64,000 nucleotides of DNA, taken from positions 186,001 to 250,000 of the forward strand of contig CAJTFS010000001.1 of NCBI GenBank assembly GCA_910575495.1, written 5' to 3'. Source of the DNA: Bacteroidales bacterium. GTDB lineage: Bacteria > Bacteroidota > Bacteroidia > Bacteroidales > Rikenellaceae. The first letter of the stretch is position 1. Every line of letters starts with the position of its first letter. The position numbers and the translations under genes were made by a program. Below the pieces are notes generated by a model. The model was given only the letters and a program-made list of their open reading frames with translations. It did not search any database and was not told where the DNA came from. This document shows positions 1-64,000 of this stretch, piece after piece.

Positions 1-332
1 CGCCGCTCTACTCGGCCAAGAAAATCGCCGGGATGCGGGCCTACGAACTGGCCCGGGCGGGCGAGACGACCGAGACGGTGGAGCTGCGCAAGGCACTGAT
101 AACCATCTACGAATCCGAATTGCAGGAGTACGATCTGCCGCGCATCCGCATCCGGGTGCGATGCAGCAAGGGCACCTACATCCGCTCGCTGGCGCGCGAG
201 ATAGGCGAAGCGCTCGGCAGCGGCGCCCATCTGACCTCGCTGCGCCGCACGCGAAGCGGCGGATTCACGGCCGGCCAGGCGTGGCAACTGGACGAATTTC
301 TGAAAAAGCTACAGCAAAGTGAAACAAAATAA
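1..332 (+). CDS. truB: tRNA pseudouridine(55) synthase TruB, C-terminal part
   Basis: This enzyme makes pseudouridine 55 in the T-loop of tRNAs. Only the last 109 or so residues lie in the window, read in frame from base 3. The visible part starts PLYSAKKIAGMRAYELAR and contains KGTYIRSLAREIG, the conserved TruB motif near the end of the catalytic fold. The catalytic aspartate lies upstream of the window. The ATG at base 33 is internal and is not the start. The gene is followed by queA on the same strand, 63 bases on, so both tRNA-modification genes are probably co-transcribed. The family call is firm and only the N-terminus is missing. Confidence 0.93.
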   Translation, partial: PLYSAKKIAGMRAYELARAGETTETVELRKALITIYESELQEYDLPRIRIRVRCSKGTYIRSLAREIGEALGSGAHLTSLRRTRSGGFTAGQAWQLDEFLKKLQQSETK

Positions 333-395
333 ACTTTTCTGCGTATAGAAAATAATTTATCGCGTTCCACGAAACGCAGCAACCCGACTCAAGCC

Positions 396-1448
396 ATGAA
401 ACTATCGCAATACGGCTACGACTACGATCCCGCAACGATGCTGGCCCGCTACCCGGCCGACAACCGCGACGAATCGCGCCTGATGGTGGTGAACCGCGCC
501 GACGGCAGCATCGAACACCGCACGTTCAGGGACATACTCGACTACTTCGACGAAAAGGACCTTTTCGTGTTCAACAACACGAAAGTCTTCCCGGCGCGTC
601 TCTACGGCAACAAGGAGAAGACCGGCGCCGAGATCGAGATCTTCCTGCTGCGCGAACTCAACCGCGACCTGCGGCTGTGGGACGTGCTGGTGGACCCGGC
701 CCGCAAAATCCGCATAGGCAACAAACTCTACTTCGGCGACGACGATGCGCTGGTGGCCGAAGTGATCGACAACACGACGTCGCGCGGACGGACCCTTCGC
801 TTCCTGTTCGACGGCGACTACGACGAATTCAAGACCGCGCTTTTCGCGCTGGGCGAAACGCCCCTGCCGAAGTGGGTCCGCGAAAAGGTGGAACCCGCAG
901 ACGCGGAGCGCTACCAGACGATCTTCGCGGAGAAGGAGGGCGCCGTAGCGGCTCCGACGGCAGGCATGCACTTCTCGAAACACCTGCTCAAGCGCATGGA
1001 GATCAGAGGCATCGACCGGGCGTTCATCACGCTGCACGTGGGCCTGGGCAACTTCCGCACGGTGGATGTCGAGGACCTCTCGAAACACAAGATGGACTCG
1101 GAGCAGTTCTTCGTGACGGACGAAGCGGCGCAGACGGTGAACGCCGCGAAACGCGACGGCCGCAAGGTGGTGGCCATCGGCACGACGGTGATGCGGACGC
1201 TGGAGACGGCCGTCTCGACGGGCGGCATGATCAAGCCGATGGAGGGCTGGACCAACAAGTTCATCTTCGCGCCCTACGACTTCTCGGTGGCGGATGCGAT
1301 GGTCACGAACTTCCACCTGCCCCTCTCGACGCAGCTGATGATGGTGGCGGCGTTCGGCGGCTACGAAACGATCATGAACGCCTACAAGACGGCCAAGGCG
1401 GAAGGCTACCGCTTCGGCACCTACGGCGACGCGATGCTGATTTTGTAG
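396..1448 (+). CDS. queA: S-adenosylmethionine:tRNA ribosyltransferase-isomerase QueA
   Basis: QueA transfers and isomerises the ribosyl part of SAM onto preQ1-modified tRNA, giving epoxyqueuosine in the wobble position of Asn, Asp, His and Tyr tRNAs. The 350-residue length is normal for the family. Signature segments are [10 protein letters not shown] (about 60-69), ERYQTIFA (171-178), AAPTAGMHF (185-193) and HVGLGNF (214-220). The start ATG sits behind an A/C-rich leader without a clear Shine-Dalgarno, as is usual in this phylum. It lies just downstream of truB. Free intergenic sequence with no hairpin follows. Confidence 0.97.
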
Positions 1449-1630
1449 CGGGGCGGAACCGAAAGCGGAAGACGAAAAGCAAGGAGCGGCGGAAAAACAC
1501 GCAAGGAACCCCGCCGGCGGCAAACGCCCGGATACGGCCCGCTCCTTCATACCGGCGCCCATGCGAAACACCCGGCAGCAACGAGCCTTTCGCCTGCGCC
1601 CCTCCGCTTTTCAGCTAACATAAAAATCAC

Positions 1631-1638
1631 TATCTTTG
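1631..1638 (+). promoter_or_regulatory. Bacteroidetes-type -7 box for the glycogen-synthase-like gene
   Basis: TATCTTTG matches the TAnnTTTG -7 consensus exactly and lies 54 bases before the ATG at 1693. A T-rich stretch at 1608-1611 is the only candidate -33 element and is not a perfect TTTG. A leader of about 45-50 bases is predicted. Confidence 0.6.
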
Positions 1639-1692
1639 CAACGGGAGCACCCCGCGGCGAAACGGAAGTCCACCCAATAAAAACCACGGATC

Positions 1693-2499
1693 ATGGCCAA
1701 CAAGATTCTGTACGTCTGTCAACAGATAGCACCCTATCTACCCGAAACGGAGGCCTCGGTACTCTGCCGGACGCTGGTGCAAGCGATGCAGGAACGCGGA
1801 AACGAAATCCGCACGTTCATGCCCCGCTACGGCTGCATCAACGAACGCCGCCACCAGCTCCACGAAGTGATCCGGCTGTCGGGCATGAACCTCATCATCG
1901 ACGACAACGACCACCAGCTCATCATCAAGGTGGCGTCGATTCCGGCGGCCCGCGTACAGATCTACTTCATCGACAACGACGACTACTTCTCGCGCAAGGC
2001 CATCCTGCACGATGCCGAAGGGCACGAATTCGCCGACAACGACGAACGGGCGATCTTCTTTGCACGCGGTGTGCTGGAGACGGTGAAGAAACTGCGCTGG
2101 GCGCCCACCGTGGTGCACTGCCACGGCTGGTTTGCGGGCGTGACGCCGGTCTATCTGAAAAAGGTGTTCGCCGACGACCCGATCTTCCGCGATGTGAAGG
2201 TGGTGGTCTCGCTCTACGACGACGGTTTCCCGGGCCAGCTCGACGCCGGATTCGGCGCGAAGATCGCCGGAGAAGGGGTCAAGGATAAAAATCTGTCGAT
2301 CCTGGAGACTCCGTCATACGAAAACCTCTGCCGTTTCGTTATGGAATATGCCGACGGTATCATCGCCGCCTCGCCCGACGTGGACGCCCGCGTGCTGGAG
2401 CTGGCCCGTACGAGCGGCAAACCGATGCTCGAATACCGGGCGCCGGAGGAAGAAGGATTTTTCGACACTTACAACCGATTCTATGAAGAGATTCGATAG
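1693..2499 (+). CDS. Short glycogen/starch synthase-like protein (GT5 N-terminal domain only)
   Basis: The 268-residue protein resembles the N-terminal Rossmann half of glycogen synthase: KILYVCQQIAPYLPETEAS at the start, then HCHGWFAGVTPVYL near 140-155. Complete GlgA enzymes have about 480 residues, and the C-terminal GT-B half with the nucleotide-sugar site is absent here. Short relatives of this kind are common in Bacteroidales and are annotated as glycogen/starch synthase, so this is probably a natural family form rather than a truncation. Whether it has transferase activity cannot be told. Its last 17 bases overlap the DUF4270 lipoprotein gene, so the two are translationally linked. A -7 box is at 1631. 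Confidence 0.8.
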   Translation: MANKILYVCQQIAPYLPETEASVLCRTLVQAMQERGNEIRTFMPRYGCINERRHQLHEVIRLSGMNLIIDDNDHQLIIKVASIPAARVQIYFIDNDDYFSRKAILHDAEGHEFADNDERAIFFARGVLETVKKLRWAPTVVHCHGWFAGVTPVYLKKVFADDPIFRDVKVVVSLYDDGFPGQLDAGFGAKIAGEGVKDKNLSILETPSYENLCRFVMEYADGIIAASPDVDARVLELARTSGKPMLEYRAPEEEGFFDTYNRFYEEIR

Positions 2500-4099
2500 G
2501 TATCTGCTCGCAGGGGCCGCGGCCGTACTGGCCGTGCTGACGGGCTGCACGACGGTGGACGACTCGCTGGGAGCGAACATCGTGCCCGACAACCAACAGA
2601 TGAAGACGGGCTACGTCGAGTTCCCGCGCAAGGACGGAAACGGCCAACCGATCCGTCGGACCCTGGTTAGAACGCGCCTGGTGCAGACCGACTCGATCGT
2701 TTCGTCGAAAACAGGCTACGGATACATCGGTTCGCAGCTCAACGACACGCTGGGAGTGCGCACGGCGGGATTCCTGACGCAGTATCTCGACGGCATCAGC
2801 AACTTCGAGCCGGGCATGTTCGGCTACAGACCGTTCGTAGATTCGGTGCAGCTGCTGATGACGATCGACCGCTTCGGCCGCGACACGCTGACGCCCCAGC
2901 GCTACGAGATCTACGAAGTGACGGACAACGCCTTTCTGAAAGAGAGGGCCGACACGACCTTCTACTTCGACTTCAAAGCGGAGAAGTATATCGGCAACGC
3001 CCCGCTTTTCAGCTTCTCTTTCCCCAACGAGCGGATCAAGAATCTGAAATCTTCCACCGTAACGCTGAAAATCGAGCAGGCGGGAGAACAACTGCTGCGT
3101 CGCCTGCTGCTGCAGGAGGGAACCTACAAGGACAACTACTCGATCTACAGCGTCGACAGCATGGAGCACTGGATGGATGAATTCAAGGGGCTCTACATCC
3201 GGCCTGCCAGAAACGAAGAACAGACGCAGACGGGCAAGGGCGGCATCTACGGCATGGACCTCACGAAGTCGGGGCTGGTGGTCTACGGCCGCAACCGCAT
3301 GAAGGAGGATCCCTCGCTGGTCAAGGACACGCTGCTGCTGGAATACCTCTTCTACGATTCCTCGACCGCTACGAAGTTCGGCAACGTTTCGATAAACACG
3401 CTGGAACGCGACTACACGAAAGGCTCTTTCTTCAACACGAACGACGAAATCCGCGAACCCGCCCCGGGACAGCCCGACACCCGCCCGGAGAAGAACCACC
3501 GGGTGATGGTGGAAGGCATGGGCGGCGTGGCGACGGAGATCACTTTCGCCCCGGAGTTCTTCGCCGAACTGCAGTCCGAAATCGACCGCAACAATGCGGG
3601 CGGAGAAGACTACAAGACGCTTGCATTCAGCCGGGTGCGCATGATGATATACTTCGCCGACGCCGACCACGACTGGCAGCAGACCATGTTGAAGAATCCC
3701 GACAAGCTGATGGCGGAGATGGACACGGCCCCCGAGCGCATCGGTCTCTACACCGACTACAAGAAGCTGACGCCGATCATCGACTACAACTACACCTACG
3801 AGAAGAACTACGACGCACAACTGGCCTACGGCGGCAACGTCAACCGCAGCCGCGGCTGCTACACGATGGACATCACGGGCTATGTCCAGATGCTGTGGAA
3901 CGCCTATGCGGCCGAACGCGACGCGGCCAAGGCTGAAAACCGCGAAATAGACCTCGAAAAGGTGAAAAACCGCACGATCTACGCGGCACCCGAAGCCTAC
4001 GGACTCTACACGTCCGACTTCTGCGTGCTGCAGGGAATGGACGACGCGCTGAACGATGCGCCGATCCGTTTCGAACTGCTGTACAACCTCGTCAAATAA
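2483..4099 (+). CDS. DUF4270 family lipoprotein
   Basis: The 538-residue product starts MKRFDRYLLAGAAAVLAVLT followed by GCTT, a lipoprotein signal with the acylated Cys at about residue 22. The start is ATG 2483, which overlaps the end of the preceding gene. An upstream in-frame ATG lies inside that gene and lacks a signal sequence. The body matches DUF4270, a Bacteroidetes-specific family of unknown function that is often found behind the short glycogen-synthase-like gene. It is probably on the outer face of a membrane in the envelope. No catalytic motif was recognised. A carbohydrate or envelope role is inferred from the neighbour alone. Confidence 0.85.
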   Translation: MKRFDRYLLAGAAAVLAVLTGCTTVDDSLGANIVPDNQQMKTGYVEFPRKDGNGQPIRRTLVRTRLVQTDSIVSSKTGYGYIGSQLNDTLGVRTAGFLTQYLDGISNFEPGMFGYRPFVDSVQLLMTIDRFGRDTLTPQRYEIYEVTDNAFLKERADTTFYFDFKAEKYIGNAPLFSFSFPNERIKNLKSSTVTLKIEQAGEQLLRRLLLQEGTYKDNYSIYSVDSMEHWMDEFKGLYIRPARNEEQTQTGKGGIYGMDLTKSGLVVYGRNRMKEDPSLVKDTLLLEYLFYDSSTATKFGNVSINTLERDYTKGSFFNTNDEIREPAPGQPDTRPEKNHRVMVEGMGGVATEITFAPEFFAELQSEIDRNNAGGEDYKTLAFSRVRMMIYFADADHDWQQTMLKNPDKLMAEMDTAPERIGLYTDYKKLTPIIDYNYTYEKNYDAQLAYGGNVNRSRGCYTMDITGYVQMLWNAYAAERDAAKAENREIDLEKVKNRTIYAAPEAYGLYTSDFCVLQGMDDALNDAPIRFELLYNLVK

Positions 4100-4247
4100 A
4101 TTCCCGAGACAAGGACCAACCTGTCCGGATGATGCCGGGGCGGGAAAAGTTGCGAGCAATGAAACTTTTCCTGAACCGAGGGGCAGCGCCGGGATCGCCT
4201 GGAAGCTGCCGAAGCGGAAACGACAGCATGAAACGAACGAACGTCGG

Positions 4248-4282
4248 ATGCGAACCTAAGTGAGGAACTTAGGTTTTCGCAT
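4248..4282. promoter_or_regulatory. Hairpin in the topA leader
   Basis: Two 14-base arms (ATGCGAA plus CCTAAGT, and ACTTAGG plus TTCGCAT, with a 2-base bulge) surround a 5-base loop. The structure ends 30 bases before the topA ATG at 4313. It is not followed by a T run, so it does not look like an intrinsic terminator. It may be a leader structure or an operator. Confidence 0.5.
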
Positions 4283-4312
4283 TTGAAGATAAAGCAATAC
4301 AGAGCAAAACCC

Positions 4313-6610
4313 ATGCACGAAAACTTAGTCATCGTAGAGTCGCCGGCCAAGGCCAAGACCATCGAAAAATTCCTGGGCAAGGACTTCATGGTCAAATCGA
4401 GCTTCGGCCACATCCGCGACCTCTCGAAAAAAGACCTCGGAATCCACATCGACCGCGGATTCAGCCCCGTATACGAAATACCGGGCGACAAAAAGAAAGT
4501 GGTGGACGAACTGAGCCGCCTGGCCAAAAGCAAGACCGTCTGGCTGGCTTCCGATGAAGACCGCGAAGGAGAGGCCATCGCATGGCACCTGACCGAAGTG
4601 TTGGGTCTCCCGGTCGACAAGACGAAACGCATCGTCTTCCACGAAATCACCAAACGCGCCATCCTCGAAGCCATCGAGAACCCGCGCACGGTGGACATGA
4701 ATCTGGTCAACGCCCAGCAGGCGCGCCGCATCCTCGACCGTCTGGTGGGCTTCGAGCTCTCGCCGGTGCTGTGGAAAAAGGTGCGGCCGTCGCTCTCGGC
4801 AGGACGCGTGCAGTCGGTGGCCGTGCGGCTGATCGTGGAGCGCGAACGCGAGATCATCGCATTCCGGTCGACCCCCTACTTCCGGGTTGTGGCGCAGTTC
4901 CATGCGGCCGGCGATCCCGACAAGACGCTTTTCAAGGCGGAACTCACCTCGCGCTTCGAGACGCGCGAGGAAGCCGAAACGTTCCTGCACGGCACGATCG
5001 GCGCCGCGTTCACGGTGGCCAAAGCCGAAGAAAAACCGGCCCAGCGCTACCCTGCACCGCCTTTCACGACCTCGACTCTGCAACAGGAAGCCGGACGCAA
5101 GCTGGGCATGTCGGTCTCGCAGACCATGTCGGTGGCGCAGCACCTCTATGAACAAGGTCTGATCACCTACATGCGTACCGACTCGGTGAACCTCTCGCAA
5201 CAAGCGCTGGCCCAGTGCAAGGAGGAGATCACGAAGCTCTACGGCGCAGAATACTCGCGCTGGTTCAACTACAAGACCAAAACCAAGGGTGCGCAGGAAG
5301 CGCACGAAGCCATCCGCCCGTCGTACATCGACCGCCAGACGATCGAGGGCACGCCGGCCGAGAAACGGCTCTACGACCTGATCTGGAAACGCACCGTGGC
5401 CTCGCAGATGGTCTGCGCGGAGCTCGACCGCACGACGGTGACGATCGACATCGCAGGCTCGCCGCTGCAGTTCGTGGCGACGGGCGAGGTGATCCGTTTC
5501 GACGGATTCCTGCGCCTCTACTCCGAATCGACCGACGACGACCAGGCGCAGGAGAGCGGCGAAGGCCGGCTTCCCAAGCTGGCGCAGGGCGACGCCCTGA
5601 CGGCGGCCAACATCACGGCGACCGAACGTTTCACCCAGGCTCCGGCGCGCTACAACGAAGCCTCGCTGGTCAAGCGGCTGGAGGAGCTGGGCATCGGACG
5701 CCCGTCGACCTACGCACCGACGATCTCGACGATCATCAACCGCGGCTATGTGGTGAAACAGAACAAGGAGGGGCAGAAACGCGACTACACGCAGCTGACG
5801 CTCACGGGCGACAAGCTGACCGCGAAGACCGTATCGGAAAAGTACGGCAAAGAGAAGAGCCGCCTTTCGCCGACGGATATCGGCATGGTGGTGAACGACT
5901 ACCTGGAGGCGCAGTTCGGTTCGATCATCGACTACAACTTCACGGCCAACGTCGAGAAGGAGTTCGACCGCATCGCCGAGGGCGACATCACGTGGGACCG
6001 CATGATCGGCGACTTCTACGCACCGTTCCACAAGATGGTCGACACAGCCATCGAACAGCAGAACGACAAGAAGGGCCAGGCCCGCATCCTGGGCACCGAC
6101 CCCAAGACGGGCCGCACGGTCAAGGCGCGCATCGGCCGCTACGGCCCCATGGCCGAGATCGAAGCGCCCGAAGGCGAGAAGAGCCGGTTCGCCTCGCTCA
6201 AGAAAGGCCAGCTGATCGAATCGATCACGCTGGAAGAGGCGCTGGAACTCTTCGCGCTGCCGCGCACGCTGGGCGAGCTCGACGGCGAGGAGCTGGCCGT
6301 GGGCATCGGCAAATACGGCGCCTACGTCCGCTACGGCAAGTCGTTCGCTTCGCTGGCCAAGACCGACGACCCCTACACGGTGACCTACGACCGGGCCGTG
6401 GAAGTGGTCCGCGCGCACAAGGAAGCGGCGGCAACGGCCCACAAGCCGCTGAAAGAATTCGCCGAAGACCCCGACATGCAGGTCAAGAACGGCCGCTACG
6501 GCGCCTACATCGCCTACAAGGGGAAGAACTACCGCATACCCAAAGGCGCGGACCCCGCACAACTGACGCTGGACGAATGTCTGAAGATCGTGGCGGGCTC
6601 GAAGAAATGA
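4313..6610 (+). CDS. topA: DNA topoisomerase I
   Basis: Type IA topoisomerase that relaxes negative supercoils. The protein has 765 residues from ATG 4313, which begins MHENLVIVESPAKAKTIE, the usual N-terminus. A TTG 30 bases upstream is in frame but would add an atypical peptide. The TOPRIM domain shows VESPAKAKTIEKFLG and ASDEDREGEAIAWH (DEDREGE about 81-87). The catalytic tyrosine is Tyr286 in ITYMRTDS. The C-terminus carries non-zinc repeats of the GRYGAYI type (KYGAYVRYGKSF and RYGAYIAYKGK) instead of the Cys4 zinc ribbons of E. coli TopA. The gene is preceded by a hairpin and followed 37 bases later by a C1 peptidase gene. Confidence 0.97.
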   Translation: MHENLVIVESPAKAKTIEKFLGKDFMVKSSFGHIRDLSKKDLGIHIDRGFSPVYEIPGDKKKVVDELSRLAKSKTVWLASDEDREGEAIAWHLTEVLGLPVDKTKRIVFHEITKRAILEAIENPRTVDMNLVNAQQARRILDRLVGFELSPVLWKKVRPSLSAGRVQSVAVRLIVEREREIIAFRSTPYFRVVAQFHAAGDPDKTLFKAELTSRFETREEAETFLHGTIGAAFTVAKAEEKPAQRYPAPPFTTSTLQQEAGRKLGMSVSQTMSVAQHLYEQGLITYMRTDSVNLSQQALAQCKEEITKLYGAEYSRWFNYKTKTKGAQEAHEAIRPSYIDRQTIEGTPAEKRLYDLIWKRTVASQMVCAELDRTTVTIDIAGSPLQFVATGEVIRFDGFLRLYSESTDDDQAQESGEGRLPKLAQGDALTAANITATERFTQAPARYNEASLVKRLEELGIGRPSTYAPTISTIINRGYVVKQNKEGQKRDYTQLTLTGDKLTAKTVSEKYGKEKSRLSPTDIGMVVNDYLEAQFGSIIDYNFTANVEKEFDRIAEGDITWDRMIGDFYAPFHKMVDTAIEQQNDKKGQARILGTDPKTGRTVKARIGRYGPMAEIEAPEGEKSRFASLKKGQLIESITLEEALELFALPRTLGELDGEELAVGIGKYGAYVRYGKSFASLAKTDDPYTVTYDRAVEVVRAHKEAAATAHKPLKEFAEDPDMQVKNGRYGAYIAYKGKNYRIPKGADPAQLTLDECLKIVAGSKK

Positions 6611-6647
6611 CAGAACAAGCAAAAAAAACCTTAAAACCCAGTCTTAG

Positions 6648-7856
6648 ATGAAAAACCTGCTGATTACCCTGCTGGCCGCGGCGGCAACGCTGGCGGCAAC
6701 GGCCCAGACCCCGCAGACCGAACCCGAACCCGAAGGCTACCGCTTCACCGACGCCAAGGTGCTGGAGATGACTCCCGTGAAGAACCAGCATCGCAGCGGC
6801 ACCTGCTGGTGCTTCTCGACGATGTCGTTCCTGGAGGGCGAAATCCTGCGCGCCGGCGGCAAACCGGTGCACCTCTCCGAGATGTGGATCGTGCGCCACA
6901 GCTTCATGGAGAAAGCCGAGAAGTACGTGCGCATGCACGGCGAACTGAACTTCGCCGAGGGCGGAGCAGCCCACGACGTGACGGAGGGTATCAAGAAATA
7001 CGGCATCGTACCGTTCGAAGCCTATCCGGGCCTGAACTACGGCACCGACAAACCCGACTTCCACGAGCTGACGGCCGCGCTGAAGGCTTTCCTCGACTCC
7101 GTGATCGCCACGGCCGACCGTTCGGGCAAACCCCTGTCGACGGCCTGGAAACGCGCCTTCAACGCCATGCTCGACGAATACTTCGGACACATGCCCGACA
7201 CCTTCGTCTACGAGGGCAAGGAGTACACGCCGCAGTCGTTCGCTGCGTCGCTGCCCGTCTCGATGGACAACTACATCGACATCACGTCGTTCACCCACCA
7301 TCCTTTCTACACGCAGTTCGTGCTCGAAGTGCCCGACAACTGGATGTGGGGCAAGGTCTACAACCTGCCGCTGGACGAAATGATGGCCGTCATCGACCAC
7401 GCGCTGGCCAACGGCTATCCGGTGGCTTGGGGCACCGACGTGAGCGAAAAGGGATTCAGCCGCACGAAGGCCCTCGGCATCGTGCCGGAAGCCGATCTCG
7501 ACGGCATGAGCGGCACGGAAGCCGAGCGCTGGGGCAAGCTGACCGAGCGCGAGAAGGAAGCAGCGCTCTACAAGTTCGACAAGCCGGGCAAGGAACGCAC
7601 CATCACGCAGGAGATGCGCCAGGAGGCGTTCGACAACTACGAGACGACCGACGACCACGGCATGGTGATCGTAGGCACGGCCCGCGACCAGGCGGGCACC
7701 CCCTACTACAAGGTGCTCAACTCGTGGGACGACCTGCCTCCCTACGGCGGTCACTGGTACTTCTCGCGTCCCTTCGTGGCCTACAAGACCACCGACATCA
7801 TGGTCAACAAGAACGCCCTGCCCAAAGAGATCGCCAAGAAACTGGGTCTCAAATAA
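6648..7856 (+). CDS. Exported C1-family aminopeptidase (PepC/bleomycin hydrolase type)
   Basis: A papain-fold cysteine peptidase of 402 residues that should trim amino acids or dipeptides from peptides. It begins with a signal peptide, MKNLLITLLAAAATLAATAQ, so it acts in the periplasm or outside, unlike cytosolic PepC. The oxyanion Gln47 and catalytic Cys53 are in KNQHRSGTCWCFS. His337 is in DDHGMVIVG and Asn358 in KVLNSWDD, and this order and spacing are typical of the C1B group. The gene is followed by a GTGAAAGG-type repeat at its stop codon and by a bidirectional terminator at 8035. Confidence 0.93.
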   Translation: MKNLLITLLAAAATLAATAQTPQTEPEPEGYRFTDAKVLEMTPVKNQHRSGTCWCFSTMSFLEGEILRAGGKPVHLSEMWIVRHSFMEKAEKYVRMHGELNFAEGGAAHDVTEGIKKYGIVPFEAYPGLNYGTDKPDFHELTAALKAFLDSVIATADRSGKPLSTAWKRAFNAMLDEYFGHMPDTFVYEGKEYTPQSFAASLPVSMDNYIDITSFTHHPFYTQFVLEVPDNWMWGKVYNLPLDEMMAVIDHALANGYPVAWGTDVSEKGFSRTKALGIVPEADLDGMSGTEAERWGKLTEREKEAALYKFDKPGKERTITQEMRQEAFDNYETTDDHGMVIVGTARDQAGTPYYKVLNSWDDLPPYGGHWYFSRPFVAYKTTDIMVNKNALPKEIAKKLGLK

Positions 7857-8034
7857 GGTGAAAGGCGAACTTTGCCGAGCGGGAGCGACGATGGCGCAAG
7901 CCGAGAGCTATGTCGAACTTGTTCTGACTTAGCCGAGGAGCCGCCCATTCAAGACTCAGTCAAAGTCAAGCCCTCTTGGCTTAAAGGGGCAAAGTGAAAA
8001 GCGAGGAGCGCCCGTTTCGCATTTCCACTCGAAG

Positions 8035-8070
8035 AAAGCGTCCGGAACCAATAGGTTCCGGACGCTTTTT
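8035..8070. terminator. Bidirectional intrinsic terminator between convergent genes
   Basis: A perfect 15-base stem (AAAGCGTCCGGAACC and its complement) with a 4-base loop is flanked by an A run on the left and a T run on the right. It separates the rightward C1 peptidase gene from the leftward pentapeptide-repeat gene, whose stop codon is at 8073-8075. Confidence 0.92.
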
Positions 8071-8072
8071 AT

Positions 8073-8714
8073 CTACTCCTCGAACTCGACGCCGAGAAGC
8101 CTTACCAGGTCGAGCGCCTGCCCCTGCGAGATACGGGCCCCGCGGAGCTCGAACGAAAGGCATTCGCTCAGACGAATCCCCCGTATTTCGCAATCGGCGA
8201 GCGAGATGCCCAGCAACCGGGTGCCGAAGAACTCGGCCTCCGAGAGGTCGCAGCCGGAAAACCCGCACTGCTCGAAACGACAATCGCTCAGAACGGCACT
8301 TCGCAGGACACAATCGCCGAACATGACACGGCGGAATCTGCCGGAGGCGAATCCGGCGAACTCCCCGCGGCAACGCGAGAAGAGGACAAAACCGAAAACC
8401 GACCCGGCGAATTCGGCCCCGGTGAGTTTGCAATCGAGAAACCGCACACGCTGAAACGAGCAGCCGCGCAAGTAGGCATTGGAAAAGTCGCAGTTGCGGA
8501 ACAAGACATCAGAAAACCGCGTCTGCTCCAACACGGCCCCCGAGAAACGACATCCTGAAAAGATACATTGATCGACGATAAGGTGCTCGCGGACGACTCC
8601 GGAGAAACCGGCACCGCGAAAAACGGCGTCGCAGACCTCCTCGGCATCGACGAGGAGCGCAGGATCGGCATCGGGAGCGGAATCCGCAGGCAGACGGGGC
8701 GGGGCGATCTCCAT
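8073..8714 (-). CDS. Pentapeptide-repeat protein
   Basis: The 213-residue protein consists largely of tandem A(D/N)LxX-type pentapeptides, for example GCRFSGAVLEQTRFSDVLF and NCDFSNAYLRGCSF. They run from about residue 45 to 195, which predicts a right-handed quadrilateral beta-helix. Many repeat positions carry Cys. There is no signal peptide or membrane segment. The gene starts 3 bases after the phosphopantetheinyl transferase gene and is last in the leftward unit before the terminator at 8035. Members of this fold include DNA-mimic gyrase inhibitors (Qnr/MfpA), but nothing here points to that function in particular. Confidence 0.85.
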   Translation of the reverse strand: MEIAPPRLPADSAPDADPALLVDAEEVCDAVFRGAGFSGVVREHLIVDQCIFSGCRFSGAVLEQTRFSDVLFRNCDFSNAYLRGCSFQRVRFLDCKLTGAEFAGSVFGFVLFSRCRGEFAGFASGRFRRVMFGDCVLRSAVLSDCRFEQCGFSGCDLSEAEFFGTRLLGISLADCEIRGIRLSECLSFELRGARISQGQALDLVRLLGVEFEE

Positions 8715-8717
8715 AGG

Positions 8718-9281
8718 CTACGACAGAAAAACGACCACACGTCCGGCGAACAACACGAAACGAAGCGTCAATGCCTTGCCGCTGCCGATCCGACCGACGA
8801 GCCGGCCGGCCGGAAAATCGACCTGCTCGATCCTCAGATCGCGCAGCCAATCCACCCCGCGGCGCCCGGCAAACTTGTAAAGCGTCTCCTTGGCGCACCA
8901 CACGACGGCAGGCCACAGCGGATCGTCGGAAAGGATGCGCTCGCCGGCCGAAAGATAACGTGCCGCAGCCCGGCCGAAATCGCGTGCGAGCGGCTCGACA
9001 TCGACGGCACAAGGGGCTTCGGAGAGCGCGACGGCGATAGTGCCCTCGCAATGGGAGACCGAAAGATGGAGCGCCGATCCCTCGATCGACGGGGCGCCGC
9101 AATCGGAGTAGGCGAAACGGAGCTGCGGAGCCCCCAGTTCGTGCCGCACGATCCCCCGCCATGAAAGCCACTCCGACCGGCGCGCAGGCTCGAATCCGGA
9201 TGCCTGCTCACGCTCGGAAAGCGTAGTCCAGGCATCGATTTCGGGCTCGGAAAGCGGACGCGAGAGAAGGAGTCGGAACAT
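8718..9281 (-). CDS. 4'-phosphopantetheinyl transferase superfamily protein
   Basis: It should attach the phosphopantetheine arm of CoA to carrier proteins. The 187-residue length counts from ATG 9281 (MFRLLLSRPLSEPEIDAW). An in-frame ATG at 9317 would add 12 residues. Motifs of the Sfp-like group are LSVSHCEG (about 73-80), the metal-binding CAVDVEPL (91-98) and WCAKETLYKFAG (128-139). It lies between gldE and a pentapeptide-repeat gene in a leftward unit. No polyketide or peptide synthase gene is in the window, so the target is probably the fatty-acid ACP or a distant carrier protein. Confidence 0.88.
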   Translation of the reverse strand: MFRLLLSRPLSEPEIDAWTTLSEREQASGFEPARRSEWLSWRGIVRHELGAPQLRFAYSDCGAPSIEGSALHLSVSHCEGTIAVALSEAPCAVDVEPLARDFGRAAARYLSAGERILSDDPLWPAVVWCAKETLYKFAGRRGVDWLRDLRIEQVDFPAGRLVGRIGSGKALTLRFVLFAGRVVVFLS

Positions 9282-9355
9282 AGGCAGACGGAAAGAGTGC
9301 GGACAATGAAGCGACAACGGAACTTCACGAAGAACCGCCGCCCCGGCAACGGGGA

Positions 9356-10633
9356 CTATTTCAGATCGACGCGTATCTTGTCGATGCGGTGAGCATCCAT
9401 CTCCTTGACGGTGAAACGGATGTCGTGCGAGGTGAAGATGTCGCCCTTGGCGGGGAAGTCGCGTTTGAGTTCGAGCATCAACCCGGCGAGCGTCTCGGCC
9501 TCGCCGCGGACGTCGGAGAAAGTCTCCTCGTCGAGCGACAAGATGCGTTCGAAGTCGCCGATGTGGGTTTTGCCCTCGAAAAGGTAGCTCTTGGCGTTGA
9601 GCCGCGTATAGAAACTCTCGTCGACATCGGATTCGTCGGAGATCTCGCCTACGATCTCCTCGATGATGTCCTCCAGCGAGACGAGGCCCAGCGTGGAGCC
9701 GTACTCGTCGACGACGATGGCCATGTGGACCTTGTTGGTCTGGAAGTCGCCCAGCAGGTCGTTGATCTTCTTGTGCTCGGGCACGAAGTAGGGCTTGCGG
9801 ATGAGCTGCTGCCAGTCGAACTCGTCGCCGTGGTTGATATAGGGCAGCAAATCCTTGACATAGAGCGTGCCGCGGATGTTGTCGATGTCCTCCTCGAAGA
9901 CGGGGATGCGCGAAAAGCCCGATGCGATGATGGTCTGCTTGACCTTTTCGTAGGAATCGGTGAAGTCGAGCGCCGTGATGTCGACGCGGGGCTTCATGAT
10001 CTCCTGGACCTCGGTATTGACGAAGTTGACGATGCCCGAGAGCATGACGTGCTCCTCGGGATTGGCCGTCTGGGTCATGTCGACGGCATCGGCCAGGTCG
10101 TCGAGCGAAATCTCGCTCTTATGGGCGGCCTTCTCGCTGATGCGGCTGCTGGTGCGCACGAGGATGAACGACAACGGGTAGAAAATCCAGCGCAGCACCG
10201 AAAGCGGGCGCGCGACGAACTGCGCGAAACGCGCGGGCAGCGTCTGCGCCAGCACCTTGGGCAGCACCTCGCCGAAAAGTAGCAGCAAGAACGTGACGAC
10301 GACGGTCTTGAAGAGAAACTCGAACCGGGTGAAGGTAAAGAGGGCGTCGACGATGTTGGCCATAAGGATGGTGATGCAGATATTGACCAGATTGTTGACG
10401 ACGAGGATGGTAGCCAACAGAAAGTCGACGTTGCCCAACAACCTCAGCACGGCGTCGCCCGAAGCCGAAGGGTGCTGCTTGAAGCGCTGGACATCGTTGT
10501 GCGAGAGCGAAAAAAACGAAGTCTCGGCACCCGACACAAGCGCGGAGATGCAGAGCAAGACGAAAGCAAGGATGCCGAAAAAAAGGATATGGGCGGGAAA
10601 ACCGTTGAAGATAATCCAGGGAACGTGTTCCAA
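9356..10633 (-). CDS. gldE: GldE-type membrane protein (DUF21, CBS pair, CorC/HlyC domain)
   Basis: The 425-residue protein has an N-terminal DUF21 membrane domain with about four helices within residues 10-160. It is followed by two CBS domains (about 205-325, including RIPVFEEDIDNIRGTLYVK and IVVDEYGSTLGLVSLEDI) and a CorC/HlyC transporter-associated domain (about 340-425). This architecture matches hemolysin-family/CorC proteins, and in Bacteroidota it is named after gliding protein GldE. No gliding machinery is present in the window, so a metal-ion efflux or envelope role is more likely than motility. It sits between ftsZ and the phosphopantetheinyl transferase gene. The pairing with the latter gene is common in this phylum. 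Confidence 0.85.
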   Translation of the reverse strand: MEHVPWIIFNGFPAHILFFGILAFVLLCISALVSGAETSFFSLSHNDVQRFKQHPSASGDAVLRLLGNVDFLLATILVVNNLVNICITILMANIVDALFTFTRFEFLFKTVVVTFLLLLFGEVLPKVLAQTLPARFAQFVARPLSVLRWIFYPLSFILVRTSSRISEKAAHKSEISLDDLADAVDMTQTANPEEHVMLSGIVNFVNTEVQEIMKPRVDITALDFTDSYEKVKQTIIASGFSRIPVFEEDIDNIRGTLYVKDLLPYINHGDEFDWQQLIRKPYFVPEHKKINDLLGDFQTNKVHMAIVVDEYGSTLGLVSLEDIIEEIVGEISDESDVDESFYTRLNAKSYLFEGKTHIGDFERILSLDEETFSDVRGEAETLAGLMLELKRDFPAKGDIFTSHDIRFTVKEMDAHRIDKIRVDLK

Positions 10634-10649
10634 AACCGGGGAATTTAGG

Positions 10650-11963
10650 TTAGAAAAGCGAGCCGTTTTCGGGCTCCTCCTTGGCGGCGGCCTTCTCCTC
10701 GCTCAACACCTTCTTGCGGCCGCCGGCATGGTGGACGACGAACTTGGAGTTGCGGGCCTGGTAGGCGGGCCGGGAAAGCAGCTCCTCGATGTTGCTGTAG
10801 CGCGTGGACCTGGCACCGAGCACGACCTGCTCGGGAGTGCGCACCGCCGGTTTGGCGGGTGCCAGGGGCTTGATGGGCTCCAGCACGGGCGCTGCGGGGT
10901 CGGCCGCGCCGACAGGCTGCACGGTCCGGGCCGGGGGAATGACCTGCGTGAGACCTTCGCGGGAACTCTCCTCGAAACCGGTAGCGATGATGACCAGCTC
11001 GATGGCATTGCCCAGCTGGGGTTTGACACCCGTACCCCAGATGATGTTGGCATCGTGAACGACGCCGGCGTCGTCCTTCACGCTGGCATGGGCCTGGATG
11101 TAATGCAGGATGGTGTTGAGCTCGTCGGACATGAGCTCGTCGGAACCCGACACCGAGATATGGAGAAGGATGTTCTTGGCTCCGGAGATAAGGTTGTGAT
11201 CCAGGAGCGGCGACTGAAGCGATGCCTTGGCCACCGCCTCGGCGCGGTCCTCGCCCTCGGCCGTGGCGACGGCCATGTGGGCGCGGCCGGAGTTGCGCAT
11301 GACCTTGGAGACATCGGCGAAGTCGACGTTGACGATGTCGCTGGGCACGGTGATGATCTCGGCGATGCCTTTGGCCGCGGAGGCCAGAATGTCGTCGGCC
11401 TTGCCGAACGCCTGTTTGAGCGACAGGCGGCCGTAGATTTCGAGGATGCTTTCGTTGTTGATGATGAGCAGCGAATCGACGTTCTCCCGCAGCTCCTCGA
11501 TACCACGGAAAGCCTGCTCGTAGCGGATCTTGCCCTCGACGGCCAACGGCGAGGTGACGATGGCGACGACGAGGATTCCCATCTCGCGGGCCAGCTTGGC
11601 GATGACGGGCGAAGCGCCCGTACCGGTGCCGCCGCCCATTCCGGCCGTGATGAAGACCATGCGTGTGCCGGCCGCCTCGAAGTGCTGCCGCACGTCGGGC
11701 AGGGTTTCGACGGCAGCCCGCCGGCCGTTCTCGGGATCATTGCCGGCTCCGAGACCCTCGGCGCCGAGACGTATTTTGGTCTCCACGGGGCTCTTGTCCA
11801 AAGCCTGCTGGTCGGTGTTGCAGACCATGAACGACACGCCGCGGATGCCGAGGCTCCACATGTGGTTGACGGCATTGCCGCCGGCACCGCCGACACCCAC
11901 CACGGTGATAATCGACCGCTCGTCGCGCGGCGCTCTGATCTCCGACATAAATTCGTCTGTCAT
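10650..11963 (-). CDS. ftsZ: Cell division protein FtsZ
   Basis: Tubulin-like GTPase that forms the division ring. It has 437 residues. The nucleotide-binding segment GVGGAGGNAVNHM is at about 23-35 and the tubulin signature GGGTGTGASP at about 110-119. The catalytic loop segment is NVDFADVSKVM. The globular part ends near residue 330. It is followed by a Pro/Ala-rich linker and a conserved tail, NIEELLSRPAYQARNSKF, with a short acidic end. It is the last division gene of the leftward murG-murC-ftsQ-ftsA-ftsZ series. Confidence 0.98.
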   Translation of the reverse strand: MTDEFMSEIRAPRDERSIITVVGVGGAGGNAVNHMWSLGIRGVSFMVCNTDQQALDKSPVETKIRLGAEGLGAGNDPENGRRAAVETLPDVRQHFEAAGTRMVFITAGMGGGTGTGASPVIAKLAREMGILVVAIVTSPLAVEGKIRYEQAFRGIEELRENVDSLLIINNESILEIYGRLSLKQAFGKADDILASAAKGIAEIITVPSDIVNVDFADVSKVMRNSGRAHMAVATAEGEDRAEAVAKASLQSPLLDHNLISGAKNILLHISVSGSDELMSDELNTILHYIQAHASVKDDAGVVHDANIIWGTGVKPQLGNAIELVIIATGFEESSREGLTQVIPPARTVQPVGAADPAAPVLEPIKPLAPAKPAVRTPEQVVLGARSTRYSNIEELLSRPAYQARNSKFVVHHAGGRKKVLSEEKAAAKEEPENGSLF

Positions 11964-12073
11964 AAGGCTATCGAAAGACGGAAAACGCGTTTCCGCCGAA
12001 CTTGTTTAAACTTGTTGATCGCACACACTTGTTGATCGCGCATTCGCATCGGTGGCGGCCGGGCTCCCGGGCA

Positions 12074-13693
12074 TCAGATCTCCTCGTCGTCGGCCCCTTC
12101 GCCGTCGAAACCGGCCACGCTGCCCACCACCTTCTTGAAGATCGAGCTCCAGTCGCGCTTGCGGCGCGGCCCGATCACCACGGGTTCCTCCTCCTCGGGT
12201 TCGGGCGGCACGAAGCCCTGCCGGGGCATGGGCTCGGGTTGCGCGGGCGCCTGAGGACGTACGGGCTGCACCGACGGCCGCGAGGGCGGAACGGGTGCGG
12301 CGGCCTGGGACTGCTGAGCCGGTGAAGGTTGCACGGGCCGCACGGGTGCGGTCCGGACACCCGGCACTGCCTGCGGCTGTGCGGTCCGGGGCTGCCGGGG
12401 TTGCGGCTGAGGCTGCGGAACCGGCGGAACGGGGCCCCGCGGCGGAACGGCAGCGGCGGAACGGGGATCGGAAACGGGGACGTGCGCCCGTCCCGACGCA
12501 GCGGTCTGGGCGGGCGTCGAGGCATGCTCGACAACGGCGCAGGCACCCTGCTCGGCACCCTTGATCAGAATGCCGACGGCCGTAGCGAAAGCAGGATCGG
12601 CCACGAAGTCGATCGAGGCATCGTCGATCCCGACGTCGGGCAGCGCGACGCGCACTTCCATCTGGGTGACGCGGCGGAACAGCTCGTCGAGGTCTTTCAG
12701 CGCAGCGGAACCGCCGGTGAGGACGATTCCGTAGGAGAGTTTGGAGGCATAGCCCGAATCCTTGATCTCCTGCATCACGAACTCGGCGATGTCGGTGGCG
12801 CGCGCCTCGATGACGGTGGCGAGGTTTTTCAGCAGAATATCCTTGGCGTCGCGCGTGGTGCGGCCGTTGACACGGATAAGTTTGTCCTCGGGCGCAAGCT
12901 CGGAGACGGCCGAACCGTACTTGCGCTTGAGGTTCTCGATGTGCTTCTCGGGCACGCCCATGGCGCGGATGTCGCGGTTGATGGCCGAAGCGCCCATGGG
13001 GATGGAGACGGTATAGCGGACGACGTTGCGGTAGTAGACCGTGACGTCGGTGACGCCGGCGCCGAGGTCGACGACAGCGACGCCCTCCTCCATCTCCTCG
13101 GGCTGCAGGATGGCGGCAGGGGTGGCCAGCGCATCGGCGAAGACGCCGAGCATCCTGATGCTCAGACGCTTGAGCGCCATATCAAGACGCTGCACAGGCG
13201 TCTTGTGGCAGAGGATGAAGTTGAAGGTGGAAGAGAGCTTCTTGCCGAACGAGCCGACAGGGTTCTTGACCTCCTGATTGTCGTCGACCACATAGTTCTG
13301 CGGGATGCGCTCCATGATGGTCTCGTCGTCGGGAGCCTGGACGTTGCGCATGCGGTCGAACAGCGACTCGACATCCTTCTGGTTGACGCCCGTCTGATGA
13401 TCGGAGACGAAGACATGGTCGGTATGGCGCGCGCACCGCACGAAATCGCCCGAGATGCCGGCATAGGCCTCGGTGATCCGGATGCCCAGCTGCGCCTCGA
13501 CCTCGGAGACCGCATCGCGGATGGCCCGGCTGACCAGCTCGATGTTGTCGATGCGCCCGGCATTGACTCCCTCCACGGGCTTCGAGACGATGGCCGCGAC
13601 ACGGAGCGGGCCCCCGTCGCACGTCTCGCCGACGGCGACGACCACGGACGACGAACCCAGATCGACGGCTACGATATAGTTTTTTCTTTCCAC
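12074..13693 (-). CDS. ftsA: Cell division protein FtsA
   Basis: Actin-like protein that anchors FtsZ to the membrane. The best start is a GTG at 13693 giving (M)ERKNYIVAVDLGSSSVVVAV. The open frame continues upstream into ftsQ, but with unrelated sequence. This gives 539 residues, longer than the roughly 420 of typical FtsA. The actin-like ATPase core (VVDLGAGVTDVTVYY, IVLTGGSAALKDLDEL) occupies about 1-385. A Pro/Gln/Ala-rich linker of more than 100 residues follows. The C-terminus, KRDWSSIFKKVVGSVAGF plus an acidic tail, fits the membrane-binding amphipathic helix. The gene lies 11 bases after ftsQ. Confidence 0.95.
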   Translation of the reverse strand: MERKNYIVAVDLGSSSVVVAVGETCDGGPLRVAAIVSKPVEGVNAGRIDNIELVSRAIRDAVSEVEAQLGIRITEAYAGISGDFVRCARHTDHVFVSDHQTGVNQKDVESLFDRMRNVQAPDDETIMERIPQNYVVDDNQEVKNPVGSFGKKLSSTFNFILCHKTPVQRLDMALKRLSIRMLGVFADALATPAAILQPEEMEEGVAVVDLGAGVTDVTVYYRNVVRYTVSIPMGASAINRDIRAMGVPEKHIENLKRKYGSAVSELAPEDKLIRVNGRTTRDAKDILLKNLATVIEARATDIAEFVMQEIKDSGYASKLSYGIVLTGGSAALKDLDELFRRVTQMEVRVALPDVGIDDASIDFVADPAFATAVGILIKGAEQGACAVVEHASTPAQTAASGRAHVPVSDPRSAAAVPPRGPVPPVPQPQPQPRQPRTAQPQAVPGVRTAPVRPVQPSPAQQSQAAAPVPPSRPSVQPVRPQAPAQPEPMPRQGFVPPEPEEEEPVVIGPRRKRDWSSIFKKVVGSVAGFDGEGADDEEI

Positions 13694-13704
13694 GCTTGAA
13701 TCTG

Positions 13705-14805
13705 TTATTTCCTGCAAACCACCTGGTCGTTGTATCTCAAATCTATCGTGCGGAACTCCTCCCACCCGATGCGCGAAAGGCCGCCCCGGTAGAAGCGCAT
13801 GAGCTTGTCGAACTTGCGCTCCGCATCCTCCAGCCGGCCGAAGCGGACGGTATGGCGGCCGCTGCGCGGCACGAGATCTATTTCGAGGGCCCCGGCAGGG
13901 GTCGTGCGGGCCACGATCTGCACCACTTCCGACCTCCAGAACGCATCGCTTTCGACACTCTCCACAAAGGTAAGGAGTTTCGCGAAATCTTCGTAGCTTT
14001 TCTCCAACTTTTTTTGCCGCAGGCGTTCCTGTTCCTGCCGGCGGGCCAGCGCATCGATCTCCTGCCCGATAAGGCGGGCTTCGTAGCGGTAGCTGCGCCG
14101 CAGGATCGCTTTCTCGCGCCGCAGTTCGGCCACGCGCCGTTCGAAATCGCCCGCCGACTCGAAACGCCACCACTGCCGCTTGATGCGGCGCCTGCGAAGC
14201 TGGGCGATGCGGCGGTCGTTCTCGATCTCGCGCTGGTAGAGAGGATACTTCTCCTTCTCCAGCGCGGCGATGCGCTCCGCAATGCGGGCGATCTCGGCGT
14301 CGACGCACTCCCTCACGCTGCCCGTATGCCCCTTGGGAAACGGCGGTGCGTAGCTGCCCGTGACAACGGGCACGTAGAGCGACGAGCCCTTCGGAGCCGG
14401 AAACACGTAGCCTTCGGCCGTGACATACGAATCGACGCCGTCGGTCCGCAGCCGCAGCAGGGGCTGGCGCTGCTTGATCGTGATACGCAGGGTGCCCGCA
14501 TAGTCGACGTAGGCGACCGCACTGCTCACGAAGCCGTTGCGGGCGATCAACCCTTCGAGCGCCGGCAGATCGACAGCATCAACAGCCGTGCCGATCGTGG
14601 CCGTGCCGCTGCGCCCGATCCACTCGCGCACCCGGGCCGACGACACCAGACAGCCGCGCGACGAGCTGTCGGCCACCTCTATTTCGAGCCGTTCGACCAG
14701 CCGGCCCGACCGGGCGCGGCGCGCCGAAAGGGCAGCGAAAAGCAGATAACCGCCGACGAGCACCCACAAAAGGGTCAGCAGCGTGTATCGGAGCGTACGG
14801 GACAT
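13705..14805 (-). CDS. ftsQ: Cell division protein FtsQ with a coiled-coil insertion
   Basis: Bitopic divisome protein. It has a short cytoplasmic N-terminus, one membrane helix (about 8-25) and a periplasmic POTRA/beta region. The 366 residues exceed the roughly 240-250 usual in Bacteroidales. The core reads normally up to SSLYVPVVTG (141-150) and resumes at AKLLTFVESVESDAFWRSEV (275-294). Between them, about residues 158-272 are a highly charged, Arg/Glu-rich stretch with heptad character (for example RRVAELRREKAILRRSY), predicted to be a helical coiled coil. The call rests mostly on position between murC and ftsA and on the POTRA-like core. The insertion is discussed as a finding. Confidence 0.85.
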   Translation of the reverse strand: MSRTLRYTLLTLLWVLVGGYLLFAALSARRARSGRLVERLEIEVADSSSRGCLVSSARVREWIGRSGTATIGTAVDAVDLPALEGLIARNGFVSSAVAYVDYAGTLRITIKQRQPLLRLRTDGVDSYVTAEGYVFPAPKGSSLYVPVVTGSYAPPFPKGHTGSVRECVDAEIARIAERIAALEKEKYPLYQREIENDRRIAQLRRRRIKRQWWRFESAGDFERRVAELRREKAILRRSYRYEARLIGQEIDALARRQEQERLRQKKLEKSYEDFAKLLTFVESVESDAFWRSEVVQIVARTTPAGALEIDLVPRSGRHTVRFGRLEDAERKFDKLMRFYRGGLSRIGWEEFRTIDLRYNDQVVCRK

Positions 14806-14870
14806 GGATCGTTCGGAATCAGTTCAGCATGAATGTCTGGGTTGTTATGTTGCGGCTTGCGGCGCCCGCT

Positions 14871-16253
14871 TCAGCTTTTGGCTTTCAGTTTTTCGGCCAG
14901 CGCATCGCAGCAGGCGTCGATGTTGCCGGCGCCGAAGCTCACGACGACGTCGGTCGCCATGGCGGCGACCTCGTCGGCCAGCCGGTCGCGCCCGACGATG
15001 CGGCAGGGAACCGTCACCCGCTCGGCGATGATCTCCGACACGACGCCCGGAATGGGCTCCTCGCGCGCCGGGTAGATGGGCAGCAGCACCGCCTCGTCGG
15101 CCAGCGACAGCGCCTCGGCGAACTCTGCGTAGAAGTCGCGCGTGCGGGTGTAGAGGTGGGGTTGGAAGAGCGCCGTGACCTTGCGTCCGGGGAACATCTT
15201 GCGCACCGACGCGAGCGTGGCGGCCAGCTCGCGCGGATGATGGGCATAGTCGTCCATGTAGACCTGGCGCGGCGTGTTGACGTAGAACTCGAAGCGCCGC
15301 TTGACGCCCGAGAACGACGCCAGCGCCTCGCGGAGCCTGTCGGCGTCGAAGCCGCCTTTGTCGGCCTGCGCGGCGCACCACACGGCGGCACAGGCAGCCA
15401 CGGCATTCTCGATGTTGACCCACCCGGGGATGCCCAGCGTGCATCCCTCGACCGCCCCGCCGGGCGTCACGAGATCGAAACGGTAGTAGCCGCCCTCCAG
15501 CAACCGGATATTGCGGGCATAGAAGTCGCAGGGCGTATCGTAGGCATAGCGGTAGATGCGGATGGAGGGGTTGTCGAGCCGCAGGTCGACTCCCTGCTTG
15601 ATGACGAGCGCACCGCCGGGCCGGATCTGCCGCACGAACTGCGAAAAAGCCTCCTTGACGGCTTCGTGCGTGCCGTAGATGTCGAGGTGGTCGGCATCGG
15701 CCGAGGTAATCACGGCCACGTCGGGAAAGAGACGCAGGAACGAACGGTCGAACTCGTCGGCCTCGACAGCAAGCCGGTTGCCGGAGCCGAGCACAAGGTT
15801 GCCGCCGAAATTCTTGGAAATACCGCCCAGAAAGGCCGATCCGCCGCCCGTGACTCCACGGTTGAGCCATGCCACGAGCGTAGAGGTGGTGGTTTTGCCA
15901 TGGGTGCCGGCGACGGCCATCACGTACTTGCCCTCGGCCAGGTGACCCAGCATCTGCGAACGCTTCTCGACGGTGAAGCCGTGTTCGCGGAAGTAACGCA
16001 GCTCGCTGTGCTCCTGCGGGACAGCCGGAGTGTAGACCACGATCGTGTCGTGCGGATCGAGAAATTCTTCGGGAACGGCCCGTATGTCGTCATCATAATG
16101 CACCGAGGCCCCTTCGGCCTCCAGTTCGGCGGTCAGACGCGAGGGGGTGCGGTCGTAGCCGGCCACACGTTTGCCCACGTGCAGAAAATAGCGGGCCAGG
16201 GCGCTCATGCCGATGCCCCCGATGCCCAGAAAATAGACTTTCGAAAACTCCAT
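14871..16253 (-). CDS. murC: UDP-N-acetylmuramate--L-alanine ligase MurC
   Basis: Cytoplasmic ATP-dependent ligase that adds the first L-Ala of the peptidoglycan stem peptide. The 460-residue length is normal. The N-terminal UDP-binding motif is FLGIGGIGMSALARYF (about 8-23). The ATP-binding P-loop is GTHGKTTT (116-123), followed by an HHPRELAATLASVRKMF segment in the C-terminal domain. It begins 1 base after the end of murG and precedes ftsQ, the conserved order of the dcw cluster. Confidence 0.98.
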   Translation of the reverse strand: MEFSKVYFLGIGGIGMSALARYFLHVGKRVAGYDRTPSRLTAELEAEGASVHYDDDIRAVPEEFLDPHDTIVVYTPAVPQEHSELRYFREHGFTVEKRSQMLGHLAEGKYVMAVAGTHGKTTTSTLVAWLNRGVTGGGSAFLGGISKNFGGNLVLGSGNRLAVEADEFDRSFLRLFPDVAVITSADADHLDIYGTHEAVKEAFSQFVRQIRPGGALVIKQGVDLRLDNPSIRIYRYAYDTPCDFYARNIRLLEGGYYRFDLVTPGGAVEGCTLGIPGWVNIENAVAACAAVWCAAQADKGGFDADRLREALASFSGVKRRFEFYVNTPRQVYMDDYAHHPRELAATLASVRKMFPGRKVTALFQPHLYTRTRDFYAEFAEALSLADEAVLLPIYPAREEPIPGVVSEIIAERVTVPCRIVGRDRLADEVAAMATDVVVSFGAGNIDACCDALAEKLKAKS

Positions 16254-16254
16254 G

Positions 16255-17361
16255 CTACAACAATTTGACTATTTCGTCGACAATCTCTTCCGCCGCCCGG
16301 GGCCGGGCCAGCCGTTCGAGGTTGGCGCTCATGCGGCGCAGCGCCCCGGGGTCGGACAGCAGTTCCAGCGCCCGCGGCATCGCTTCGGTTCGGCATTCGG
16401 CATCGGGCACGAGCACGGCGGCCCCCTCCGACACGAGCGCCTGGGCATTCTTGGTCTGGTGGTCCTCAGCGACGTTGGGCGAAGGCACGAACAACACAGG
16501 CTTGGCGACCAGACAGAGCTCCGACACCGTACCGGCGCCGGACCGCGACACGACGAGGTCGGCCGCGGCATAGGCCAGGTCCATGCGCTCGATGAAAGCG
16601 CCCTGCCAGATGCCGGGCACAGGATGGGCGACAAGGAACTCGCGCATCTCGCGCTCGTAGTATTTGCCCGTCTGCCAGATGACCTGCACGGGAGCCGGCG
16701 CACCCTCGAGCGAAAGGATCCACGCCTTCATCATCTCGTTGAGCGAACGCGTTCCGAGCGACCCTCCGACCACCAGAATCACCGGCTTGTCGGGACCGAA
16801 CCCGTAGTGGGCCAGCGCCTCGGCCCGGCCGGCGCCCTCCTTGGAAAAACGCCCCCGCAGGGGATTGCCTGTCAGCACGATGCGGTCGGCCGGGAAGAAA
16901 CGTTCCATGCCCTCGTAGGCGGTGCAGATGCAGCACGCGCGGCGAGCCAGAATCTTGTTTGTCACGCCGGCATAGGAATTCTGCTCCTGGATGAGCGTCG
17001 GCACGCCCATGCGCTGGGCGGCCCACAGCACGGGCGCGCTGGCATAGCCGCCGAATCCCACGACGGCATCGGCGCGGAAGTCGCGGATGGTCTTGCGGGC
17101 CCGGCGGATGCTGCGCCACACCTTGAAGGGCACCAGCAGGTTGCGCCACTCCAGACGGCGCTGCAAGCCCGCGATGGGGAGCCCGACGATGCGGTAACCC
17201 AAGGCGGGGACCTTCTCCATCTCCATCTTGCCCTCGGCTCCCACGAAAAGGAGTTCGACCCCGTCGCCCAGACGGCGTTCGAGCGCTTCGGCGACCGCTA
17301 CGGCCGGGTAGATGTGGCCGCCCGTACCGCCGCCCGAGAGAATGATATGTTTCGGTTGCAT
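16255..17361 (-). CDS. murG: UDP-GlcNAc:lipid I N-acetylglucosaminyltransferase MurG
   Basis: Peripheral inner-membrane glycosyltransferase that converts lipid I to lipid II. From ATG 17361 it has 368 residues and begins MQPKHIILSGGGTGGHIYPA, the diagnostic glycine-rich loop. A GTG two codons upstream is an alternative start. The UDP-GlcNAc site segment reads DLVVSRSGAGTVSELCLVAKP near residue 265-285. In most dcw clusters ftsW lies directly upstream. Here the next gene upstream is comM, 115 bases away. Confidence 0.98.
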   Translation of the reverse strand: MQPKHIILSGGGTGGHIYPAVAVAEALERRLGDGVELLFVGAEGKMEMEKVPALGYRIVGLPIAGLQRRLEWRNLLVPFKVWRSIRRARKTIRDFRADAVVGFGGYASAPVLWAAQRMGVPTLIQEQNSYAGVTNKILARRACCICTAYEGMERFFPADRIVLTGNPLRGRFSKEGAGRAEALAHYGFGPDKPVILVVGGSLGTRSLNEMMKAWILSLEGAPAPVQVIWQTGKYYEREMREFLVAHPVPGIWQGAFIERMDLAYAAADLVVSRSGAGTVSELCLVAKPVLFVPSPNVAEDHQTKNAQALVSEGAAVLVPDAECRTEAMPRALELLSDPGALRRMSANLERLARPRAAEEIVDEIVKLL

Positions 17362-17476
17362 GATCACAATGCTATTTCGATTGGTTCTCCTGAAAATCGG
17401 GGTTTCTTGCCCAACGCGAGGTCGAGGAAGATCTTCACCCGCGCCGGAAAAGATTATGTCGGTTCGGTTTCATGTT

Positions 17477-19015
17477 CTATTTTCCCCAGTTCTCGCGGTC
17501 GAGCGACCGGTAGTTGATCGCTTCGGCCACATCGAGCGGTTCGATCCGTTCGCGGCCCGCCAGGTCGGCGATCGTGCGCGCGACTTTCAGAATGCGGTCG
17601 TAGGCACGGGCCGAGAGCGACAACCGCTGCATGGCCTGCTCCAGCAGCGCGGCCGACGCGGCGTCGAGCCGGCAATGCTCGCGCAACATGGCGGCATTCA
17701 TCATGGCGTTGGTGTGCACCCCGCCGCACCCCTCGAAACGCCGGCGCTGCACCTCGCGGGCCCGGCAGACCCGTTCGCGCACTGCGGCGCTCGATTCGCC
17801 CGGCGCGGCATCGGCCAGCTCGGAAGGCGGCACGGGCGTCACCTCGATGTGCATGTCGATGCGGTCGAGCAGCGGCCCCGAAATGCGGCCCATGTAGCGG
17901 TGCACGGCGCCCGCCGAGCAGGTGCACTCCTTGGCGGGATGGTTGTAGTAGCCGCACGGGCACGGATTCATGGCGGCGACCAGCGTGAAGTTAGCCGGAT
18001 ACTGCACCCTGTAACGCGCCCGGGCCACCGTAATGCGTTTCTCTTCCAGCGGCTGCCGCAGCACCTCCAGCGCGCTGCGCCCGAACTCGGGCAGCTCGTC
18101 GAGAAAGAGGATGCCGTTGTGCGCCAACGACACTTCGCCCGGATGGGGCGACTGCCCTCCGCCGATCAGCGCCACCTGCGAAACCGTGTGGTGCGGGGCC
18201 CGGAACGGCCGCTGCGACAAAAGTCCCCCGCTGCCGGCCAACCCGGCCACGGAGTGTATCTTGGTGGTCTCCAACGCCTCGTCGGCCGAGAGCGGCGGCA
18301 GGATGGAGGGCATGCGGCGCGCAAGCATCGTCTTGCCCGAACCGGGCGAACCGATCATCAGCACGTTGTGCCCGCCCGCCGCAGCGATCTCCAGCGCACG
18401 TTTGACATGCGGCTGGCCCTTGACATCGGCGAAATCCTCATCGTAGCGTCCCGGCCGGTGCGGCAAGGCTTCGAAAACGGGCGCTTCGGCCGGAGCCGCA
18501 TCCGTTTCACCGTTGAGCAGGGCGATCACTTCGCGCAGGCTCCCCACTCCGTAAACCTGCACCCCCTCCACGACGGCCGCTTCGGCGGCATTGGCCTGCG
18601 GAACGACCAGGCGGGGGATGCCCTCGCGGCGCGCCCCGACAGCGACAGGCAGAATGCCCCGCACGGGTTTGACCGAACCGTCGAGCGACAGCTCGCCGAC
18701 GAAAAGGGTGTCGGCCACGCTCGCCGGCGCGACGCGCTCCGTAGCGGCGAGAATGCCCACGGCAATAGGGAGATCGAAAGCGGCTCCCTCCTTGCGCAGA
18801 TCGGCCGGTGCGAGGTTGACGACCGTCTTGCGGCATGCCATCCGCTCGCCCGAATTCTCGAAAGCGGCACGTATGCGCTCCTCGCTCTCCTTGACAGCGT
18901 TGTCGGGCAGCCCGACCAGCGAAAGGCCCATGCCTCCCCCGGCGATGTTGACCTCGACGGTCACCGTCACGGCGTCGATCCCGACGACTGCCCCGGCATA
19001 AGTGCGCACGAACAT
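17477..19015 (-). CDS. comM: YifB/ComM-family Mg-chelatase-like AAA+ ATPase
   Basis: The 512-residue protein has the three parts of the YifB/ComM family. They are an N-terminal Lon-protease-like fold (about 1-170, NIAGGGMGLSLVGLPDNAVKE), a Mg-chelatase AAA+ core with Walker A GSPGSGKTMLARR and Walker B GILFLDELPEFG, and a C-terminal helical domain. Four cysteines in NPCPCGYYNHPAKECTCS form a zinc-like cluster typical of the family. ComM helicases promote branch migration when transformed DNA is integrated. In non-competent bacteria the role is less clear. It follows dnaB by 15 bases, probably on one transcript. Confidence 0.93.
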   Translation of the reverse strand: MFVRTYAGAVVGIDAVTVTVEVNIAGGGMGLSLVGLPDNAVKESEERIRAAFENSGERMACRKTVVNLAPADLRKEGAAFDLPIAVGILAATERVAPASVADTLFVGELSLDGSVKPVRGILPVAVGARREGIPRLVVPQANAAEAAVVEGVQVYGVGSLREVIALLNGETDAAPAEAPVFEALPHRPGRYDEDFADVKGQPHVKRALEIAAAGGHNVLMIGSPGSGKTMLARRMPSILPPLSADEALETTKIHSVAGLAGSGGLLSQRPFRAPHHTVSQVALIGGGQSPHPGEVSLAHNGILFLDELPEFGRSALEVLRQPLEEKRITVARARYRVQYPANFTLVAAMNPCPCGYYNHPAKECTCSAGAVHRYMGRISGPLLDRIDMHIEVTPVPPSELADAAPGESSAAVRERVCRAREVQRRRFEGCGGVHTNAMMNAAMLREHCRLDAASAALLEQAMQRLSLSARAYDRILKVARTIADLAGRERIEPLDVAEAINYRSLDRENWGK

Positions 19016-19030
19016 GGAGCGACCCCGGAT

Positions 19031-20590
19031 TTAGAAAGGCGCCTCGTCGCCGAGCGACGGAGGCTTGATGTCGAATTCGCTGCCGCCGGCCGCCGAACCC
19101 AGACCGCCGGCAAACGACGGTGCGGCATTGGCGCCGCTGGCGTAGTCGTCGTAGGCCTGCTGGCTGTCGAGCGCCTGCGAGGGCGGCATCATCGAATCGT
19201 CCATGTCGGCGAAGCGCGCCTGCTCCTTGAGGAAACGCAGGTTGACGTCGCACACGGCGCCGTTGCGGTGCTTGGCGATGATGATCTCGGCCATGCCGGC
19301 CGTGGGCATGCCGTTCTCGTCCTGATTGATGCCGTAATACTCCGGACGGTGGATGAAAGCCACGATGTCGGCGTCCTGCTCGATGGCGCCCGACTCGCGC
19401 AGGTCCGAAAGCTGGGGCCGCTTCGAACCGCCGCGCATCTCGGTGGCGCGGCTCAGCTGCGACAGGGCGATGATCGGCACGTTGAGCTCCTTGGCGATGG
19501 CCTTGAGCGTACGCGATATGAAAGCCACCTCCTGCTCGCGGTTGCCCTTCGAATCCTGGTTGCCGGTCATGAGCTGGAGGTAGTCGATAACGATGATCTT
19601 GATGTCGTTATGGATCTTCAGACGCCGCGCCTTGGAGCGGAACTCGAAGACCGAAAGGGCCGGCGTATCGTCGATGAACAGCGGTGCGGCGCCCAGCGGC
19701 TTGGTGGCCGACTCGAGATGGCGCCACTGCTCGGGCGAGAGACGGCCCGACTTGACGTCGTTGCCGCTCAGTCCCGTCTCGGCGATGATCAGACGCATCA
19801 TCAACTGCACGGACGACATTTCGAGCGAGAAGAAAGCCACGCCGGCCTCGTGATCGACGGCCATGTTGCGGGCCATGGAGAGCACGAAAGCCGTCTTACC
19901 CATCGAAGGACGGGCCGCGATGATGATCAGGTCCGAGAGCTGCCAGCCGAGCGTCACGCGGTCGATGGCCACGAAGCCCGACGGCACGCCGTTGTAGGCG
20001 CTGGTGTTCTTCGACGCCTCCTCGATCTGCATCAGCGCACGGGCCAGAATGTCCTTGGACGACTGGACCGAACGCTTGACGTGGCCCTCGGAAACCTTGA
20101 AAATCTCGCCCTCGGCGTATCCGATCAGTTCCGTGACGTCGGTCGACTCGTCGTACGAACGGCGCTGGATCTCCGTGGCGGAGCGGATCAGCTCACGCTG
20201 CACGTATTTCTGGGCGATGATCTTGGCATGGAACTCGACGTTGGCCGCCGAACCCACCTTCTGCGTGAGCTGGGCCAGGTAGGCCGCGCCGCCTATCTTC
20301 TTGAGCTCCTTCTTGACCTTGAGCCGTTCGGTCACAGTGTAGAGGTCGATGGGCTTGAGCTCCATCGACAACTCCTCGATCGCCTTGTAGATCAAACGGT
20401 GCTCCTCGGTGTAGAACGACTCGGTCGTGACGAACTCCTGCACGGCGATGATGCTGTCCTTTTCGAGCATCAGAGCGCCCAGGACCGCCTCTTCCAACTC
20501 GACCGCCTGCGGGGGCACGTTGCCGGCCGTGTCGGTCAGCGCGTCGTAGGCTTCGCTGTTGCGCCGCGAGGGGGTGAAATCCTTGGCCAT
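19031..20590 (-). CDS. dnaB: Replicative DNA helicase DnaB
   Basis: Hexameric 5'-3' replication-fork helicase. It has 519 residues with an N-terminal helical domain (VPPQAVELEEAVLGALMLEK, about 24-130). The RecA-like motor has Walker A ARPSMGKTAFVLSMA and Walker B KIIVIDYLQLM. The arginine-finger region is FLKEQARFAD. The last 50 residues are Gly/Ala/Ser-rich and low in complexity, which is common in this phylum. No intein is present. A textbook Bacteroidetes promoter lies just upstream (20616-20646). Confidence 0.98.
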   Translation of the reverse strand: MAKDFTPSRRNSEAYDALTDTAGNVPPQAVELEEAVLGALMLEKDSIIAVQEFVTTESFYTEEHRLIYKAIEELSMELKPIDLYTVTERLKVKKELKKIGGAAYLAQLTQKVGSAANVEFHAKIIAQKYVQRELIRSATEIQRRSYDESTDVTELIGYAEGEIFKVSEGHVKRSVQSSKDILARALMQIEEASKNTSAYNGVPSGFVAIDRVTLGWQLSDLIIIAARPSMGKTAFVLSMARNMAVDHEAGVAFFSLEMSSVQLMMRLIIAETGLSGNDVKSGRLSPEQWRHLESATKPLGAAPLFIDDTPALSVFEFRSKARRLKIHNDIKIIVIDYLQLMTGNQDSKGNREQEVAFISRTLKAIAKELNVPIIALSQLSRATEMRGGSKRPQLSDLRESGAIEQDADIVAFIHRPEYYGINQDENGMPTAGMAEIIIAKHRNGAVCDVNLRFLKEQARFADMDDSMMPPSQALDSQQAYDDYASGANAAPSFAGGLGSAAGGSEFDIKPPSLGDEAPF

Positions 20591-20615
20591 TTCGTAATGG
20601 GTTGCTTTAAGGGTT

Positions 20616-20646
20616 CAAAATTAGCGATTCGGGCGGACATATCAAA
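20616..20646 (-). promoter_or_regulatory. Consensus promoter of the dnaB-comM unit
   Basis: On the minus strand TTTG (20646-20643), a 19-base spacer and TAATTTTG (20623-20616) match the -33/-7 consensus of the Bacteroidetes primary sigma factor. The dnaB ATG is 25 bases downstream of the -7 box. Confidence 0.8.
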
Positions 20647-20700
20647 GGCGGGGGCCAAATAATGAAGTTTTTGCAACGAAAAAACCAGCATCACCCGAGC

Positions 20701-20718
20701 CGGGGCCGGCCGGCCCCG
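20701..20718. repeat. Perfect 18-base GC palindrome
   Basis: CGGGGCCGGCCGGCCCCG is identical to its reverse complement. It lies in the 252-base gap between dnaB and comF, upstream of the dnaB promoter. It could be a cruciform or a protein site, or it may mean nothing. The rest of the gap shows no coding sequence and ends with a fragment related to the AATTGTGAATC repeats (about 20818-20838). Confidence 0.7.
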
Positions 20719-20842
20719 ACGTCCGCGACCTGCCAGAGGCGGAGTGCCCGCCCGGCCGGATACCTGATTCCCGGCAGAGGAACACGAAAAATCAAGACAT
20801 TACGAAGTAGTAAGCCCGAAATTGCGAATTGTGAATCGCCTG

Positions 20843-21565
20843 CTACTCCTTCACGCCCAGTTCGCGGCGCGAAACGGCCAGAGCAGCCACGCTGACCCGG
20901 CAGTCGGGCACGGCGCCGAGCACCGCCTCGATGCAGGCCACCAGCGTGGAACCCGTAGTCATGACATCGTCGACCAGCAAGATGTGTTTGCCCGCCAGCC
21001 GCTCGGGATGGCGGACGGCGAAAGCGCCCGCCACATTTTCAGCTCGTTCGCGCCGGGGCCGGAGCGCCTGCGAAGCGGTGTTGCGGCACCGGTACACGCT
21101 CGAACGGTCGACCCCGACACCCAGCTGCGCAGCGATGCCCTCGGCGATGTATTCGGCCTGGTTGTAACCGCGCAGCATCCGCTTGAAAGGGTGGAGCGGA
21201 AGCGGCACGACCGCGTCGACAGAAGCATACAATCCGCTTTCGCAGAGATAACGGCCGTACCAGCCGCCCATGTCGCGGGCCGAATGCCAGGCACCGCGGT
21301 ACTTGAAGCCGTGGATCAGCCGCCGCCAGCCGCTGCCGCGGACATAGAACAGGAACGCCGAAGCCTGCACGACGGGCACAAGCCCGCCGAACTTCTGCCA
21401 CACGGGGTTGTCGGGGCGGTCCCAGTAACCGGTCAGCGGCGCCGTGAGCCGGCAGCAGGTGCAGACGGAGCGTTCGCCCTGCACCAAGGGGCGGCCGCAG
21501 GCGGGACAGACGGGCGGAAAGAGCAGCGCAGCCGCGTCGTGCAACAAGTCACTGAGGATCGACAT
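20843..21565 (-). CDS. comF: ComF family protein (amidophosphoribosyltransferase-like)
   Basis: The product has 240 residues from ATG 21565, beginning MSILSDLLHDAAALLFPPVC. An ATG 63 bases earlier lies inside priA. An N-terminal zinc finger CPACGRPLVQGERSVCTCC is followed by a type I phosphoribosyltransferase domain with the PRPP loop HILLVDDVMTTGSTL near residue 195-209. ComF-family proteins take part in DNA uptake in Gram-positive bacteria, and in other phyla the role is uncertain. The first 17 bases overlap the end of priA, a gene linkage seen in many genomes. Confidence 0.92.
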   Translation of the reverse strand: MSILSDLLHDAAALLFPPVCPACGRPLVQGERSVCTCCRLTAPLTGYWDRPDNPVWQKFGGLVPVVQASAFLFYVRGSGWRRLIHGFKYRGAWHSARDMGGWYGRYLCESGLYASVDAVVPLPLHPFKRMLRGYNQAEYIAEGIAAQLGVGVDRSSVYRCRNTASQALRPRRERAENVAGAFAVRHPERLAGKHILLVDDVMTTGSTLVACIEAVLGAVPDCRVSVAALAVSRRELGVKE

Positions 21566-23810
21566 TGACAACAACGGCAACGGACTTGAAACGGGGTGTC
21601 TGCGCAAAGTCCTGCAGCTCGGCCGCAAGCAGTTCGCGGGCGCGGGACGACGAAGCGCCCGATTCGATCTTGAGCAGCAGGCCGGCGAGGTATTCGCCGC
21701 GGATGCGGTCGACGGGCGGCACCAGCGGCCCCAGGAGCCGGCGGCCGAAGCGGCGGCGCAGGCGCGCAGCCAGTTCGGCGGCGGCGGCGTGCAGCAGCTG
21801 CGGGTCGCGATGACGCAGCAAGAGGGAGATCAACCGGGCGTAGGGCGGATAGAAAAAAGCTTGGCGGTCGGCCAGCTGGGTGCGGGCCATGGCCTCGAAA
21901 TCGCCGGCCACGACCTGCCGGACGACCGGATTGCCGGGCTCGGAGGTCTGGATGACCACCTCGCCCCCCTGCGCCCTGCGCCCTGCGCGGCCGGCAACCT
22001 GCATCATCAGCTGGAAAGCCCGCTCGCCGGCCCGGAAATCGGGGTTGTTGAGCATGTTGTCGGCGTTGAGAATGCCGACCAGCGCCACCCCCTCGAAGTC
22101 GAAACCCTTGGTAATCATCTGCGTGCCGACGAGGATGTCGGTCTCGCGGCGCGCAAAACCCGCCACGATGGCGTTGAAGGCGCGTTCGGAAGTGACCGTA
22201 TCGCGGTCGAGCCGTGCGACGCGGGCTTCGGGGAAGATGCGGGCGATCTCCTCCTCGATCTTCTCGGTGCCGAAGCCCATGGGCACCACGTCGGTGATCT
22301 TGCACGACGGGCATTTGGCCGGCACCGGCTCGGCATGGCCGCAATAGTGGCACACCAGCCGTCCGCCCGCCTTGTGGTAGGTGAGCGTCACGTTGCAGTC
22401 GGGGCAGCGGGCCGTCCAGCCGCACTCGGTGCACTCCACATAGGGCGAAAAGCCGCGGCGGTTCTGAAAAAGCATGGCCTGCTCGCCCCGCGCAAGGGTC
22501 TCGCCGAGCTTGTCGAGCAGCAGTTTGTTGAAGTGGGCATGGCGCTCGCCGCGGCGCGCCGCACGCAGGGTGTCGGAGACGATGATTTCGGGCATCCGGG
22601 CGTCGCCGTAACGCTCGGCGAGCGCCGCCCGGCCATACTTGCCGCCCTCCGCGTTGACCCACGTTTCGAGCGAGGGAGTAGCGCTCCCGAGCAGCGTGCG
22701 GCCGCCGAAAATGCGCGCCATGACCACGGCGCAGTCACGGGCGTGATAGCGGGGCGCCGGGTCGCTCTGCTTGTAGCTGGCGTCGTGCTCCTCGTCGACG
22801 ATGACAAGCTGCAAGCGCCTCATCGGCAAGAAGATGGACGACCGCACCCCCACTACGAACTCGCCGCCCTGCGAACGGTTGAGCCGGAAATAGGTTTCGG
22901 AACGCTGGCGGTCCGTGAGACGCGAATGGTAGGGCGTCACACGGCTGCCGAAGATGCGCTCCATGCGCTCGATAAGCTGCGCCGTGAGAGCGATTTCGGG
23001 GACGAGAAGCAGCACGTCGCCGCCCTGCGCCAGCACCTCGGCAATCAGATGGATATAGAGTTCGGTCTTGCCCGACGAAGTGACGCCGTGCAGCAACGCC
23101 GTGGACTTGCCGCCGGCGAACTGCCCGCGCAGCGTTTCGAGGGCCTGCCGCTGGTGGTCGGAGAGCACCGGCAGTCTGAAAAGCGCCGCACCGCGCTCGA
23201 CGGTGCGTTCATGCTCGGCGGCCGCCATGAACCCCTTGCGCTCCAGAGCATGGAGCACAGTGCGGTCGGCCTGCAAAAGGCGCCGGGGCACCTCGCCCGG
23301 AGGAAGTCCGCCGTCGGGACCTGCCGACGCCAGCTCCAACAGCGCCTCGTACTGCTTGGGGGCCCGGCGTTGCAACTTCTCGAAGACTTCGTGGAGCCGG
23401 TCGGGGTCGTACAGCCCGGGAGCGAGGGTGAAATAGGTCTCCGTGCGGGGCCGGAACTCCTCGTCGGCGAAACCCTCGAAGCTGTCGGCCGACGGTTTCA
23501 TGAGCGACGGCAGCGCGGCGCGCATCACCTCGCCGAGCGAACACATATAATAGGAAGCGACCCACTCCCACAGGGCCATCTGCTCGGCTGTGAGAAGCGG
23601 TCGGTCGTAGAGCAGCCGTTGCAAGGGCTTGATCCGCTTGAAATCGGGCCGGCGCTCGTGTACGCGCCAGACGATGCCGGTATAGAACTTGCGGGCACCG
23701 AACTGCACCGCCACGGCCCTGCCCGGCGCGACCTCTCCCAGCTCCTCGGGCACGGAAAAGGTATAGACGGGCTGCGCCAGAGGCAGCACGATGTCGGCGT
23801 AACGCTCCAT
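21549..23810 (-). CDS. priA: Primosomal protein N' (replication-restart helicase PriA)
   Basis: PriA recognises stalled or repaired forks and reloads the replisome. It has 753 residues. The N-terminal DNA-binding domain is followed by a DEAH-type helicase with Walker A HGVTSSGKTELY and motif II VIVDEEHDASYK. The zinc-binding region carries eight cysteines: CTECGWTARCPDC and CHYCGHAEPVPAKCPSC. The start codon directly follows the stop of yitT (23811), and the gene overlaps comF, so the three are surely one operon. Confidence 0.97.
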   Translation of the reverse strand: MERYADIVLPLAQPVYTFSVPEELGEVAPGRAVAVQFGARKFYTGIVWRVHERRPDFKRIKPLQRLLYDRPLLTAEQMALWEWVASYYMCSLGEVMRAALPSLMKPSADSFEGFADEEFRPRTETYFTLAPGLYDPDRLHEVFEKLQRRAPKQYEALLELASAGPDGGLPPGEVPRRLLQADRTVLHALERKGFMAAAEHERTVERGAALFRLPVLSDHQRQALETLRGQFAGGKSTALLHGVTSSGKTELYIHLIAEVLAQGGDVLLLVPEIALTAQLIERMERIFGSRVTPYHSRLTDRQRSETYFRLNRSQGGEFVVGVRSSIFLPMRRLQLVIVDEEHDASYKQSDPAPRYHARDCAVVMARIFGGRTLLGSATPSLETWVNAEGGKYGRAALAERYGDARMPEIIVSDTLRAARRGERHAHFNKLLLDKLGETLARGEQAMLFQNRRGFSPYVECTECGWTARCPDCNVTLTYHKAGGRLVCHYCGHAEPVPAKCPSCKITDVVPMGFGTEKIEEEIARIFPEARVARLDRDTVTSERAFNAIVAGFARRETDILVGTQMITKGFDFEGVALVGILNADNMLNNPDFRAGERAFQLMMQVAGRAGRRAQGGEVVIQTSEPGNPVVRQVVAGDFEAMARTQLADRQAFFYPPYARLISLLLRHRDPQLLHAAAAELAARLRRRFGRRLLGPLVPPVDRIRGEYLAGLLLKIESGASSSRARELLAAELQDFAQTPRFKSVAVVVNVDPQ

Positions 23811-24710
23811 CTACAATTTGGGAATGGCCTGGAATCCCTGGCCGTAGACGCCGGCCACGGAACCGATGGACATGAAGGCCGCCGGGTCGATCGAACGCAC
23901 GAGCTTGAGGACCTTGTCGGTCTCGCGCTTGCGGCATACGACCACCACCACCTTCATCTCCTCGCGCGTATAGCCGCCCATGCCGTCGAGCAGCGTCACG
24001 CCGCGGTGGGCGTCCTGCAGGATCGCCCGCGTGATCTCCTCGTAGCGGCGGCTCATGATGAACACCTGGCTCGACTGCTGGTTGCCCGACATGATCATAT
24101 CGACGGTGTAGCCGAAGACGGCCGTGAGGATGTAACCGTAGACCACCGTATTGAGCGTCGAACCCACGAGCAGCGACGAACCGATGATCAGAAAGTCGGA
24201 ACACATGACGATGTTGCCGTAGCGCACCGTGCGGTACTTGTTGATGATCATGGCCACGATGTCCACGCCGCCCGTCGAGCCGCCCTGCTTGAAGCAGATG
24301 GCCACGCCGGTACCGGCCAGAATACCGCCCATGATGACCTGCAGGATGTTCTCCATGCCCGAGAAGAGGCCTTCGGGCGGGAGAATGCTCTCCCAGAAGT
24401 TCATCGAGAGGGTGATCATCACGATCGAGAAGATGGTCTTGATGCCGAACTTCCAGCCCACGATGAATCCGGCGACCAAAAGCAGCGCGGCATTGATGAT
24501 GAAGACCATGTTGCCGACGGTGATCTCCACGCCGAACAACTGCCGTACGGCCATCGACAGCACGAGCGAAAGACCCGCCGCTCCGCCGCCCATGCCCTTG
24601 GCGGGCATGATGCAGCCGATCCAGCCGAAAGAGTAGACGAACATGCCGACGGTCATCAGGAAATACTCCTTGACGAGGGTCAGCAACCGGTCGGTGGACA
24701 AAGCGTTCAT
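23811..24710 (-). CDS. YitT family membrane protein
   Basis: The 299-residue protein starts at ATG 24710 (MNALSTDRLLTLVKEYFL). An upstream in-frame start would extend into the preceding gene. Five or so hydrophobic helices fill residues 15-190 (for example MTVGMFVYSFGWIGCIMPAK). A soluble C-terminal DUF2179 domain follows (about 205-290, IMSRRYEEITRAILQDAHRG). Families of this kind are membrane proteins of unknown transport function. It lies 20 bases after the radical-SAM gene and abuts priA. Confidence 0.9.
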   Translation of the reverse strand: MNALSTDRLLTLVKEYFLMTVGMFVYSFGWIGCIMPAKGMGGGAAGLSLVLSMAVRQLFGVEITVGNMVFIINAALLLVAGFIVGWKFGIKTIFSIVMITLSMNFWESILPPEGLFSGMENILQVIMGGILAGTGVAICFKQGGSTGGVDIVAMIINKYRTVRYGNIVMCSDFLIIGSSLLVGSTLNTVVYGYILTAVFGYTVDMIMSGNQQSSQVFIMSRRYEEITRAILQDAHRGVTLLDGMGGYTREEMKVVVVVCRKRETDKVLKLVRSIDPAAFMSIGSVAGVYGQGFQAIPKL

Positions 24711-24730
24711 AAGTTCATTGCATTTGATTC

Positions 24731-25693
24731 CTACAAATGTATAAAAAATTCGCCTTGGTACGCATCGATTTCCTCCAATCTTTTTTCGAGCAGGCCCCAC
24801 AGCTTCTCATTGCGGACCGCGCCCCAGTCCGGACCGCAGCGGTAACGGGGCGGCGCCTCGGAAGCGAACCGTTCGACGACCAGGTCGGGACGCAGGCGCC
24901 GCAAGATGCCGACGAAAAGGTCGATGTACTGCTCCAGCGTCCAGAAACGGAACTTCGCGGGGTCGGCCTCGTACTGCGCGGCCATGGCCGTACCGCGGAA
25001 CAGCTGCAGCTGGTGGAACTTGACGGAGGTGAGAGGCAGGGCGTTGATGCGGGCGGTCTGGCCGACGAGCATTTCGTCGCTTTCGCCCGGAAGCCCCAGA
25101 ATGAAATGGCCGCCGACCGGAATGCCCCGTTCGGCGGTCATGCGCACGGCCCGCTCGGCCGCGGCGAAGTCGTGGCCGCGGTTGATGGCCCGCAGCGTGG
25201 CGTCGGATGTCGACTCGATGCCGTATTCGATGGCGACATAATGCGTGCGCGCCAGCCGGGCGAAGTAATCGAGCTTGCGGTCGTCGATGCAGTCGGGGCG
25301 CGTGCTCACGACGATGCCGGCCACGGCAGGATGGGCCAGCGCCTCGCCGTAGAGCTCCTTCAGCCGCTCAAGCGGCGCATGGGTATTGGAAAACGACTGG
25401 AAATAAGCCAGGTAGCGCGACGCCCTGCGGTAACGGCGGGCGTGGAATTCGATCCCCTCGTCGATCTGCTGCGCGATGCTCTTCGTCGAGGAACAGTAAG
25501 AGGGGGTGAAAGCTCCGTTGACACAGAACGTACACCCGCCCTCGGCGATCGTTCCGTCGCGGTTGGGGCAGGTGAAGCCGGCGTCCACCGAGAGTTTCTG
25601 CACCCGGCCGCCGAAAAGCCGGCGGAAATGGCCGGCGTAGGAGTTATAGCGTCGCGTATCGCCCCAGGAGTACATAGGTTTCGTTTCTGTCAT
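24731..25693 (-). CDS. YhcC-type (TIGR01212) radical SAM protein
   Basis: The 320-residue protein carries the iron-sulfur motif of the YhcC/TIGR01212 group, with three cysteines at 42, 54 and 57 (TCPNRDGTIAEGGCTFC). It is followed by GFTP-like and GIESTSDATLRAINRGHD segments of the SAM barrel. Substrate and product are unknown for the family. The ATG at 25693 falls inside a dispersed palindromic repeat, so the more conserved start may be ATG 25675 (MYSWGDTRRYNSYAGHF), six codons later. It is the first gene of the unit with yitT, priA and comF. Confidence 0.9.
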   Translation of the reverse strand: MTETKPMYSWGDTRRYNSYAGHFRRLFGGRVQKLSVDAGFTCPNRDGTIAEGGCTFCVNGAFTPSYCSSTKSIAQQIDEGIEFHARRYRRASRYLAYFQSFSNTHAPLERLKELYGEALAHPAVAGIVVSTRPDCIDDRKLDYFARLARTHYVAIEYGIESTSDATLRAINRGHDFAAAERAVRMTAERGIPVGGHFILGLPGESDEMLVGQTARINALPLTSVKFHQLQLFRGTAMAAQYEADPAKFRFWTLEQYIDLFVGILRRLRPDLVVERFASEAPPRYRCGPDWGAVRNEKLWGLLEKRLEEIDAYQGEFFIHL

Positions 25694-25763
25694 CTTGAGC
25701 GAAGCGAAAGATCCGTATTCGAGCCGGACGGACGAACAGATCCTTCGCTTCGTTCAGGATGAC
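25689..25763. repeat. REP-like inverted repeat (GTCATCTTGAGCGAAGCGAA family)
   Basis: Two 25-base arms, GTCATCTTGAGCGAAG... at 25689-25713 and its near-complement at 25739-25763, differ at three positions and enclose a 25-base loop. Related single arms occur at 50504-50529 and 55470-55500. This class of GTCAT(C/T)CTGA...GAAGCGAAGGATC sequence is widespread in bacterial intergenic DNA. Here it overlaps the annotated start of the radical-SAM gene. Confidence 0.8.
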
Positions 25764-25779
25764 CCGATCGCTGCTTCCG

Positions 25780-27057
25780 TCAGAACGACCAGGTGCCCGC
25801 ACTGGAGGCCTTGACCGCCGCTGTTGCGTTGGGCACGTTGGGGAAAAAGGTCATGCCGGTCTTCTGCTCGACGTCGGCTACCGTCGTACGAAAAGTCGAC
25901 AGCGCAGCGCCCGAATACGACTTGTTCTCGAACCAGAAGGCGATGCACTGCAACTCGTCGGCCTTGAGCTGGTAGAGCGGCTTGCCCGTGTTGCCGGACT
26001 TGGAGCGGATCATCACCTTGTAGAAGTTCGTCGGCACAACGACCGTATTAGGCGTCGGCTTGGCATTGTCCACCACGGTCGTATTGTTATTGGCAAAATG
26101 GACGCCCGTCACAACGAAAAGCGTATCGGCGCAGATGTTGTTCCAGCAGGCCTTTTCGAGTGACTGCCACACCCCATCGTTGAAACGGTTCTGCCACTGG
26201 GGTGCCACATTGGTGACATAGAACGTCTGCCGGTTCATCGCTTCGGTGGCCGTACGGTCGTTCGAAGCAATAAAATGACCTCGCGAATAGGAGATAGGAG
26301 GCGTCACTCCCGGTATCTTATAGTTGCCGCCCGTAATTACCGGCTGCACCGACTGCGAAATATCCGGGTCGTAAAACCACGATTTGGAGCGCGACACCGT
26401 ATCCCTATAACACTCATGGAGCGGGTAGGCCGACCACATGGCCGTGCGCGTGTCGGAGTTGTAGCACACGGTGTAGTTGCGCAGGCCGGTCACAGGAACT
26501 CCCTTATAAGTATAGTCGGGGCAGATGTGGGTCGCATAATAAAGATCGGCACCGGAGGCCTTGACAGGCAGTTCGGGCCACCCGGGATAGCTGCCCGGCT
26601 GGGGCGTCGGATCGGGATCAGGCGTGGGATCCGGGTCGGGATCGGGCCCGGGGTCGGGAGTCGGATCGGCCGGGCCGGTAGTGAACGTGACGGTGCGGCT
26701 GGTCATGCGGTCGGAACCGAACGAGACATAGGCATAAATGTCGTATTCGGCTTCGGGAGCAAGTGCCGACAGGCGCGCTTTGAGCATGCTGTCCTCGATT
26801 TCGGGATCGGTGACAACGAGGGGGGGGGTCGCGTCGTCGCCCGAAACCGGCGTGCAGACGAAGCCGCACGACGAAGCCGACGCCAGCACGCCGTGGCCGA
26901 ATAGCGTGAGGCACTTGACCTCGACCGTCGTGCCGCTCACCGTCACGACCGGATCGCGGAACCACTCGTCGGGCGTATCGACCGTATCGTTGTCGCAGGC
27001 GACGACCGCCAGCGAAGCGCAATACAAAAGAAAGGCGAAAAAGTTTTTCATATACAT
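25780..27057 (-). CDS. Exported lipoprotein DNA/RNA non-specific endonuclease (NUC1 family)
   Basis: The 425-residue protein starts MYMKNFFAFLLYCASLAVVA followed by a Cys, a lipoprotein signal. The first ATG or the one two codons later may be used. A beta-sandwich-like domain (about 35-130) is followed by a Pro/Asp-rich repeat linker (DPDPDPTPDPDP). The nuclease domain follows, with SYSRGHFIAS, in which His261 of the R-G-H motif is the general base, and N-ligand segments FYVTNVAPQWQNRFN and WQSLEKACWNN. It probably digests extracellular DNA or RNA for nucleotides at the cell surface. Confidence 0.92.
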   Translation of the reverse strand: MYMKNFFAFLLYCASLAVVACDNDTVDTPDEWFRDPVVTVSGTTVEVKCLTLFGHGVLASASSCGFVCTPVSGDDATPPLVVTDPEIEDSMLKARLSALAPEAEYDIYAYVSFGSDRMTSRTVTFTTGPADPTPDPGPDPDPDPTPDPDPTPQPGSYPGWPELPVKASGADLYYATHICPDYTYKGVPVTGLRNYTVCYNSDTRTAMWSAYPLHECYRDTVSRSKSWFYDPDISQSVQPVITGGNYKIPGVTPPISYSRGHFIASNDRTATEAMNRQTFYVTNVAPQWQNRFNDGVWQSLEKACWNNICADTLFVVTGVHFANNNTTVVDNAKPTPNTVVVPTNFYKVMIRSKSGNTGKPLYQLKADELQCIAFWFENKSYSGAALSTFRTTVADVEQKTGMTFFPNVPNATAAVKASSAGTWSF

Positions 27058-27096
27058 AGATAGTATTATAGGTTCTTATGGAGCACCTTTTCTTAT

Positions 27097-27212
27097 CTCG
27101 GCAGCCCTGCAAGCACGGCTCTGCCCTCGGCTCAAGAAAACGTTCTTTTCAAGCAGGTTTTCACGCCTCGGCATAGCCCGAACAAGTCGGCTCTGCCCTC
27201 GGCTCGAGAAAA
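27097..27212. repeat. Two-copy direct repeat, about 45 bases each
   Basis: Copies at 27097-27140 and 27167-27212 share CTCGGCA...GGCTCTGCCCTCGGCTC(A/G)AGAAAA, with a period near 70 bases. They fill the gap between dtd and the endonuclease gene. No coding potential or T-tailed hairpin is evident. Confidence 0.7.
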
Positions 27213-27215
27213 GGG

Positions 27216-27668
27216 TCATTCCTTGTTTTTCGAGTCGATCCAGATGGTCACGGGACCGTCGTTGACAAGCGACACCTGCATGTCGGCACCGAAACGCCCG
27301 GTGGCCACCGGGCGGTCGAGCAGCTCGCCCGCCCGCCGCACGAAAGCCTCGTAAAGAGGTCTCGAAACCGCCTCGGGCGCCGCCCCGATGTAGGAGGGAC
27401 GGTTGCCCTTGCGCGTGGAAGCCATCAACGTGAACTGGCTCACGGCCAACACTTCGCCGCCGGCCTGCCGCACGTCGAGATTCATGACGCCGGCCTCGTC
27501 GTCGAAGATCCGCAGCCGCACGAGCTTGCCGGCGAGGTATTCGACATCCTCCTGCGTATCGTCCGGCCCGACGCCGACGAAAACCAGCAATCCGGCCCCG
27601 ATTTCGGAGAAACGCCTGCCGTCGATGTCGACCGAGGCCCGGCGTACGCGCTGAACGAGAAGTCGCAT
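27216..27668 (-). CDS. dtd: D-aminoacyl-tRNA deacylase Dtd
   Basis: It hydrolyses D-aminoacyl-tRNAs, and Gly-tRNA(Ala), to protect translation. The 150-residue length is typical. The two chiral-pocket motifs are present: SQFTL (77-81) and NDGPVT (136-141, the G-P cis motif). The start is MRLLVQRVRRASVDIDG, the usual family N-terminus. It lies 28 bases after the pseudouridine synthase gene and is the last of the cdd-rluA-dtd leftward unit. Confidence 0.97.
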   Translation of the reverse strand: MRLLVQRVRRASVDIDGRRFSEIGAGLLVFVGVGPDDTQEDVEYLAGKLVRLRIFDDEAGVMNLDVRQAGGEVLAVSQFTLMASTRKGNRPSYIGAAPEAVSRPLYEAFVRRAGELLDRPVATGRFGADMQVSLVNDGPVTIWIDSKNKE

Positions 27669-27696
27669 GGGTTTCCTGGGTTATCGGGGGTTCACG

Positions 27697-28398
27697 TTAT
27701 GCTTCGTCGTGGCGCCCGCCCTCGAAGCAGGCCCACAGATTATCGCCCGCAGGCACCGGAGCGGTCACCTCCACGGGTTCGCGCCGCACGGGGTGTTCGA
27801 ACGCCACGCGCCTGGAGTGCAGCGAGATGCCGCCGCCGGGCAGCGAACGCCGGGCTCCGTACTTCAGATCGCCGCGAATCGGACAGCCGATGCGCGAAAG
27901 CTGGGCCCGGATCTGATGGTGGCGGCCGGTCAGCAGCTCGACCTCGACGAGGGTATAGCGGGTCCCGGCGCCGACCATGCGGTATTTCAGCCGCGCCTCC
28001 TTGGCTTCGGGACGCGGAGCGTCGAAGGCTTTCGAACGGTTGGTGCGGCCGTCGCGCAGAATGTAGTGGCGCAGTTCGCCGCTCTCGGCTTCGGGGCGGT
28101 TCTCCGTCAGGGCCCAGTAGACCTTGCGGATGCGGCCCTCGCGGATCATCTCGTTGAGCCGCACGAGGGCCTTGGAAGTCTTGGCGAAGAGCACGGCGCC
28201 GCTCACGGGACGGTCGATGCGGTGCACCACACCGAGGAAGACTTCGCCGGGCTTGGCGTCGCGCGCCTTGATGAAAGCCTTGATCTGATCCTCCAGCGCA
28301 CTCTCGCCCGAAGGGTCGGGCTGCACGAGGTCGCCGCAATGCTTGTTGACGATCAGCAGATGGTTGTCTTCATAGAGAATGTCGTCGGGCGAAAACAT
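27697..28398 (-). CDS. RluA-family RNA pseudouridine synthase
   Basis: The 233-residue enzyme converts specific uridines in rRNA or tRNA to pseudouridine. The catalytic loop HRIDRPVSGAVLFAKT (about 59-74) contains the active-site Asp62. Arg60 and the following motif are of the RluA class. There is no N-terminal S4 domain, unlike RluC/RluD, which fits the smaller RluA/TruC-like members. The exact target base cannot be told. It starts 4 bases after the end of cdd. Confidence 0.92.
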   Translation of the reverse strand: MFSPDDILYEDNHLLIVNKHCGDLVQPDPSGESALEDQIKAFIKARDAKPGEVFLGVVHRIDRPVSGAVLFAKTSKALVRLNEMIREGRIRKVYWALTENRPEAESGELRHYILRDGRTNRSKAFDAPRPEAKEARLKYRMVGAGTRYTLVEVELLTGRHHQIRAQLSRIGCPIRGDLKYGARRSLPGGGISLHSRRVAFEHPVRREPVEVTAPVPAGDNLWACFEGGRHDEA

Positions 28399-28402
28399 GC
28401 GT

Positions 28403-28858
28403 CTACAGGATGAAAGTGAAAGGCAGCAGGTCCGCCGCCGAAGCGACGATGCTTGCCGTGCCGTTGCCGCTCATGATGACCCGCATGGGCGAGCCCTGGC
28501 GCCGCTCGACGTCGACCATCACCTGGCGGCACTGGCCGCAGGGGTAGCACTCGCGCTCGGAAGGCACCGAAGCGATGGCCAGCGTCTCGACGGGATCGTC
28601 GGCATAGTTGGCCTGGGCATAGAAGAGCAGCGTCCGCTCGGCGCAGAGACCCGCCGGGTAGACCTCGCTCTCGATGTTGCTGCCGCAGATGATGCGTCCG
28701 CTGCGCAGCCGTGCGGCGGCGCCCACACGGAAGCGCGAATAGGGAGCATGCGCATTCGCCGTGGCGCGCCCGGCTTCGGCGACCAGCGTGCGGTCGGCCT
28801 CGGAGAGGGCGTCGAGCGAATCGTAGTGCTCGTAATCGATACGATACTGTGTATTCAT
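28403..28858 (-). CDS. cdd: Cytidine deaminase
   Basis: Tetrameric-type, zinc-dependent deaminase of cytidine and deoxycytidine in pyrimidine salvage. It has 151 residues from ATG 28858 (MNTQYRIDYEHYDSLDAL). An upstream in-frame ATG at 28906 would fall in the promoter region. The zinc ligands are Cys72 in CAERTL with catalytic Glu74, and Cys107 and Cys110 in PCGQC. The substrate loop is APYSRFRVGAA. A promoter is visible at 28878-28907. It is the first gene of the unit with rluA and dtd. Confidence 0.95.
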   Translation of the reverse strand: MNTQYRIDYEHYDSLDALSEADRTLVAEAGRATANAHAPYSRFRVGAAARLRSGRIICGSNIESEVYPAGLCAERTLLFYAQANYADDPVETLAIASVPSERECYPCGQCRQVMVDVERRQGSPMRVIMSGNGTASIVASAADLLPFTFIL

Positions 28859-28877
28859 GGCACAAAACCTAAGTAAA

Positions 28878-28907
28878 CAAAGGTAAAACAAATTTGGGAA
28901 ATTCAAA
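28878..28907 (-). promoter_or_regulatory. Promoter of the cdd unit
   Basis: On the minus strand TTTG (28907-28904), an 18-base spacer and TACCTTTG (28885-28878) fit the Bacteroidetes consensus. The cdd ATG is 19 bases downstream of the -7 box. Confidence 0.7.
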
Positions 28908-29196
28908 ATCGGAAATCCGAAATTGTGAATCCCGGTCCTATATTCCCGACCGATGGCGGCAGTCCCGAATAAGGTCGGTGCGTCGGATTCGGCCGCTGCC
29001 CGAGGCGGGACGGGCGGAATTCCGGTCGGGCTGCGCCGAACGGTCCGTCCCTACCCTGCCAGTCTGCTTCTGTCGAAGCGATCCGCCGGAACTTCGTTCC
29101 CGACAGACCGGAACGGCACCTTTCAAGACGACGAAGAGGACAGCCGGGGCCGTCCTCTTGGGTTGCGAAAGGGCGGATGCCCGTCGGCGGGCGGCC
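28908..29196. other. Gene-free interval between cdd and the SIMPL gene
   Basis: No supported gene was seen. The left end has AAATTCAAAATCGG and GAAATTGTGAATCCC, fragments of a dispersed A/T-rich repeat family. The right end has a hairpin at 29133-29158 (AAGAGGAC arms, GC-rich inner stem) that may terminate the leftward SIMPL transcript, although its T run is poor. Confidence 0.55.
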
Positions 29197-29889
29197 CTAT
29201 TCGAGCACGAACTTGGTCTGCACGCTGTACTGCAGCTTGATGGTCTTGAAGTCGAGCGGCTCCTCGCCGGCGCTTTCGCCCGAACCGGCATCCATGGATT
29301 TCATGCTGCGCACGGCCATCGTATTGTTGTAGTAGGCGGGCATGATGTCGTTGTTCGAATCCCAGATATAGAAGCACTTGCCCACCGTCTGGCCGATGGC
29401 TTGGGCCAGCGTGCGGGCGCTCTGCTGCGCGTTGCGGATCGCCTCTACGCGCACCTCCTCCTTGAGGGCGTCGATGTTGCTGTGCGAGACGCGCAGGATC
29501 GAGACGTCGGAGATGCCCAGCTTGTCGAGCGCCTGCCACACGTTGGCCGCTTCGGCCGCCGAACCCAGCTTGAGCTGGTATTTGGCCGTTGCGACGGAGG
29601 TGTTCTTCTTGAAGAATTCGCTCGAAAGGTTGGCCACCTTGAGTTGTTTTTCGACGTCGACGCCCTGGCGGCGGAGCGCAGCGATCATCTCGCGCTGCTG
29701 GCTCTCGACCGAAATCTTGCCTTTCGAATCGCGCTCGTCGATGACGATCGAGAGGTAAAATTCGTCGGGCACGATCTCTTTCTCGGCCCGGCCGTTGACC
29801 TGAATGTAGCTCGGATAGGCTTCCTGCGTCTGTGCCGCCGCGGTCAGCATCATCGCGAGCGCCGCGGCCAAAAATACGAGTTTTCTCAT
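29197..29889 (-). CDS. Exported SIMPL-domain protein (DUF541)
   Basis: The 230-residue protein begins with a signal peptide, [20 protein letters not shown], from ATG 29889. An earlier in-frame ATG at 29934 lacks a signal. The mature part starts [20 protein letters not shown], the characteristic opening of the SIMPL/DUF541 fold. These are periplasmic or surface proteins with oligomeric beta-structures of uncertain function, sometimes linked to stress resistance. A -7 box TATATTTG (29925-29918, minus strand) suggests its own promoter inside the gap after rlmD. Confidence 0.9.
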
Positions 29890-29917
29890 GATTATTCCGT
29901 TTTGTGCAAGGTAACTG

Positions 29918-29925
29918 CAAATATA
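29918..29925 (-). promoter_or_regulatory. -7 box of the SIMPL gene
   Basis: TATATTTG on the minus strand lies 28 bases before the start codon at 29889. No clear -33 TTTG is visible, because that stretch is the end of rlmD. Confidence 0.5.
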
Positions 29926-29943
29926 ACGCCGCACCGGCGGTGC

Positions 29944-31356
29944 TTATTGTCTTCGGACGAGCTTCACCACATTTTCCACATGGTGCGTGTGGGGGAACAT
30001 GTCCACCGGCTGCACCGCCTCCACCCGGTAGGCGTCGTCGAGCAGCGCCAGGTCGCGGGCCTGCGTGGCGGGATTGCAGCTCACGTAGACGATCCGCTCG
30101 GGCGCGGCGCGCAGGATGACGTCGATCACCGGAGCGTCGACTCCCGCGCGCGGCGGGTCGAGGATCACAGCGTTGGGCCGTCCGTTGGCCTCGACGAACG
30201 CATCGTCGAGCACCTCCTTCATGTCGCCCGCATAAAAGGCCGTATTGCCGATGCCGTTTGCGAGCGAATTGGCCTTCGCATCCTCGATCGCCTCGGGCAC
30301 GTATTCGATGCCCACCACGCGGCGGCAATGGCGCGCGCAGAAATTGGCGATGGTGCCCGTGCCGGTGTAGAGATCGTAGAGCACATCGTCGGGCCCGAGG
30401 TCGGCGAAGCCGCGCGCCACCTTGTAGAGCTCGCAGGCCTGCGCCGAATTGGTCTGGTAGAACGACTTGGGCCCCACCTTGAAACGCAGACCCTCCATCT
30501 CTTCGACGATGTGGTCCTTGCCGCGGTAGCACACGGCATCGAGGTCGCCCGTCGAGTCGTTGAACTTGGTATTGACGACATAAAAGAGCGACACGATCTC
30601 GGAGAAGCGGGCCGCCAGATGGTCGAGCAGCGCTTCGATTTTCGGCCGGTCGTCGGCGCCGAAGACCACGACAACCATGATCTCGCCCGTCGAAGCGGTG
30701 CGCACGACCATGTTGCGCATCAGCCCCTCGTGCGTACGTGCATTGTGGAACGTGTAGCCGTGCTCGAGACAGAAACGTTTGGTTTCCAGCCGGATGTCGT
30801 TCGACGGATCGGGCTGGAGCCAGCATTTGCGGATGTCGAGCACCTTGTCGAACATGCCCGGAATGTGGAATCCGGCGGCAGGTCCGGCCTCGATGTCGCC
30901 GCCGGCCGCCACTTCCTCGTGCGTGAGCCACCGCCGGTCGGTGAAGGTGAATTCGAGCTTGTTGCGGTAGAACTGCGTCTGCGCCGAACCCATGCACGGG
31001 GCGATCTCGGGCAGAGCGACCTTGCCGATGCGCGTCAGCTGGTCGCGCACCTGGTCGGTCTTGAAGCGCAGCTGCTCCTCGTAGGGCAGATTCTGCCACT
31101 TGCAGCCGCCGCAGACCCCGAAGTGCTCGCAGAAGGGCTCGGCCCGCAGCGGCGAACGCTTCACGTAACGCACCACGTAACCCTCCATGAAGCGGCGGCG
31201 CTTGAGCCGTATCTGCACGTCGACCACGTCGCCCGGAACGGTCATCGGGACGAAGACCACCTGTTCGTTCCAGCGCCCCATGGCCTTGCCTTCGGCGGCC
31301 AGGGTGGTTATTTCGAGTCCCTCGATCAGAGGATAGTTCGCTTTTTTGCGTGCCAT
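29944..31356 (-). CDS. rlmD: 23S rRNA (uracil-5-)-methyltransferase, RlmD/RumA family
   Basis: SAM-dependent methyltransferase that makes m5U in rRNA, by homology U1939 of 23S. It has 470 residues. A TRAM-like beta domain is at about 10-70. An iron-sulfur cluster region follows with Cys76, Cys82 and Cys85 ([15 protein letters not shown]), and a fourth Cys lies in RKCWLQPDP. The methyltransferase core has [12 protein letters not shown] and the nucleophilic Cys in [14 protein letters not shown]. Just upstream of its ATG is a run of CTTTTCACCTTTCACCTT repeats. Confidence 0.93.
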
Positions 31357-31362
31357 TTATTT

Positions 31363-31396
31363 AAGGTGAAAGGTGAAAAGTCGAATATGAAAAGTC
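31363..31396. repeat. GTGAAA heptad repeat at the rlmD start
   Basis: AAGGTGAAAGGTGAAAAG and a degenerate third unit (ATATGAAAAG) lie directly upstream of rlmD. Read on the rlmD strand this is a CTTTTCACCTTTCACCTT pyrimidine run ending 7 bases before its ATG. The same motif recurs at 7856, 7990, 34823, 34915, 36731, 48966, 55032 and 55141. Confidence 0.75.
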
Positions 31397-31464
31397 GGAC
31401 GTTATTGCAGGGCAACCCGCGGCTTCTCGCCCCCGACGTCCGGCCGGCTACGAAATCTTCCGGG

Positions 31465-32586
31465 TCATTCCCGATCCTTCTGTTTCAGTCTCTGCCTTAC
31501 GCCGCCCAGCCAGAAACCCAGGGCAAAGGGTCCTCCGATCAACACGACGAGCGCCAGAACCACATAGAACAGAATCTTGCCGACCAGGCCGGGCACAGCA
31601 TCCAGCACCGAAGCGATCAGCTCCTCGGCCGAACGCCGCAGCTGTCCCACCAGCGCCTCGCGCTCCTGCGAGACGTAGGACTGCAACTCGCGGCGCTGCC
31701 GCTCGAAGTCGTAGAACGCATTGTCGACCAGCGAATTCATCGTGTCGACCAACTGCGCCACCTCGCCGTTGAGCCCCGCCATCATGCGGTCCGACATCTC
31801 CGGCAGGTGTTCGGCCACCAGCACCATGCGGTTGAGGTCGCGTTCGAGCGAATCGAGCCGGGCACCGACTTCGGCGCGCAGGCTCTCCTGGCGCCACTCC
31901 ATTTCGAGCATCTCCTTCGACCACCCCACGGTGTTGGCCAACTGCTGGGTCTGACCGCTCACGCGGTCGTTGACATCGGCCAGCACCTCGGCGATCGAAC
32001 CGGTGGCGAAATCGGGCTCGACGCCCTTGCCGCGCAGAAATTCGATCCAGGCCAGCGTGGTATTGACCGGCTCCACGCCCTGCTCCGTGACGGGATGTTC
32101 CTTGACGAACCGGTCGACGAACTCCGTCATCCACCCGTAGCGCTCGCCGGCGAGCGTTTCGCGCGCCAGCTTGTCGATGCGCCGTTCGAGCTGCGCAGCC
32201 GTACGGCGGGCCAATCCGCTCTGCGGACCGAACAACAACGAATCGGGCGTCGCGGTGAAAGCGTCGTCCATGCGCCGGCAAAGAATCCACATGTCGGCCA
32301 ACGCCACCTCGGGAATGCTCTGCATGGCGGCCGAGACCGCGACGCGCGTGACGCGGATCTTCCACTTGATGGCGGCCAGACGCACGGAGAGATCGGGCGA
32401 TACGGCCACGATCGAATCGGCCGTGCGGGAGACCTCGGACGAGAGGTCGTAGTAGAACCCGCGGGTCATCAGGCGCGTTTCGGCATCGCGCCGCGGCAGC
32501 GGATCGCCCGTCGATACCGACACCTTCAACAGCGAGCAGCCCGACAGGCTCATCGCGGCGAAAAGCAGACACAGGAGACGTTTCAT
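31465..32586 (-). CDS. Lipoprotein with coiled coil and C-terminal membrane helix (function unknown)
   Basis: The 373-residue product starts at ATG 32586 with [20 protein letters not shown], a lipoprotein signal with the lipobox Cys at 17. The middle is largely helical, with heptad-like stretches (for example [20 protein letters not shown] and [20 protein letters not shown]). The end holds a strong membrane helix (about 335-360, [19 protein letters not shown]) and a basic tail, [10 protein letters not shown]. No enzyme motif is visible. The two possible membrane anchors at opposite ends are unusual. I cannot assign a family. Confidence 0.75.
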
Positions 32587-32641
32587 GGACACATCGTTCG
32601 GTTTGCGGCGATAAAGATAGGCATAATCCGACAAAAAAACG

Positions 32642-32649
32642 TATCTTTG
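32642..32649 (+). promoter_or_regulatory. -7 box of the MBL-fold hydrolase gene
   Basis: TATCTTTG is a perfect -7 consensus, 25 bases before the ATG at 32675. No TTTG -33 is seen at the expected distance. A weaker minus-strand box (TATCTTTA at 32619-32612) may serve the divergent lipoprotein gene. Confidence 0.55.
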
Positions 32650-32674
32650 TCAAGACCAAAAGCCACGTTTTTCC

Positions 32675-33343
32675 ATGAAAACAGCCACCCTTGCCTTCAA
32701 CCCCATCGAAGAGAACACCTACGTTGTCTGGGACGAGAGCGGCGAAGCCGTCGTCATCGACGCCGGCAACAGCAGCGACCGCGAAAACGCCGCACTGGAC
32801 AATTTCATCGCGGAGCACGGCCTGCGGCCCGTGCTGGCGGTCAACACCCACGGCCACTTCGACCACACGCTGGGCGTCTGCCACCTCAAGGAGCGCTACG
32901 GCATTCCGTTCGCCCTCTCGTCGAAGGACGCCTTCCTGCTGGAGAACGCCCGCACGAGCGGCTCGATTTTCGGCGTGCGCATCGGGCCGATGCCCGCCAT
33001 CGACATCGACCTGGACGAAACCCCCGAAATCCGCTTCGGCAACACGACGCTGCAGGTCATTCCCACACCGGGCCATACGCCGGGCCACGTGGCGCTCTAC
33101 GAACCGCAGAGCGGCGTGGTCTTCACGGGCGACACGCTCTTCCGCGAAAGCATCGGCCGCACCGACCTGCCCGGCGGCGACTATTCGTGGATCATGCGTT
33201 CGATACTCGACAAGCTCCTGCCCCTGGGCGACGCCACCCGCGTCTGCCCCGGCCACGGCCCGGAGACCACCATCGGCCACGAAACGCTCTACAACCCCTT
33301 CGTCGTCGAGGTGCTGAACAACGAAGTGAACTACAAGGGCTGA
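32675..33343 (+). CDS. MBL-fold metallo-hydrolase (glyoxalase II-like)
   Basis: The 222-residue enzyme shows the metallo-beta-lactamase-fold motif [10 protein letters not shown], which binds two metals. Further ligands are in [26 protein letters not shown] and [13 protein letters not shown]. This set matches the hydroxyacylglutathione hydrolase-like cytosolic group (YcbL-type). The true substrate is unknown, because glutathione is generally absent from strict anaerobes. The gene has its own -7 box and starts the rightward run leading to the S46 peptidase gene. Confidence 0.92.
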
Positions 33344-33370
33344 CCCACTCCTGCGAAACGACCGTAAACC

Positions 33371-34102
33371 ATGAACGAATCGATACACCGGATACTCTAC
33401 GCACTGCTCCCGCTCGAAGGATACCTTCGGGTCGTCAGCCGTCTGTTCTTCGTTTTCCAGCGGCTGGGGATCGGGCGCCGCACCCCCGCAATGGAATATG
33501 TCCGCCACCTGCCGCAGCTGGTGCGCAAGGGCGACATCTGCATCGACATCGGGGCCAATCTGGGCTATTATGCCCGGACCCTCGCGCGATTGGTCGGTCC
33601 CGCGGGGTGCGTCCACGCCGTGGAGCCGGTGGAACCGATCCGCAAGGTGCTGAACCGCAATCTGCGCCGGTGCTCCAACGTAACGGTCCACCCCTTTGCA
33701 CTCGGCACGGAGAACAAGCCCGTCAGCATGGGCAACGACTCGGTGCGCAAGACGGGCTACCTGGGCACGGGGCAAAACTTCGTGAACGACAGCGGCGATG
33801 CCGTCGCCGTGGAGTTCCGGGCCGACATGCGGCGGGGCAGCGAGCTGTTCGGCGGCCTGCCGCGGCTCGACTTCATCAAGTGCGACATCGAGGGCTACGA
33901 ACGGATCGTCATGCGCGAGATGCAGCCGCTTCTGGAACGGTTCCGCCCTACGGTGCTGATCGAAACGGGCGGCGCCAACCGGCAGGCGGTCATCGGGCTT
34001 TTCACCGCGATGGGCTATGCCGGCTTCACGCTCGACGGCGGCCGCGAAGTGCCGCTCGGCCTCGCGACGCCGGAAAAGGACATCATCTTCCGCCCCCGAT
34101 AA
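33371..34102 (+). CDS. FkbM-family methyltransferase
   Basis: The 243-residue protein contains the SAM-binding segment [20 protein letters not shown] (about 55-74), then [18 protein letters not shown], and the FkbM-typical [17 protein letters not shown]. Members methylate hydroxyl groups on sugars, lipids or small molecules. The substrate is unknown here. It lies 27 bases after the MBL hydrolase gene and 47 bases before trmD, so it may simply share a transcript with housekeeping genes. Confidence 0.88.
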
Positions 34103-34149
34103 AGCGGGCGTTGCCCGTCCGATTTTCAACCTTTCATTTGCACGCTTCC

Positions 34150-34836
34150 ATGCGCATCGACATCCTTACGGTAGTTCCCGAACTGCTCGCCTCGCCGCTC
34201 AACGAATCGATCCTCAAGCGGGCCCAGACCAAAGGGCTCGTGGAGATCGTCGTGCACAACCTCCACGACTACGCCCATGACAAACGCAAAACCACCGACG
34301 ACTACCCCTTCGGCGGCGAAGCGGGCATGGTCATGAAGTGCGAACCAGTCTTCGAACTGGTGGAGAAGCTGCAATCCGAACGGCGCTACGACGAAATCAT
34401 CTACACTTCGCCCGACGGCATCCGCTACGACCAGCACGAAGCCAACCGGCTGTCGACCCTGGAGAACCTCATCATCCTCTGCGGCCACTACAAAGGCATC
34501 GACCACCGCATCCGCGAACACCTCGTGACGCGCGAAATCTCGATCGGCGACTACGTGCTCACGGGAGGCGAGCTGGCAGCCTGCATCATTGCCGATTCGG
34601 TGGTGCGGATCATCCCGGGGGCCATCGGCGACGAAGCCTCGGCGCTGACCGACTCGTTTCAGGACAACCTGCTGGCCCCGCCGGTCTACACGCGCCCGGC
34701 CGAGTTCCGCGGCTGGCGGGTGCCCGACGTGCTGCTGTCGGGCAACTTCGCCGAAATCGCCCGCTGGCAGGACGAACAGGCCTACCAACGCACGAAACAG
34801 CTGCGGCCGGACCTTTTGCGGGAAGGTGAAAAATGA
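34150..34836 (+). CDS. trmD: tRNA (guanine(37)-N1)-methyltransferase TrmD
   Basis: Knot-fold (SPOUT) enzyme that methylates G37 next to the anticodon, which prevents frameshifting. It has 228 residues from ATG 34150 ([20 protein letters not shown]). The frame is open far upstream but without homology. Trefoil-knot motifs are [17 protein letters not shown] and [14 protein letters not shown]. The last residues, EGEK, and the stop codon come from a GTGAAAA-type repeat. The usual ribosomal neighbours (rpsP, rimM, rplS) are absent. Confidence 0.97.
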
Positions 34837-34854
34837 AAAGCGGAAAGTGAAAGG
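34823..34854. repeat. GTGAAA heptad repeat at the trmD 3' end
   Basis: AAGGTGAAAAATGAAAAG followed by CGGAAAGTGAAAGG begins inside the last trmD codons and continues past the stop. A complementary pyrimidine block at 34915-34949 precedes lpxB, so the two could pair imperfectly across the gap. Confidence 0.7.
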
Positions 34855-34914
34855 CCTGATCGCACGAGATAATGACCGATCATCGCCTGCACCACCGGAC
34901 AGCATCGCAAAAGC

Positions 34915-34949
34915 CACTTTTCACCTTTAACCTTTAACTTTTCACTTCG
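34915..34949. repeat. CTTTTCACC repeat block in the lpxB leader
   Basis: CACTTTTCACCTTTAACC followed by TTTAACTTTTCACTTCG consists of four to five degenerate 7-8 base units and ends 2 bases before the lpxB ATG. It occupies the position where a ribosome-binding site would be. Confidence 0.7.
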
Positions 34950-34951
34950 AC

Positions 34952-36097
34952 ATGAAATATTACCTCATAGCCGGCGAACCCTCGGGCGACCTGCACGGGG
35001 CCAACCTGATCGAAGGGCTGAAGAAAGCCGACCCCGAAGCCGGGTTCCGCTTCTGGGGCGGCGACCGGATGGCCGAAGCGGGCGGACGGGACAACCTGCG
35101 GAAACACTACCGCGAGACCTCGTTCTTCGGGATCGTGCAGGTGCTCCGCAACCTCGGCACCATCCGACGTCAGATGCGCGAATGCCAGGCCGACGTCGCG
35201 GCGTTCGCCCCCGACGTGCTGATCCTGGTCGACTACCCCGGCTTCAACATGAAGATGGCGCGCTGGGCCAAGGAACACGGCATCCGCACCTACTACTACA
35301 TAGCGCCCAAGGTGTGGGCCTGGCGCGAATGGCGGGTCAAGGCGATCCGCAAGTATGTCGACCGGCTTTTCATCATCTTTCCGTTCGAGCGCGACTACTT
35401 TCCCCGCAAGGGCATCCGCCCCATTTTCGAGGGCAACCCGCTGGTCGACGCGCTCGAAGCCCGGCGCGCAACGCTCCCCTCGCCCGAGGAGTTCCGCCGC
35501 CGGCACGGGCTGGACGAACGCCCCATCGTCGCGCTGGTGGCCGGCAGCCGCCGGGGCGAGATCCGCGACAACCTGCCGCTCATGGCACGGCTCTCCGAGC
35601 GTTTTCCCGGACACCAGTTCGTTGTCACGGCCGTGCCGTGGCTCGACCGCCCGCTCTACGAACAATACATGGCCGGCAGCAGCCTGCACTACGTTTGCGA
35701 CGAAACCTACGAAACGCTCCATGCGGCCGAAGCGGCCGTCGTGACCTCCGGCACGGCGACCCTCGAAACCGCCCTGCTGGGCATACCCGAGGTGGTGGTC
35801 TACCGCACGCTGTGGTTCCAGGTGAAGCTGCAGCCCTACGTGCTCAAAATTCCGTGGGTGTCGCTCGTCAACCTCAACCTCGGACGCGAAGCCGTCGCCG
35901 AAATCATCCAGTCCGACCTCTCCGTCGACCGGGCCGAGCGCGAACTGCGGGCCATCGTCGCAGGCGGCGCAAAACGCGAGCGGATGTTGGCCGACTTCGA
36001 GGAACTGCGCGCTGTCATCGGCGGCCCCGGTGCCAGCGAACGCTTCGCCCGCCGGATGGTGGAGCTGCTGCGCCAAGAAAAACAAGAAAAACCATGA
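34952..36097 (+). CDS. lpxB: Lipid-A-disaccharide synthase LpxB
   Basis: GT19 glycosyltransferase of lipid A synthesis. It joins UDP-diacylglucosamine with lipid X at the inner membrane. It has 381 residues and begins MKYYLIAGEPSGDLHGANLI, the family N-terminus. Further conserved parts are ILVDYPGFNMKMARWAKEHG, YYIAPKVWAWREWRVKAI and the donor-site region TSGTATLETALLGIPEVVVY. The leader is a CTTTTCACC repeat block. The TGA stop overlaps the next start by 4 bases (ATGA), so the FAH-family gene is translationally coupled. Confidence 0.97.
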   Translation: MKYYLIAGEPSGDLHGANLIEGLKKADPEAGFRFWGGDRMAEAGGRDNLRKHYRETSFFGIVQVLRNLGTIRRQMRECQADVAAFAPDVLILVDYPGFNMKMARWAKEHGIRTYYYIAPKVWAWREWRVKAIRKYVDRLFIIFPFERDYFPRKGIRPIFEGNPLVDALEARRATLPSPEEFRRRHGLDERPIVALVAGSRRGEIRDNLPLMARLSERFPGHQFVVTAVPWLDRPLYEQYMAGSSLHYVCDETYETLHAAEAAVVTSGTATLETALLGIPEVVVYRTLWFQVKLQPYVLKIPWVSLVNLNLGREAVAEIIQSDLSVDRAERELRAIVAGGAKRERMLADFEELRAVIGGPGASERFARRMVELLRQEKQEKP

Positions 36098-36729
36098 AAA
36101 TCATCTGCATAGGCCGCAACTACCGGGCCCACGCCGAAGAACTGCACCGCGGCACCGGGCTGGCGGCGGAAACGGCGGCCGAACCGGTCTGGTTTCTGAA
36201 ACCCGACACGGCGCTGCTGCGCAACAACGACCCGTTCTACATCCCGGCCTTCTCGCAAGAGGTGCACTACGAATGCGAACTGATGGTGCGCATCGACCGC
36301 GTAGGACGTTCGATCGCGGAGAAGTTCGCCCACCGCTACTACAGCGAAGTGGGCCTCGGCATCGACTTCACGGCCCGCGACCTCCAGCGCGAAGCGATCG
36401 CCCGCGGCCTGCCGTGGGAACCGGCCAAGGCGTTCGACCGCTCGGCGGCCCTCTCGCCCGAATTCGTGCCGCTGGCCGACCTGGGCGGCGACGTGCAGAA
36501 CCTGCACTTCGAACTTGCCGTCAACGGGGAGGTGCGCCAGCAGGGCTCCACGGCCGAAATGCTTTTCACGGTCGACCGCATCATCGCGGCCGTATCGCAA
36601 TACATCACCCTGCGCATGGGCGACCTGATCTACACCGGCACCCCGGCCGGCGTGGGCCCCGTAGCTCCCGGCGACTGCCTCACCGCCACGCTCGAAGGCC
36701 GCGAACTGCTGAATTTCGACATCAGATAG
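36094..36729 (+). CDS. Fumarylacetoacetate hydrolase (FAH) family protein
   Basis: The 211-residue protein starts MKIICIGRNYRAHAEEL at ATG 36094, overlapping lpxB by 4 bases. It matches the FAH C-terminal fold. Metal-binding acidic residues are seen in EVHYECELMVRID, followed by GIDFTARDLQ and YTGTPAGVGPVAPGD. Members hydrolyse C-C bonds or decarboxylate 2-oxo acids, and several act as oxaloacetate decarboxylases. The exact substrate here is not visible. A single GTGAAAG unit follows the stop. Confidence 0.92.
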   Translation: MKIICIGRNYRAHAEELHRGTGLAAETAAEPVWFLKPDTALLRNNDPFYIPAFSQEVHYECELMVRIDRVGRSIAEKFAHRYYSEVGLGIDFTARDLQREAIARGLPWEPAKAFDRSAALSPEFVPLADLGGDVQNLHFELAVNGEVRQQGSTAEMLFTVDRIIAAVSQYITLRMGDLIYTGTPAGVGPVAPGDCLTATLEGRELLNFDIR

Positions 36730-36877
36730 CAAGGTGAAAGACCACAAAGCATAATCTACATACAAAAAACAAGAATTCCGCAAGGCTGAAAGCCTTGCCG
36801 CCCAGGGCCGGCTCGCATCGAAGATGCGCCCCCCGCAGCCGGCCCGGGCGAACAATCCGAAACCTCAATTCCGCAAA

Positions 36878-37477
36878 ATGTTGCTTCACGAAAAACTTCG
36901 TTCCTACCGCCTTTTGCTGGCGTCGCAGTCGCCGCGGCGCCGCGAACTGCTGCGAGGCTGCGGACTGCCCTACGCGCTGGCCCCGACATACCCGTGCGAA
37001 GAGGTATTTCCCGACAAACTCGACGCAGAGGAAGTCCCCGGCTATCTCTCGCAGCTCAAAAGCGACGCCTACCCCTGGCAGCTCGAACCCAACGATATTC
37101 TGATGACGGCCGACACGGTCGTGGTGTTCGACGGCCGTGTGCTGGGCAAGCCCCGCGACCGCAACGATGCTTTCGCCATGCTGCGCCGCCTTTCGGGCCA
37201 CCGCCACACGGTGGTCTCGGGCGTGACGTTCCGCACCGCCGCACACCGCCGCACCTTCTCGTCCCGCTCCGACGTGTGGTTCCGCACGCTCACCGACGAG
37301 GAGATCGCCTACTACCTCGACAGCCACCGCCCCTACGACAAAGCCGGTTCCTACGGCATCCAGGAATGGATCGGCTACGCAGCCATCGAACGCATCGACG
37401 GCTCGTTCTACAACGTCATGGGACTGCCGATCCAACGCGTATACACCGAACTCGAAAAATTCATCGCTCAACCCTGA
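36878..37477 (+). CDS. maf: Maf-family nucleotide pyrophosphatase
   Basis: House-cleaning pyrophosphatase of non-canonical or excess NTPs (dTTP/UTP group by homology). It has 199 residues from ATG 36878 (MLLHEKLRSYRLLLASQSPR). An in-frame ATG 54 bases earlier lies in non-conserved sequence. The motif LLASQSPRRRELL is typical. TADTVVVFDGRVLGKPRD holds the catalytic Asp. Later segments are SYGIQEWIGYAAIERIDGSF and FYNVMGLP. The S46 peptidase gene begins 4 bases after its stop. Confidence 0.95.
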   Translation: MLLHEKLRSYRLLLASQSPRRRELLRGCGLPYALAPTYPCEEVFPDKLDAEEVPGYLSQLKSDAYPWQLEPNDILMTADTVVVFDGRVLGKPRDRNDAFAMLRRLSGHRHTVVSGVTFRTAAHRRTFSSRSDVWFRTLTDEEIAYYLDSHRPYDKAGSYGIQEWIGYAAIERIDGSFYNVMGLPIQRVYTELEKFIAQP

Positions 37478-37481
37478 AACC

Positions 37482-39461
37482 ATGAAACGTATCCTCCTGA
37501 CCTTCTTTGCGCTGCTCCTGCTCGCCCCGGCCATGGCCGACGAAGGCATGTGGCTCCCGAGCCTCATCTCGCACCGCATCCGCGACATGCGCGCCAAAGG
37601 CTTCCGCCTCACGGCCGACGACATCTACTCGATCAACAAGGCTTCGATGAAAGACGCCGTGGTGCTTTTCGACGGGGGCTGCACGGGCGAACTGGTCTCG
37701 GCCGAAGGACTGCTCCTGACCAACCACCACTGCGGCTACGACGCCATCCAGAGCCATTCGGCCGTCGAGCACGACTACCTGACCCACGGTTTCTGGGCCC
37801 GATCGCGGGCCGAGGAGCTGCCCAACAAGGAACTCAACGTCAAATTCCTGGTCCGCATGGAGGACGTCACAGACCGTATGGCGGCCGGAGAAACGGCCGA
37901 CGAGATCGTCCGCAAGGCCGAAGCCGAGGGCAAAGGCTACAAGGCAGCGGTCGAACAGATGTACTACGGCAACCAGCAGTTCCTGTTCCTCTACGAGCAG
38001 TTCGACGACGTGCGTCTGGTGGCCGCCCCGCCCTCGTCGATCGGCAAGTTCGGCGGCGACACCGACAACTGGATCTGGCCTCGCCACACCGGCGACTTCT
38101 CGGTCTTCCGCATCTACGCCGGTCCCGACAACAAGCCCGCCGCCTACTCGCCCGACAACGTACCCTTCCGCCCGCGCCGCCATTTCACGGTCTCGACACG
38201 CGGTGTCGCAGAAGGCGACTTCACGATGATCTACGGCTTCCCGGGCAACACGCAACAATATATTCTGTCGGACGTAGTGAAATACATCGCCGAGACTTCC
38301 GACCCGATGAAGATCGCCATCCGCACCGGACGGCTCGACCTCATCTCCCGGGCTCAGGAGAGCGATCCGGCGCTGCGCATCCACTATGCGGCCAAACACG
38401 CCTCGATCGCCAACGCCTGGAAGAAATGGCAGGGCGAAGTGCTGGGAATCAAGCGCCTGGGCACCTATGAAAAGAAACTGCGCACCGAACAACGGTTCGT
38501 CGAAGCCACGGGCGACGGCGAAGTGCTGCAGGAACTGAAAAACGAGTTCGCACGGGCGCTTCCCTACTACTATACGCGCGAACTGCTGGGCGAAACGCTG
38601 CTCACGCTCCGCTACGGCTTCACCGACGAGGAAAAGGCCGATCCGCTCTTCGCCAAGCGCCGCCCTGTCGAACAAGCACTGTACCGCCTGGCATTCGAGG
38701 AGTATGCCGGCCGCAGCACGATGCTCGCTCCGATTGCTGAATTCGAAGCCGGAATCAAGCAGCACGGCACGCCCGCGGCCTATGCCGACCATATCTTCGC
38801 ACTGGCGGCCGACGACCCGCAGAACCCCGAACTCATTGCACTGAAAGAAGCCATCAAAGGGCTCAGCGCCGAAATCGTCGACGAACTCGGCACCCGGTCG
38901 CTGCGCAACTTCAACAGCGCCCGCATGAACGCGCTCTACGCCCGCTACGTGGAGGGGCTGCGCCGCTGGGCAGCAGCCGAGAAACGCGAGGGCGCCATGT
39001 TCCCCGATGCCAACCTCACGCTGCGCGTAGCCTACGGCAAAGTGGCCGGCTACGAATATGCCGACGGCGAATACCACACGCCCCTGACCACTCTCGACGG
39101 CATCATCGCCAAGGACAATCCGGCGATCTACGATTACGACATCCCCCAGGCGCTGCGCGATCTCCACGCCTCGAAAGACTACGGCCGCTGGGGCATCGAG
39201 GTCGGCGGACGCCGCACGGTGCCGGTCTGCTTCCTGGCAACCAACCACACCACGGGCGGCAACTCGGGCTCGCCGATTCTGAACGGACGCGGCGAGCTGG
39301 TGGGCATCAACTTCGACCGCACGTGGCGCTCGACGATGAGCGACATCGAGTTCGACCCCACGATCTGCCGCAACATCGCCGTCGACATCCGCTATGTACT
39401 GATGGTTATCGATCGCATCGGCGGTGCCGGCTACCTGATCGACGAAATGACGCTCCGATAA
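37482..39461 (+). CDS. Exported S46 dipeptidyl peptidase, probably DPP11-type
   Basis: Serine dipeptidyl peptidase of the S46 family, which releases dipeptides from N-termini in the periplasm. It has 659 residues with signal peptide MKRILLTFFALLLLAPAMA. The catalytic His lies in LLTNHHCGYDA (82 or 83) and the nucleophile is Ser595 in TGGNSGSPIL. Arg613, 18 residues on in INFDRTW, aligns with Arg673 of Porphyromonas DPP11, where Ser655 is the nucleophile. DPP7 has Gly there. This predicts cleavage after Asp/Glu. The family is largely confined to Bacteroidota and relatives. It ends the rightward unit, and a hairpin follows. Confidence 0.93.
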   Translation: MKRILLTFFALLLLAPAMADEGMWLPSLISHRIRDMRAKGFRLTADDIYSINKASMKDAVVLFDGGCTGELVSAEGLLLTNHHCGYDAIQSHSAVEHDYLTHGFWARSRAEELPNKELNVKFLVRMEDVTDRMAAGETADEIVRKAEAEGKGYKAAVEQMYYGNQQFLFLYEQFDDVRLVAAPPSSIGKFGGDTDNWIWPRHTGDFSVFRIYAGPDNKPAAYSPDNVPFRPRRHFTVSTRGVAEGDFTMIYGFPGNTQQYILSDVVKYIAETSDPMKIAIRTGRLDLISRAQESDPALRIHYAAKHASIANAWKKWQGEVLGIKRLGTYEKKLRTEQRFVEATGDGEVLQELKNEFARALPYYYTRELLGETLLTLRYGFTDEEKADPLFAKRRPVEQALYRLAFEEYAGRSTMLAPIAEFEAGIKQHGTPAAYADHIFALAADDPQNPELIALKEAIKGLSAEIVDELGTRSLRNFNSARMNALYARYVEGLRRWAAAEKREGAMFPDANLTLRVAYGKVAGYEYADGEYHTPLTTLDGIIAKDNPAIYDYDIPQALRDLHASKDYGRWGIEVGGRRTVPVCFLATNHTTGGNSGSPILNGRGELVGINFDRTWRSTMSDIEFDPTICRNIAVDIRYVLMVIDRIGGAGYLIDEMTLR

Positions 39462-39474
39462 TCCCCGGCTTCGC

Positions 39475-39507
39475 AAACGGGCCGGCCATAAAAGAGCCGG
39501 TCCGTTT
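39475..39507 (+). terminator. Hairpin after the S46 peptidase gene
   Basis: AAACGGGCCGGC pairs with GCCGGTCCGTTT through one G-U pair, with a 9-base loop. The stem ends in TTT followed by ATAG, so it is a plausible but weak terminator. The rest of the gap up to the tRNA shows no gene. Confidence 0.6.
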
Positions 39508-39653
39508 ATAGCCCAACCGGCCGGGCAAGCGGGGCGAAGTCGGAACGGATCACAAGCCGGCACAAGCCCGCCCCGAAAAGAACAGTAACAGCACCTTGTT
39601 TACCCGAGCTCCGGCCCGGCGGGAGAGGCAAAACATACAATCGCACAAAAAAA

Positions 39654-39685
39654 TTTGGCAGTTTGAAAATAATGCCCTATATTTG
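39654..39685 (+). promoter_or_regulatory. Promoter of tRNA-Leu
   Basis: TTTG at 39654-39657 and TATATTTG at 39678-39685, separated by 20 bases, match the phylum consensus. The tRNA begins 32 bases after the -7 box. Confidence 0.75.
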
Positions 39686-39717
39686 TGCTCCCGAAATGCA
39701 AGTTTCGGTCATGTGTC

Positions 39718-39802
39718 GCCCAGGTGGTGAAATTGGTAGACACGCTACTTTGAGGGGGTAGTGAACGTTTAGTTCGTGCAAGTTCGAGTCTTGTCCTGGG
39801 CA
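39718..39802 (+). tRNA. tRNA-Leu (anticodon GAG)
   Basis: The 85-base sequence folds as a class II tRNA. The acceptor stem is GCCCAGG with CCTGGGC and the D-loop contains AAATTGGTAGACACG. The anticodon stem is CTACT with GGTAG and its loop TTGAGGG gives GAG. A long variable arm is present, and the T-stem is GCAAG with CTTGT around TTCGAGT. The discriminator is A, and the CCA end is not encoded (ACA follows). It has its own promoter and a strong terminator at 39807. Confidence 0.96.
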
Positions 39803-39806
39803 CAGC

Positions 39807-39844
39807 AAACCGCGTCTGACGAAAGTCGGGCGCGGTTTTTCTTT
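39807..39844 (+). terminator. Intrinsic terminator of tRNA-Leu
   Basis: A 14-base stem (AAACCGCGTCTGAC with GTCGGGCGCGGTTT, one G-U pair) and a GAAA tetraloop are followed by TTTTTCTTTT. It starts 5 bases after the tRNA. Confidence 0.92.
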
Positions 39845-39845
39845 T

Positions 39846-40493
39846 GGCTTGCGCGACAGGAAGCGGCGGCCGGAGCAAATCGAAGCGCCGGCGGCGGAAT
39901 ATTGCAGCCACTCGGCGCTGAACGGGAATCCCGGATAAAAGTTTTTACAACCTGCCGAAAGAAGGTTCGGCGCGCCTGCGAACGGACCAAACAAAAACAG
40001 CAGGGAATCTCACGATTGCCTGCTGCCTCCGGAGGTTGCCCTCCTAAAACTACTAACCCAAACTTAAATAAATGAAGAAACCTCACTGCGGTTGCTGATC
40101 CGCAGTTGACTATGGAATTGCAAAGCGCGTGCCAAACAACGGACTGCAAAGGCGGAAGAAGAGAAATGAGCCGTCCGGAACATCGATCGGACCGGAAACG
40201 GGAAAACCGCCGGCCCGAACACCCGAAGACCCGGAACCGAAAAGGCGAACCGCGGCAAGGATAAAGAATGAGCCGTTGCCGGGAACCTTGGAAACCGCCC
40301 GACCACGCGAACAAAGCTGACGCCGAAACAAAAGGCGGAAACACAAACCCGCCTTCGAAAACCGGAAGCATCCAGCCCGAAACCGACCGCTGCGAAAACA
40401 CAACGACAACGTCCGGACCGCCATAAGAACGATCCGGACGCAGGAGAAGAGAAAGAAGCAGAAAAAGAGGGAAAATACAAAAAAAGCGGAATA
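39846..40493. other. Gene-free interval with a mini-frame and hairpin
   Basis: No gene of normal length is supported on either strand. At 40072-40098 a 9-codon frame (MKKPHCGC, stop) follows an A-rich leader of the phylum's usual kind. The sequence ACTGCGG at 40085-40091 pairs with CCGCAGT at 40100-40106 across its stop. The stretch 40107-40490 is purine-rich on the + strand and low in complexity, with GAATGAGCCGT-like segments repeated near 40165 and 40267. It may be a decayed gene or an untranslated RNA. Confidence 0.5.
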
Positions 40494-41141
40494 CTACTTG
40501 CGGTCGTAACGCTCGCCGACGGTCTTCCAGTCGATGCGCTCCCACAACGCCTTGACGGCATCGGGGCGACGGTTGCGATAGTCGACATAATAGGCATGCT
40601 CCCAGACGTCGATGGCCAGCAGGGGCTTCAATCCGCTGCGCATGGGATTGCCGGCGTTGGATTCGGCGACGATGACCAATTCGCCCGACGGCTTGGCGGC
40701 GAGCCATGCCCACCCCGAACCGAACAGACCGGCGGCGGCCGCGTTCATCTGGATCTTGAACCGGTCGAACGAACCGAAGCTGCGGTTGATGGCCTCCAGA
40801 AGCGCTCCCTGCGGCTCGCTCTGCGGCTTGGGCGAGAGCTGATCGAAGTAGAACTCATGGTTCCAGGCCTGCGCGGCGTTGTTGTAGATGGCGCCGTCGG
40901 CCGACATGATGATGTCTTCCAGCGGCTGGTCGGCATAGGGCGTATCGACGATCAACTCGTTGAGTTTGTTGACATAGCCGACATAATGTTTGTCGTGGTG
41001 GTAGTGCAACGTCTCCTCGGAGAGCTGCGGTGCCAGCGCATCGTAGGCATAGGGAAGCTCCTTGGAAACGAAGCGCGAAGCGGCGGCGGTATCGGTCTGC
41101 ATAAACGGGAAAATTAAGAGTGACAGAACAAGCAACTGCAT
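40494..41141 (-). CDS. sod: Superoxide dismutase [Fe/Mn]
   Basis: It converts superoxide to peroxide and oxygen. The metal ligands are visible in LHYHHDKHYVGYVNKL, AQAWNHEFYFD and DVWEHAYYVDY, and the core has AGLFGSGWAWLAAKP. From ATG 41141 it has 215 residues with a hydrophobic N-terminus (MQLLVLSLLIFPFMQTDTAA). From ATG 41102 it has 202 residues and would be cytosolic, as most are. The first option could be a signal peptide but lacks basic residues. Fe or Mn preference cannot be decided. The rubredoxin gene lies 86 bases upstream on the same strand. Confidence 0.93.
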   Translation of the reverse strand: MQLLVLSLLIFPFMQTDTAAASRFVSKELPYAYDALAPQLSEETLHYHHDKHYVGYVNKLNELIVDTPYADQPLEDIIMSADGAIYNNAAQAWNHEFYFDQLSPKPQSEPQGALLEAINRSFGSFDRFKIQMNAAAAGLFGSGWAWLAAKPSGELVIVAESNAGNPMRSGLKPLLAIDVWEHAYYVDYRNRRPDAVKALWERIDWKTVGERYDRK

Positions 41142-41227
41142 TGGTTACAAGCTAAAAAACGGTCGGTGAAAAGCGAAGCCGGGCCCTTCGGGCACCGGCG
41201 GTGTTGCGGAGCGGCGCTCGCCCGGGC

Positions 41228-41389
41228 TCAGTCGACGGGAACGAAGACATCCTTGGGCTCGCCGCAGACGGGACAGATCCAACCCTCGGGCAGTTCCTCG
41301 AAAGGCGTACCGGGAGCGATGCCGTTGTCGGGATCGCCGACCTCGGGATCGTAGATGTATTCGCAGACGGTGCAACGATATTTTTTCAT
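41228..41389 (-). CDS. Rubredoxin
   Basis: This 53-residue iron protein carries one electron in redox and oxygen-defence reactions. It reads [19 protein letters not shown] at the start and [19 protein letters not shown] at the end. The two CxxC pairs (Cys6/Cys9 and Cys39/Cys42) bind a single Fe, and aromatic residues around the site are conserved. The start ATG 41389 follows an A/T-rich leader. Upstream of superoxide dismutase on the same strand, it may feed a peroxide or superoxide reductase system. Confidence 0.97.
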
Positions 41390-41446
41390 GGCAAAAAAAG
41401 TTTAAGGTTCGCCTGCACCATCCGCAAATAGAGTGCCGCAACCGAC

Positions 41447-41474
41447 AAAAAGCCGCATCCCGAAAGGACGCGGC
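41447..41474 (-). terminator. Intrinsic terminator after asd
   Basis: On the minus strand GCCGCGTCC pairs with GGATGCGGC (one G-U pair) around a 5-base loop and is followed by TTTTTGTC. It lies 170 bases beyond the asd stop and 58 bases before the rubredoxin start, separating the two transcripts. Confidence 0.8.
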
Positions 41475-41643
41475 CTGCCACATGGCTCAAAAATAAGCTG
41501 AATGCACCGATCTCAGTGTTAAAACGAAACGTTGCCGCTATAATCCGAACGATGCTGAACAACAAGCCGGGCGCGGGTCGGGAAACAGCACTACCCGACC
41601 CGAAAGCCGGAACGAGCACGCATCATCCGCCCGGAAGCCGGCC

Positions 41644-42639
41644 CTACCGGATCAGCGTCTCCATGATCTGCACGGCGTTGAGCGCCGCGCCTTTGCGGAT
41701 CTGGTCGCTGACGCACCAGAATGTCAAGCCGTTTTCGCAGGCCAGATCCTTGCGGATGCGACCCACGTAGACGGGGTCCTTGCCGGCGACGAAAAGCGGC
41801 ATGGGATAGACCTTGGCGGCGGGCTCGTCCATCAACACCACGCCCGGCGCTGCGGCGAAAGCCGCACGGGCCTCCTCCACCGACACGGGACGCCCGGTCT
41901 CGACCCACACGCTCTCGGAATGGGCGCGCATGACGGGCACGCGCACGCAGGTGGCCGACACCCGCACGTCGGAGTGCATGATCTTGCGTGTTTCGTTGAA
42001 CATCTTCATCTCCTCCTTGGTGTAGTCGTTGTCGGTGAAGACGTCGATATGCGGAATGACGTTGTAAGCCAGCTGGAAAGCGAACTTTTCGACGGTCGGT
42101 TCCTGCCCGGCCGTCAACTCGGCATGCTGCTTCTCAAGTTCGGCCATTGCGGCGGCACCGGCGCCGCTGGCCGACTGGTAGGTGGAGACGTGCACGCGGC
42201 GGATGTGCGACAGCCGCTCGATGGCCTGCAAGGCCACCACCATCTGGATCGTCGTGCAGTTGGGATTGGCGATGATGCGGCGCGGCGCCTGCCGGGCATC
42301 GTCGGGATTGACCTCGGGAACGACCAGCGGCACGTCGGCATCCATGCGGAACGCGCTGGAGTTGTCGATCATGACCGTGCCGTGGCGCGTGATGGTCTCC
42401 GCAAACTCGCGCGAGGTGCCGCCTCCGGCCGATACCAGAGCGAAGTCGACGCCCCGGAAGTCGTCGTTATGCTGCAACAGTCTGACCGTTACATCCTTGC
42501 CGCGGAAGCGGTAGGTACGGCCCGCGCTGCGCTCCGAGCCGAAAAGAAGCAGTTCGTCGATCGGCAGCGGCCGCTCTTCGAGAATGCGGAGGAACTCCTG
42601 TCCCACGGCCCCGCTGGCCCCTACGATTGCGATTTTCAT
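41644..42639 (-). CDS. asd: Aspartate-semialdehyde dehydrogenase
   Basis: NADPH-dependent reduction of aspartyl phosphate to aspartate semialdehyde, the branch point to Lys/diaminopimelate, Thr and Met. The 331-residue length is normal. The NADP-binding start is [19 protein letters not shown]. The active-site Cys is in [16 protein letters not shown] near residue 128. The catalytic His region reads [16 protein letters not shown]. It follows the PBP1A gene by 40 bases on the same strand, and a terminator lies at 41447. Confidence 0.97.
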
Positions 42640-42679
42640 AGCGTCAACCTATTTTGAAATGAAACGACCGTGCGGGCCG

Positions 42680-45106
42680 TCAATCGAAAAAGAGTTCGTC
42701 TTCGTCCACGGTGTCGTCCTCGGGGAAGAGTTCTTCGCCCTCGGCCGCCTGCTTCACCCACCCGCAGTCGTAGCGCGGCATGGAAGCCGGACGTTCGAAC
42801 TTGTCGAAGCGCGAAACGCCGAGCGTGCCGTTGTCGTAGACCGACTTGAGGAATTCGCCCACGATGGGCAGGGCCACGACGCTGCCCTCGCCGCGCGAGA
42901 TGAGGTGCACGGCCTGGTCCTCGCCGCCGACCCAGGCACCGGCGACGATGCGCGGAGCCACGCCGACGAACCACGCGTCGCGGTTCTTGTTGGAAGTGCC
43001 GGTCTTGCCGCCGATCTCCACGCCGTCGAGCCCGAACTGCCACTTGAGCCGGCTGGCCGTACCGCCCGAGACGACGCCCTGCAACATGGAGAGCATGGTG
43101 TAGGCCGTCTGCTCGCCGATGGCGTCCTGCGACTGGGGAATGAACGAAGCGATGACGTTGCCCTGGCGGTCCTCGATGCGGGTGACGAAGATGGCGTCGG
43201 TGTGCACGCCCTGGTTGGCGAAAGTCGAGAAGGCGCTCACCAACTCGAAAACGTTCGACTCGGAGGTGCCGAGACAGAGTGCCGGAACGGGGTCGATGTA
43301 GCTGCGGATGCCCATGTTGTGGATGAAATCGGCCACGGCGGCGGGCTCCTTGGCCTGCTTCATGATCCAGGCCGAGTAGTTGTTGCGGCTCAGAGCGAGA
43401 CCCCACGACAACGGATGCAGCTCGCCCTCCTGCGCCACCTTGCCGGCCTCCTTGGGCGACCAGGCGGTGCCGTTGGCCGTTTCGATGGTCACGGGCAGGT
43501 TGGGCACGGGCGTGCAGGGCGAAAGACCCAGGTGGGCGATGGCGAAGGTGTAGATGAACGGCTTGATGGTGGAGCCGATCTGACGCTTGCCCTGTTTGGC
43601 CATGTCATACTTGAAGTAGCGGAAATTGGGCCCTCCGACGTAGGCCTTGACAAAACCCGTGCGGGGATCGAGCGCCATGAACGAAGCGCGCATGATGCGC
43701 TTGTGGTGGCGGATCGAATCGCGCGGCGTCATGACGGTGTCGCGCTCGCCCCGGAAAGTGAAGACCTTCATGGAACAGGGGCGGTCGAACGACTCCTCGA
43801 TCTCCTTCTCGCGATAGCCTGCCTGCTTCATCTCGCGGTAGCGGTCCGAATAGCGGACGGCATGCTTCATGATCTGCTCGCGCTCGGCACGCGTGGTCTC
43901 GAAAAAGAGCTGCTTGGTGCGTCTGTACTGATCGTCCATCTGCGGCTGGATAACCTCGGCCAGCTGTTTCTGCACGGCCTGCTCGGCGTAGCGCTGCATG
44001 GCGGAGTTGATGGTGGTGTAGATCTTCAGACCGTCGCGGTAGACGTTGTAGGGCGTGCCGTCGGCCTTGCGGTTCTTGTGGCACCAGCCGTAGAGCGGAT
44101 TCTCATCGTATTCCCTGACGGCCTGCTCGTAGTCCCACTCGTTGTAGAACTGGTTGCGGCGCGGCCGCTCGGCATTCATCACCAGGCGCAGCATCTCGCG
44201 GAAATAGGTGGCCGTACCCTCGTTGTGGGAGATGGGCTTGTAGTTGAGCTGGATGGGCAGCGCCGCGATGGAGTCGTACTGCTTGCGGGTGAGCGCGCCG
44301 GCCGCCCGCATGCGCGAGAGCACGAGGTTGCGGCGGGCGAGCGCCCGCTGGGGGTTGCGCACGGGCGAATAGAACGTCGGGGCGTTGACCACGCCGACGA
44401 GCACGGCGGCCTCCTGGACGTTGAGCTCGTGGGGCTCCTTGTTGAAGAAGGTGTGGGCCGCCGACTTGATGCCGAAAGCATTGGACCCGTACTCGACGGT
44501 ATTGAGGTACATGGCGGCGATCTCCTCCTTGGTGTAGTTGTATTCGAGCTTGACGGCCGTGATCCACTCCTTGAACTTCGAGGAGATGAGTTTGGCCGTG
44601 CGGACGATCTTGCCGCGGTTGCGCACCGTGTCGCGCGGGAAGAGGTTTTTGGCCAGCTGCTGGGTGATGGTCGAACCGCCGCCCTGCGAAAGGTTGAACA
44701 TACCCACGGTCTTCACGGCGACGCGGGCGAGCGACGGGATGTCGATGCCCGAGTGGCTGCGGAAACGCACGTCCTCCGTGGAGATGAGGGCCGCGACGAC
44801 GGGCGGCACGTCGTGCCCGCCCAGACGGATGAACTGAGCGGAGTCGCGCGGAAAGAGATCGTCGTACTGGACGTAGGAACGATTCTGTACGAAGAACGAC
44901 CCGATGACCTTGCCGTCCTCGGAGAAGATCTCCGTGGCGAGGTTGCTGCGGGGATTCTCCAGCTCCTCGAACGAAGGCATGCGCCCGAATACGCCCAACG
45001 CCGTGAGCGTGAGCATGACGGCAACCAGAGCGAAAGGCGCGAAAGCCGCGATCCAGATCCATCGTATGGTTTTGGGGTCGATGCCCGTCTGTTTCTTTTT
45101 TGCCAT
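42680..45106 (-). CDS. Penicillin-binding protein 1A (bifunctional GT51/transpeptidase)
   Basis: Class A PBP that polymerises and cross-links peptidoglycan. It has 808 residues. A short cytoplasmic tail and one membrane helix (about 15-38) are followed by the GT51 domain with catalytic Glu111 in STEDVRF and GGSTITQQLAKNLF (143-156). The transpeptidase motifs are Ser512-x-x-Lys in IGSTIKPF, SRNNYSAW, and Lys701 in GGKTGTSNKNRDAWFVG. The tail is Asp/Glu-rich. A -7-like box TATCTTCG (45130-45123, minus strand) lies just before its ATG. The asd gene follows. Confidence 0.97.
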   Translation of the reverse strand: MAKKKQTGIDPKTIRWIWIAAFAPFALVAVMLTLTALGVFGRMPSFEELENPRSNLATEIFSEDGKVIGSFFVQNRSYVQYDDLFPRDSAQFIRLGGHDVPPVVAALISTEDVRFRSHSGIDIPSLARVAVKTVGMFNLSQGGGSTITQQLAKNLFPRDTVRNRGKIVRTAKLISSKFKEWITAVKLEYNYTKEEIAAMYLNTVEYGSNAFGIKSAAHTFFNKEPHELNVQEAAVLVGVVNAPTFYSPVRNPQRALARRNLVLSRMRAAGALTRKQYDSIAALPIQLNYKPISHNEGTATYFREMLRLVMNAERPRRNQFYNEWDYEQAVREYDENPLYGWCHKNRKADGTPYNVYRDGLKIYTTINSAMQRYAEQAVQKQLAEVIQPQMDDQYRRTKQLFFETTRAEREQIMKHAVRYSDRYREMKQAGYREKEIEESFDRPCSMKVFTFRGERDTVMTPRDSIRHHKRIMRASFMALDPRTGFVKAYVGGPNFRYFKYDMAKQGKRQIGSTIKPFIYTFAIAHLGLSPCTPVPNLPVTIETANGTAWSPKEAGKVAQEGELHPLSWGLALSRNNYSAWIMKQAKEPAAVADFIHNMGIRSYIDPVPALCLGTSESNVFELVSAFSTFANQGVHTDAIFVTRIEDRQGNVIASFIPQSQDAIGEQTAYTMLSMLQGVVSGGTASRLKWQFGLDGVEIGGKTGTSNKNRDAWFVGVAPRIVAGAWVGGEDQAVHLISRGEGSVVALPIVGEFLKSVYDNGTLGVSRFDKFERPASMPRYDCGWVKQAAEGEELFPEDDTVDEDELFFD

Positions 45107-45122
45107 AGCAGCTAATTTGGTG

Positions 45123-45130
45123 CGAAGATA
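45123..45130 (-). promoter_or_regulatory. -7-like box of the PBP1A gene
   Basis: TATCTTCG on the minus strand differs from TAnnTTTG at one base and lies 16 bases before the ATG at 45106. The same variant precedes the DUF4435 gene at 49219. Confidence 0.45.
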
Positions 45131-45620
45131 CGGAAAATCGAGTGAAAAACTAAGAATTGAAAATTAAAAATCCCAATCGTACGGTTCGGCGGCGGTGCAG
45201 CGGCTTTCCGAACCGTACGGGCTGCAACCTCAACCGGCAAAAGTCTGCAAGCGTGCCCCGCAGCCACGCCCGAGGAGAACAAAACGCTCCGCACACCCGG
45301 AAAATTGTTTTGCCGCATCGCACGCCCCGGCGGCAGCGCTGCCGCACCCTTCGAGCCGGCACTTTCCGCAGTACAATAGGATTTTCAATGCGCTTATTCG
45401 CAAGGGCGGCCCTCCATTGCCGATTCGGTATTCGGTCTGTCGGTAGAGAGGAGGATTCACGCATGTTTGCGGACCGCGGCCTGCGGAGCACGCCCGGCGA
45501 CAGCCGGATTCTGCGGGCCTCCGCCGGGGGAGGCTGCGGCCCGCGCGGCTCCGAGAGCCGCTGAAAACGGCAGCAAGGAAATTTCGCGTATAAACTCGGT
45601 TTTCACCTCCGGCCGCCCGG
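45131..45620. other. Gene-free interval with a 12-base inverted repeat
   Basis: No convincing gene was seen on either strand. Perfect arms CGTACGGTTCGG (45178-45189) and CCGAACCGTACG (45208-45219) with an 18-base loop lie upstream of the PBP1A promoter region. AAGAATTGAAAATTAAAAAT (about 45150-45170) resembles the A/T-rich dispersed repeats. The remaining GC-rich part up to the end of the barrel gene has only short, non-conserved frames. Confidence 0.55.
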
Positions 45621-48608
45621 TCAGAACGGCAGGCCCACCGATGCCGAGACCCACACCTTGCCGCTGGAAGGACGGTAGCATGAAATCTTGAACGTCGAAG
45701 TGGCCGAAGCGGGCTGCCCGAAGAAGTTGACATCGAAGATCAGATCGCCGCCGACCGACCAGATGCGCCGCCGCACCATGCTGCCGTCCGCGACATCGCG
45801 CGCGGGCCGGTAATCGCGGAACTGGGCGTAGTCGCCGCCGACGTTGACCCGGATGCGCTTGAAGTAGAGCACCGAGGCGATGCCGCCCTCGGGATACCAT
45901 ACGGGAAGCTGGTAGTCGGCCCGGGCGGCCAGGTAGTTGTTCGAAAGGATATCGCCCGAACCGAAGCCGCGGGGAATCAACCGCGAAGAACGGTAGCTCA
46001 GCGGCGCATAGCCCGACGGGAACTTGTAGCCGCCGACCGAAGTCTGGTAGCTGGCCGCGACCTGGAACGAATGGTGCCGCACGAAACCCGGCAGGTAGAA
46101 ACGTGCGTAAGTCGAGACCAGATCGCTGAAATTCTTGTCCGAGGGGTTGAAGGTGTAGCCCGCCGAGAGCGAATAACCCCAGCGCGGCGCGAAATCGCGG
46201 TAGGCCTGCCGCACGTAGTCGGAGAAACCGATGCTGAAAGCCAGCTTGTGGAGTCCTTCGTGGAAGCCGATCCGCTCCAGGTTGGTGATGTTGCCGTCGG
46301 TCCACTCGATGCGTCCCAGGTTGGCGACCATGCCGTTGGAGTAGTTCCAGCCGGTCGAGAGGGTGAGCTGGCGCGAATGGTAGCCGCACTGGAAATAGAG
46401 CGGCAAGGTGGCCGAAAGACCCACGGAGTAGTATTTGTCGGGCGAAAGGCGCTCGGGCGTCACGAAGAATCCGGTCTTTGCATCGTAGGCCGGCAGCATC
46501 CTCGCCTCGTCCCGGCGGAAAGGCGCATAGAAGATCTGGTCGCCGCCGTAGGCCGCGCTCAGATCGAAATGGACGCCCAGGCCGAAGTAGCGCGCCCCGA
46601 GCCGCCAGATGGAACCCTCGCGGCGGTTCCAGCCGTAGGAAGCGTAGGCCTCGGTGTTCGACAGGAGGTTCTGGGAAAGGAGCGTGGCGCCCAGATTGAG
46701 TTCGATGACATGCTCGTCGACGGCAGCGAACGGATCGAACGCCACGGGCATCCAGCTATGGATGTTGATCAGATTGGGTGCCTTGCGGTAACGCCGCGTG
46801 CGGAACTGGCGGCGCTGGAGGGTCGAATCGGCCGACGTGAAAACCACCGTATCGAGGTTGACGACCGGCCACGACCTGCGCGGCGGGTTGACCGCATTGT
46901 CGGGAAGCCGGGCATGGCTCACGGGAATGAGCGCACTGTCGGCCAACGGCTGCACGGCAGGCCGGTAACCGCGCCTGTCGTAGGTCGTGACCAGCACGCT
47001 GCCGTCGGCAGGGGCCGGATCGAAAGAACCGTAATCCGAAGTCGTGATGCGGTATTCGCGGCGGCCGAGCAGATCGAAGCAATGCACCTCGTCCTTGCCC
47101 GACGCGATCGAGCCGTAGTAGAGACGTCCGTTCCCGGCCCTCAGGTCGGAGAGGGTGACGTAGGCGCCCTGCGTGACCGCATGCACCCCCTCGCAGTCGA
47201 TGCGGCCGATCCACATGCCGCTGTCGTCGGTCACAAGCACGTACCACGCCACCGTGGTGTCGTCCCAGGCCAGCCCGTGGATTTCGGCCCGGCGCGGTGC
47301 GGCGAAACGCCGGCGCGAGCCGTCGGATTTCGAGACGACAACGGCATAGGAACCGTCGTAGTTGTACTCCACCCAGCCGGTTCCGCCGTCGCCGGGCGTG
47401 GGATAGAGCACCCGGCGCTCACCGCTCACGGCGCGGGGCCGGCGCTCGGCGAGGTCCATCCTGCAAAGCTGCGAATTGACGCGCTGCTCGAAGAGCTTCG
47501 AACGCCGGTATTCGGTCCACCACACCCGGCCCTCCGCATCCAGCGCCGGGCGCGTGGAGAGCGAACCGACATAAGCCACGAAGCGCTCGGCACCGCTCTC
47601 CCGGTCGATCTCGACGAAGCGTTCGGGCCTGTCGAAGTCATTCTTGAGAACCAGAACCCGCCCGTCGGGCAGCGGGAGAGGCCAGCGGTAGACGGTATAG
47701 TTGTCATCGGGAAGCTCGCGGAGCGGCAAGGCGCTGTCGCCGGTCTTCGGCAGCGAATCCCAACAGGCATGCAGGTTGTCGAAAGTCTCGCGGAAGAGCT
47801 GCGAAACGCTCGTCTTGTAGAACTTGCGCAGAGACACGGCGGTGACGGCAATGACGTAGGGATTGCGCGAACCGTACCAGGCAACCTTGTCCCACACGTT
47901 CTCGCCGTACTTGTCGTAAGCATAGGAACAGAGCTGGTAGCCGAGCTCGTAGTGGTCGGGGACATGCGAGAGGTAGGAACCGCAGAACCACTTGTCGAGG
48001 TTGCGACGCTCGCGGCCGATGTTGCCCATGGCGCGGTAGGCCATGGAGAACGATGGCTGCAATCCGCGGCCGTAGGAGGACATGGCGGTCTCGGTCATGA
48101 CGGCGTCGCCCTCCAGGGCCCAAAGGGGCATGCACAGCAGTCCGATGGTGGAACCCTGCTGCCCGAGGATGTAGCTCAGCACCCGGATGAGGCCCCGGTC
48201 GAGGTTGTTGTACTGCACGGCGTGCCGGTACTCGTGGGCCACCAGCTGCTTGCACCACGGCATGGAGTAGCTGTCGACGGCGGGCGCCGTGAGAAACTCG
48301 ACGCGCTTGGGCAGATACATGACCAACCCGTTGGAACGGAAGTTCTCGGGGTGCATGACGAACGGAATGCGCATGGGGCCGTGGCGGAACCCGAAGCCGA
48401 TGTCGGGCCGGACGCTGCGGATGTAGAAAAGCGTGCGGTCCGCCAGGTCGGAGACCGTGTCGGGATAGATGATCCGCACGTCGGGAGTGCGGACGGTCGA
48501 CCAACGCAGATTCGCGGGATCGGAACCCCAAGTATAGTACTGCGCACGCAGGGACCTCGCTGCCAGCAGGGCGGCGAGCACGAAGAGTATGCGGAGCGTT
48601 CTTTCCAA
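45621..48608 (-). CDS. Exported HExxH metallopeptidase-like / beta-propeller / outer-membrane barrel protein
   Basis: The 995-residue product begins with a signal peptide, MERTLRILFVLAALLAARSL plus RAQ. Residues about 30-270 resemble a peptidase-MA-type gluzincin. The zinc motif is HEYRH (125-129, in LVAHEYRHAVQYNN), and a third-ligand candidate Glu166 is in LWALEGDAVMTE. Residues about 300-640 contain repeated blade-like segments of the TolB/WD propeller kind. From about 660 the sequence is rich in alternating aromatic strands and ends in VSASVGLPF, a C-terminal Phe typical of outer-membrane beta-barrels. It is likely outer-membrane and degradative or processing. The function is unknown. The domain reading is inferred from motifs. 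Confidence 0.7.
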   Translation of the reverse strand: MERTLRILFVLAALLAARSLRAQYYTWGSDPANLRWSTVRTPDVRIIYPDTVSDLADRTLFYIRSVRPDIGFGFRHGPMRIPFVMHPENFRSNGLVMYLPKRVEFLTAPAVDSYSMPWCKQLVAHEYRHAVQYNNLDRGLIRVLSYILGQQGSTIGLLCMPLWALEGDAVMTETAMSSYGRGLQPSFSMAYRAMGNIGRERRNLDKWFCGSYLSHVPDHYELGYQLCSYAYDKYGENVWDKVAWYGSRNPYVIAVTAVSLRKFYKTSVSQLFRETFDNLHACWDSLPKTGDSALPLRELPDDNYTVYRWPLPLPDGRVLVLKNDFDRPERFVEIDRESGAERFVAYVGSLSTRPALDAEGRVWWTEYRRSKLFEQRVNSQLCRMDLAERRPRAVSGERRVLYPTPGDGGTGWVEYNYDGSYAVVVSKSDGSRRRFAAPRRAEIHGLAWDDTTVAWYVLVTDDSGMWIGRIDCEGVHAVTQGAYVTLSDLRAGNGRLYYGSIASGKDEVHCFDLLGRREYRITTSDYGSFDPAPADGSVLVTTYDRRGYRPAVQPLADSALIPVSHARLPDNAVNPPRRSWPVVNLDTVVFTSADSTLQRRQFRTRRYRKAPNLINIHSWMPVAFDPFAAVDEHVIELNLGATLLSQNLLSNTEAYASYGWNRREGSIWRLGARYFGLGVHFDLSAAYGGDQIFYAPFRRDEARMLPAYDAKTGFFVTPERLSPDKYYSVGLSATLPLYFQCGYHSRQLTLSTGWNYSNGMVANLGRIEWTDGNITNLERIGFHEGLHKLAFSIGFSDYVRQAYRDFAPRWGYSLSAGYTFNPSDKNFSDLVSTYARFYLPGFVRHHSFQVAASYQTSVGGYKFPSGYAPLSYRSSRLIPRGFGSGDILSNNYLAARADYQLPVWYPEGGIASVLYFKRIRVNVGGDYAQFRDYRPARDVADGSMVRRRIWSVGGDLIFDVNFFGQPASATSTFKISCYRPSSGKVWVSASVGLPF

Positions 48609-48610
48609 GG

Positions 48611-48958
48611 TCAGCTGCCGGCTTTCTTGCAGCGGTAACCGCTGCGGGTCAGAAGATCGACGACCCGGTCGCGGTGATCGCCCTGGATGATGATTTCACC
48701 CTCCTTGGCAGCCCCGCCGACGCCGCACCGGGTCTTCAACAAACGCGCCAGAGCCTGCAGGTCGTCGTCGCGGCCCACGAAACCGCGCACGAGCGTGACG
48801 ACCTTGCCGCCCCGCTGCTTGCGGTCGAGCCACACGCGCAGCTCCTGCCGCTCGGGAGCGAGCGTCTCGGGCTCCTCGTCGTGCCGGGTCGTATATGCGA
48901 AGTCGGGATCGGTCGAATAGACCATTCCGAGCCGCGATTTCCAGTCGTTGTCAGCCAT
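48611..48958 (-). CDS. SUI1/eIF1-like translation factor (YciH family)
   Basis: The 115-residue protein starts at ATG 48958 (MADNDWKSRLGMVYSTD). The open frame extends upstream without homology. It matches the SUI1/YciH fold with KQRGGKVVTLVRGFVG (about 47-62), LKTRCGVGGAAKEGEIIIQG (74-93) and GDHRDRVVDLL. Bacterial members resemble eIF1 and may influence start-codon selection, although their role in bacteria is not settled. The leader contains CTTTTCACTTTTCACCTT repeats. The large metallopeptidase-barrel gene follows 2 bases after its stop. Confidence 0.92.
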   Translation of the reverse strand: MADNDWKSRLGMVYSTDPDFAYTTRHDEEPETLAPERQELRVWLDRKQRGGKVVTLVRGFVGRDDDLQALARLLKTRCGVGGAAKEGEIIIQGDHRDRVVDLLTRSGYRCKKAGS

Positions 48959-48965
48959 CTTATTC

Positions 48966-48985
48966 AAGGTGAAAAGTGAAAAGTA
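48966..48985. repeat. GTGAAAAG repeat in the leader of the SUI1-like gene
   Basis: AAGGTGAAAAGTGAAAAGTA holds two and a half units of the dispersed repeat. It ends 7 bases upstream of the start codon on the opposite strand. Confidence 0.7.
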
Positions 48986-49194
48986 ACGGTCCGGAGAGGA
49001 GGGGTACTTCCGCCTTGGACAAACCCGGCCCTGCAAGGGAGGGCGGAAAAGCGAAGCAACAGCCCGCGCCGCAACGATGCCACCGGCCGCGACCCGTTCG
49101 CCCGGTCCCGGGACCGCCGGAGAAACTTCCGATGTTGCCGACCGCCGTTTTCTCTCCGAAAAGCAGAAATTAAACACCGAAACGTCACCTGTAT

Positions 49195-49226
49195 TTTGCG
49201 CAAAAATACGAAAATATTTATCTTCG
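49195..49226 (+). promoter_or_regulatory. Promoter almost abutting the DUF4435 start codon
   Basis: TTTG at 49195-49198, a 20-base spacer and TATCTTCG at 49219-49226 (one mismatch to the -7 consensus). The ATG is at 49233, only 6 bases after the box, so transcription should begin at or within a few bases of the start codon. Confidence 0.6.
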
Positions 49227-49232
49227 CATACG

Positions 49233-50315
49233 ATGAAAGCCAAGAAGCACGAAATAAATCTTTCCCGCCGCACGCCGGAATCCGACCGGCTGCCGCGCCC
49301 GCTGCCGGCCGAGCCGGGGCAGCGGCTGGTGCGGGTCTTCGTCGAGGGATACGAAGACGTGGCCTTCTGGCGCGGCATCTTCGACCATTTCCGCAACCCC
49401 TACCTGCGCTTCGAGATCTCGGTGCCCGTGCGCGACGACCTGCCCAAAGGCAAGAAGGTGCTGCTGAACATGATACCCGAGTCGTGCGAGAACCTGCTGC
49501 TGTGCGTCGACTCCGACTTCGACTACCTGTTCGCCGGGCGCACGGCGCAGTCGGCCGAGGTGGCGGGCGCGCGCCACATGTTCCACACCTACGCCTACGC
49601 GACGGAAAACTACCTCTGCTACGCACCCTCGCTGCACAACGTCTGCGTCAAGGCCACGAAGAACGACACGCGCATCTTCGACTTCGTGGCTTTCATGCGC
49701 GACTACTCGTGCACGATCTACCCGCTGTTCGTGTGGTACGCCTACTCGGCCCAGCTCTCCACGGAACACGTGTTCCCGCTCATCGACTTCAAGTCGGCGG
49801 TGCGGCTGGGCTATCTGGACATCGAGGACAACGGCGCCCGCACGCTCGAATGGCTCGCCCGCAACGTGGAGAAGCGCCACCGGCTGCTGTGCCAGCGCAA
49901 TCCGAAGATGATCGAACCGATGAAAGCGTTCGAACTGCTGCTCCGCGAGCGCGGCGTGACCCCCGAGACGACCTATCTTTTCATGCACGGCCACACGCTC
50001 ATGGACAACGTGGTGATGGTGCTGCTCAACTCGGTGTGCGAGAAACTGCGGCAGCTCTCCATCGCCAAGATCAACGCGTCGAAGAAACAGGGCGTGGCCC
50101 TGCGCAACGAAATGGCCAACTACACCAACTCGCTGCGCTCGATCCGCGACGTGCTGCTCGACAACGAGAACTACACGCGCTGTCCGCTCTACAAACGGCT
50201 GCAGCGCGACATCCAGAAATACATCGTCCGCACCATCGTCGGCATGAAACGCAGCGGCGAAATCCGCGACGACTCCTACTGGAACATCATCTCGAAAATG
50301 AAAAGCCCGGAATGA
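49233..50315 (+). CDS. DUF4435 protein with TOPRIM-like motifs
   Basis: The 360-residue protein starts at ATG 49233 (MKAKKHEINLSRRTPESDRL). Further upstream the frame is open but runs through repeats. RVFVEGYEDVAFW (Glu38) and LLLCVDSDFDYLF (Asp93, Asp95, Asp97) match the Glu and DxD motifs of a TOPRIM fold, as expected for DUF4435. The C-terminal half is helical and rich in Arg and Lys. DUF4435 proteins often occur with AAA ATPases in OLD-like nuclease or defence systems. None is adjacent here. A DNA- or RNA-processing role is likely but unproven. Confidence 0.82.
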   Translation: MKAKKHEINLSRRTPESDRLPRPLPAEPGQRLVRVFVEGYEDVAFWRGIFDHFRNPYLRFEISVPVRDDLPKGKKVLLNMIPESCENLLLCVDSDFDYLFAGRTAQSAEVAGARHMFHTYAYATENYLCYAPSLHNVCVKATKNDTRIFDFVAFMRDYSCTIYPLFVWYAYSAQLSTEHVFPLIDFKSAVRLGYLDIEDNGARTLEWLARNVEKRHRLLCQRNPKMIEPMKAFELLLRERGVTPETTYLFMHGHTLMDNVVMVLLNSVCEKLRQLSIAKINASKKQGVALRNEMANYTNSLRSIRDVLLDNENYTRCPLYKRLQRDIQKYIVRTIVGMKRSGEIRDDSYWNIISKMKSPE

Positions 50316-50349
50316 CCCCCGCGCACAGAGACAAGCCGCCTGCAAAAAG

Positions 50350-50389
50350 AAGCCGCAGAAAACAATGCGATCCATGTTTTCTGCGGCTT
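50350..50389. terminator. Bidirectional terminator between DUF4435 and lysC
   Basis: AAGCCGCAGAAAAC pairs perfectly with GTTTTCTGCGGCTT across a 12-base loop, with AAAAAG before it and TTCGATTCTTC after it. It separates the rightward DUF4435 gene from the leftward lysC. Confidence 0.85.
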
Positions 50390-50503
50390 TCGATTCTTCA
50401 TTTTGGCTGCCGCCCGCAAAGCGGCGCTTCTTCATTTCCGGCAGATTCCCGGCATGAATGGTCGGGCAAAGCGAAAAATCCCCATGATCCGGACTCACCC
50501 AAC

Positions 50504-50529
50504 GGCTCCTTCGCTTCGGTCAGCATGAC
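50504..50529. repeat. Single arm of the GTCAT...GAAGCGAAGGA repeat family
   Basis: The minus strand reads GTCATGCTGACCGAAGCGAA followed by GGAGCC, closely related to the arms at 25689-25763. It lies in the 255-base gap that also holds the terminator at 50350. No gene is present there. Confidence 0.7.
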
Positions 50530-50571
50530 GAACGAAACGATTCCGGTGCAGATCGGATACGGACCCCGCCT

Positions 50572-51846
50572 TTATTTACTCTGCTCGGGCGCCTCGGCTT
50601 TCCGCACGACGCGAACCGTCGACTGGGTGGCCTGGCGGATGAAGACGCGGGGGCCGGAGGCGTAGTGCTGCCACAGCTCGTCGGTATAACCGCGGACGGT
50701 CAGCAGCTCCATCCGCTCGATCTTCATGACGTCGAAACCCTCCTCGCGCAGCGCGGCGACGGCCTGGTCGACATGCCACGAATCGTCGATGCAGAGACTC
50801 AGATTGACGGCCGAGTTGTGGATCAGGTTGGTCTTGATGCGATAGCGCTCCAACAACGAGAAGATGGCGGCGAACTTCTCCTCCAGGACGAACGAAAAGT
50901 CGCGCGAACGGATCGTGAGCAGAACCTGATCCTTTTTGAGAATCAGGATCGGAACCTCGACGGGCGCCGACACGCCGCGGATGACGGTGCCGGGCTTGCG
51001 CTTGTCGCCGAACGGCCGCACGTAGAGCGGGATGTTGCTGTTCTGCAAGGGCTTGATGGTGCGCGGATGGATGATCTGCGCCCCGCTGTAAGCCAGTTCG
51101 ATGGTGTCCAGATAGTTGAGCTCGGCGATCTGCACGGCGTCGGGGAAAATCTTGGGATCGGCGTTGAGCACGCCGTCGACATCCTTCCACACCGCCATCG
51201 ACTCGGCCCCGAGGATGTTGGCCGCCACGGCCGCCGAATAGTCGGAGCCCTCGCGTCCGAGGGTCGTGGTCGTGCCGTCGGGAGCTCCGCCGATGAAGCC
51301 CTGTCCCACGAAAACACGCTCCGGGCGCCCCTCCACCTCGGCCCGCAGGCGCGGAGCAGAAGCGGCCAAGTCGACCTCAGCGTCCTTGTGCCGCTGCTCG
51401 GTGACCAGCGCCCGGCGCATGTCGACCCAGCGGTTGGGGACCCCCGCATAGGCCAGGTATTCGGAGATGATGCTCGTGGAGATCAGCTCGCCGAAAGCCA
51501 CGATGCGGTCGTACCACAGCTCGGCATCCTCCTCGCGGCAGACACCCTCGGCGGCCGTCCGTTCGAGCTCGGCAAAGAACGCTTCGACGCGCTCGAGCTG
51601 CGTGGGACCGTGCCACAGATCGTCGACGATCGCGGCATGGCAGGCACGCAGGGCGGCGACCTCCTCCAGCGCCCCGGTGCGATCGCCGCGCTGCAAGCCG
51701 GCGAAAACGCGCTCCAAAGCGTTGGTCGTCTTGCCCATGGCCGAGACGACGATGAACAGATCGCGTTCGTCGCCTATGATCTTCAGCAGGTTGCGCACGC
51801 CGTCGGCATTGCGCACCGAAGCTCCTCCGAATTTGTAGACCTTCAT
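50572..51846 (-). CDS. lysC: Aspartate kinase
   Basis: First step of the Lys/Thr/Met/diaminopimelate pathway: phosphorylation of aspartate. It has 424 residues from ATG 51846 (MKVYKFGGASVRNADGVRNL), the family start motif KFGG. Other motifs are VSAMGKTTNALE, FGELISTSII and GREGSDYSAAVAANILGA in the kinase fold. Two ACT-like regulatory segments follow (ILILKKDQVLLTIRSRDFSF and VAALREEGFDV). No homoserine dehydrogenase is fused. The prolyl oligopeptidase gene ends 7 bases upstream, so the two share a transcript. Confidence 0.95.
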   Translation of the reverse strand: MKVYKFGGASVRNADGVRNLLKIIGDERDLFIVVSAMGKTTNALERVFAGLQRGDRTGALEEVAALRACHAAIVDDLWHGPTQLERVEAFFAELERTAAEGVCREEDAELWYDRIVAFGELISTSIISEYLAYAGVPNRWVDMRRALVTEQRHKDAEVDLAASAPRLRAEVEGRPERVFVGQGFIGGAPDGTTTTLGREGSDYSAAVAANILGAESMAVWKDVDGVLNADPKIFPDAVQIAELNYLDTIELAYSGAQIIHPRTIKPLQNSNIPLYVRPFGDKRKPGTVIRGVSAPVEVPILILKKDQVLLTIRSRDFSFVLEEKFAAIFSLLERYRIKTNLIHNSAVNLSLCIDDSWHVDQAVAALREEGFDVMKIERMELLTVRGYTDELWQHYASGPRVFIRQATQSTVRVVRKAEAPEQSK

Positions 51847-51853
51847 CGGCAGC

Positions 51854-53989
51854 TTACTTTTTGACGGGTCGGTAGGGCACGCCGATGTTCTGGAACAGGA
51901 AAGCGTACATGTCCGCAGCCTCGTCGATGCGTTTCGAGGTGGGTTTGCCTGCGCCGTGACCGGCATTGGACTCGATGCGGATCAGCACGGGAGCATCGCC
52001 GGCCTGGCAGTGCTGGAGCTCGGCAGCGAACTTGAACGAGTGGGCCGGCACGACGCGGTCGTCGTGGTCGGCCGTCATGACCAGCGTAGCAGGATAGGTG
52101 ACACCCTGCTTGATATTATGCAGCGGCGAATACTTGTAGATATAGCCGAACTGCTCCTCGTTGTCCGACGAACCGTACTCGACGGCCCAGCCCCAGCCGA
52201 TGGTGAACTTATGGTAGCGCAGCATGTCCATCACGCCCACCGACGGCAGGCAGACGGCATAGAGATCGGGACGCTGCACCTCGCAGGCGCCGACCAGCAG
52301 ACCGCCGTTGGAACCGCCGTGGATAGCGAGCCGGTCGGACGACGTATATTTCTGAGCGACAAGATATTCGGCCGCCGCGATGAAGTCGTCGAAGACGTTC
52401 TGCTTGTTGGCCAGCATGCCGGCCTTGTGCCACTCTTCGCCGTACTCCGAACCGCCGCGCAGATTGGCCACGCAGTAGATGCCGCCCTGCTCGACGAACA
52501 TCAGCGCCGAGGGGTTGAATCCGGGCGTGAGGTTGATCTGGAAACCGCCGTATGCGTAGAGCAGGCAGGGATTCGAGCCGTCGAGCTCCATGTCCTTGCG
52601 GTGGGTGACGAACATCGGCACGCGCGTACCGTCCTTCGAAGCATAGAAGACCTGGTCGGTGACGAAGAGTTCGGGATCGAAGCCGATTTCGGGAGCCTTG
52701 AAAAGAACCGACTCGCCCGTAGCGATGTCGTAGCGGTAGATGGTCGCAGGCGAGAGGTAGTTCGACAGCGAATAGTAAAGGGAGGTCTGCTCCTTCTTGC
52801 CGCCGAAGCCGCCGACCGTGCCGATGGCCGGCAACCCGACCTCGCGGACAAGCGAACCGTCGTAGGCATACTGGGCCACCTTGTGCTGCGCGTCCTGCAG
52901 ATAGATGGCGAACAGCGAACCGCCGGCGGTCGAAACGCCCTCCAGCAGGCACTCCTTCTCCGGAATGACCGTCACGGGCTTGCCGGGGGTCGTCAGCGAA
53001 ATCTTGCGGAGGGCATAGTTCGAAGCACCCTCGTTGGTCGTATAGTAGAGTTCGTCGTTCTTGCAGTCGACGATGCCGTAGTCGTGGTCGAAACCTTTCA
53101 GCAGCGTGCGGAAGCGGCTGTCGTTCACGCGGCGGCAGAGGATTTCGGAACCCGACGTACCCTCCGACCCGACAACGAAAAGCCATTCGCCGTCGTCGCT
53201 CGGCCAGGCCGAGAAGTAACGCAGCGGATGGGCCGGGTCGTCGTAGACCAGCACGTCTTCCGACTGCGGCGTACCGAGCGCGTGGTAGTAAACCTTCTGG
53301 AACTGGTTCTGCGACGAGTAGACGCCCGCTTTGGGAGCATCGTAGGCGCTGTAGTAGAAGCCCTTGGAGTCGGGAGCCCACGTGGCGCCCGAGAACTTCA
53401 CCCACTCGATGTGGTCGTCGGTCAGCTTGCCCGACGCCACGTCGATCACGCGGATCTCCACCCAGTCGGAACCCGACTCGGCCACGGAATAGGCGCAATA
53501 ATTGCCGTCCTCGGAGAACGACACGTCGGACAGCGCCACCGTCCCGTCGGCCGACAAGGCGTTGGGATCGAGGAAGACGCGGCCCTTGGCGTCGGGCGTA
53601 TCGGCGCAGTAGAGCACCGACTGGTTCTGAAGCCCGTTGTTGTAAAACCAGTACCAGGCATCGCCGTGCCGGGAGGGAATGCCCTGCTTGGGGTAGTTCC
53701 AGAGCTCGGCGAGGCGCTGGCGGATGGCCCCGCGGAACGGAATCTGCGAGAGGTAGTCGTCCGTCACGGCGTTCTCGGCGGCGACCCAGGCGGCCGTAGC
53801 CTCCGAGTTGTCGTCCTCGAGCCAGCGGTAGGGGTCGGCCACCTTCGTGCCGAAGTAGTCGTCGACCACCTCGCCGCGCGCGGTGTCGGGATAGGGCTGA
53901 TGCTTGATCTGTTTCATCTGCGTGCAACTTGTTGCAATCATCGCGACGACGCCCACCAGGAGCACGGCCGCACGTACCGGTTTGATCAT
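51854..53989 (-). CDS. Lipoprotein prolyl oligopeptidase (S9A)
   Basis: Serine peptidase that cuts after proline in oligopeptides. It has 711 residues from ATG 53989, with lipoprotein signal MIKPVRAAVLLVGVVAMIAT followed by SC. Mature motifs are PYPDTARGEVVDDYFGTKVA and DPYRWLEDDNSE, then a seven-blade propeller. In the alpha/beta-hydrolase domain the nucleophile is Ser560 (HGGSNGGLLVG), with Asp in TADHDDRVVPAHSFK and His in ESNAGHGAGKPTSK. The lipid anchor places it in the envelope. A -7 box lies upstream and the lysC gene follows. Confidence 0.95.
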   Translation of the reverse strand: MIKPVRAAVLLVGVVAMIATSCTQMKQIKHQPYPDTARGEVVDDYFGTKVADPYRWLEDDNSEATAAWVAAENAVTDDYLSQIPFRGAIRQRLAELWNYPKQGIPSRHGDAWYWFYNNGLQNQSVLYCADTPDAKGRVFLDPNALSADGTVALSDVSFSEDGNYCAYSVAESGSDWVEIRVIDVASGKLTDDHIEWVKFSGATWAPDSKGFYYSAYDAPKAGVYSSQNQFQKVYYHALGTPQSEDVLVYDDPAHPLRYFSAWPSDDGEWLFVVGSEGTSGSEILCRRVNDSRFRTLLKGFDHDYGIVDCKNDELYYTTNEGASNYALRKISLTTPGKPVTVIPEKECLLEGVSTAGGSLFAIYLQDAQHKVAQYAYDGSLVREVGLPAIGTVGGFGGKKEQTSLYYSLSNYLSPATIYRYDIATGESVLFKAPEIGFDPELFVTDQVFYASKDGTRVPMFVTHRKDMELDGSNPCLLYAYGGFQINLTPGFNPSALMFVEQGGIYCVANLRGGSEYGEEWHKAGMLANKQNVFDDFIAAAEYLVAQKYTSSDRLAIHGGSNGGLLVGACEVQRPDLYAVCLPSVGVMDMLRYHKFTIGWGWAVEYGSSDNEEQFGYIYKYSPLHNIKQGVTYPATLVMTADHDDRVVPAHSFKFAAELQHCQAGDAPVLIRIESNAGHGAGKPTSKRIDEAADMYAFLFQNIGVPYRPVKK

Positions 53990-54019
53990 GTCGGGAAAGG
54001 GTATTTGCGTTAGTTGGGG

Positions 54020-54047
54020 CAAAGTTAGGAAAAATTGCGTAACTTTG
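54020..54047. promoter_or_regulatory. Mirror-image pair of -7 boxes between divergent genes
   Basis: CAAAGTTA (54020-54027, reading TAACTTTG leftward) and TAACTTTG (54040-54047, reading rightward) are inverted repeats 12 bases apart. The left one lies 30 bases before the prolyl oligopeptidase ATG (53989). The right one lies 152 bases before dapD. Matching -33 boxes are not at ideal distances. Confidence 0.5.
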
Positions 54048-54199
54048 GTCAGCAAACCGGCGACTCCCCGTGCGAAACGCACGGCGGCACTCCGGCCCGC
54101 GGCCGGACCGGACCATCGATGGCTGCAAAAGAGGCTGCCCCGATGCGAGCCGCCGGCACTCGAACAACGAACGAGACGGAATCATAAAAAAACAACAAT

Positions 54200-55027
54200 A
54201 TGTACGAAGAACTGAAAACCGTCGTCGAACGCACGTGGGACGACCGCGCGCTGCTCGCCGGCACCGAAGCACAGGAAGCGGTACGCCGCACGGTAGAACT
54301 GGTCGACAAGGGAGCGCTGCGCTGCGCCGAACCCGTCGATGCGGAAAAAAGCGAGTGGCGGGTGAACGAATGGGTCAAGAAAGCCGTGATCCTCTACTTC
54401 CCGATCCAGCCCATGCGCAAGATGGAGGCGGGCGAACTGGAGTGGTTCGACAAAATGGAGCTGAAGCACGGCTACGAAGCGCTGGGCGTACGGGCCGTGC
54501 CCCATGCCGTGGCGCGCTACGGCGCCTACATAGCTCCGGGAGCCATTCTGATGCCCTCGTACGTCAACATCGGCGCCTACGTTGGCGCCGGTACGATGGT
54601 CGACACCTGGGCCACGGTGGGCTCGTGCGCCCAGATCGGCGAACACGTCCACCTCTCGGGCGGCGTGGGCATCGGCGGAGTGCTGGAACCCGTGCAGGCG
54701 GCCCCGGTCATCATCGAGGACAACTGCTTCGTGGGGTCGCGCTCGATCGTGGTGGAGGGGGCGCACGTATGCCGCGAAGCGGTCCTGGGCTCGAACACCG
54801 TCATCACGGGCTCGACGCACATCATCGACGTGACAGGCCCCGAGCCGGTGACCTACAAAGGCTATGTGCCGCCGCGCTCGGTGGTTGTACCGGGCAGCTA
54901 CCGCAAGCAGTTCCCTGCCGGCGAATACAGCGTTTCGTGCGCCTTGATTATCGGCCAGCGCAAGGAATCGACCGACAAGAAAACGTCGCTCAACGACGCC
55001 CTGCGCGAATTCGGTGTCTCGGCGTAA
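54200..55027 (+). CDS. dapD: Tetrahydrodipicolinate N-succinyltransferase DapD
   Basis: It adds succinate to tetrahydrodipicolinate in the succinylase route to meso-diaminopimelate and lysine. It has 275 residues. An N-terminal helical domain (about 1-100) is followed by left-handed beta-helix hexapeptide repeats (IAPGAILMPSYVNIGAYVGA and beyond). The C-terminal cap is SVVVPGSYRKQFPAGEYSVS. The motif VNIGAYVGAGTMVDTWATVG is characteristic. It is a single gene with a strong terminator at 55053. Confidence 0.97.
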   Translation: MYEELKTVVERTWDDRALLAGTEAQEAVRRTVELVDKGALRCAEPVDAEKSEWRVNEWVKKAVILYFPIQPMRKMEAGELEWFDKMELKHGYEALGVRAVPHAVARYGAYIAPGAILMPSYVNIGAYVGAGTMVDTWATVGSCAQIGEHVHLSGGVGIGGVLEPVQAAPVIIEDNCFVGSRSIVVEGAHVCREAVLGSNTVITGSTHIIDVTGPEPVTYKGYVPPRSVVVPGSYRKQFPAGEYSVSCALIIGQRKESTDKKTSLNDALREFGVSA

Positions 55028-55052
55028 GTCCGAAGTTGAAAGCTGCGAAGTG

Positions 55053-55102
55053 AAAAGCGAAAGGTGCTTTGCGGAGTCCGCAGCCTTTCGCTTTTGTTTT
55101 TT
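55053..55102 (+). terminator. Intrinsic terminator of dapD built from heptad-repeat arms
   Basis: AAAAGCGAAAGG (55053-55064) pairs perfectly with CCTTTCGCTTTT (55084-55095). An inner stem TGCGGA/TCCGCA fills most of the loop. TTTTGTTTTTT follows. The outer arm is itself a GTGAAAAGCGAAAGG-type repeat unit. Confidence 0.9.
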
Positions 55103-55144
55103 CGTCCCGCTTGTCTCCGTCACCTTTCGCCCGCCGCTCCCTTT
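55103..55144. other. Start of the gene-poor interval after dapD
   Basis: The whole stretch from the dapD stop (55027) to the ogt stop (56140) has no intact gene. It contains the dapD terminator, a heptad-repeat block, a FISUMP gene fragment, a MITE-like inverted repeat with a REP-like arm, and about 500 bases of unassigned GC-rich sequence. Confidence 0.6.
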
Positions 55145-55168
55145 TCACTTTTCACCTTTCACCTTAAA
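55141..55168. repeat. CTTTTCAC heptad-repeat block at the FISUMP fragment stop
   Basis: CTTTTCACTTTTCACC followed by TTTCACCTTAAA, four units. On the minus strand it provides the final codons and stop of the FISUMP fragment. The opposite-orientation block at 55032-55064 lies on the other side of the dapD terminator. Confidence 0.75.
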
Positions 55169-55400
55169 CAAGCTGTCGGGCGGATGCTGGACGCAGCGCA
55201 CGGAGAAAGCGTAGCTGCGATTATTCCCCGACAAGGGGAGTACGTCGACACCATGGAAGTGGAAACCTGCCGCGTTGTGCGAAGTCGGCAGATTGGAAGA
55301 TGACGACCACAGCAGGCTCTCGTCTCCGATACATGCCAAGGCTCCCGTCGTTTTGACGCGGTAGCCCGCAGCAGGCGCTGTTAAGCAATCGCTATGGGGA
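55145..55400 (-). pseudogene. C-terminal fragment of a FISUMP (Fibrobacter major paralogous domain) protein
   Basis: About 80 codons resemble the end of FISUMP proteins: APAAGYRVKTTGALACIG, DESLLWSSSS, NAAGFHFHG, LPLSGNNRSYAFSVRCVQ. The order PAAGYR...WSSS...FSVRC is diagnostic. The N-terminal part, with export signal and preceding domains, is missing. Upstream the frame enters the inverted-repeat element at 55403. The last codons, FKVKGEK, and the stop are supplied by a GTGAAAGGTGAAAAG repeat. It is a broken remnant of a surface adhesin-like or fimbrillin-associated gene. Confidence 0.7.
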
Positions 55401-55402
55401 AT

Positions 55403-55641
55403 GCGGCGGAGAGAGAACAAAACAGAATTCACAATTTAAAATTCACAATGCACAATTAAGAAATAATTTGTCATTCTGAGGAGCATAGCGACGAAGAATC
55501 TGTATGCTGACGATACAGATGTTTGACTGCACTGCGTTTGTTGTTCTCCTCCTTGCTCGGCAAAAGCGGAATCAAACCCTCGAAGAGGGATTAATTGTGC
55601 ATTGTGAATTTTGCATTCTGAATTGTTCTCGGCTCCGCGGC
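55403..55641. mobile_element. MITE-like element: long imperfect inverted repeats around 130 bases
   Basis: The left arm (55403-55459, GCGGCGGAGAGAGAACAA then A/T-rich GAATTCACAATTTAAAATTC and ACAATGCACAATTAA) is matched by the right arm (55591-55641, TTAATTGTGCATTGTGAATT, then TTGCATTCTGAATTGTTCTC and CGGCTCCGCGGC) in inverted order. The 131-base centre contains a REP-like arm (55470-55500). No transposase frame is present and target-site duplications were not evident. It interrupts the FISUMP fragment on its upstream side. Confidence 0.6.
55470..55500. repeat. REP-like arm GTCATTCTGAGGAGCATAGC
   Basis: GTCATTCTGAGGAGCATAGC then GACGAAGAATC belongs to the widespread GTCAT(C/T)CTGA...GAAGAATC family and lies inside the MITE-like element. 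A small hairpin, CTGTAT/ATACAG, follows directly. Confidence 0.7.
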
Positions 55642-56139
55642 AGACTGGAATATGCAACTGGCGGCAACGCGGAAAGGATGGAGGGAAAAGATGTTCGGGG
55701 CGACCGCAGCTTGCAGAGATAAATACCGGCTTTAGCCGTGCGAGCCGAAGCCCCGCCCTGCGGAGGCTCGCAACACTCGCTCCGCGGACTTCGGCACGAG
55801 AACATTTGTGCTACCGGTCGACCGCGTCGGACAAAAAGCCGGTGCCGGTATCTCTGCCGAACAAAAACCGTAAGCCGACTGCGGCTCGCGTGCAACGCTA
55901 CGCACCCTAAACAACTATTTCCTTACATAACCCTCCTGCGCCATTACGCCGCCAGCGGACTGCTGAATCCGCCTTGCCGCACCGGTGCAAATCATGACCT
56001 GCACCGTTCCGGGCATCGACAGCTTGTGAACGGGCCCTCGTCCGGGAGAAAAAACCGAGCAAAACGCCATTAAGAACTTAGGACCCGGATTCTTCGATCC
56101 CGTACAGAAGAAACGGCAACGGAGAGTCCGTCACCGCTG
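55642..56139. other. Unassigned GC-rich interval before ogt
   Basis: No supported gene was seen. GCCGAAG near 55745 and CTTCGGC near 55790 form inverted segments, and ATACCGGCTTT (about 55723) is echoed by AAAGCCGGTGCCGGTATC (about 55834), so this part may fold extensively. The final 200 bases show neither frames nor a clear hairpin. Confidence 0.4.
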
Positions 56140-56607
56140 TTATTTATGTTCGGCTTCAAGCCTCAGAAGCGCCTCCTTGACCGGCAGTCCGGCAGCGTAA
56201 CCGACCAAAGCGCCGGATGCACCGACGACACGGTGACAAGGGACGACTATGCCGATAGGATTGCGGTTGTTGGCCATGCCGACGGCCCGCGATGCCCGGG
56301 GACGGCCGATGCGTGCGGCGATCTCCCCATAGGTACAAGTCCGACCGTAAGGAATCTCGCGCAGAGCAGCCCACACCTCCTGCTGAAAAGGGGTGCCTTG
56401 CGGAGCGAGCGGCAAGGTGAACTCGCGCCGGCGGCCGTCGAAATACTCGCGCAGCTCCGCCACCGCCTGCCGAAGCACGGGCGGCCACGTCTCCGCAGAA
56501 TCGAACGGAACGCCGAAACTGCCGAAACGGAGAGCGGTCACGGCGTTGTCGCAGACCGTGACCGAGAGAGCTCCGACCGGAGAACGAAACCAGCAGACGT
56601 GCTCCAT
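56140..56607 (-). CDS. ogt: Methylated-DNA--protein-cysteine methyltransferase
   Basis: A suicide enzyme that removes alkyl groups from O6-alkylguanine in DNA. The 155-residue length is usual for the Ogt type. The acceptor Cys124 is in the PCHRV motif (IVVPCHRVVGASGALVGY). The helix-turn-helix segment is PYGRTCTYGEIAARIGRPRA with the Arg finger in SRAVGMANNRNP. It starts 1 base after the S9B peptidase stop, so it is last in a leftward unit. Confidence 0.97.
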   Translation of the reverse strand: MEHVCWFRSPVGALSVTVCDNAVTALRFGSFGVPFDSAETWPPVLRQAVAELREYFDGRRREFTLPLAPQGTPFQQEVWAALREIPYGRTCTYGEIAARIGRPRASRAVGMANNRNPIGIVVPCHRVVGASGALVGYAAGLPVKEALLRLEAEHK

Positions 56608-56608
56608 C

Positions 56609-58738
56609 CTACAGGTGTTCGAGCGTGTAGTCGATCATCTTCTGCCGCACGTTGCGCGTGTCGTCGGGCAGCATGGAGTGGTTCTGATCGGGATAGACCA
56701 TCATGTCGTAGCGTTTGCCGGCCCGGTTGAGCGCCCGGGCGAACTCGGCCGTATGCTGGAAATGGACGTTGTCGTCGGCCATGCCGTGGATCAGCAGCAG
56801 CCGGGTGCGCCGGTCGTCGAGCAGCCGCGCGAAGCGGATCGGCGCATTGTCATCGTAGCCGGCAGCGTTGTACTGCGGCAGGTTGTTGTAGATCTCGGTG
56901 TAGATGGTATCGTAGTAGCGCCACGACGTGACGGGGGCCACGGCAATGGCCATCTTGAAAAGCCCGAGCCCCTTCAGAGCACAGCTCGCGGCCATGAACC
57001 CGCCGAACGACCACCCGTAGATGCCGATGCGCCCGGCGTCGACCCACGGCTGCGCGGCCATGTGGCGGGCGAACGACAACTGGTCCTCGACCTCCAGGGC
57101 TCCCAGCCGGCCGTAGGTCTGTTTCTTGAACTTCTCGCCGCGGAATCCGGTGCCGCGGCCGTCGGTCGCCGCAACGATGTAGCCCTTGTCGACCAGCGCA
57201 TCCTCCCAGTCGAGCGACCAGCGGTCGGCGACGGTCTGCGAACCGGGGCCGGAATACTGGGTGAGGAGCACAGGGTAGCGCTTCGAGGGGTCGAAGTCGC
57301 GCGGACGCACCATGTAGGCATTGAGCGTGTCGCCGCGCTCGGTGACGAACGTGAAGAACTCCTTGACCGGACGGCCCGAAGCCGCCAGCTCGCGCTCGAG
57401 TTCGGTGCTGACGGCCAGCGTACGCACGGGGCGCCCCTCGCCGGTACATATCTCGACGCGGTTGGGCGCGGCGGCCGACGAAAAGGTGGCGATGTAATAT
57501 TTCATCCCCTTGCCGGGAACGATGGTGTAGTAGCCCTCGCCCGCAGTGAGGCGGCGCTTGTCCTTGCCGTTGAGCGCCACGCTGTAGAGGTTGCGCCGCA
57601 GGGGCGACGTCTCGGTGGAGAGGAACCACACGCGCTTGGGAGTGACGCCGACGACCTCGGTGACTTCCCAGTCGCCTTTGGTGACCTGGGCCAGCGGACC
57701 GCTGCGGATGCTGTAGAGATAGAGGTGCATGAACCCGGTGAGGCTCTCCTGGCGGACCAGGAACCGGTCCTTGTCGATGAAGGTGACGGTGCTGTCGTCG
57801 ACGCGCTCGACATACTGCTGCGAACGCTCCTCGTAGATGGTGCGCTGGGCGCCGTGAGGCTCGCAGAGGATCACTTCGAAGGTGTTCTGCCGGCGGTTGA
57901 TGCGGTGGTACCACAGGCGCCCGTCGGGCGTGAAGCCGATGCGGGGAAGGTACTGATCGGTCTCGGCGCCGGTGTCGATGCGCTCGGTCCGGCCCGAATC
58001 GAGGTCGACGACGAAGAGCTGCACGACGGAATTGGGATCGCCGGCTTTGGGATACTTGAACGAAAAGGCCTCGTTGTAAAGCTGGCCGTCGAAACGCATC
58101 ATCTGCATCATGGGCACGTTGCGCTCGTCGAAACGCAGGTAGGCGATGCGGCGGCTGTCGGGCGAAAAGGCGTAGGCCCGCGTGATGCCGAACTCCTCCT
58201 CGTAGACCCAGTCGGTGGTGCCGTTGATGACGGCATTCCACTCGCCGTCGGACGTGAGACGCCGCGTACGGCCCGATGCTATGTCAAAAAGATAGAGGTC
58301 GTTATGGTCGGAATAGAGGATCGACGAACCGTCGGGCGAAAAGGAGGCGTCGCGCGGAGCCCGGGCCTCGGAAAGAACGGGGCGGCAGGCGCTGCCCTCG
58401 ACCAGCCGGTAGCCGGTAGTGTAGGAGTGGCGGTAGATGGGTTTGCGACCCGATGCGACGAGGATGCGCCGCTCGTCGGGCGAAAAGGCGTAGTCGGTGA
58501 TTTTCAGACCGGCCGCAGCAGCGGGAAGCAGCTTCCGTCCGGGGGCCTCGCCTGCGTAGGCGTAGCAAACGATGTTGTTGTCCTCCAGGACCGTATAATG
58601 TTCGCCGTCGTTCATCGAACGGATGCCGGCGACGCGCGCATTCATGGCGCGCAGGCGGGCGATTTCGGCATATTCGTTCTGTGCGGCGGCCGGAGCGGCG
58701 CAGGCCACGGCCCAAAGGAGAAGAAAGAACTTTTTCAA
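56609..58738 (-). CDS. Exported S9B dipeptidyl/tripeptidyl peptidase (DPP-IV/PtpA type)
   Basis: Serine exopeptidase that releases X-Pro dipeptides or tripeptides outside the cytoplasm. It has 709 residues with signal peptide MKKFFLLLWAVACAAPAAAQ. An eight-blade DPP-IV N-terminal propeller contains the S1'-pocket-type Glu pair region (NGTTDWVYEEEFGITRAYAF). In the hydrolase domain Ser577 is in YGWSFGGFMA, Asp is in HGMADDNVHFQHT and His in PDQNHSMLPDD. DPP-IV and prolyl tripeptidyl peptidase share this layout and cannot be separated here. The start overlaps the preceding gene by 4 bases. Confidence 0.93.
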   Translation of the reverse strand: MKKFFLLLWAVACAAPAAAQNEYAEIARLRAMNARVAGIRSMNDGEHYTVLEDNNIVCYAYAGEAPGRKLLPAAAAGLKITDYAFSPDERRILVASGRKPIYRHSYTTGYRLVEGSACRPVLSEARAPRDASFSPDGSSILYSDHNDLYLFDIASGRTRRLTSDGEWNAVINGTTDWVYEEEFGITRAYAFSPDSRRIAYLRFDERNVPMMQMMRFDGQLYNEAFSFKYPKAGDPNSVVQLFVVDLDSGRTERIDTGAETDQYLPRIGFTPDGRLWYHRINRRQNTFEVILCEPHGAQRTIYEERSQQYVERVDDSTVTFIDKDRFLVRQESLTGFMHLYLYSIRSGPLAQVTKGDWEVTEVVGVTPKRVWFLSTETSPLRRNLYSVALNGKDKRRLTAGEGYYTIVPGKGMKYYIATFSSAAAPNRVEICTGEGRPVRTLAVSTELERELAASGRPVKEFFTFVTERGDTLNAYMVRPRDFDPSKRYPVLLTQYSGPGSQTVADRWSLDWEDALVDKGYIVAATDGRGTGFRGEKFKKQTYGRLGALEVEDQLSFARHMAAQPWVDAGRIGIYGWSFGGFMAASCALKGLGLFKMAIAVAPVTSWRYYDTIYTEIYNNLPQYNAAGYDDNAPIRFARLLDDRRTRLLLIHGMADDNVHFQHTAEFARALNRAGKRYDMMVYPDQNHSMLPDDTRNVRQKMIDYTLEHL

Positions 58739-59445
58739 GGCTGCATGTCGGTTGTGTCGAAGTCGTAGCCCAGCCGTTTGCCGGTCACGAACTTCGAATT
58801 GTCCATCTTGGTGTTGAACTGGTCGACCGTGACGCGGGCGAAGGTCTCGTAGGGCGGCGTGAGGAGGTCGAAATCGAGCGCGTGGGCGATGGATTCCTCC
58901 AGGATGGAGACCAGCGCGCGACGGTCGATTTCGGCGGTGCCGAAATCGGCGGCCCGGACCGAAATCAAGCCCTTGCCCTCGACGAAATAACGACGCTCGC
59001 GGTTGATGAACAAGCGCCCGATGAGGTAGCCCTCGTCGGCATTGCGGTTGAACTTGAACGAATCGGAGAGGAAGTTATAGATGTTGACCATGCCGCAATA
59101 GGCGTTCTGGGCATCGGCGGCAACGTAGGGCGTCCGCCGCACGGGGTGCTGCCCGTCGAAGTCGAAGACATCGGTGTGCATCTGGAAGATGAGGATGTCG
59201 CTGGCCACCTGCAGCTGGGTCTCGAACTTGCCGCGGTCGCGGTACTCGATCCGCACGCGGCGGTCGAGCTTGCCGTCGAGGGCGTCGTCGAATTCCGACG
59301 CCATTTCGAAAAGCACCTCCTTCAACAGGTTGAAGGCGGCGAAAGTGTTGTCGAAGACCTGCTGTTTGAGGCTCGACTTGCGGACCACGGTTTCGAGAAT
59401 CCGCGCACGGAGCGGAGGGGTTTCCATGAATTCGGAATTAGACAT
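58735..59445 (-). CDS. Conserved Bacteroidales protein of unknown function
   Basis: The 236-residue protein has no signal peptide or membrane segment. Recognisable conserved-looking stretches are LKQQVFDNTFAAFNLLKEVL, VRIEYRDRGKFETQLQVASD and AYCGMVNIYNFLSDSFKFNR, then YLIGRLFINRERRYFVEG. Closely similar proteins occur across Bacteroidales, to my knowledge without an assigned role. No catalytic motif is evident. The gene overlaps the S9B peptidase start by 4 bases and lies 83 bases after the glucosaminidase gene on the same strand. Confidence 0.8.
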   Translation of the reverse strand: MSNSEFMETPPLRARILETVVRKSSLKQQVFDNTFAAFNLLKEVLFEMASEFDDALDGKLDRRVRIEYRDRGKFETQLQVASDILIFQMHTDVFDFDGQHPVRRTPYVAADAQNAYCGMVNIYNFLSDSFKFNRNADEGYLIGRLFINRERRYFVEGKGLISVRAADFGTAEIDRRALVSILEESIAHALDFDLLTPPYETFARVTVDQFNTKMDNSKFVTGKRLGYDFDTTDMQP

Positions 59446-59528
59446 TCATAAACTTGCGGCGGGTCCGGAAGGATTGCGGAAGCGGAACGACCGCGCATTC
59501 CCGATACGGACTGCGACCTGAAAAAGCG

Positions 59529-60527
59529 TTATTTGATCCGCAGCTCCTGGCCGGCCGCGAGCACAGCGCCCGACTTCAAGCCGTTGAGCTTCTCCAGCGA
59601 GCGGGTGCGGATGCCGTAGGACTGGGCCACGGAAGCCGCGGTTTCGCCCTGGCGGCAGAGGTGGTGGCGGGCATTGCCGTCCCAGGCCTTCTTCTTACGC
59701 TCGATGAAGACCACTTCGCCGTGGGCCGGACGCGTGCGGCGGCCCTTCACGTCGTTGAACTTGCGCAGGTTGCCCGCCGAAAGCCGGAACTTGCTGCCGA
59801 TGTTCTCGTAGGAGTCGTCCTCCTTGGCCAGCACGTAGTGCACGCCGTTGGTCGTGTAGACGTTGTAACCCTCGTGCGAATTGATCGTCACCCGGTAGTT
59901 GTCGGGGTCGATCAGATAGCCGCCGATGGCCAGGCTGCTCTGCGAGGAACTCCGCGAACTCTCCTCCAGGGTCTTGCCCTTGCTGGCGGCGTAAAGCCGC
60001 TCGCCGTCGGTGGGCGAATCGAGCAGGTGGAGGTTGTAGTACTCGATGATGCGGATCAGACGCTGCGCATAGTCGGGCGCCGTGGCGTAGCCGGCAGCCT
60101 TCAGACCGCGCGCCCAGCTCTTGTAGTCGGTCGACGGATAGGCGAAAAGCGAGTCGTAGCGGGGCTGCGTGTCGAGAAATACGGCATGGTCATGATACGA
60201 CGCCTCGACCGATTCGTAGGCGCGGAAACACTCGTCCTTCTCGTCGTCGTCGTGATAGACCCTGGGGCCGGTCCAGTTCTTCTTGCACTTGATGCCGAAA
60301 TGGTTGTTCGACTCGAGCGAAAGACGGCTGTTGCCGCTGTCCGACTCGAGGATGCCCTGCGCCATGGTGATGCTGGCCGGAATGCCGTAGCGCTCCATCT
60401 GGGCCACGGCGATGGACTTGTAACGCTCGATATACTCCTCGCGCGAGATGCGCGTCTGCGCAGCGGCCGAACAGATACCCGCCAGGGCGATCGCGCCCGC
60501 AAGTATTGCTTTTCTTGAAAAAATCAT
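59529..60527 (-). CDS. Exported glucosaminidase (GH73) with two LysM domains
   Basis: A peptidoglycan hydrolase of 332 residues with signal peptide MIFSRKAILAGAIALAGICS plus AAAQ. The GH73 domain (about 30-175) has MAQGILESDSGNSRLS, with Glu as the likely catalyst, and NNHFGIKCKKNW. Two LysM-like segments follow (VYTTNGVHYVLAKEDDSYEN and HHLCRQGETAASVAQSYGIR), which bind glycan chains. It probably trims the wall during growth or separation. A -7 box TACCTTTG (60560-60553, minus strand) lies 25 bases before the ATG. Confidence 0.93.
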   Translation of the reverse strand: MIFSRKAILAGAIALAGICSAAAQTRISREEYIERYKSIAVAQMERYGIPASITMAQGILESDSGNSRLSLESNNHFGIKCKKNWTGPRVYHDDDEKDECFRAYESVEASYHDHAVFLDTQPRYDSLFAYPSTDYKSWARGLKAAGYATAPDYAQRLIRIIEYYNLHLLDSPTDGERLYAASKGKTLEESSRSSSQSSLAIGGYLIDPDNYRVTINSHEGYNVYTTNGVHYVLAKEDDSYENIGSKFRLSAGNLRKFNDVKGRRTRPAHGEVVFIERKKKAWDGNARHHLCRQGETAASVAQSYGIRTRSLEKLNGLKSGAVLAAGQELRIK

Positions 60528-60560
60528 TATCTTTGTTTTAAGTTAGGCCCAACAAAGGTA
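60528..60560. promoter_or_regulatory. Divergent -7 boxes between the glucosaminidase and DUF4254 genes
   Basis: TATCTTTG (60528-60535, + strand) abuts the glucosaminidase ATG and precedes the DUF4254 start by 66 bases. TACCTTTG (60560-60553, - strand) serves the glucosaminidase gene. The two promoters overlap, so firing of one may hinder the other. Confidence 0.6.
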
Positions 60561-60601
60561 TAACAATCCGACGAAATAACCATATCCAAACCGACCGAAA
60601 T

Positions 60602-61204
60602 ATGTTCACCCCAAACGCCAACGCTGTTTTCAACCGTTCGATCGACGACTACCACCGCACGGACGACGTGGACCGTCCCGTCGAAAATCCCTATCCGGCG
60701 GAGTCGCTCGACCACCTGCTCTATCTGAAGAACTGGATCGACACGGTCCAGTGGCACCTCGAGGACATCATCCGCAATCCGGAGATCGATCCCGCAGAGG
60801 CATTGGCGATCAAGCGGCGCATCGACCGCTCGAACCAGGAGCGCACCGACATGGTGGAATACATCGACTCGTGGCTGCTGGAGAAATACAAGGACACGGC
60901 CGTGGCTCCCGACGCCCGCCTCAACACCGAGACGCCGGCCTGGGCCATCGACAGGCTCTCGATCCTGGCCCTGAAGATCTACCACATGAAGCAGGAGACC
61001 CTCCGCACCGACGTCGGCGACGCCCACCGCGCCGCCTGCCGGGCGAAGCTGGAGGTGCTCGAAACCCAGCAGGCCGACCTGTCGCAGGCGATCGAGGAGC
61101 TGCTCGAAGACATCGAAGCGGGCCGCAAGTACATGAAGACCTACAAACAGATGAAGATGTACAACGACCCGGCGCTCAATCCGGTGCTCTATGGCAAAAA
61201 ATAA
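60602..61204 (+). CDS. DUF4254 protein
   Basis: The 200-residue, mostly helical protein (MFTPNANAVFNRSIDDYHRT; YLKNWIDTVQWHLEDIIRNP; KYMKTYKQMKMYNDPALNPV) matches DUF4254, a family of unknown function in Bacteroidota and some others. No signal, membrane segment or catalytic motif is seen. Its last 14 bases overlap the glycosyltransferase gene that follows. The pairing DUF4254-GT9 is a recurring arrangement and suggests a partner role in lipopolysaccharide or glycan synthesis, which is an inference. Confidence 0.88.
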   Translation: MFTPNANAVFNRSIDDYHRTDDVDRPVENPYPAESLDHLLYLKNWIDTVQWHLEDIIRNPEIDPAEALAIKRRIDRSNQERTDMVEYIDSWLLEKYKDTAVAPDARLNTETPAWAIDRLSILALKIYHMKQETLRTDVGDAHRAACRAKLEVLETQQADLSQAIEELLEDIEAGRKYMKTYKQMKMYNDPALNPVLYGKK

Positions 61205-62228
61205 GACGCTGCCCCGGCACCTGCTGGTGTTCCGCACCTCGGCCATGGGCGATGTGGCCATGCTGCCGCATGCCCTGCGCGCCCTGCGCACGGCATATCC
61301 CGACCTGCGGATCACGGTGGCGACGCAGCGGATCTTCCGGCCTCTGTTCGAAGAGCTGGGCGTCGATTTCCTGGAAGTCGACATCAGGGGACGCCACCAT
61401 TCGCTGGCCGGCATGCTGCGGCTGGCCGGCGAAGCCCGCCGGACGGGGGTCGACGCCGTGGCCGACGTCCACGGTGTGATGCGCTCCGCAATATTCCGCC
61501 ACCGGATGCGCCTCTACGGCATCCCGACGGCCCACATCGACAAGGAACACACCCGCAAACGGCGCTTCATCCGCCAGGGCGGGTCCTGCGCGGCCCCTCT
61601 GCGCCACACGGTGCTGCGCTACTGCGACGTCTTCCGCCGCCTCGGATTCGAATTCGACGACCCGATGCCGGCCCTTCGCACCGAGCGCCCCAATCCGATG
61701 GGCGACAGCCCCAAAAACGGCCGCTGGGTGGGTTTCGCGCCTTTCTCGGCCCAGCGGGGCAAGACCTATCCGGAAGATCTGGCGCGCGAAGCCGTAAGGT
61801 TGCTCGCGAAGCGCTGCGAGCGGCTTTTCGTTCATGGCGGAGGAGGATCCGAAGCCGACTTCGCCCGCGAGATGGAACAGACCTACCCCAACGTGACGGC
61901 CCTCTGCGGCCGAGCGGGGCTGGCCGAAGAGACCGACCTGATCGCCCATCTCGACTGCGTGGTCTCGATGGATTCGCTGGTCATGCACCTGGCGGCGCTG
62001 ACGGCCACGCCCGCCGTGTCGGTATGGGGCGCCACGCACCCCGGACTGGGATTTTTGGGCTGGGGCAGCGATCCGAAACTCGTTCTGCAGGCCGACATGC
62101 CGTGCCGCCCCTGCTCGGTCTTCGGGGCCAAACCGTGCCGCTACGGCGACTACCGTTGTCTGCGCGCGGTCACTCCGCAGATGATCGCCGACAAGGTGGA
62201 GGAAGTGCTGGCAACGCCCGGCTCATAA
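61191..62228 (+). CDS. Glycosyltransferase family 9 protein (heptosyltransferase-like)
   Basis: The 345-residue GT-B enzyme starts MAKNKTLPRHLLVFRTSAMG, with the R-x-S-A-M-G-D-V start motif of ADP-heptose:LPS heptosyltransferases. The C-terminal donor-binding half contains VGFAPFSAQRGKTYPEDLAR, CLVSMDSLVMHLAAL-like sequence (CVVSMDSLVMHLAALTATP) and VWGATHPGLGF. The sugar and acceptor are unknown, and LPS core or another surface glycan is likely. It overlaps the DUF4254 gene and is followed by a strong terminator at 62351. Confidence 0.93.
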   Translation: MAKNKTLPRHLLVFRTSAMGDVAMLPHALRALRTAYPDLRITVATQRIFRPLFEELGVDFLEVDIRGRHHSLAGMLRLAGEARRTGVDAVADVHGVMRSAIFRHRMRLYGIPTAHIDKEHTRKRRFIRQGGSCAAPLRHTVLRYCDVFRRLGFEFDDPMPALRTERPNPMGDSPKNGRWVGFAPFSAQRGKTYPEDLAREAVRLLAKRCERLFVHGGGGSEADFAREMEQTYPNVTALCGRAGLAEETDLIAHLDCVVSMDSLVMHLAALTATPAVSVWGATHPGLGFLGWGSDPKLVLQADMPCRPCSVFGAKPCRYGDYRCLRAVTPQMIADKVEEVLATPGS

Positions 62229-62350
62229 GACCAAGGGGCGCGCAGACAATTGCGCATCTACGCCGAACCGGGCATCTTCGTTGCCCCGGACGCGGCCATT
62301 CCTTGAAAATGACCATATCGCGGCAAAAACACCGGCAGCCACCGAACATA

Positions 62351-62390
62351 AAAATGGCGGGCATTGCAATTTTGCAATGCCCGCCATTTT
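62351..62390. terminator. Bidirectional terminator between convergent GT9 and Nfn genes
   Basis: A perfect 19-base stem (AAAATGGCGGGCATTGCAA and its complement) with only TT between the arms is A-rich on the left and T-rich on the right. The leftward gene ends at 62405. Confidence 0.93.
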
Positions 62391-62404
62391 GAAGAAAGAG
62401 GAAG

Positions 62405-63799
62405 CTATTCGGCGAATTTCCTCCGAACATATTCGTCGATCGCCTTGGCGGCGGTACGCCCGGCGCCCATGGCAAGGATAACGGTGGCGGCACCCGTCAC
62501 GGCATCGCCGCCGGCGAAGACGCCCTCGCGCGACGTGACGCCCGCGGCATCGGCCGTGATGCACCCGCGGCGGTCGGTCTCCAGTCCGGCCGTCGTAGCG
62601 GCCAGCAGCGGATTGGGCGAAGTACCCAAAGCCATGATGACCACGTCGCACCCGATCTCGAACTCCGACCCGGCCTTGACCACCGGCGAACGGCGGCCGC
62701 TGGCATCGGGCTCGCCCAACTCCATCTCCACGCAACGCACGCCGCGCACCCAACCGTCGTCGGTGCCCAGCACCTCCACGGGATTGGTCAGCATCCGAAA
62801 GCGGATGCCCTCCTCCTTGGCGTGATGCACCTCCTCGGCGCGCGCGGGAAGCTCGGCTTCGCCGCGGCGGTAGACGATCGTCGCCTCGGCACCCAGTCGG
62901 CGGGCCGTGCGCACGGCATCCATGGCCACGTTGCCGCCGCCGACCACCACCACGCTACGGCCCACGTAGATGGGCGTGTCGGACTCCTCGTCGTAGGCCC
63001 GCATCAGATTGGCGCGCGTGAGGAACTCGTTGGCCGAGACCACGCCGTTGAGATTCTCGCCGGGAATGCCCATGAAACGGGGCAGACCGGCACCCGAACC
63101 GATGAAGACGGCGTCGTAGCCCTCCTCGTCGAGCAACGAATCGATGGTCACGGTACGTCCCACGATGACGTCGGTCTCGATCTCGACACCCAGGCGGCGC
63201 ACCTCGTCGATCTCGCGCGCCACGATCGTCTCCTTGGGCAGGCGGAACTCGGGAATGCCGTAGACAAGCACCCCGCCGACCTTGTGCAGCGCCTCGAAAA
63301 TCTTCACGCCGTAGCCCATCTTGGCCAGGTCGCTGGCGCAGGCCAGACCTGCGGGGCCGCTGCCGATGACGGCTACCCGGCGGCCGTTGCGCGCCACAGG
63401 CTCGGCGGCGGCAGAGGAGTGCGCCAGTTTCCAGTCGCCGACGAAGCGCTCCAGCTTGCCGATAGCCACCGGCTCGCCCTTGATGCCGAGGATGCAAGCA
63501 CCCTCGCACTGGGTCTCCTGCGGGCAGACGCGACCGCAGACCGAAGGCAGCGAACTGTCGCGCGCGATGACGGCGGCAGCACCGGCCGGATCGCCCCGGT
63601 GCAGGGCGGCGATGAACTCGGGAATCCGGACACCGACGGGACAGGCCGCCACGCAACGCGGATTCTTGCAGTTGAGACAACGCGACGCCTCGAGGGTCGC
63701 CTCGTCGAGATTGTAGCCGAAGCACACCTCCTCGAAATTGGTGGCCCGGCGAGCAGGATCCTGCTCGCGCACGGGAACGCGCGGAATTTTGTTTGCCAT
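62405..63799 (-). CDS. NfnB/GltD-type NADPH-dependent flavoprotein
   Basis: The 464-residue protein resembles the glutamate synthase small subunit fold. An N-terminal domain carries cysteine motifs for two [4Fe-4S] clusters (CLNCKNPRCVAACPVG and CPQETQCEGACILG). An FAD-binding motif (VAVIGSGPAGLACASDLAKM) and an NADP-binding motif (VVVVGGGNVAMDAVRTARRL) follow. It is 3 bases downstream of a gene for the NfnA-like partner. That pairing points to an electron-bifurcating NADH-dependent ferredoxin:NADP oxidoreductase or sulfide dehydrogenase rather than glutamate synthase, because no gltB-like large subunit is adjacent. It ends at the terminator 62351. Confidence 0.88.
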   Translation of the reverse strand: MANKIPRVPVREQDPARRATNFEEVCFGYNLDEATLEASRCLNCKNPRCVAACPVGVRIPEFIAALHRGDPAGAAAVIARDSSLPSVCGRVCPQETQCEGACILGIKGEPVAIGKLERFVGDWKLAHSSAAAEPVARNGRRVAVIGSGPAGLACASDLAKMGYGVKIFEALHKVGGVLVYGIPEFRLPKETIVAREIDEVRRLGVEIETDVIVGRTVTIDSLLDEEGYDAVFIGSGAGLPRFMGIPGENLNGVVSANEFLTRANLMRAYDEESDTPIYVGRSVVVVGGGNVAMDAVRTARRLGAEATIVYRRGEAELPARAEEVHHAKEEGIRFRMLTNPVEVLGTDDGWVRGVRCVEMELGEPDASGRRSPVVKAGSEFEIGCDVVIMALGTSPNPLLAATTAGLETDRRGCITADAAGVTSREGVFAGGDAVTGAATVILAMGAGRTAAKAIDEYVRRKFAE

Positions 63800-63802
63800 A
63801 GC

Positions 63803-64000
63803 TTACTTGTCCAATCCGATTCTACATTGGTGACCCGCCGCACGCTCGGCGGCGATGGCCGCGGCGCGCTGCTCCTGCGTACGATACATACCCTGACGGC
63901 GCATCGCCTCGTCGAAGTCGACCTGGTGGGCGTCGAACTCGGGTCCGTCGACGCAGGTGAAGCGCGTGCGTCCGCCCACGCTCACGCGGCAGGCGCCGCA
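63803..64000 (-). CDS. NfnA-like FAD/NAD-binding subunit, C-terminal part
   Basis: Only the last 65 residues are present, read in frame from the window edge: CGACRVSVGGRTRFTCVDGP, then EFDAHQVDFDEAMRRQG and MYRTQEQRAAAIA. The CGxCR...C pattern is the [2Fe-2S] site of NfnA and sulfide/dihydroorotate dehydrogenase-like subunits, and CVDGPEFDAHQVDFDE is diagnostic of that group. The GTG at 63985 is internal. It lies directly upstream of the NfnB-like gene, with which it should form a complex that links NAD(H), NADP(H) and ferredoxin. Confidence 0.88.
   Translation of the reverse strand, partial: CGACRVSVGGRTRFTCVDGPEFDAHQVDFDEAMRRQGMYRTQEQRAAAIAAERAAGHQCRIGLDK

What the first reader, a model, noticed from the sequence alone, without database searches (positions are those of the whole stretch)
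45621..48608. Large exported protein joining an HExxH metallopeptidase, a propeller and an outer-membrane barrel
The N-terminal part carries HEYRH at 125-129 and an LWALEGDAVMTE segment suited to the third zinc ligand. The middle looks like propeller blades, and the end has alternating aromatic strands and a terminal Phe typical of outer-membrane barrels. A barrel-anchored peptidase with its own propeller would be an unusual surface or periplasmic processing machine. I know of no functional description of such a protein.
Basis: partly seen in the sequence, partly recalled or inferred. Interest (0 to 1): 0.65.

Follow-up and report, generated by a model that had tools for sequence, protein, structure and literature searches.

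The report
Outer-membrane-anchored zinc peptidase with propeller
A gut bacterium of the genus Alistipes carries a conserved, unstudied three-part protein: a zinc-peptidase-type domain and a propeller, both probably in the periplasm, joined to an outer-membrane barrel of the kind that inserts other proteins into that membrane; relatives occur in most sampled genera of the phylum Bacteroidota.

Summary
Window 45621-48608 encodes 995 aa: a signal peptide ending A|Q, a gluzincin-like peptidase domain (HEYRH 125-129, third ligand E166), a six-bladed TolB-like propeller and a 16-stranded barrel. A full-length AlphaFold2 model has pLDDT 90.7 and pTM 0.88. H125, E126, R128, H129 and E166 are invariant in 47 of 47 diverse relatives. 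It is most likely Omp85-type: 16 strands, an RG[FY]-like motif between strands 11 and 12, PDB fold matches to BamA and FhaC, and homology through sister families whose barrels are clearly Omp85. One relative passes the Pfam cut-offs for Peptidase_MA_2, PD40 and Omp85 together. So this is a divergent, peptidase-bearing relative of what Heinz and Lithgow (2014) called WD40-Omp85; their main text mentions no HExxH peptidase there, and I found no function for it in the literature held. It is widespread in Bacteroidota (265 of 392 genomes). Most likely it is a periplasm-facing zinc peptidase fixed to the outer membrane, acting on envelope proteins somewhat as BepA does. The architecture is well supported; activity, substrate and barrel role are inferred.

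The parts
45621..48608 (-). Whole gene, 995 aa, TTG start 2 bases after the stop of the upstream SUI1 gene
48543..48608 (-). Signal peptide, residues 1-22, predicted signal peptidase I cleavage A22|Q23 (Bacteroidetes Q-rule)
   Evidence: Sequence; Q23 in 43 of 47 relatives, 3 of the other 4 gapped there; Q-rule, PMC5837995
47724..48542 (-). Gluzincin-like (Peptidase_MA-type) zinc peptidase domain, residues 23-295
   Evidence: Profile-profile match to Peptidase_MA_2 members, prob 98.2, E 4e-13; model
48222..48236 (-). HEYRH, residues 125-129: two zinc ligands and the catalytic Glu
   Evidence: Invariant in 47/47; inside helix 118-136 of the model
48102..48122 (-). WALEGDA, residues 163-169, with E166 the predicted third zinc ligand
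   Evidence: E166 invariant in 47/47; aligned to WFNEGIA of the Peptidase_MA_2 family; inside helix 162-175
46947..47696 (-). Six-bladed TolB-like beta-propeller, residues 305-554
   Evidence: 23 strands in the model; family profile hits TolB chains in the PDB, best E 6.9e-6; Foldseek hits to TolB
45624..46763 (-). 16-stranded Omp85-type outer-membrane barrel, residues 616-995, C-terminal Phe
45963..45971 (-). RGF, residues 880-882, in the loop between strands 11 and 12 (position of the Omp85 L6 VRG[FY] motif)
   Evidence: (G in 46/47, R in 38/47)
48611..48958 (-). Upstream SUI1-domain gene (115 aa), probably co-transcribed; conserved neighbour within Rikenellaceae only
   Evidence: PF01253 E 3.8e-18; neighbourhood comparison

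Best explanation
It is an exported zinc metallopeptidase anchored in the outer membrane by its own Omp85-type barrel. Shown or strongly supported: the three-domain order, the intact HExxH+E zinc site, the TolB-like propeller, and a 16-stranded barrel related to BamA-type barrels. Inferred: Sec exports it and signal peptidase I cleaves it at A|Q; the barrel is inserted in the outer membrane with both termini in the periplasm, so that peptidase and propeller hang below the membrane where POTRA domains hang from BamA; the propeller recognises or presents proteins to the active site; the enzyme trims or destroys envelope proteins, most plausibly stalled outer-membrane proteins or lipoproteins near the barrel. 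It would work like BepA at the BAM complex, but with protease, docking propeller and barrel in one chain.
For: AF2 model pLDDT 90.7, pTM 0.88. Catalytic residues invariant in 47/47; of 25 positions at least 98% identical across 47 relatives, 20 lie in the peptidase domain, as expected for an active enzyme. Peptidase profile vs Peptidase_MA_2 members: prob 98.2, E 4e-13, catalytic residues in register. TolB by sequence profile and fold. Barrel: RG[FY]-like motif between strands 11 and 12; Foldseek to BamA 4k3c/6fsu/4n75 and FhaC 4ql0; sister-family barrels vs Omp85 prob 97.9 and 96.4 against 3.4 and 0.1 for a TonB-receptor control, and this barrel vs sister family B prob 93. Relative L233 passes Pfam for Peptidase_MA_2, PD40 and Omp85 together; L231's barrel hits BamA TIGR03303, E 2.6e-10. 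Topology: turns predicted to face the periplasm are more conserved (mean 0.53) than loops predicted to be outside (mean 0.26) (averaged). BepA precedent: PMC8423444.
Against: No direct functional data. The barrel's direct profile match to Omp85 is marginal (prob 23.6, E 9e-4) and no Pfam Omp85 hit is reported. The peptidase domain folded alone gave a poor model (pLDDT 59.9). Metal-site geometry could not be measured. There is no conserved gene neighbour outside Rikenellaceae, so no partner points to outer-membrane protein quality control.
Confidence: 0.45

Rival explanations
1. Surface-delivery model: the Omp85-type barrel passes the peptidase-propeller part through itself to the cell surface, as proposed for the patatin-Omp85 PlpD, and the peptidase acts on host, dietary or competitor proteins outside.
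For: Precedent of PlpD as described in PMC4104836.
Against: Extracellular loops are the least conserved part and periplasmic turns more so. The passenger is a large folded propeller that the model predicts with high confidence. No link to gut life: relatives occur across 143 of 174 sampled Bacteroidota genera.
Confidence: 0.15
2. Assembly-factor model: the protein is mainly a specialised insertase or chaperone (a BamA-BamB-like fusion) for particular outer-membrane proteins, and the peptidase is a secondary proofreading or maturation activity.
For: Omp85-type barrel with an RG[FY]-like motif and a TolB-like propeller, the reading Heinz and Lithgow gave for WD40-Omp85.
Against: Strict conservation is concentrated in the peptidase site, not in the barrel or propeller. 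There are no POTRA domains.
Confidence: 0.25
3. Inactive scaffold: the HExxH fold is kept only for structure and the protein is an anchor for the propeller.
For: A distant paralogue, L249, has lost HExxH, so the fold can survive without the site. No assay exists.
Against: HExxH plus E166 is invariant in 47 of 47 members of this group, and HExxH is present in nearly all sister-family members read.
Confidence: 0.08

Closest known systems
WD40-Omp85 subfamily (Heinz and Lithgow 2014, PMC4104836)
   Same: TolB-like propeller N-terminal to an Omp85-type barrel, no POTRA domains
   Different: The main text describes no HExxH peptidase domain in this class; here a gluzincin-type domain precedes the propeller. 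The barrel is too divergent for Pfam Omp85 to be reported.
Peptidase_MA_2 (PF13485) + PD40 + Omp85 proteins of Bacteroidota (e.g. L231-L234)
   Same: Same domain order and catalytic residues; profile homology E 5e-30 over profile positions 5-719
   Different: A separate, better-annotated sister family of about 1050-1130 aa; this protein scores below the cut-off for all three Pfam models
BepA (M48 metallopeptidase, E. coli)
   Same: Exported zinc metallopeptidase acting at the outer membrane beside an Omp85 barrel (PMC8423444)
   Different: BepA is a separate soluble protein of another peptidase family, with TPR repeats instead of a propeller and no barrel of its own
PlpD (patatin-Omp85, Pseudomonas aeruginosa)
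   Same: Enzyme domain fused to an Omp85-type barrel
   Different: Lipolytic enzyme delivered to the surface; no propeller
TolB
   Same: Six-bladed propeller fold, detected by sequence profile and fold
   Different: TolB is a soluble periplasmic Tol-Pal component; here the propeller lies between a peptidase and a barrel

Membership tests
Gluzincin / Peptidase MA clan | HExxH on a helix plus a downstream Glu ligand on a second helix | tested here: met
   Invariant in 47/47; helices 118-136 and 162-175 of the full-length model
Gluzincin / Peptidase MA clan | Sequence homology to known members | tested here: met
   hhalign to Peptidase_MA_2 members prob 98.2, E 4e-13; controls near 0
Pfam Peptidase_MA_2 (PF13485) | Score above the curated Pfam cut-off | tested here: not met
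   No PF13485 hit for P0001 and none in its genome; it is therefore filed as clan MA-like, not as PF13485
Gluzincin / Peptidase MA clan | Zinc binding and proteolysis | not testable with these tools
   Needs biochemistry
Omp85 superfamily | 16-stranded C-terminal barrel | tested here: met
   16 strands, full-length 616-992, in the model; BamA and FhaC fold matches
Omp85 superfamily | VRG[FY]-type motif in extracellular loop 6 (between strands 11 and 12) | tested here: met
   PRGF 879-882 in exactly that loop; G 46/47, R 38/47
Omp85 superfamily | Direct sequence match to Pfam Omp85 (PF01103) or strong profile match | tested here: inconclusive
   No Pfam hit; direct profile prob 23.6 vs 0.5 for the TonB control; indirect through sister family B (93, then 96.4)
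Omp85 superfamily | POTRA domains (typical, not required of WD40-Omp85) | tested here: not met
   Propeller and peptidase occupy the N-terminal side; WD40-Omp85 is likewise a non-POTRA class
WD40-Omp85 | TolB-like propeller N-terminal to the barrel | tested here: met
   TolB profile hit E 6.9e-6, fold, 23 strands in the model
TolB | N-terminal TolB domain and Pal partner | tested here: not met
   N-terminal domain is the peptidase; Pal interaction not tested

The most novel reading that the evidence does not exclude
A conserved Bacteroidota machine in which an Omp85 barrel captures or inserts outer-membrane proteins and its own tethered zinc peptidase cuts them on the spot: a single-chain assembly and proofreading device, unlike the separate BamA and BepA of Proteobacteria.
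Probability: 0.2. Interest if true: 0.8.

Novelty: new variant of a known kind. Interest (0 to 1): 0.5.

Why it matters
Bacteroidota build their outer membrane with unusual machinery (two 2025 cryo-EM papers on their BAM complex, PMC12611786 and PMC12578637); the word peptidase does not occur in the main text of either. A phylum-wide protein with an intact zinc-peptidase site fixed to an Omp85-type barrel would be a direct candidate for an outer-membrane proofreading enzyme, and the class called WD40-Omp85 would gain an enzymatic activity that can be tested with one point mutation.

Tried and rejected
Plus-strand reading of the locus: 855-aa antisense ORF, rejected as a shadow ORF. HMM/phmmer of the protein alone against PDB, Pfam and NCBIfam: nothing significant. 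Best single guess DUF2268 (PF10026, E 0.039, below cut-off) not adopted. Assigning PF13485 outright: not met. Peptidase domain folded alone: poor (pLDDT 59.9), so not used for a fold search. TonB-receptor barrel as alternative barrel type: controls negative. First hhalign run against BamA alone failed (prob 0; few, near-identical sequences) and against lipoprotein-type Omp85 gave prob 47 with different settings; repeated with default settings these fell to 1.1 and 4.9, and only the merged Omp85 set (23.6) and the sister families are used in the argument. Functional partner by gene neighbourhood: none conserved beyond Rikenellaceae. BepA/M48 absence as an argument for replacement: Alistipes does have M48 proteins, so not used. 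Subunit of the published Bacteroidota BAM complex: the Flavobacterium subunits named in PMC12611786 (BamA, D, G, H, M, P) do not match by description, and the Bacteroides propeller subunit BamI is described with an N-terminal Ig-like domain only. Plasmid records: none for this protein; a Salinibacter plasmid carries a sister-type protein annotated 'basic secretory protein-like protein'.

Full report
WHAT IS THERE. Window 45621-48608 on the minus strand is one open reading frame of 995 aa that starts at TTG, two bases after the stop codon of a 115-aa SUI1-domain gene. The window lies in an Alistipes-like genome (Rikenellaceae): the nearest named matches are Alistipes genomes at 65-79% identity. 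Same-genus genomes carry it nearly universally (23 of 24), and 12 of 17 genera among the relatives have it. A family profile finds it or sister families in 265 of 392 genomes and 143 of 174 genera sampled across Bacteroidota. So it is a real, conserved gene.

EXPORT. The N-terminus is a typical signal peptide ending in A22|Q23. Q23 is kept in 43 of 47 diverse relatives; three of the other four have a gap there. This fits the Bacteroidetes Q-rule for signal peptidase I substrates (PMC5837995).

STRUCTURE. AlphaFold2 with a 74-sequence alignment gave mean pLDDT 90.7 and pTM 0.88 for the mature protein. From N to C it shows a mostly helical domain, a propeller of 23 strands (six blades) and 16 strands at the C-terminus. 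HEYRH lies on helix 118-136 and E166 on helix 162-175 (full-length numbering = model numbering + 21). Foldseek against the PDB returned TolB and other propellers for the middle, and BamA (4k3c, 6fsu, 4n75, 5or1) and FhaC (4ql0) for the end. I could not read coordinates, so the metal-site geometry and barrel closure are not measured.

PEPTIDASE DOMAIN. No Pfam model reaches its cut-off, but a profile of residues 30-295 aligns with members of Peptidase_MA_2 (PF13485) collected from the phylum at probability 98.2, E 4e-13, with HEYRH on HELTH and WALEGDA on WFNEGIA; control sets scored near zero. In 47 diverse relatives H125, E126, R128, H129, Q132, E166, G167, D168, A169, E173 and T174 never vary. 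Of the 25 positions that are at least 98% identical, 20 are in this domain. I infer an active zinc peptidase. A caveat: the domain predicted alone gave pLDDT 59.9, so its fold rests on the full-length model and on the profile match.

PROPELLER. The family profile hits TolB chains of the PDB (best E 6.9e-6), and sister-family members hit TIGR02800 TolB down to E 3e-35.

BARREL. Direct Pfam Omp85 hits are absent and the direct profile match is marginal (probability 23.6 against 0.5 for TonB receptors). Three further lines make an Omp85-type barrel the best reading. First, there are 16 strands with PRGF (879-882) in the loop between strands 11 and 12, where Omp85 proteins carry VRG[FY] in loop 6. 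Second, the fold matches. Third, a homology chain: this barrel matches sister family B (prob 93), and the barrels of families A and B match Omp85 at 97.9 and 96.4 (controls 3.4 and 0.1); the whole protein is homologous to family B over profile positions 8-931 (E 6e-53) and to family C over 5-931 (E 1e-75). One family A member, L233, passes the Pfam thresholds for Peptidase_MA_2, PD40 and Omp85 in one chain, and another, L231, hits the BamA model TIGR03303 at E 2.6e-10.

TOPOLOGY. With 16 strands and the N-terminal domains in the periplasm, the short turns face the periplasm and the long loops face out. The turns have mean conservation 0.53 and the loops 0.26 (averages over segments printed). 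The conserved side is thus the one carrying the peptidase and propeller, which favours a periplasmic role over a surface role. This is an inference from conservation.

NEIGHBOURS. Within Rikenellaceae the SUI1 gene sits just upstream, and in Alistipes a penicillin-binding protein 1A gene lies downstream; in other families the neighbours differ. No partner gene points to a pathway.

HOW IT MOST LIKELY WORKS. Shown or strongly supported: export signal, peptidase site, propeller, Omp85-type barrel. Inferred: the barrel anchors the protein in the outer membrane, the propeller gathers client proteins, and the peptidase cuts envelope proteins beneath the membrane. The nearest functional analogue is BepA, a zinc peptidase that promotes or destroys LptD on the BAM complex (PMC8423444); here protease, docking platform and barrel are one polypeptide. 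The alternatives (surface delivery as in PlpD, mainly an assembly factor, inactive scaffold) are listed with their tests.

RELATION TO THE KNOWN. Heinz and Lithgow (2014, PMC4104836) defined a WD40-Omp85 subfamily with a TolB-like propeller and, in the text read, described no HExxH peptidase domain in it (their 'Metallo' class is PF00149); their proposal was a BamA-BamB-like fusion. I infer that at least part of that class in Bacteroidota carries this gluzincin domain, since L233 has Omp85 and PD40 matches above cut-off and also Peptidase_MA_2. I found no experimental description in seven literature searches, and the two 2025 papers on the Bacteroidota BAM complex do not report such a subunit in the passages found.

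Noticed in passing
L249 (G085:C46:111500-116500): A sister-family protein of about 1100 aa with TolB-like propeller and an RGF barrel motif has lost HExxH: a possible inactive paralogue that could help separate enzyme from scaffold function.
   Followed up: partly
G032:C2 125610-131451 (includes L030): One genome of the order carries two adjacent copies of this gene in tandem, about 1000 aa each.
   Followed up: no
window 49227-50315 (+): DUF4435 protein (PF14491, E 2e-32) encoded on the opposite strand beside the SUI1 gene; an ORF of the same cluster sits beside this gene in several Alistipes genomes.
   Followed up: no
window 37482-39461 (+) and 51854-53983 (-): Two further peptidases within 10 kb: a Peptidase_S46 (DPP7/DPP11 type) and a prolyl oligopeptidase (S9) with its own propeller.
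   Followed up: partly
window 41647-42639, 50575-51846, 54200-55024: Semialdehyde dehydrogenase, an amino-acid kinase (aspartokinase-like) and tetrahydrodipicolinate N-succinyltransferase genes (lysine/diaminopimelate pathway) lie scattered around the locus, beside a penicillin-binding protein 1A gene.
   Followed up: partly
window 46071-48638 (+): 855-aa antisense ORF across the gene; similar long antisense ORFs occur over it in other GC-rich Alistipes genomes and could be mis-annotated as genes.
   Followed up: partly

Follow-up and report, generated by a model that had tools for sequence, protein, structure and literature searches.

Published descriptions of PARIS give it two parts, AriB and the AriA that holds and triggers it. 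According to the account in PMC12409363, AriB is a TOPRIM endoribonuclease of the two-metal type whose dimer cleaves particular tRNAs between positions 40 and 41, and AriA keeps AriB inactive and is believed to be its activator as well; the E26A variant of E. coli AriB is inactive, and its cleavage products are not made (PMC12409363). The PARIS genome search published in PMC9122126 demanded an ATPase adjacent to or fused with the DUF4435 protein, and reported ariAB in 5.2% of genomes; solitary AriBs lie outside that search because of this requirement. The same source describes deletion of ariA in E. coli as non-toxic (PMC9122126), so AriB without AriA is tolerated. What is new here is an AriB that is both an orphan and near-universal in its family, its sensor apparently lost. 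In a literature search covering mainly open-access papers, we met with no earlier account of an AriB that is solitary or a core gene.

An AriB homologue in an Alistipes-like genome

The window (the whole stretch of 64,000 nucleotides analysed here) belongs to an Alistipes-like genome of the Rikenellaceae. An open reading frame with its ATG at 49233 and its stop codon at 50313–50315 (Table 1) encodes a protein of 360 aa. This protein matches DUF4435 (PF14491) over residues 33–273 in a Pfam search (E-value 1.8e-32; 113.5 bits, against a cut-off of 27 bits) and the PADLOC AriB model PDLC02983 (E-value 4.1e-39; 133 bits); up to an E-value of 0.001 there is no NCBIfam model that matches it. An AlphaFold2 model, based on 26 aligned sequences, has a mean pLDDT of 86.9 and a pTM of 0.83, with pLDDT values below 50 only at residues 1–22, and shows the AriB/TOPRIM fold. 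Its best PDB matches are 8v46_D (Z 10.4; 239 residues, rmsd 6.3) and 8ux9_A (Z 10.3), both from the AriA–AriB/PARIS complex; these structural alignments span 238–239 residues, and the next unrelated row has a Z of 5.2. Foldseek lists 8ux9_A first as well (probability 1.00, but with a modest E-value of 7.4e-3). The OLD TOPRIM region (6njv, 6njw and 6njx) aligns with the model at Z 4.7–4.9, which is below the level that stands alone. Sequence searches for solved relatives gave none that was meaningful, and relatedness to them is seen by structure comparison alone. The original prediction had rightly called a TOPRIM-like DUF4435 protein from the sequence of the window; the call can be narrowed to a homologue of AriB, the PARIS effector (OLD class 4).

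Table 1. Features of the ariB locus, in positions of the window
Feature	Position	Strand	Basis
SUI1/YciH-type translation factor, 115 aa, divergent, upstream	48611..48958	-	PF01253, E-value 3.8e-18
Promoter: TTTG (49195–49198), 20 nt, TATCTTCG (49219–49226), ending 6 nt before the ATG	49195..49226	+	Box-pair match
ariB-like gene (DUF4435/TOPRIM), ariA absent	49233..50315	+	PF14491, PADLOC AriB, AlphaFold2 model, PDB matches
Disordered N-terminus, codons 1–22; site of the L..N[IL][ST]S.Y..A motif of AriA-paired relatives, missing here	49233..49298	+	pLDDT <50; pattern search
TOPRIM-like catalytic core, about residues 31–130	49323..49622	+	Strand/helix order of the model; OLD TOPRIM Z 4.7–4.9
Glu38 codon	49344..49346	+	62/62 orthologues; structural register to E26 of E. 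coli AriB
Asp93-Ser94-Asp95 codons, metal-binding motif	49509..49517	+	D93 and D95 invariant, 62/62
Glu125-Asn126 codons, invariant	49605..49610	+	62/62; likewise in AriA-paired and distant homologues
Bidirectional terminator of convergent genes, perfect 15-nt arms 50350–50364/50375–50389	50350..50389	.	z = -3.98; T-rich tails both ways
Aspartate kinase, convergent, downstream	50572..51846	-	TIGR00657, above cut-off

The same prediction had proposed Glu38 and a DSDFD motif at 93–97 as a TOPRIM active site, and both positions are correct: E38, D93 and D95 are kept in 62/62 family orthologues (an alignment that leaves out L054, a second copy, and L056, which gave no match), and also in the distant homologues compared. 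Other positions invariant among these 62 sequences include V37, G39, D42, W46, K72-G73-K74, D97, G253 and H254. The structural register of residues 28..331 of the window protein to 16..308 of E. coli AriB, with an offset of 12, puts Glu38 on E26. Neither a lack of the TOPRIM fold in the model nor variation at E38, D93 or D95, either of which would have spoken against the original prediction, is seen.

Distribution and inheritance of AriB in Rikenellaceae

We searched 112 Rikenellaceae genomes, each at least 90% complete. An AriB match was found in 109 of them, in 16/16 genera, and 108 of these 109 genomes have exactly one match (G034 has two). The gene was not detected in three genomes (G048, G140 and G175). 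As G048 and G140 are also without the neighbouring gene for a 989-aa protein, their missing AriB suggests assembly gaps; G175 has no detectable AriB though this neighbouring gene is present. The closest named relatives of the window protein all come from Alistipes or Rikenellaceae (80/80 loci), the best with 81% identity. Across the family, the AriB tree agrees with the rpoB tree. Judged from these genomes and trees, AriB is a near-universal, single-copy and vertically inherited gene of Rikenellaceae.

A PARIS remnant that is decaying and heading for loss would fit the absence of AriA and the altered N-terminus (see below), but we find it hardly credible, and it is already contradicted by several observations: the ariB frame is intact in the window and in 80/80 named loci, the median dN/dS is 0.071 (53 usable of 54 pairs), the catalytic site is invariant, and the AriB/rpoB rate is 3.99 in AriA-less genera vs 4.19 in AriA-bearing genera, i.e. 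both evolve at an equal pace. The C-termini of AriB vary in length, and most of the in-frame stops that were flagged lie beyond the shorter C-terminus in the extracted loci. A solitary defence gene recently acquired among housekeeping genes is likewise very improbable. DUF4435 is often mobile elsewhere (in Klebsiella and E. coli plasmids), which would speak for such an acquisition, but ariB lies beside the YciH gene in 33/33 same-genus loci, its tree is that of rpoB and its GC content (0.61–0.64) is similar to that of its flanks; the presence of the gene across the whole family already contradicts this explanation.

A mobile or phage origin was considered and rejected. A scan of viral contigs gave one relative, a weak one (24% identity), with an AriA-like end directly upstream in its DNA; scanning viral sequences again, now with a distant AriB as the query, gave no relative, and phage records had no match to the distant AriB query. 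A tblastn search of plasmids returned 13 records, every one below 60% identity.

Absence and putative single loss of AriA

No AriA is found adjacent to or fused with the window AriB, and the 360-aa protein has no linked ATPase domain of the kind that OLD-family nucleases have. DUF4435 proteins usually come with an ATPase, as the original prediction had pointed out, and here the ATPase is missing beyond the mere neighbourhood: in the genome of the window (99.3% complete) all 32 candidates were scored and the best reached 24.8 bits, while AriAs score 159–217 bits on the same model. The 360-aa protein is an AriB-fold enzyme, intact and strongly constrained, without AriA.

AriA is nevertheless present in other genera of the family. 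Seven genera (g43, g44, g46, g48, g49, g50 and g53) have it in 11/11 genomes, next to AriB or elsewhere. In five of them (g43, g44, g46, g48 and g49) an ATPase gene is directly upstream of AriB (the g43 gene is cut by a contig end in L059, with the remainder on another contig), and those of the upstream ATPases that were scored with PADLOC, in a set that includes relatives from other families, are AriA with E-values of 7e-65 to 8e-55. AriA is unlinked from AriB in g50 and g53 (PADLOC AriA E-values 1.5e-51 and 3.4e-47), the distance between the two genes being 51 kb in G162 and about 153 kb in G166 and G167; in G165 and G168 they are on separate contigs. The solitary AriA genes of g50 and g53 (L105:1501-2322 and L107:1501-2313) look like a pair that was split yet retained; beside them is a gene that we take to be a purine nucleoside phosphorylase. 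With the best 21 candidates per genome scored, 15/112 genomes have an AriA-profile match at an E-value of 1e-12 or lower, and 97/101 genomes of the AriA-less clade have none. Among the other four of the 101, G034 owes its match to a separate, acquired AriA–AriB pair, and the matches of the remaining three are distant ATPases (65.8–92.8 bits).

In the AriB tree the genera without AriA group in a single clade, with a support of 0.947. The same clade is found in the rpoB tree (support 0.883 with the G165 row mistranslated; with G165 corrected the clade is unchanged and its label is lost on rerooting). The rpoB trees do not include G050a, and G118, G164 and G180 have no rpoB match; for this reason g52 is placed by the AriB tree only. 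The AriA-less clade is sister to the AriA-bearing g44/g48/g49, and the deeper branches g43+g46 and g50+g53 carry AriA too. The simplest history would be an ancestral AriA–AriB pair, one unlinking in g50/g53 and a single loss of AriA, which on the same reading would have preceded the radiation of g1, g42, g45, g47, g51, g54, g55, g56 and g52. Our confidence in these evolutionary claims as a whole (an ancestral pair, AriA lost once and AriB kept) is high.

G034, a genome of the same genus as the window, contains an orphan AriB (L055) beside a second, complete AriA–AriB pair (L054:2173-3748, on contig C34). The second pair groups inside Bacteroidaceae in the AriB tree and, by this placement, is a horizontal acquisition.

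An N-terminal motif of AriA-paired AriBs

We compared 18 AriA-paired AriBs (11 from Rikenellaceae and seven of Bacteroidaceae type) with 28 AriA-less ones. Five positions (5, 15, 17, 20 and 85) are conserved in the AriA-paired proteins yet lost in the AriA-less ones, and H118, R305 and E312 are newly conserved in the AriA-less clade. The N-terminal motif (Table 1) is found in 11/11 and 7/7 AriA-paired AriBs, those with an unlinked AriA included, and in 0/28 AriA-less AriBs and 0/81 sequences from the window and the named Alistipes (shuffles: 20/5600). Among 20 further Bacteroidaceae loci AriA is adjacent in all 20, and 18 have the motif by the strict pattern. An AriA–AriB pair on a Klebsiella plasmid is without it, so the motif marks a Bacteroidales subgroup and not PARIS overall. 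The distribution of the motif suggests that the N-terminal segment is a contact for AriA, with a single evolutionary event behind it: as the loss of the motif and the loss of AriA are one event, their link is no repeated correlation.

AriA–AriB in other Bacteroidales

DUF4435 was found in 66/296 genomes sampled across the order Bacteroidales. AriB is present in 60/61 genomes and 16/16 genera of Bacteroidaceae (our family f54, so assigned because its locus L303 matches Phocaeicola massiliensis at 99.65%). Two small families of the order have a fused AriAB, in 4/4 and 6/6 genomes (L125:5923-7533; similar in L123, L124, L126–L130, L134 and L135). The fused proteins are about 520–545 aa long, and one of them matches PADLOC AriAB with an E-value of 1.4e-112; two gave no blastp match and were left out of the AriB tree. 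Because it is near-universal in several families, AriA–AriB is often a stable chromosomal gene in Bacteroidales and not a mobile cassette.

Such distributions bring in another explanation, namely that the AriA–AriB of Bacteroidales has nothing to do with defence and is an ancestral regulated RNase, with PARIS defence a derived, mobile use of it and the Alistipes gene a pared-down version of that ancestral enzyme pair. Near-universality in Bacteroidaceae (with AriA adjacent in each locus sampled) and fusion in two families are in its favour, as is the precedent of Cran1 (OLD class 5; Sulfolobales, archaea), an OLD-family protein for which PMC12796447 gives an essential non-defence role. However, with DUF4435 in so few of the sampled genomes the gene is not order-wide, and defence genes can be vertical too; we regard this explanation as distinctly unlikely.

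Two further loci (L308 and L309) are filed as Bacteroidaceae plasmids and carry an AriA–AriB pair; the flanks of L309 (meaB, a mechanosensitive channel and a TonB receptor) look chromosomal. Elsewhere, in G056, an AriA-like ATPase (2e-29) is followed directly by a gene for a 289-aa protein with a weak AriB match (3e-5) (L109:754-2768). The gene beside these two is presumably HNH-like, and the two could possibly be a divergent ATPase–nuclease defence pair.

Neighbouring genes, promoter and terminator

The surroundings of ariB had been described in the original prediction as two ordinary genes, a promoter of its own and a bidirectional terminator, and each of these is borne out. The SUI1/YciH-type protein matches TIGR01158 with an E-value of 3e-25, under the cut-off of that model. 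Beyond its gene there is a 989-aa outer-membrane-type protein (no family match) and then a PBP1A-type penicillin-binding protein; on the other side, the aspartate kinase is followed by an oligopeptidase B-like protein and then DapD. The SUI1/YciH-type gene is missing in g42, g55 and 4/5 g54 loci, so a translation factor as neighbour is a weak hint. No gene keeps adjoining AriB through all AriA-less genera (we counted blast-anchored neighbours only, since GC-rich shadow ORFs blur automatic gene lists).

A sigma-70 scan upstream of ariB gave no promoter, but the region has a TTTG and TAnnTTTG box pair, which we take to be the promoter consensus of Bacteroidota type. An exact TAnnTTTG lies 3–12 nt before an in-frame ATG in 22/33 same-genus loci (the window included), vs 0.24 expected from shuffles; with one mismatch allowed it is found in 29/33, vs 2.62 expected. 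As only 6 nt separate the end of the -7 box from the ATG, a spacing conserved in the genus, the leader would be very short or absent, and ariB is probably transcribed with no leader or almost none.

A possible cellular role of the orphan AriB

AriB is kept by nearly all Rikenellaceae, most of them without AriA, and so probably has a different, everyday job there. We lean slightly towards an orphan AriB that is still a metal-dependent endoribonuclease and works independently of AriA in a conserved cellular role; on the AriA-independent cellular role by itself our judgement is evenly balanced. By sequence and phylogeny, the ancestor of the family had an AriA–AriB pair, i.e. an ABC-type ATPase and a TOPRIM nuclease, the two parts of PARIS. 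AriA was lost once, in the lineage that gave rise to Alistipes and no fewer than seven further genera, and AriB was retained as a single, vertically inherited copy that has a promoter of its own and in which the catalytic site is unaltered. The protein may still be an Mg2+-dependent endoribonuclease on tRNA or other structured RNA, like E. coli AriB. Freed of AriA control, it would most likely have a constitutive or stress-regulated role in RNA processing or translation control, rather than in phage-triggered suicide, with an expression that is perhaps short-leader and growth-linked.

In G034 the orphan persists beside an intact AriA–AriB pair, which we count in favour of this cellular role. 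It counts against it that under the model of activation by AriA an orphan AriB would be idle, so another activator must be assumed. Positions 36–41 of tRNA-Lys(UUU) show no change tied to the loss of AriA. Evasion by the cell's own tRNA was not seen, and there is no sign of a cell adapting to a constantly active tRNase with the E. coli specificity; therefore either the substrate of AriB differs or its activity is gated.

The protein might instead still be a phage-defence effector with a trigger other than AriA, either a product of the phage acting directly or some unrelated protein whose gene lies elsewhere. AriB of PARIS is such an effector in the accounts of PMC12409363 and PMC9122126, all catalytic residues are kept here, and the pair can act in trans, as g50 and g53 keep both genes unlinked with the motif kept. 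Against this stand a near-universal, single-copy distribution congruent with rpoB, the one weak viral relative and the empty search of phage records with a related query, and the lack of a conserved partner gene across the AriA-less genera. We consider it a doubtful possibility, though one to be taken seriously. The original prediction had offered a single-gene defence or nucleic-acid-processing factor. Its first half finds no support in a gene that is not patchy, lies outside defence islands, is not mobile and is near-universal and vertically inherited in the family; nucleic-acid processing seems to fit better.

Returning to the cellular role, we propose tentatively, and with somewhat less than even confidence, a domestication: in crown Rikenellaceae an anti-phage tRNA nuclease would have lost its sensor ATPase and the segment binding it, and turned into an RNase that serves normal physiology, constitutively or under stress regulation, within a wider pattern of core chromosomal AriA–AriB in several Bacteroidales families. 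A lineage in which the sensor was dropped while strong purifying selection kept the nuclease amounts to an experiment of nature on AriB alone. It allows three questions to be tested in a gut genus that can be cultured: whether AriB has activity in the absence of AriA, where on AriB the contact with AriA lies, and by which route a defence effector becomes a housekeeping enzyme. The near-universal AriA–AriB of Bacteroidaceae also raises the question of whether it is primarily for defence there.

Comparison with known systems

RNase M5, a TOPRIM maturase of 5S rRNA, is a precedent for a TOPRIM RNase in housekeeping. It is a monomer of a different family, set apart from the window AriB by its description; its models are not among the Pfam matches up to an E-value of 1 or the NCBIfam matches up to 0.001 (its absence from the structure list excludes nothing). 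Cran1 has ATPase and TOPRIM fused and is ATPase-dependent, whereas the window AriB is without ATPase. The fused AriAB proteins share with it the DUF4435 domain, which is C-terminal there, but have ATPase and nuclease in one chain. Its closest relatives are the AriA–AriB pairs of Bacteroidaceae and basal Rikenellaceae, which have the same catalytic residues (K72/G73/K74 are also found in the Bacteroidaceae pairs); unlike the window AriB, these have the N-terminal motif and still come with AriA, which is unlinked in g50 and g53 and otherwise adjacent. With AriB of PARIS it shares the DUF4435/TOPRIM fold over about 300 residues, E38 at the position of the catalytic E26, and a Lys-rich K72-G-K-K75 about 34 residues after E38, near K60/K64 of E. 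coli AriB (a register by count). It differs from AriB of PARIS in having no AriA in its operon or genome, in its identity of about 10% to solved AriB (by structural alignment), and in being near-universal in its family, compared with the 5.2% of genomes that PMC9122126 reports for ariAB.
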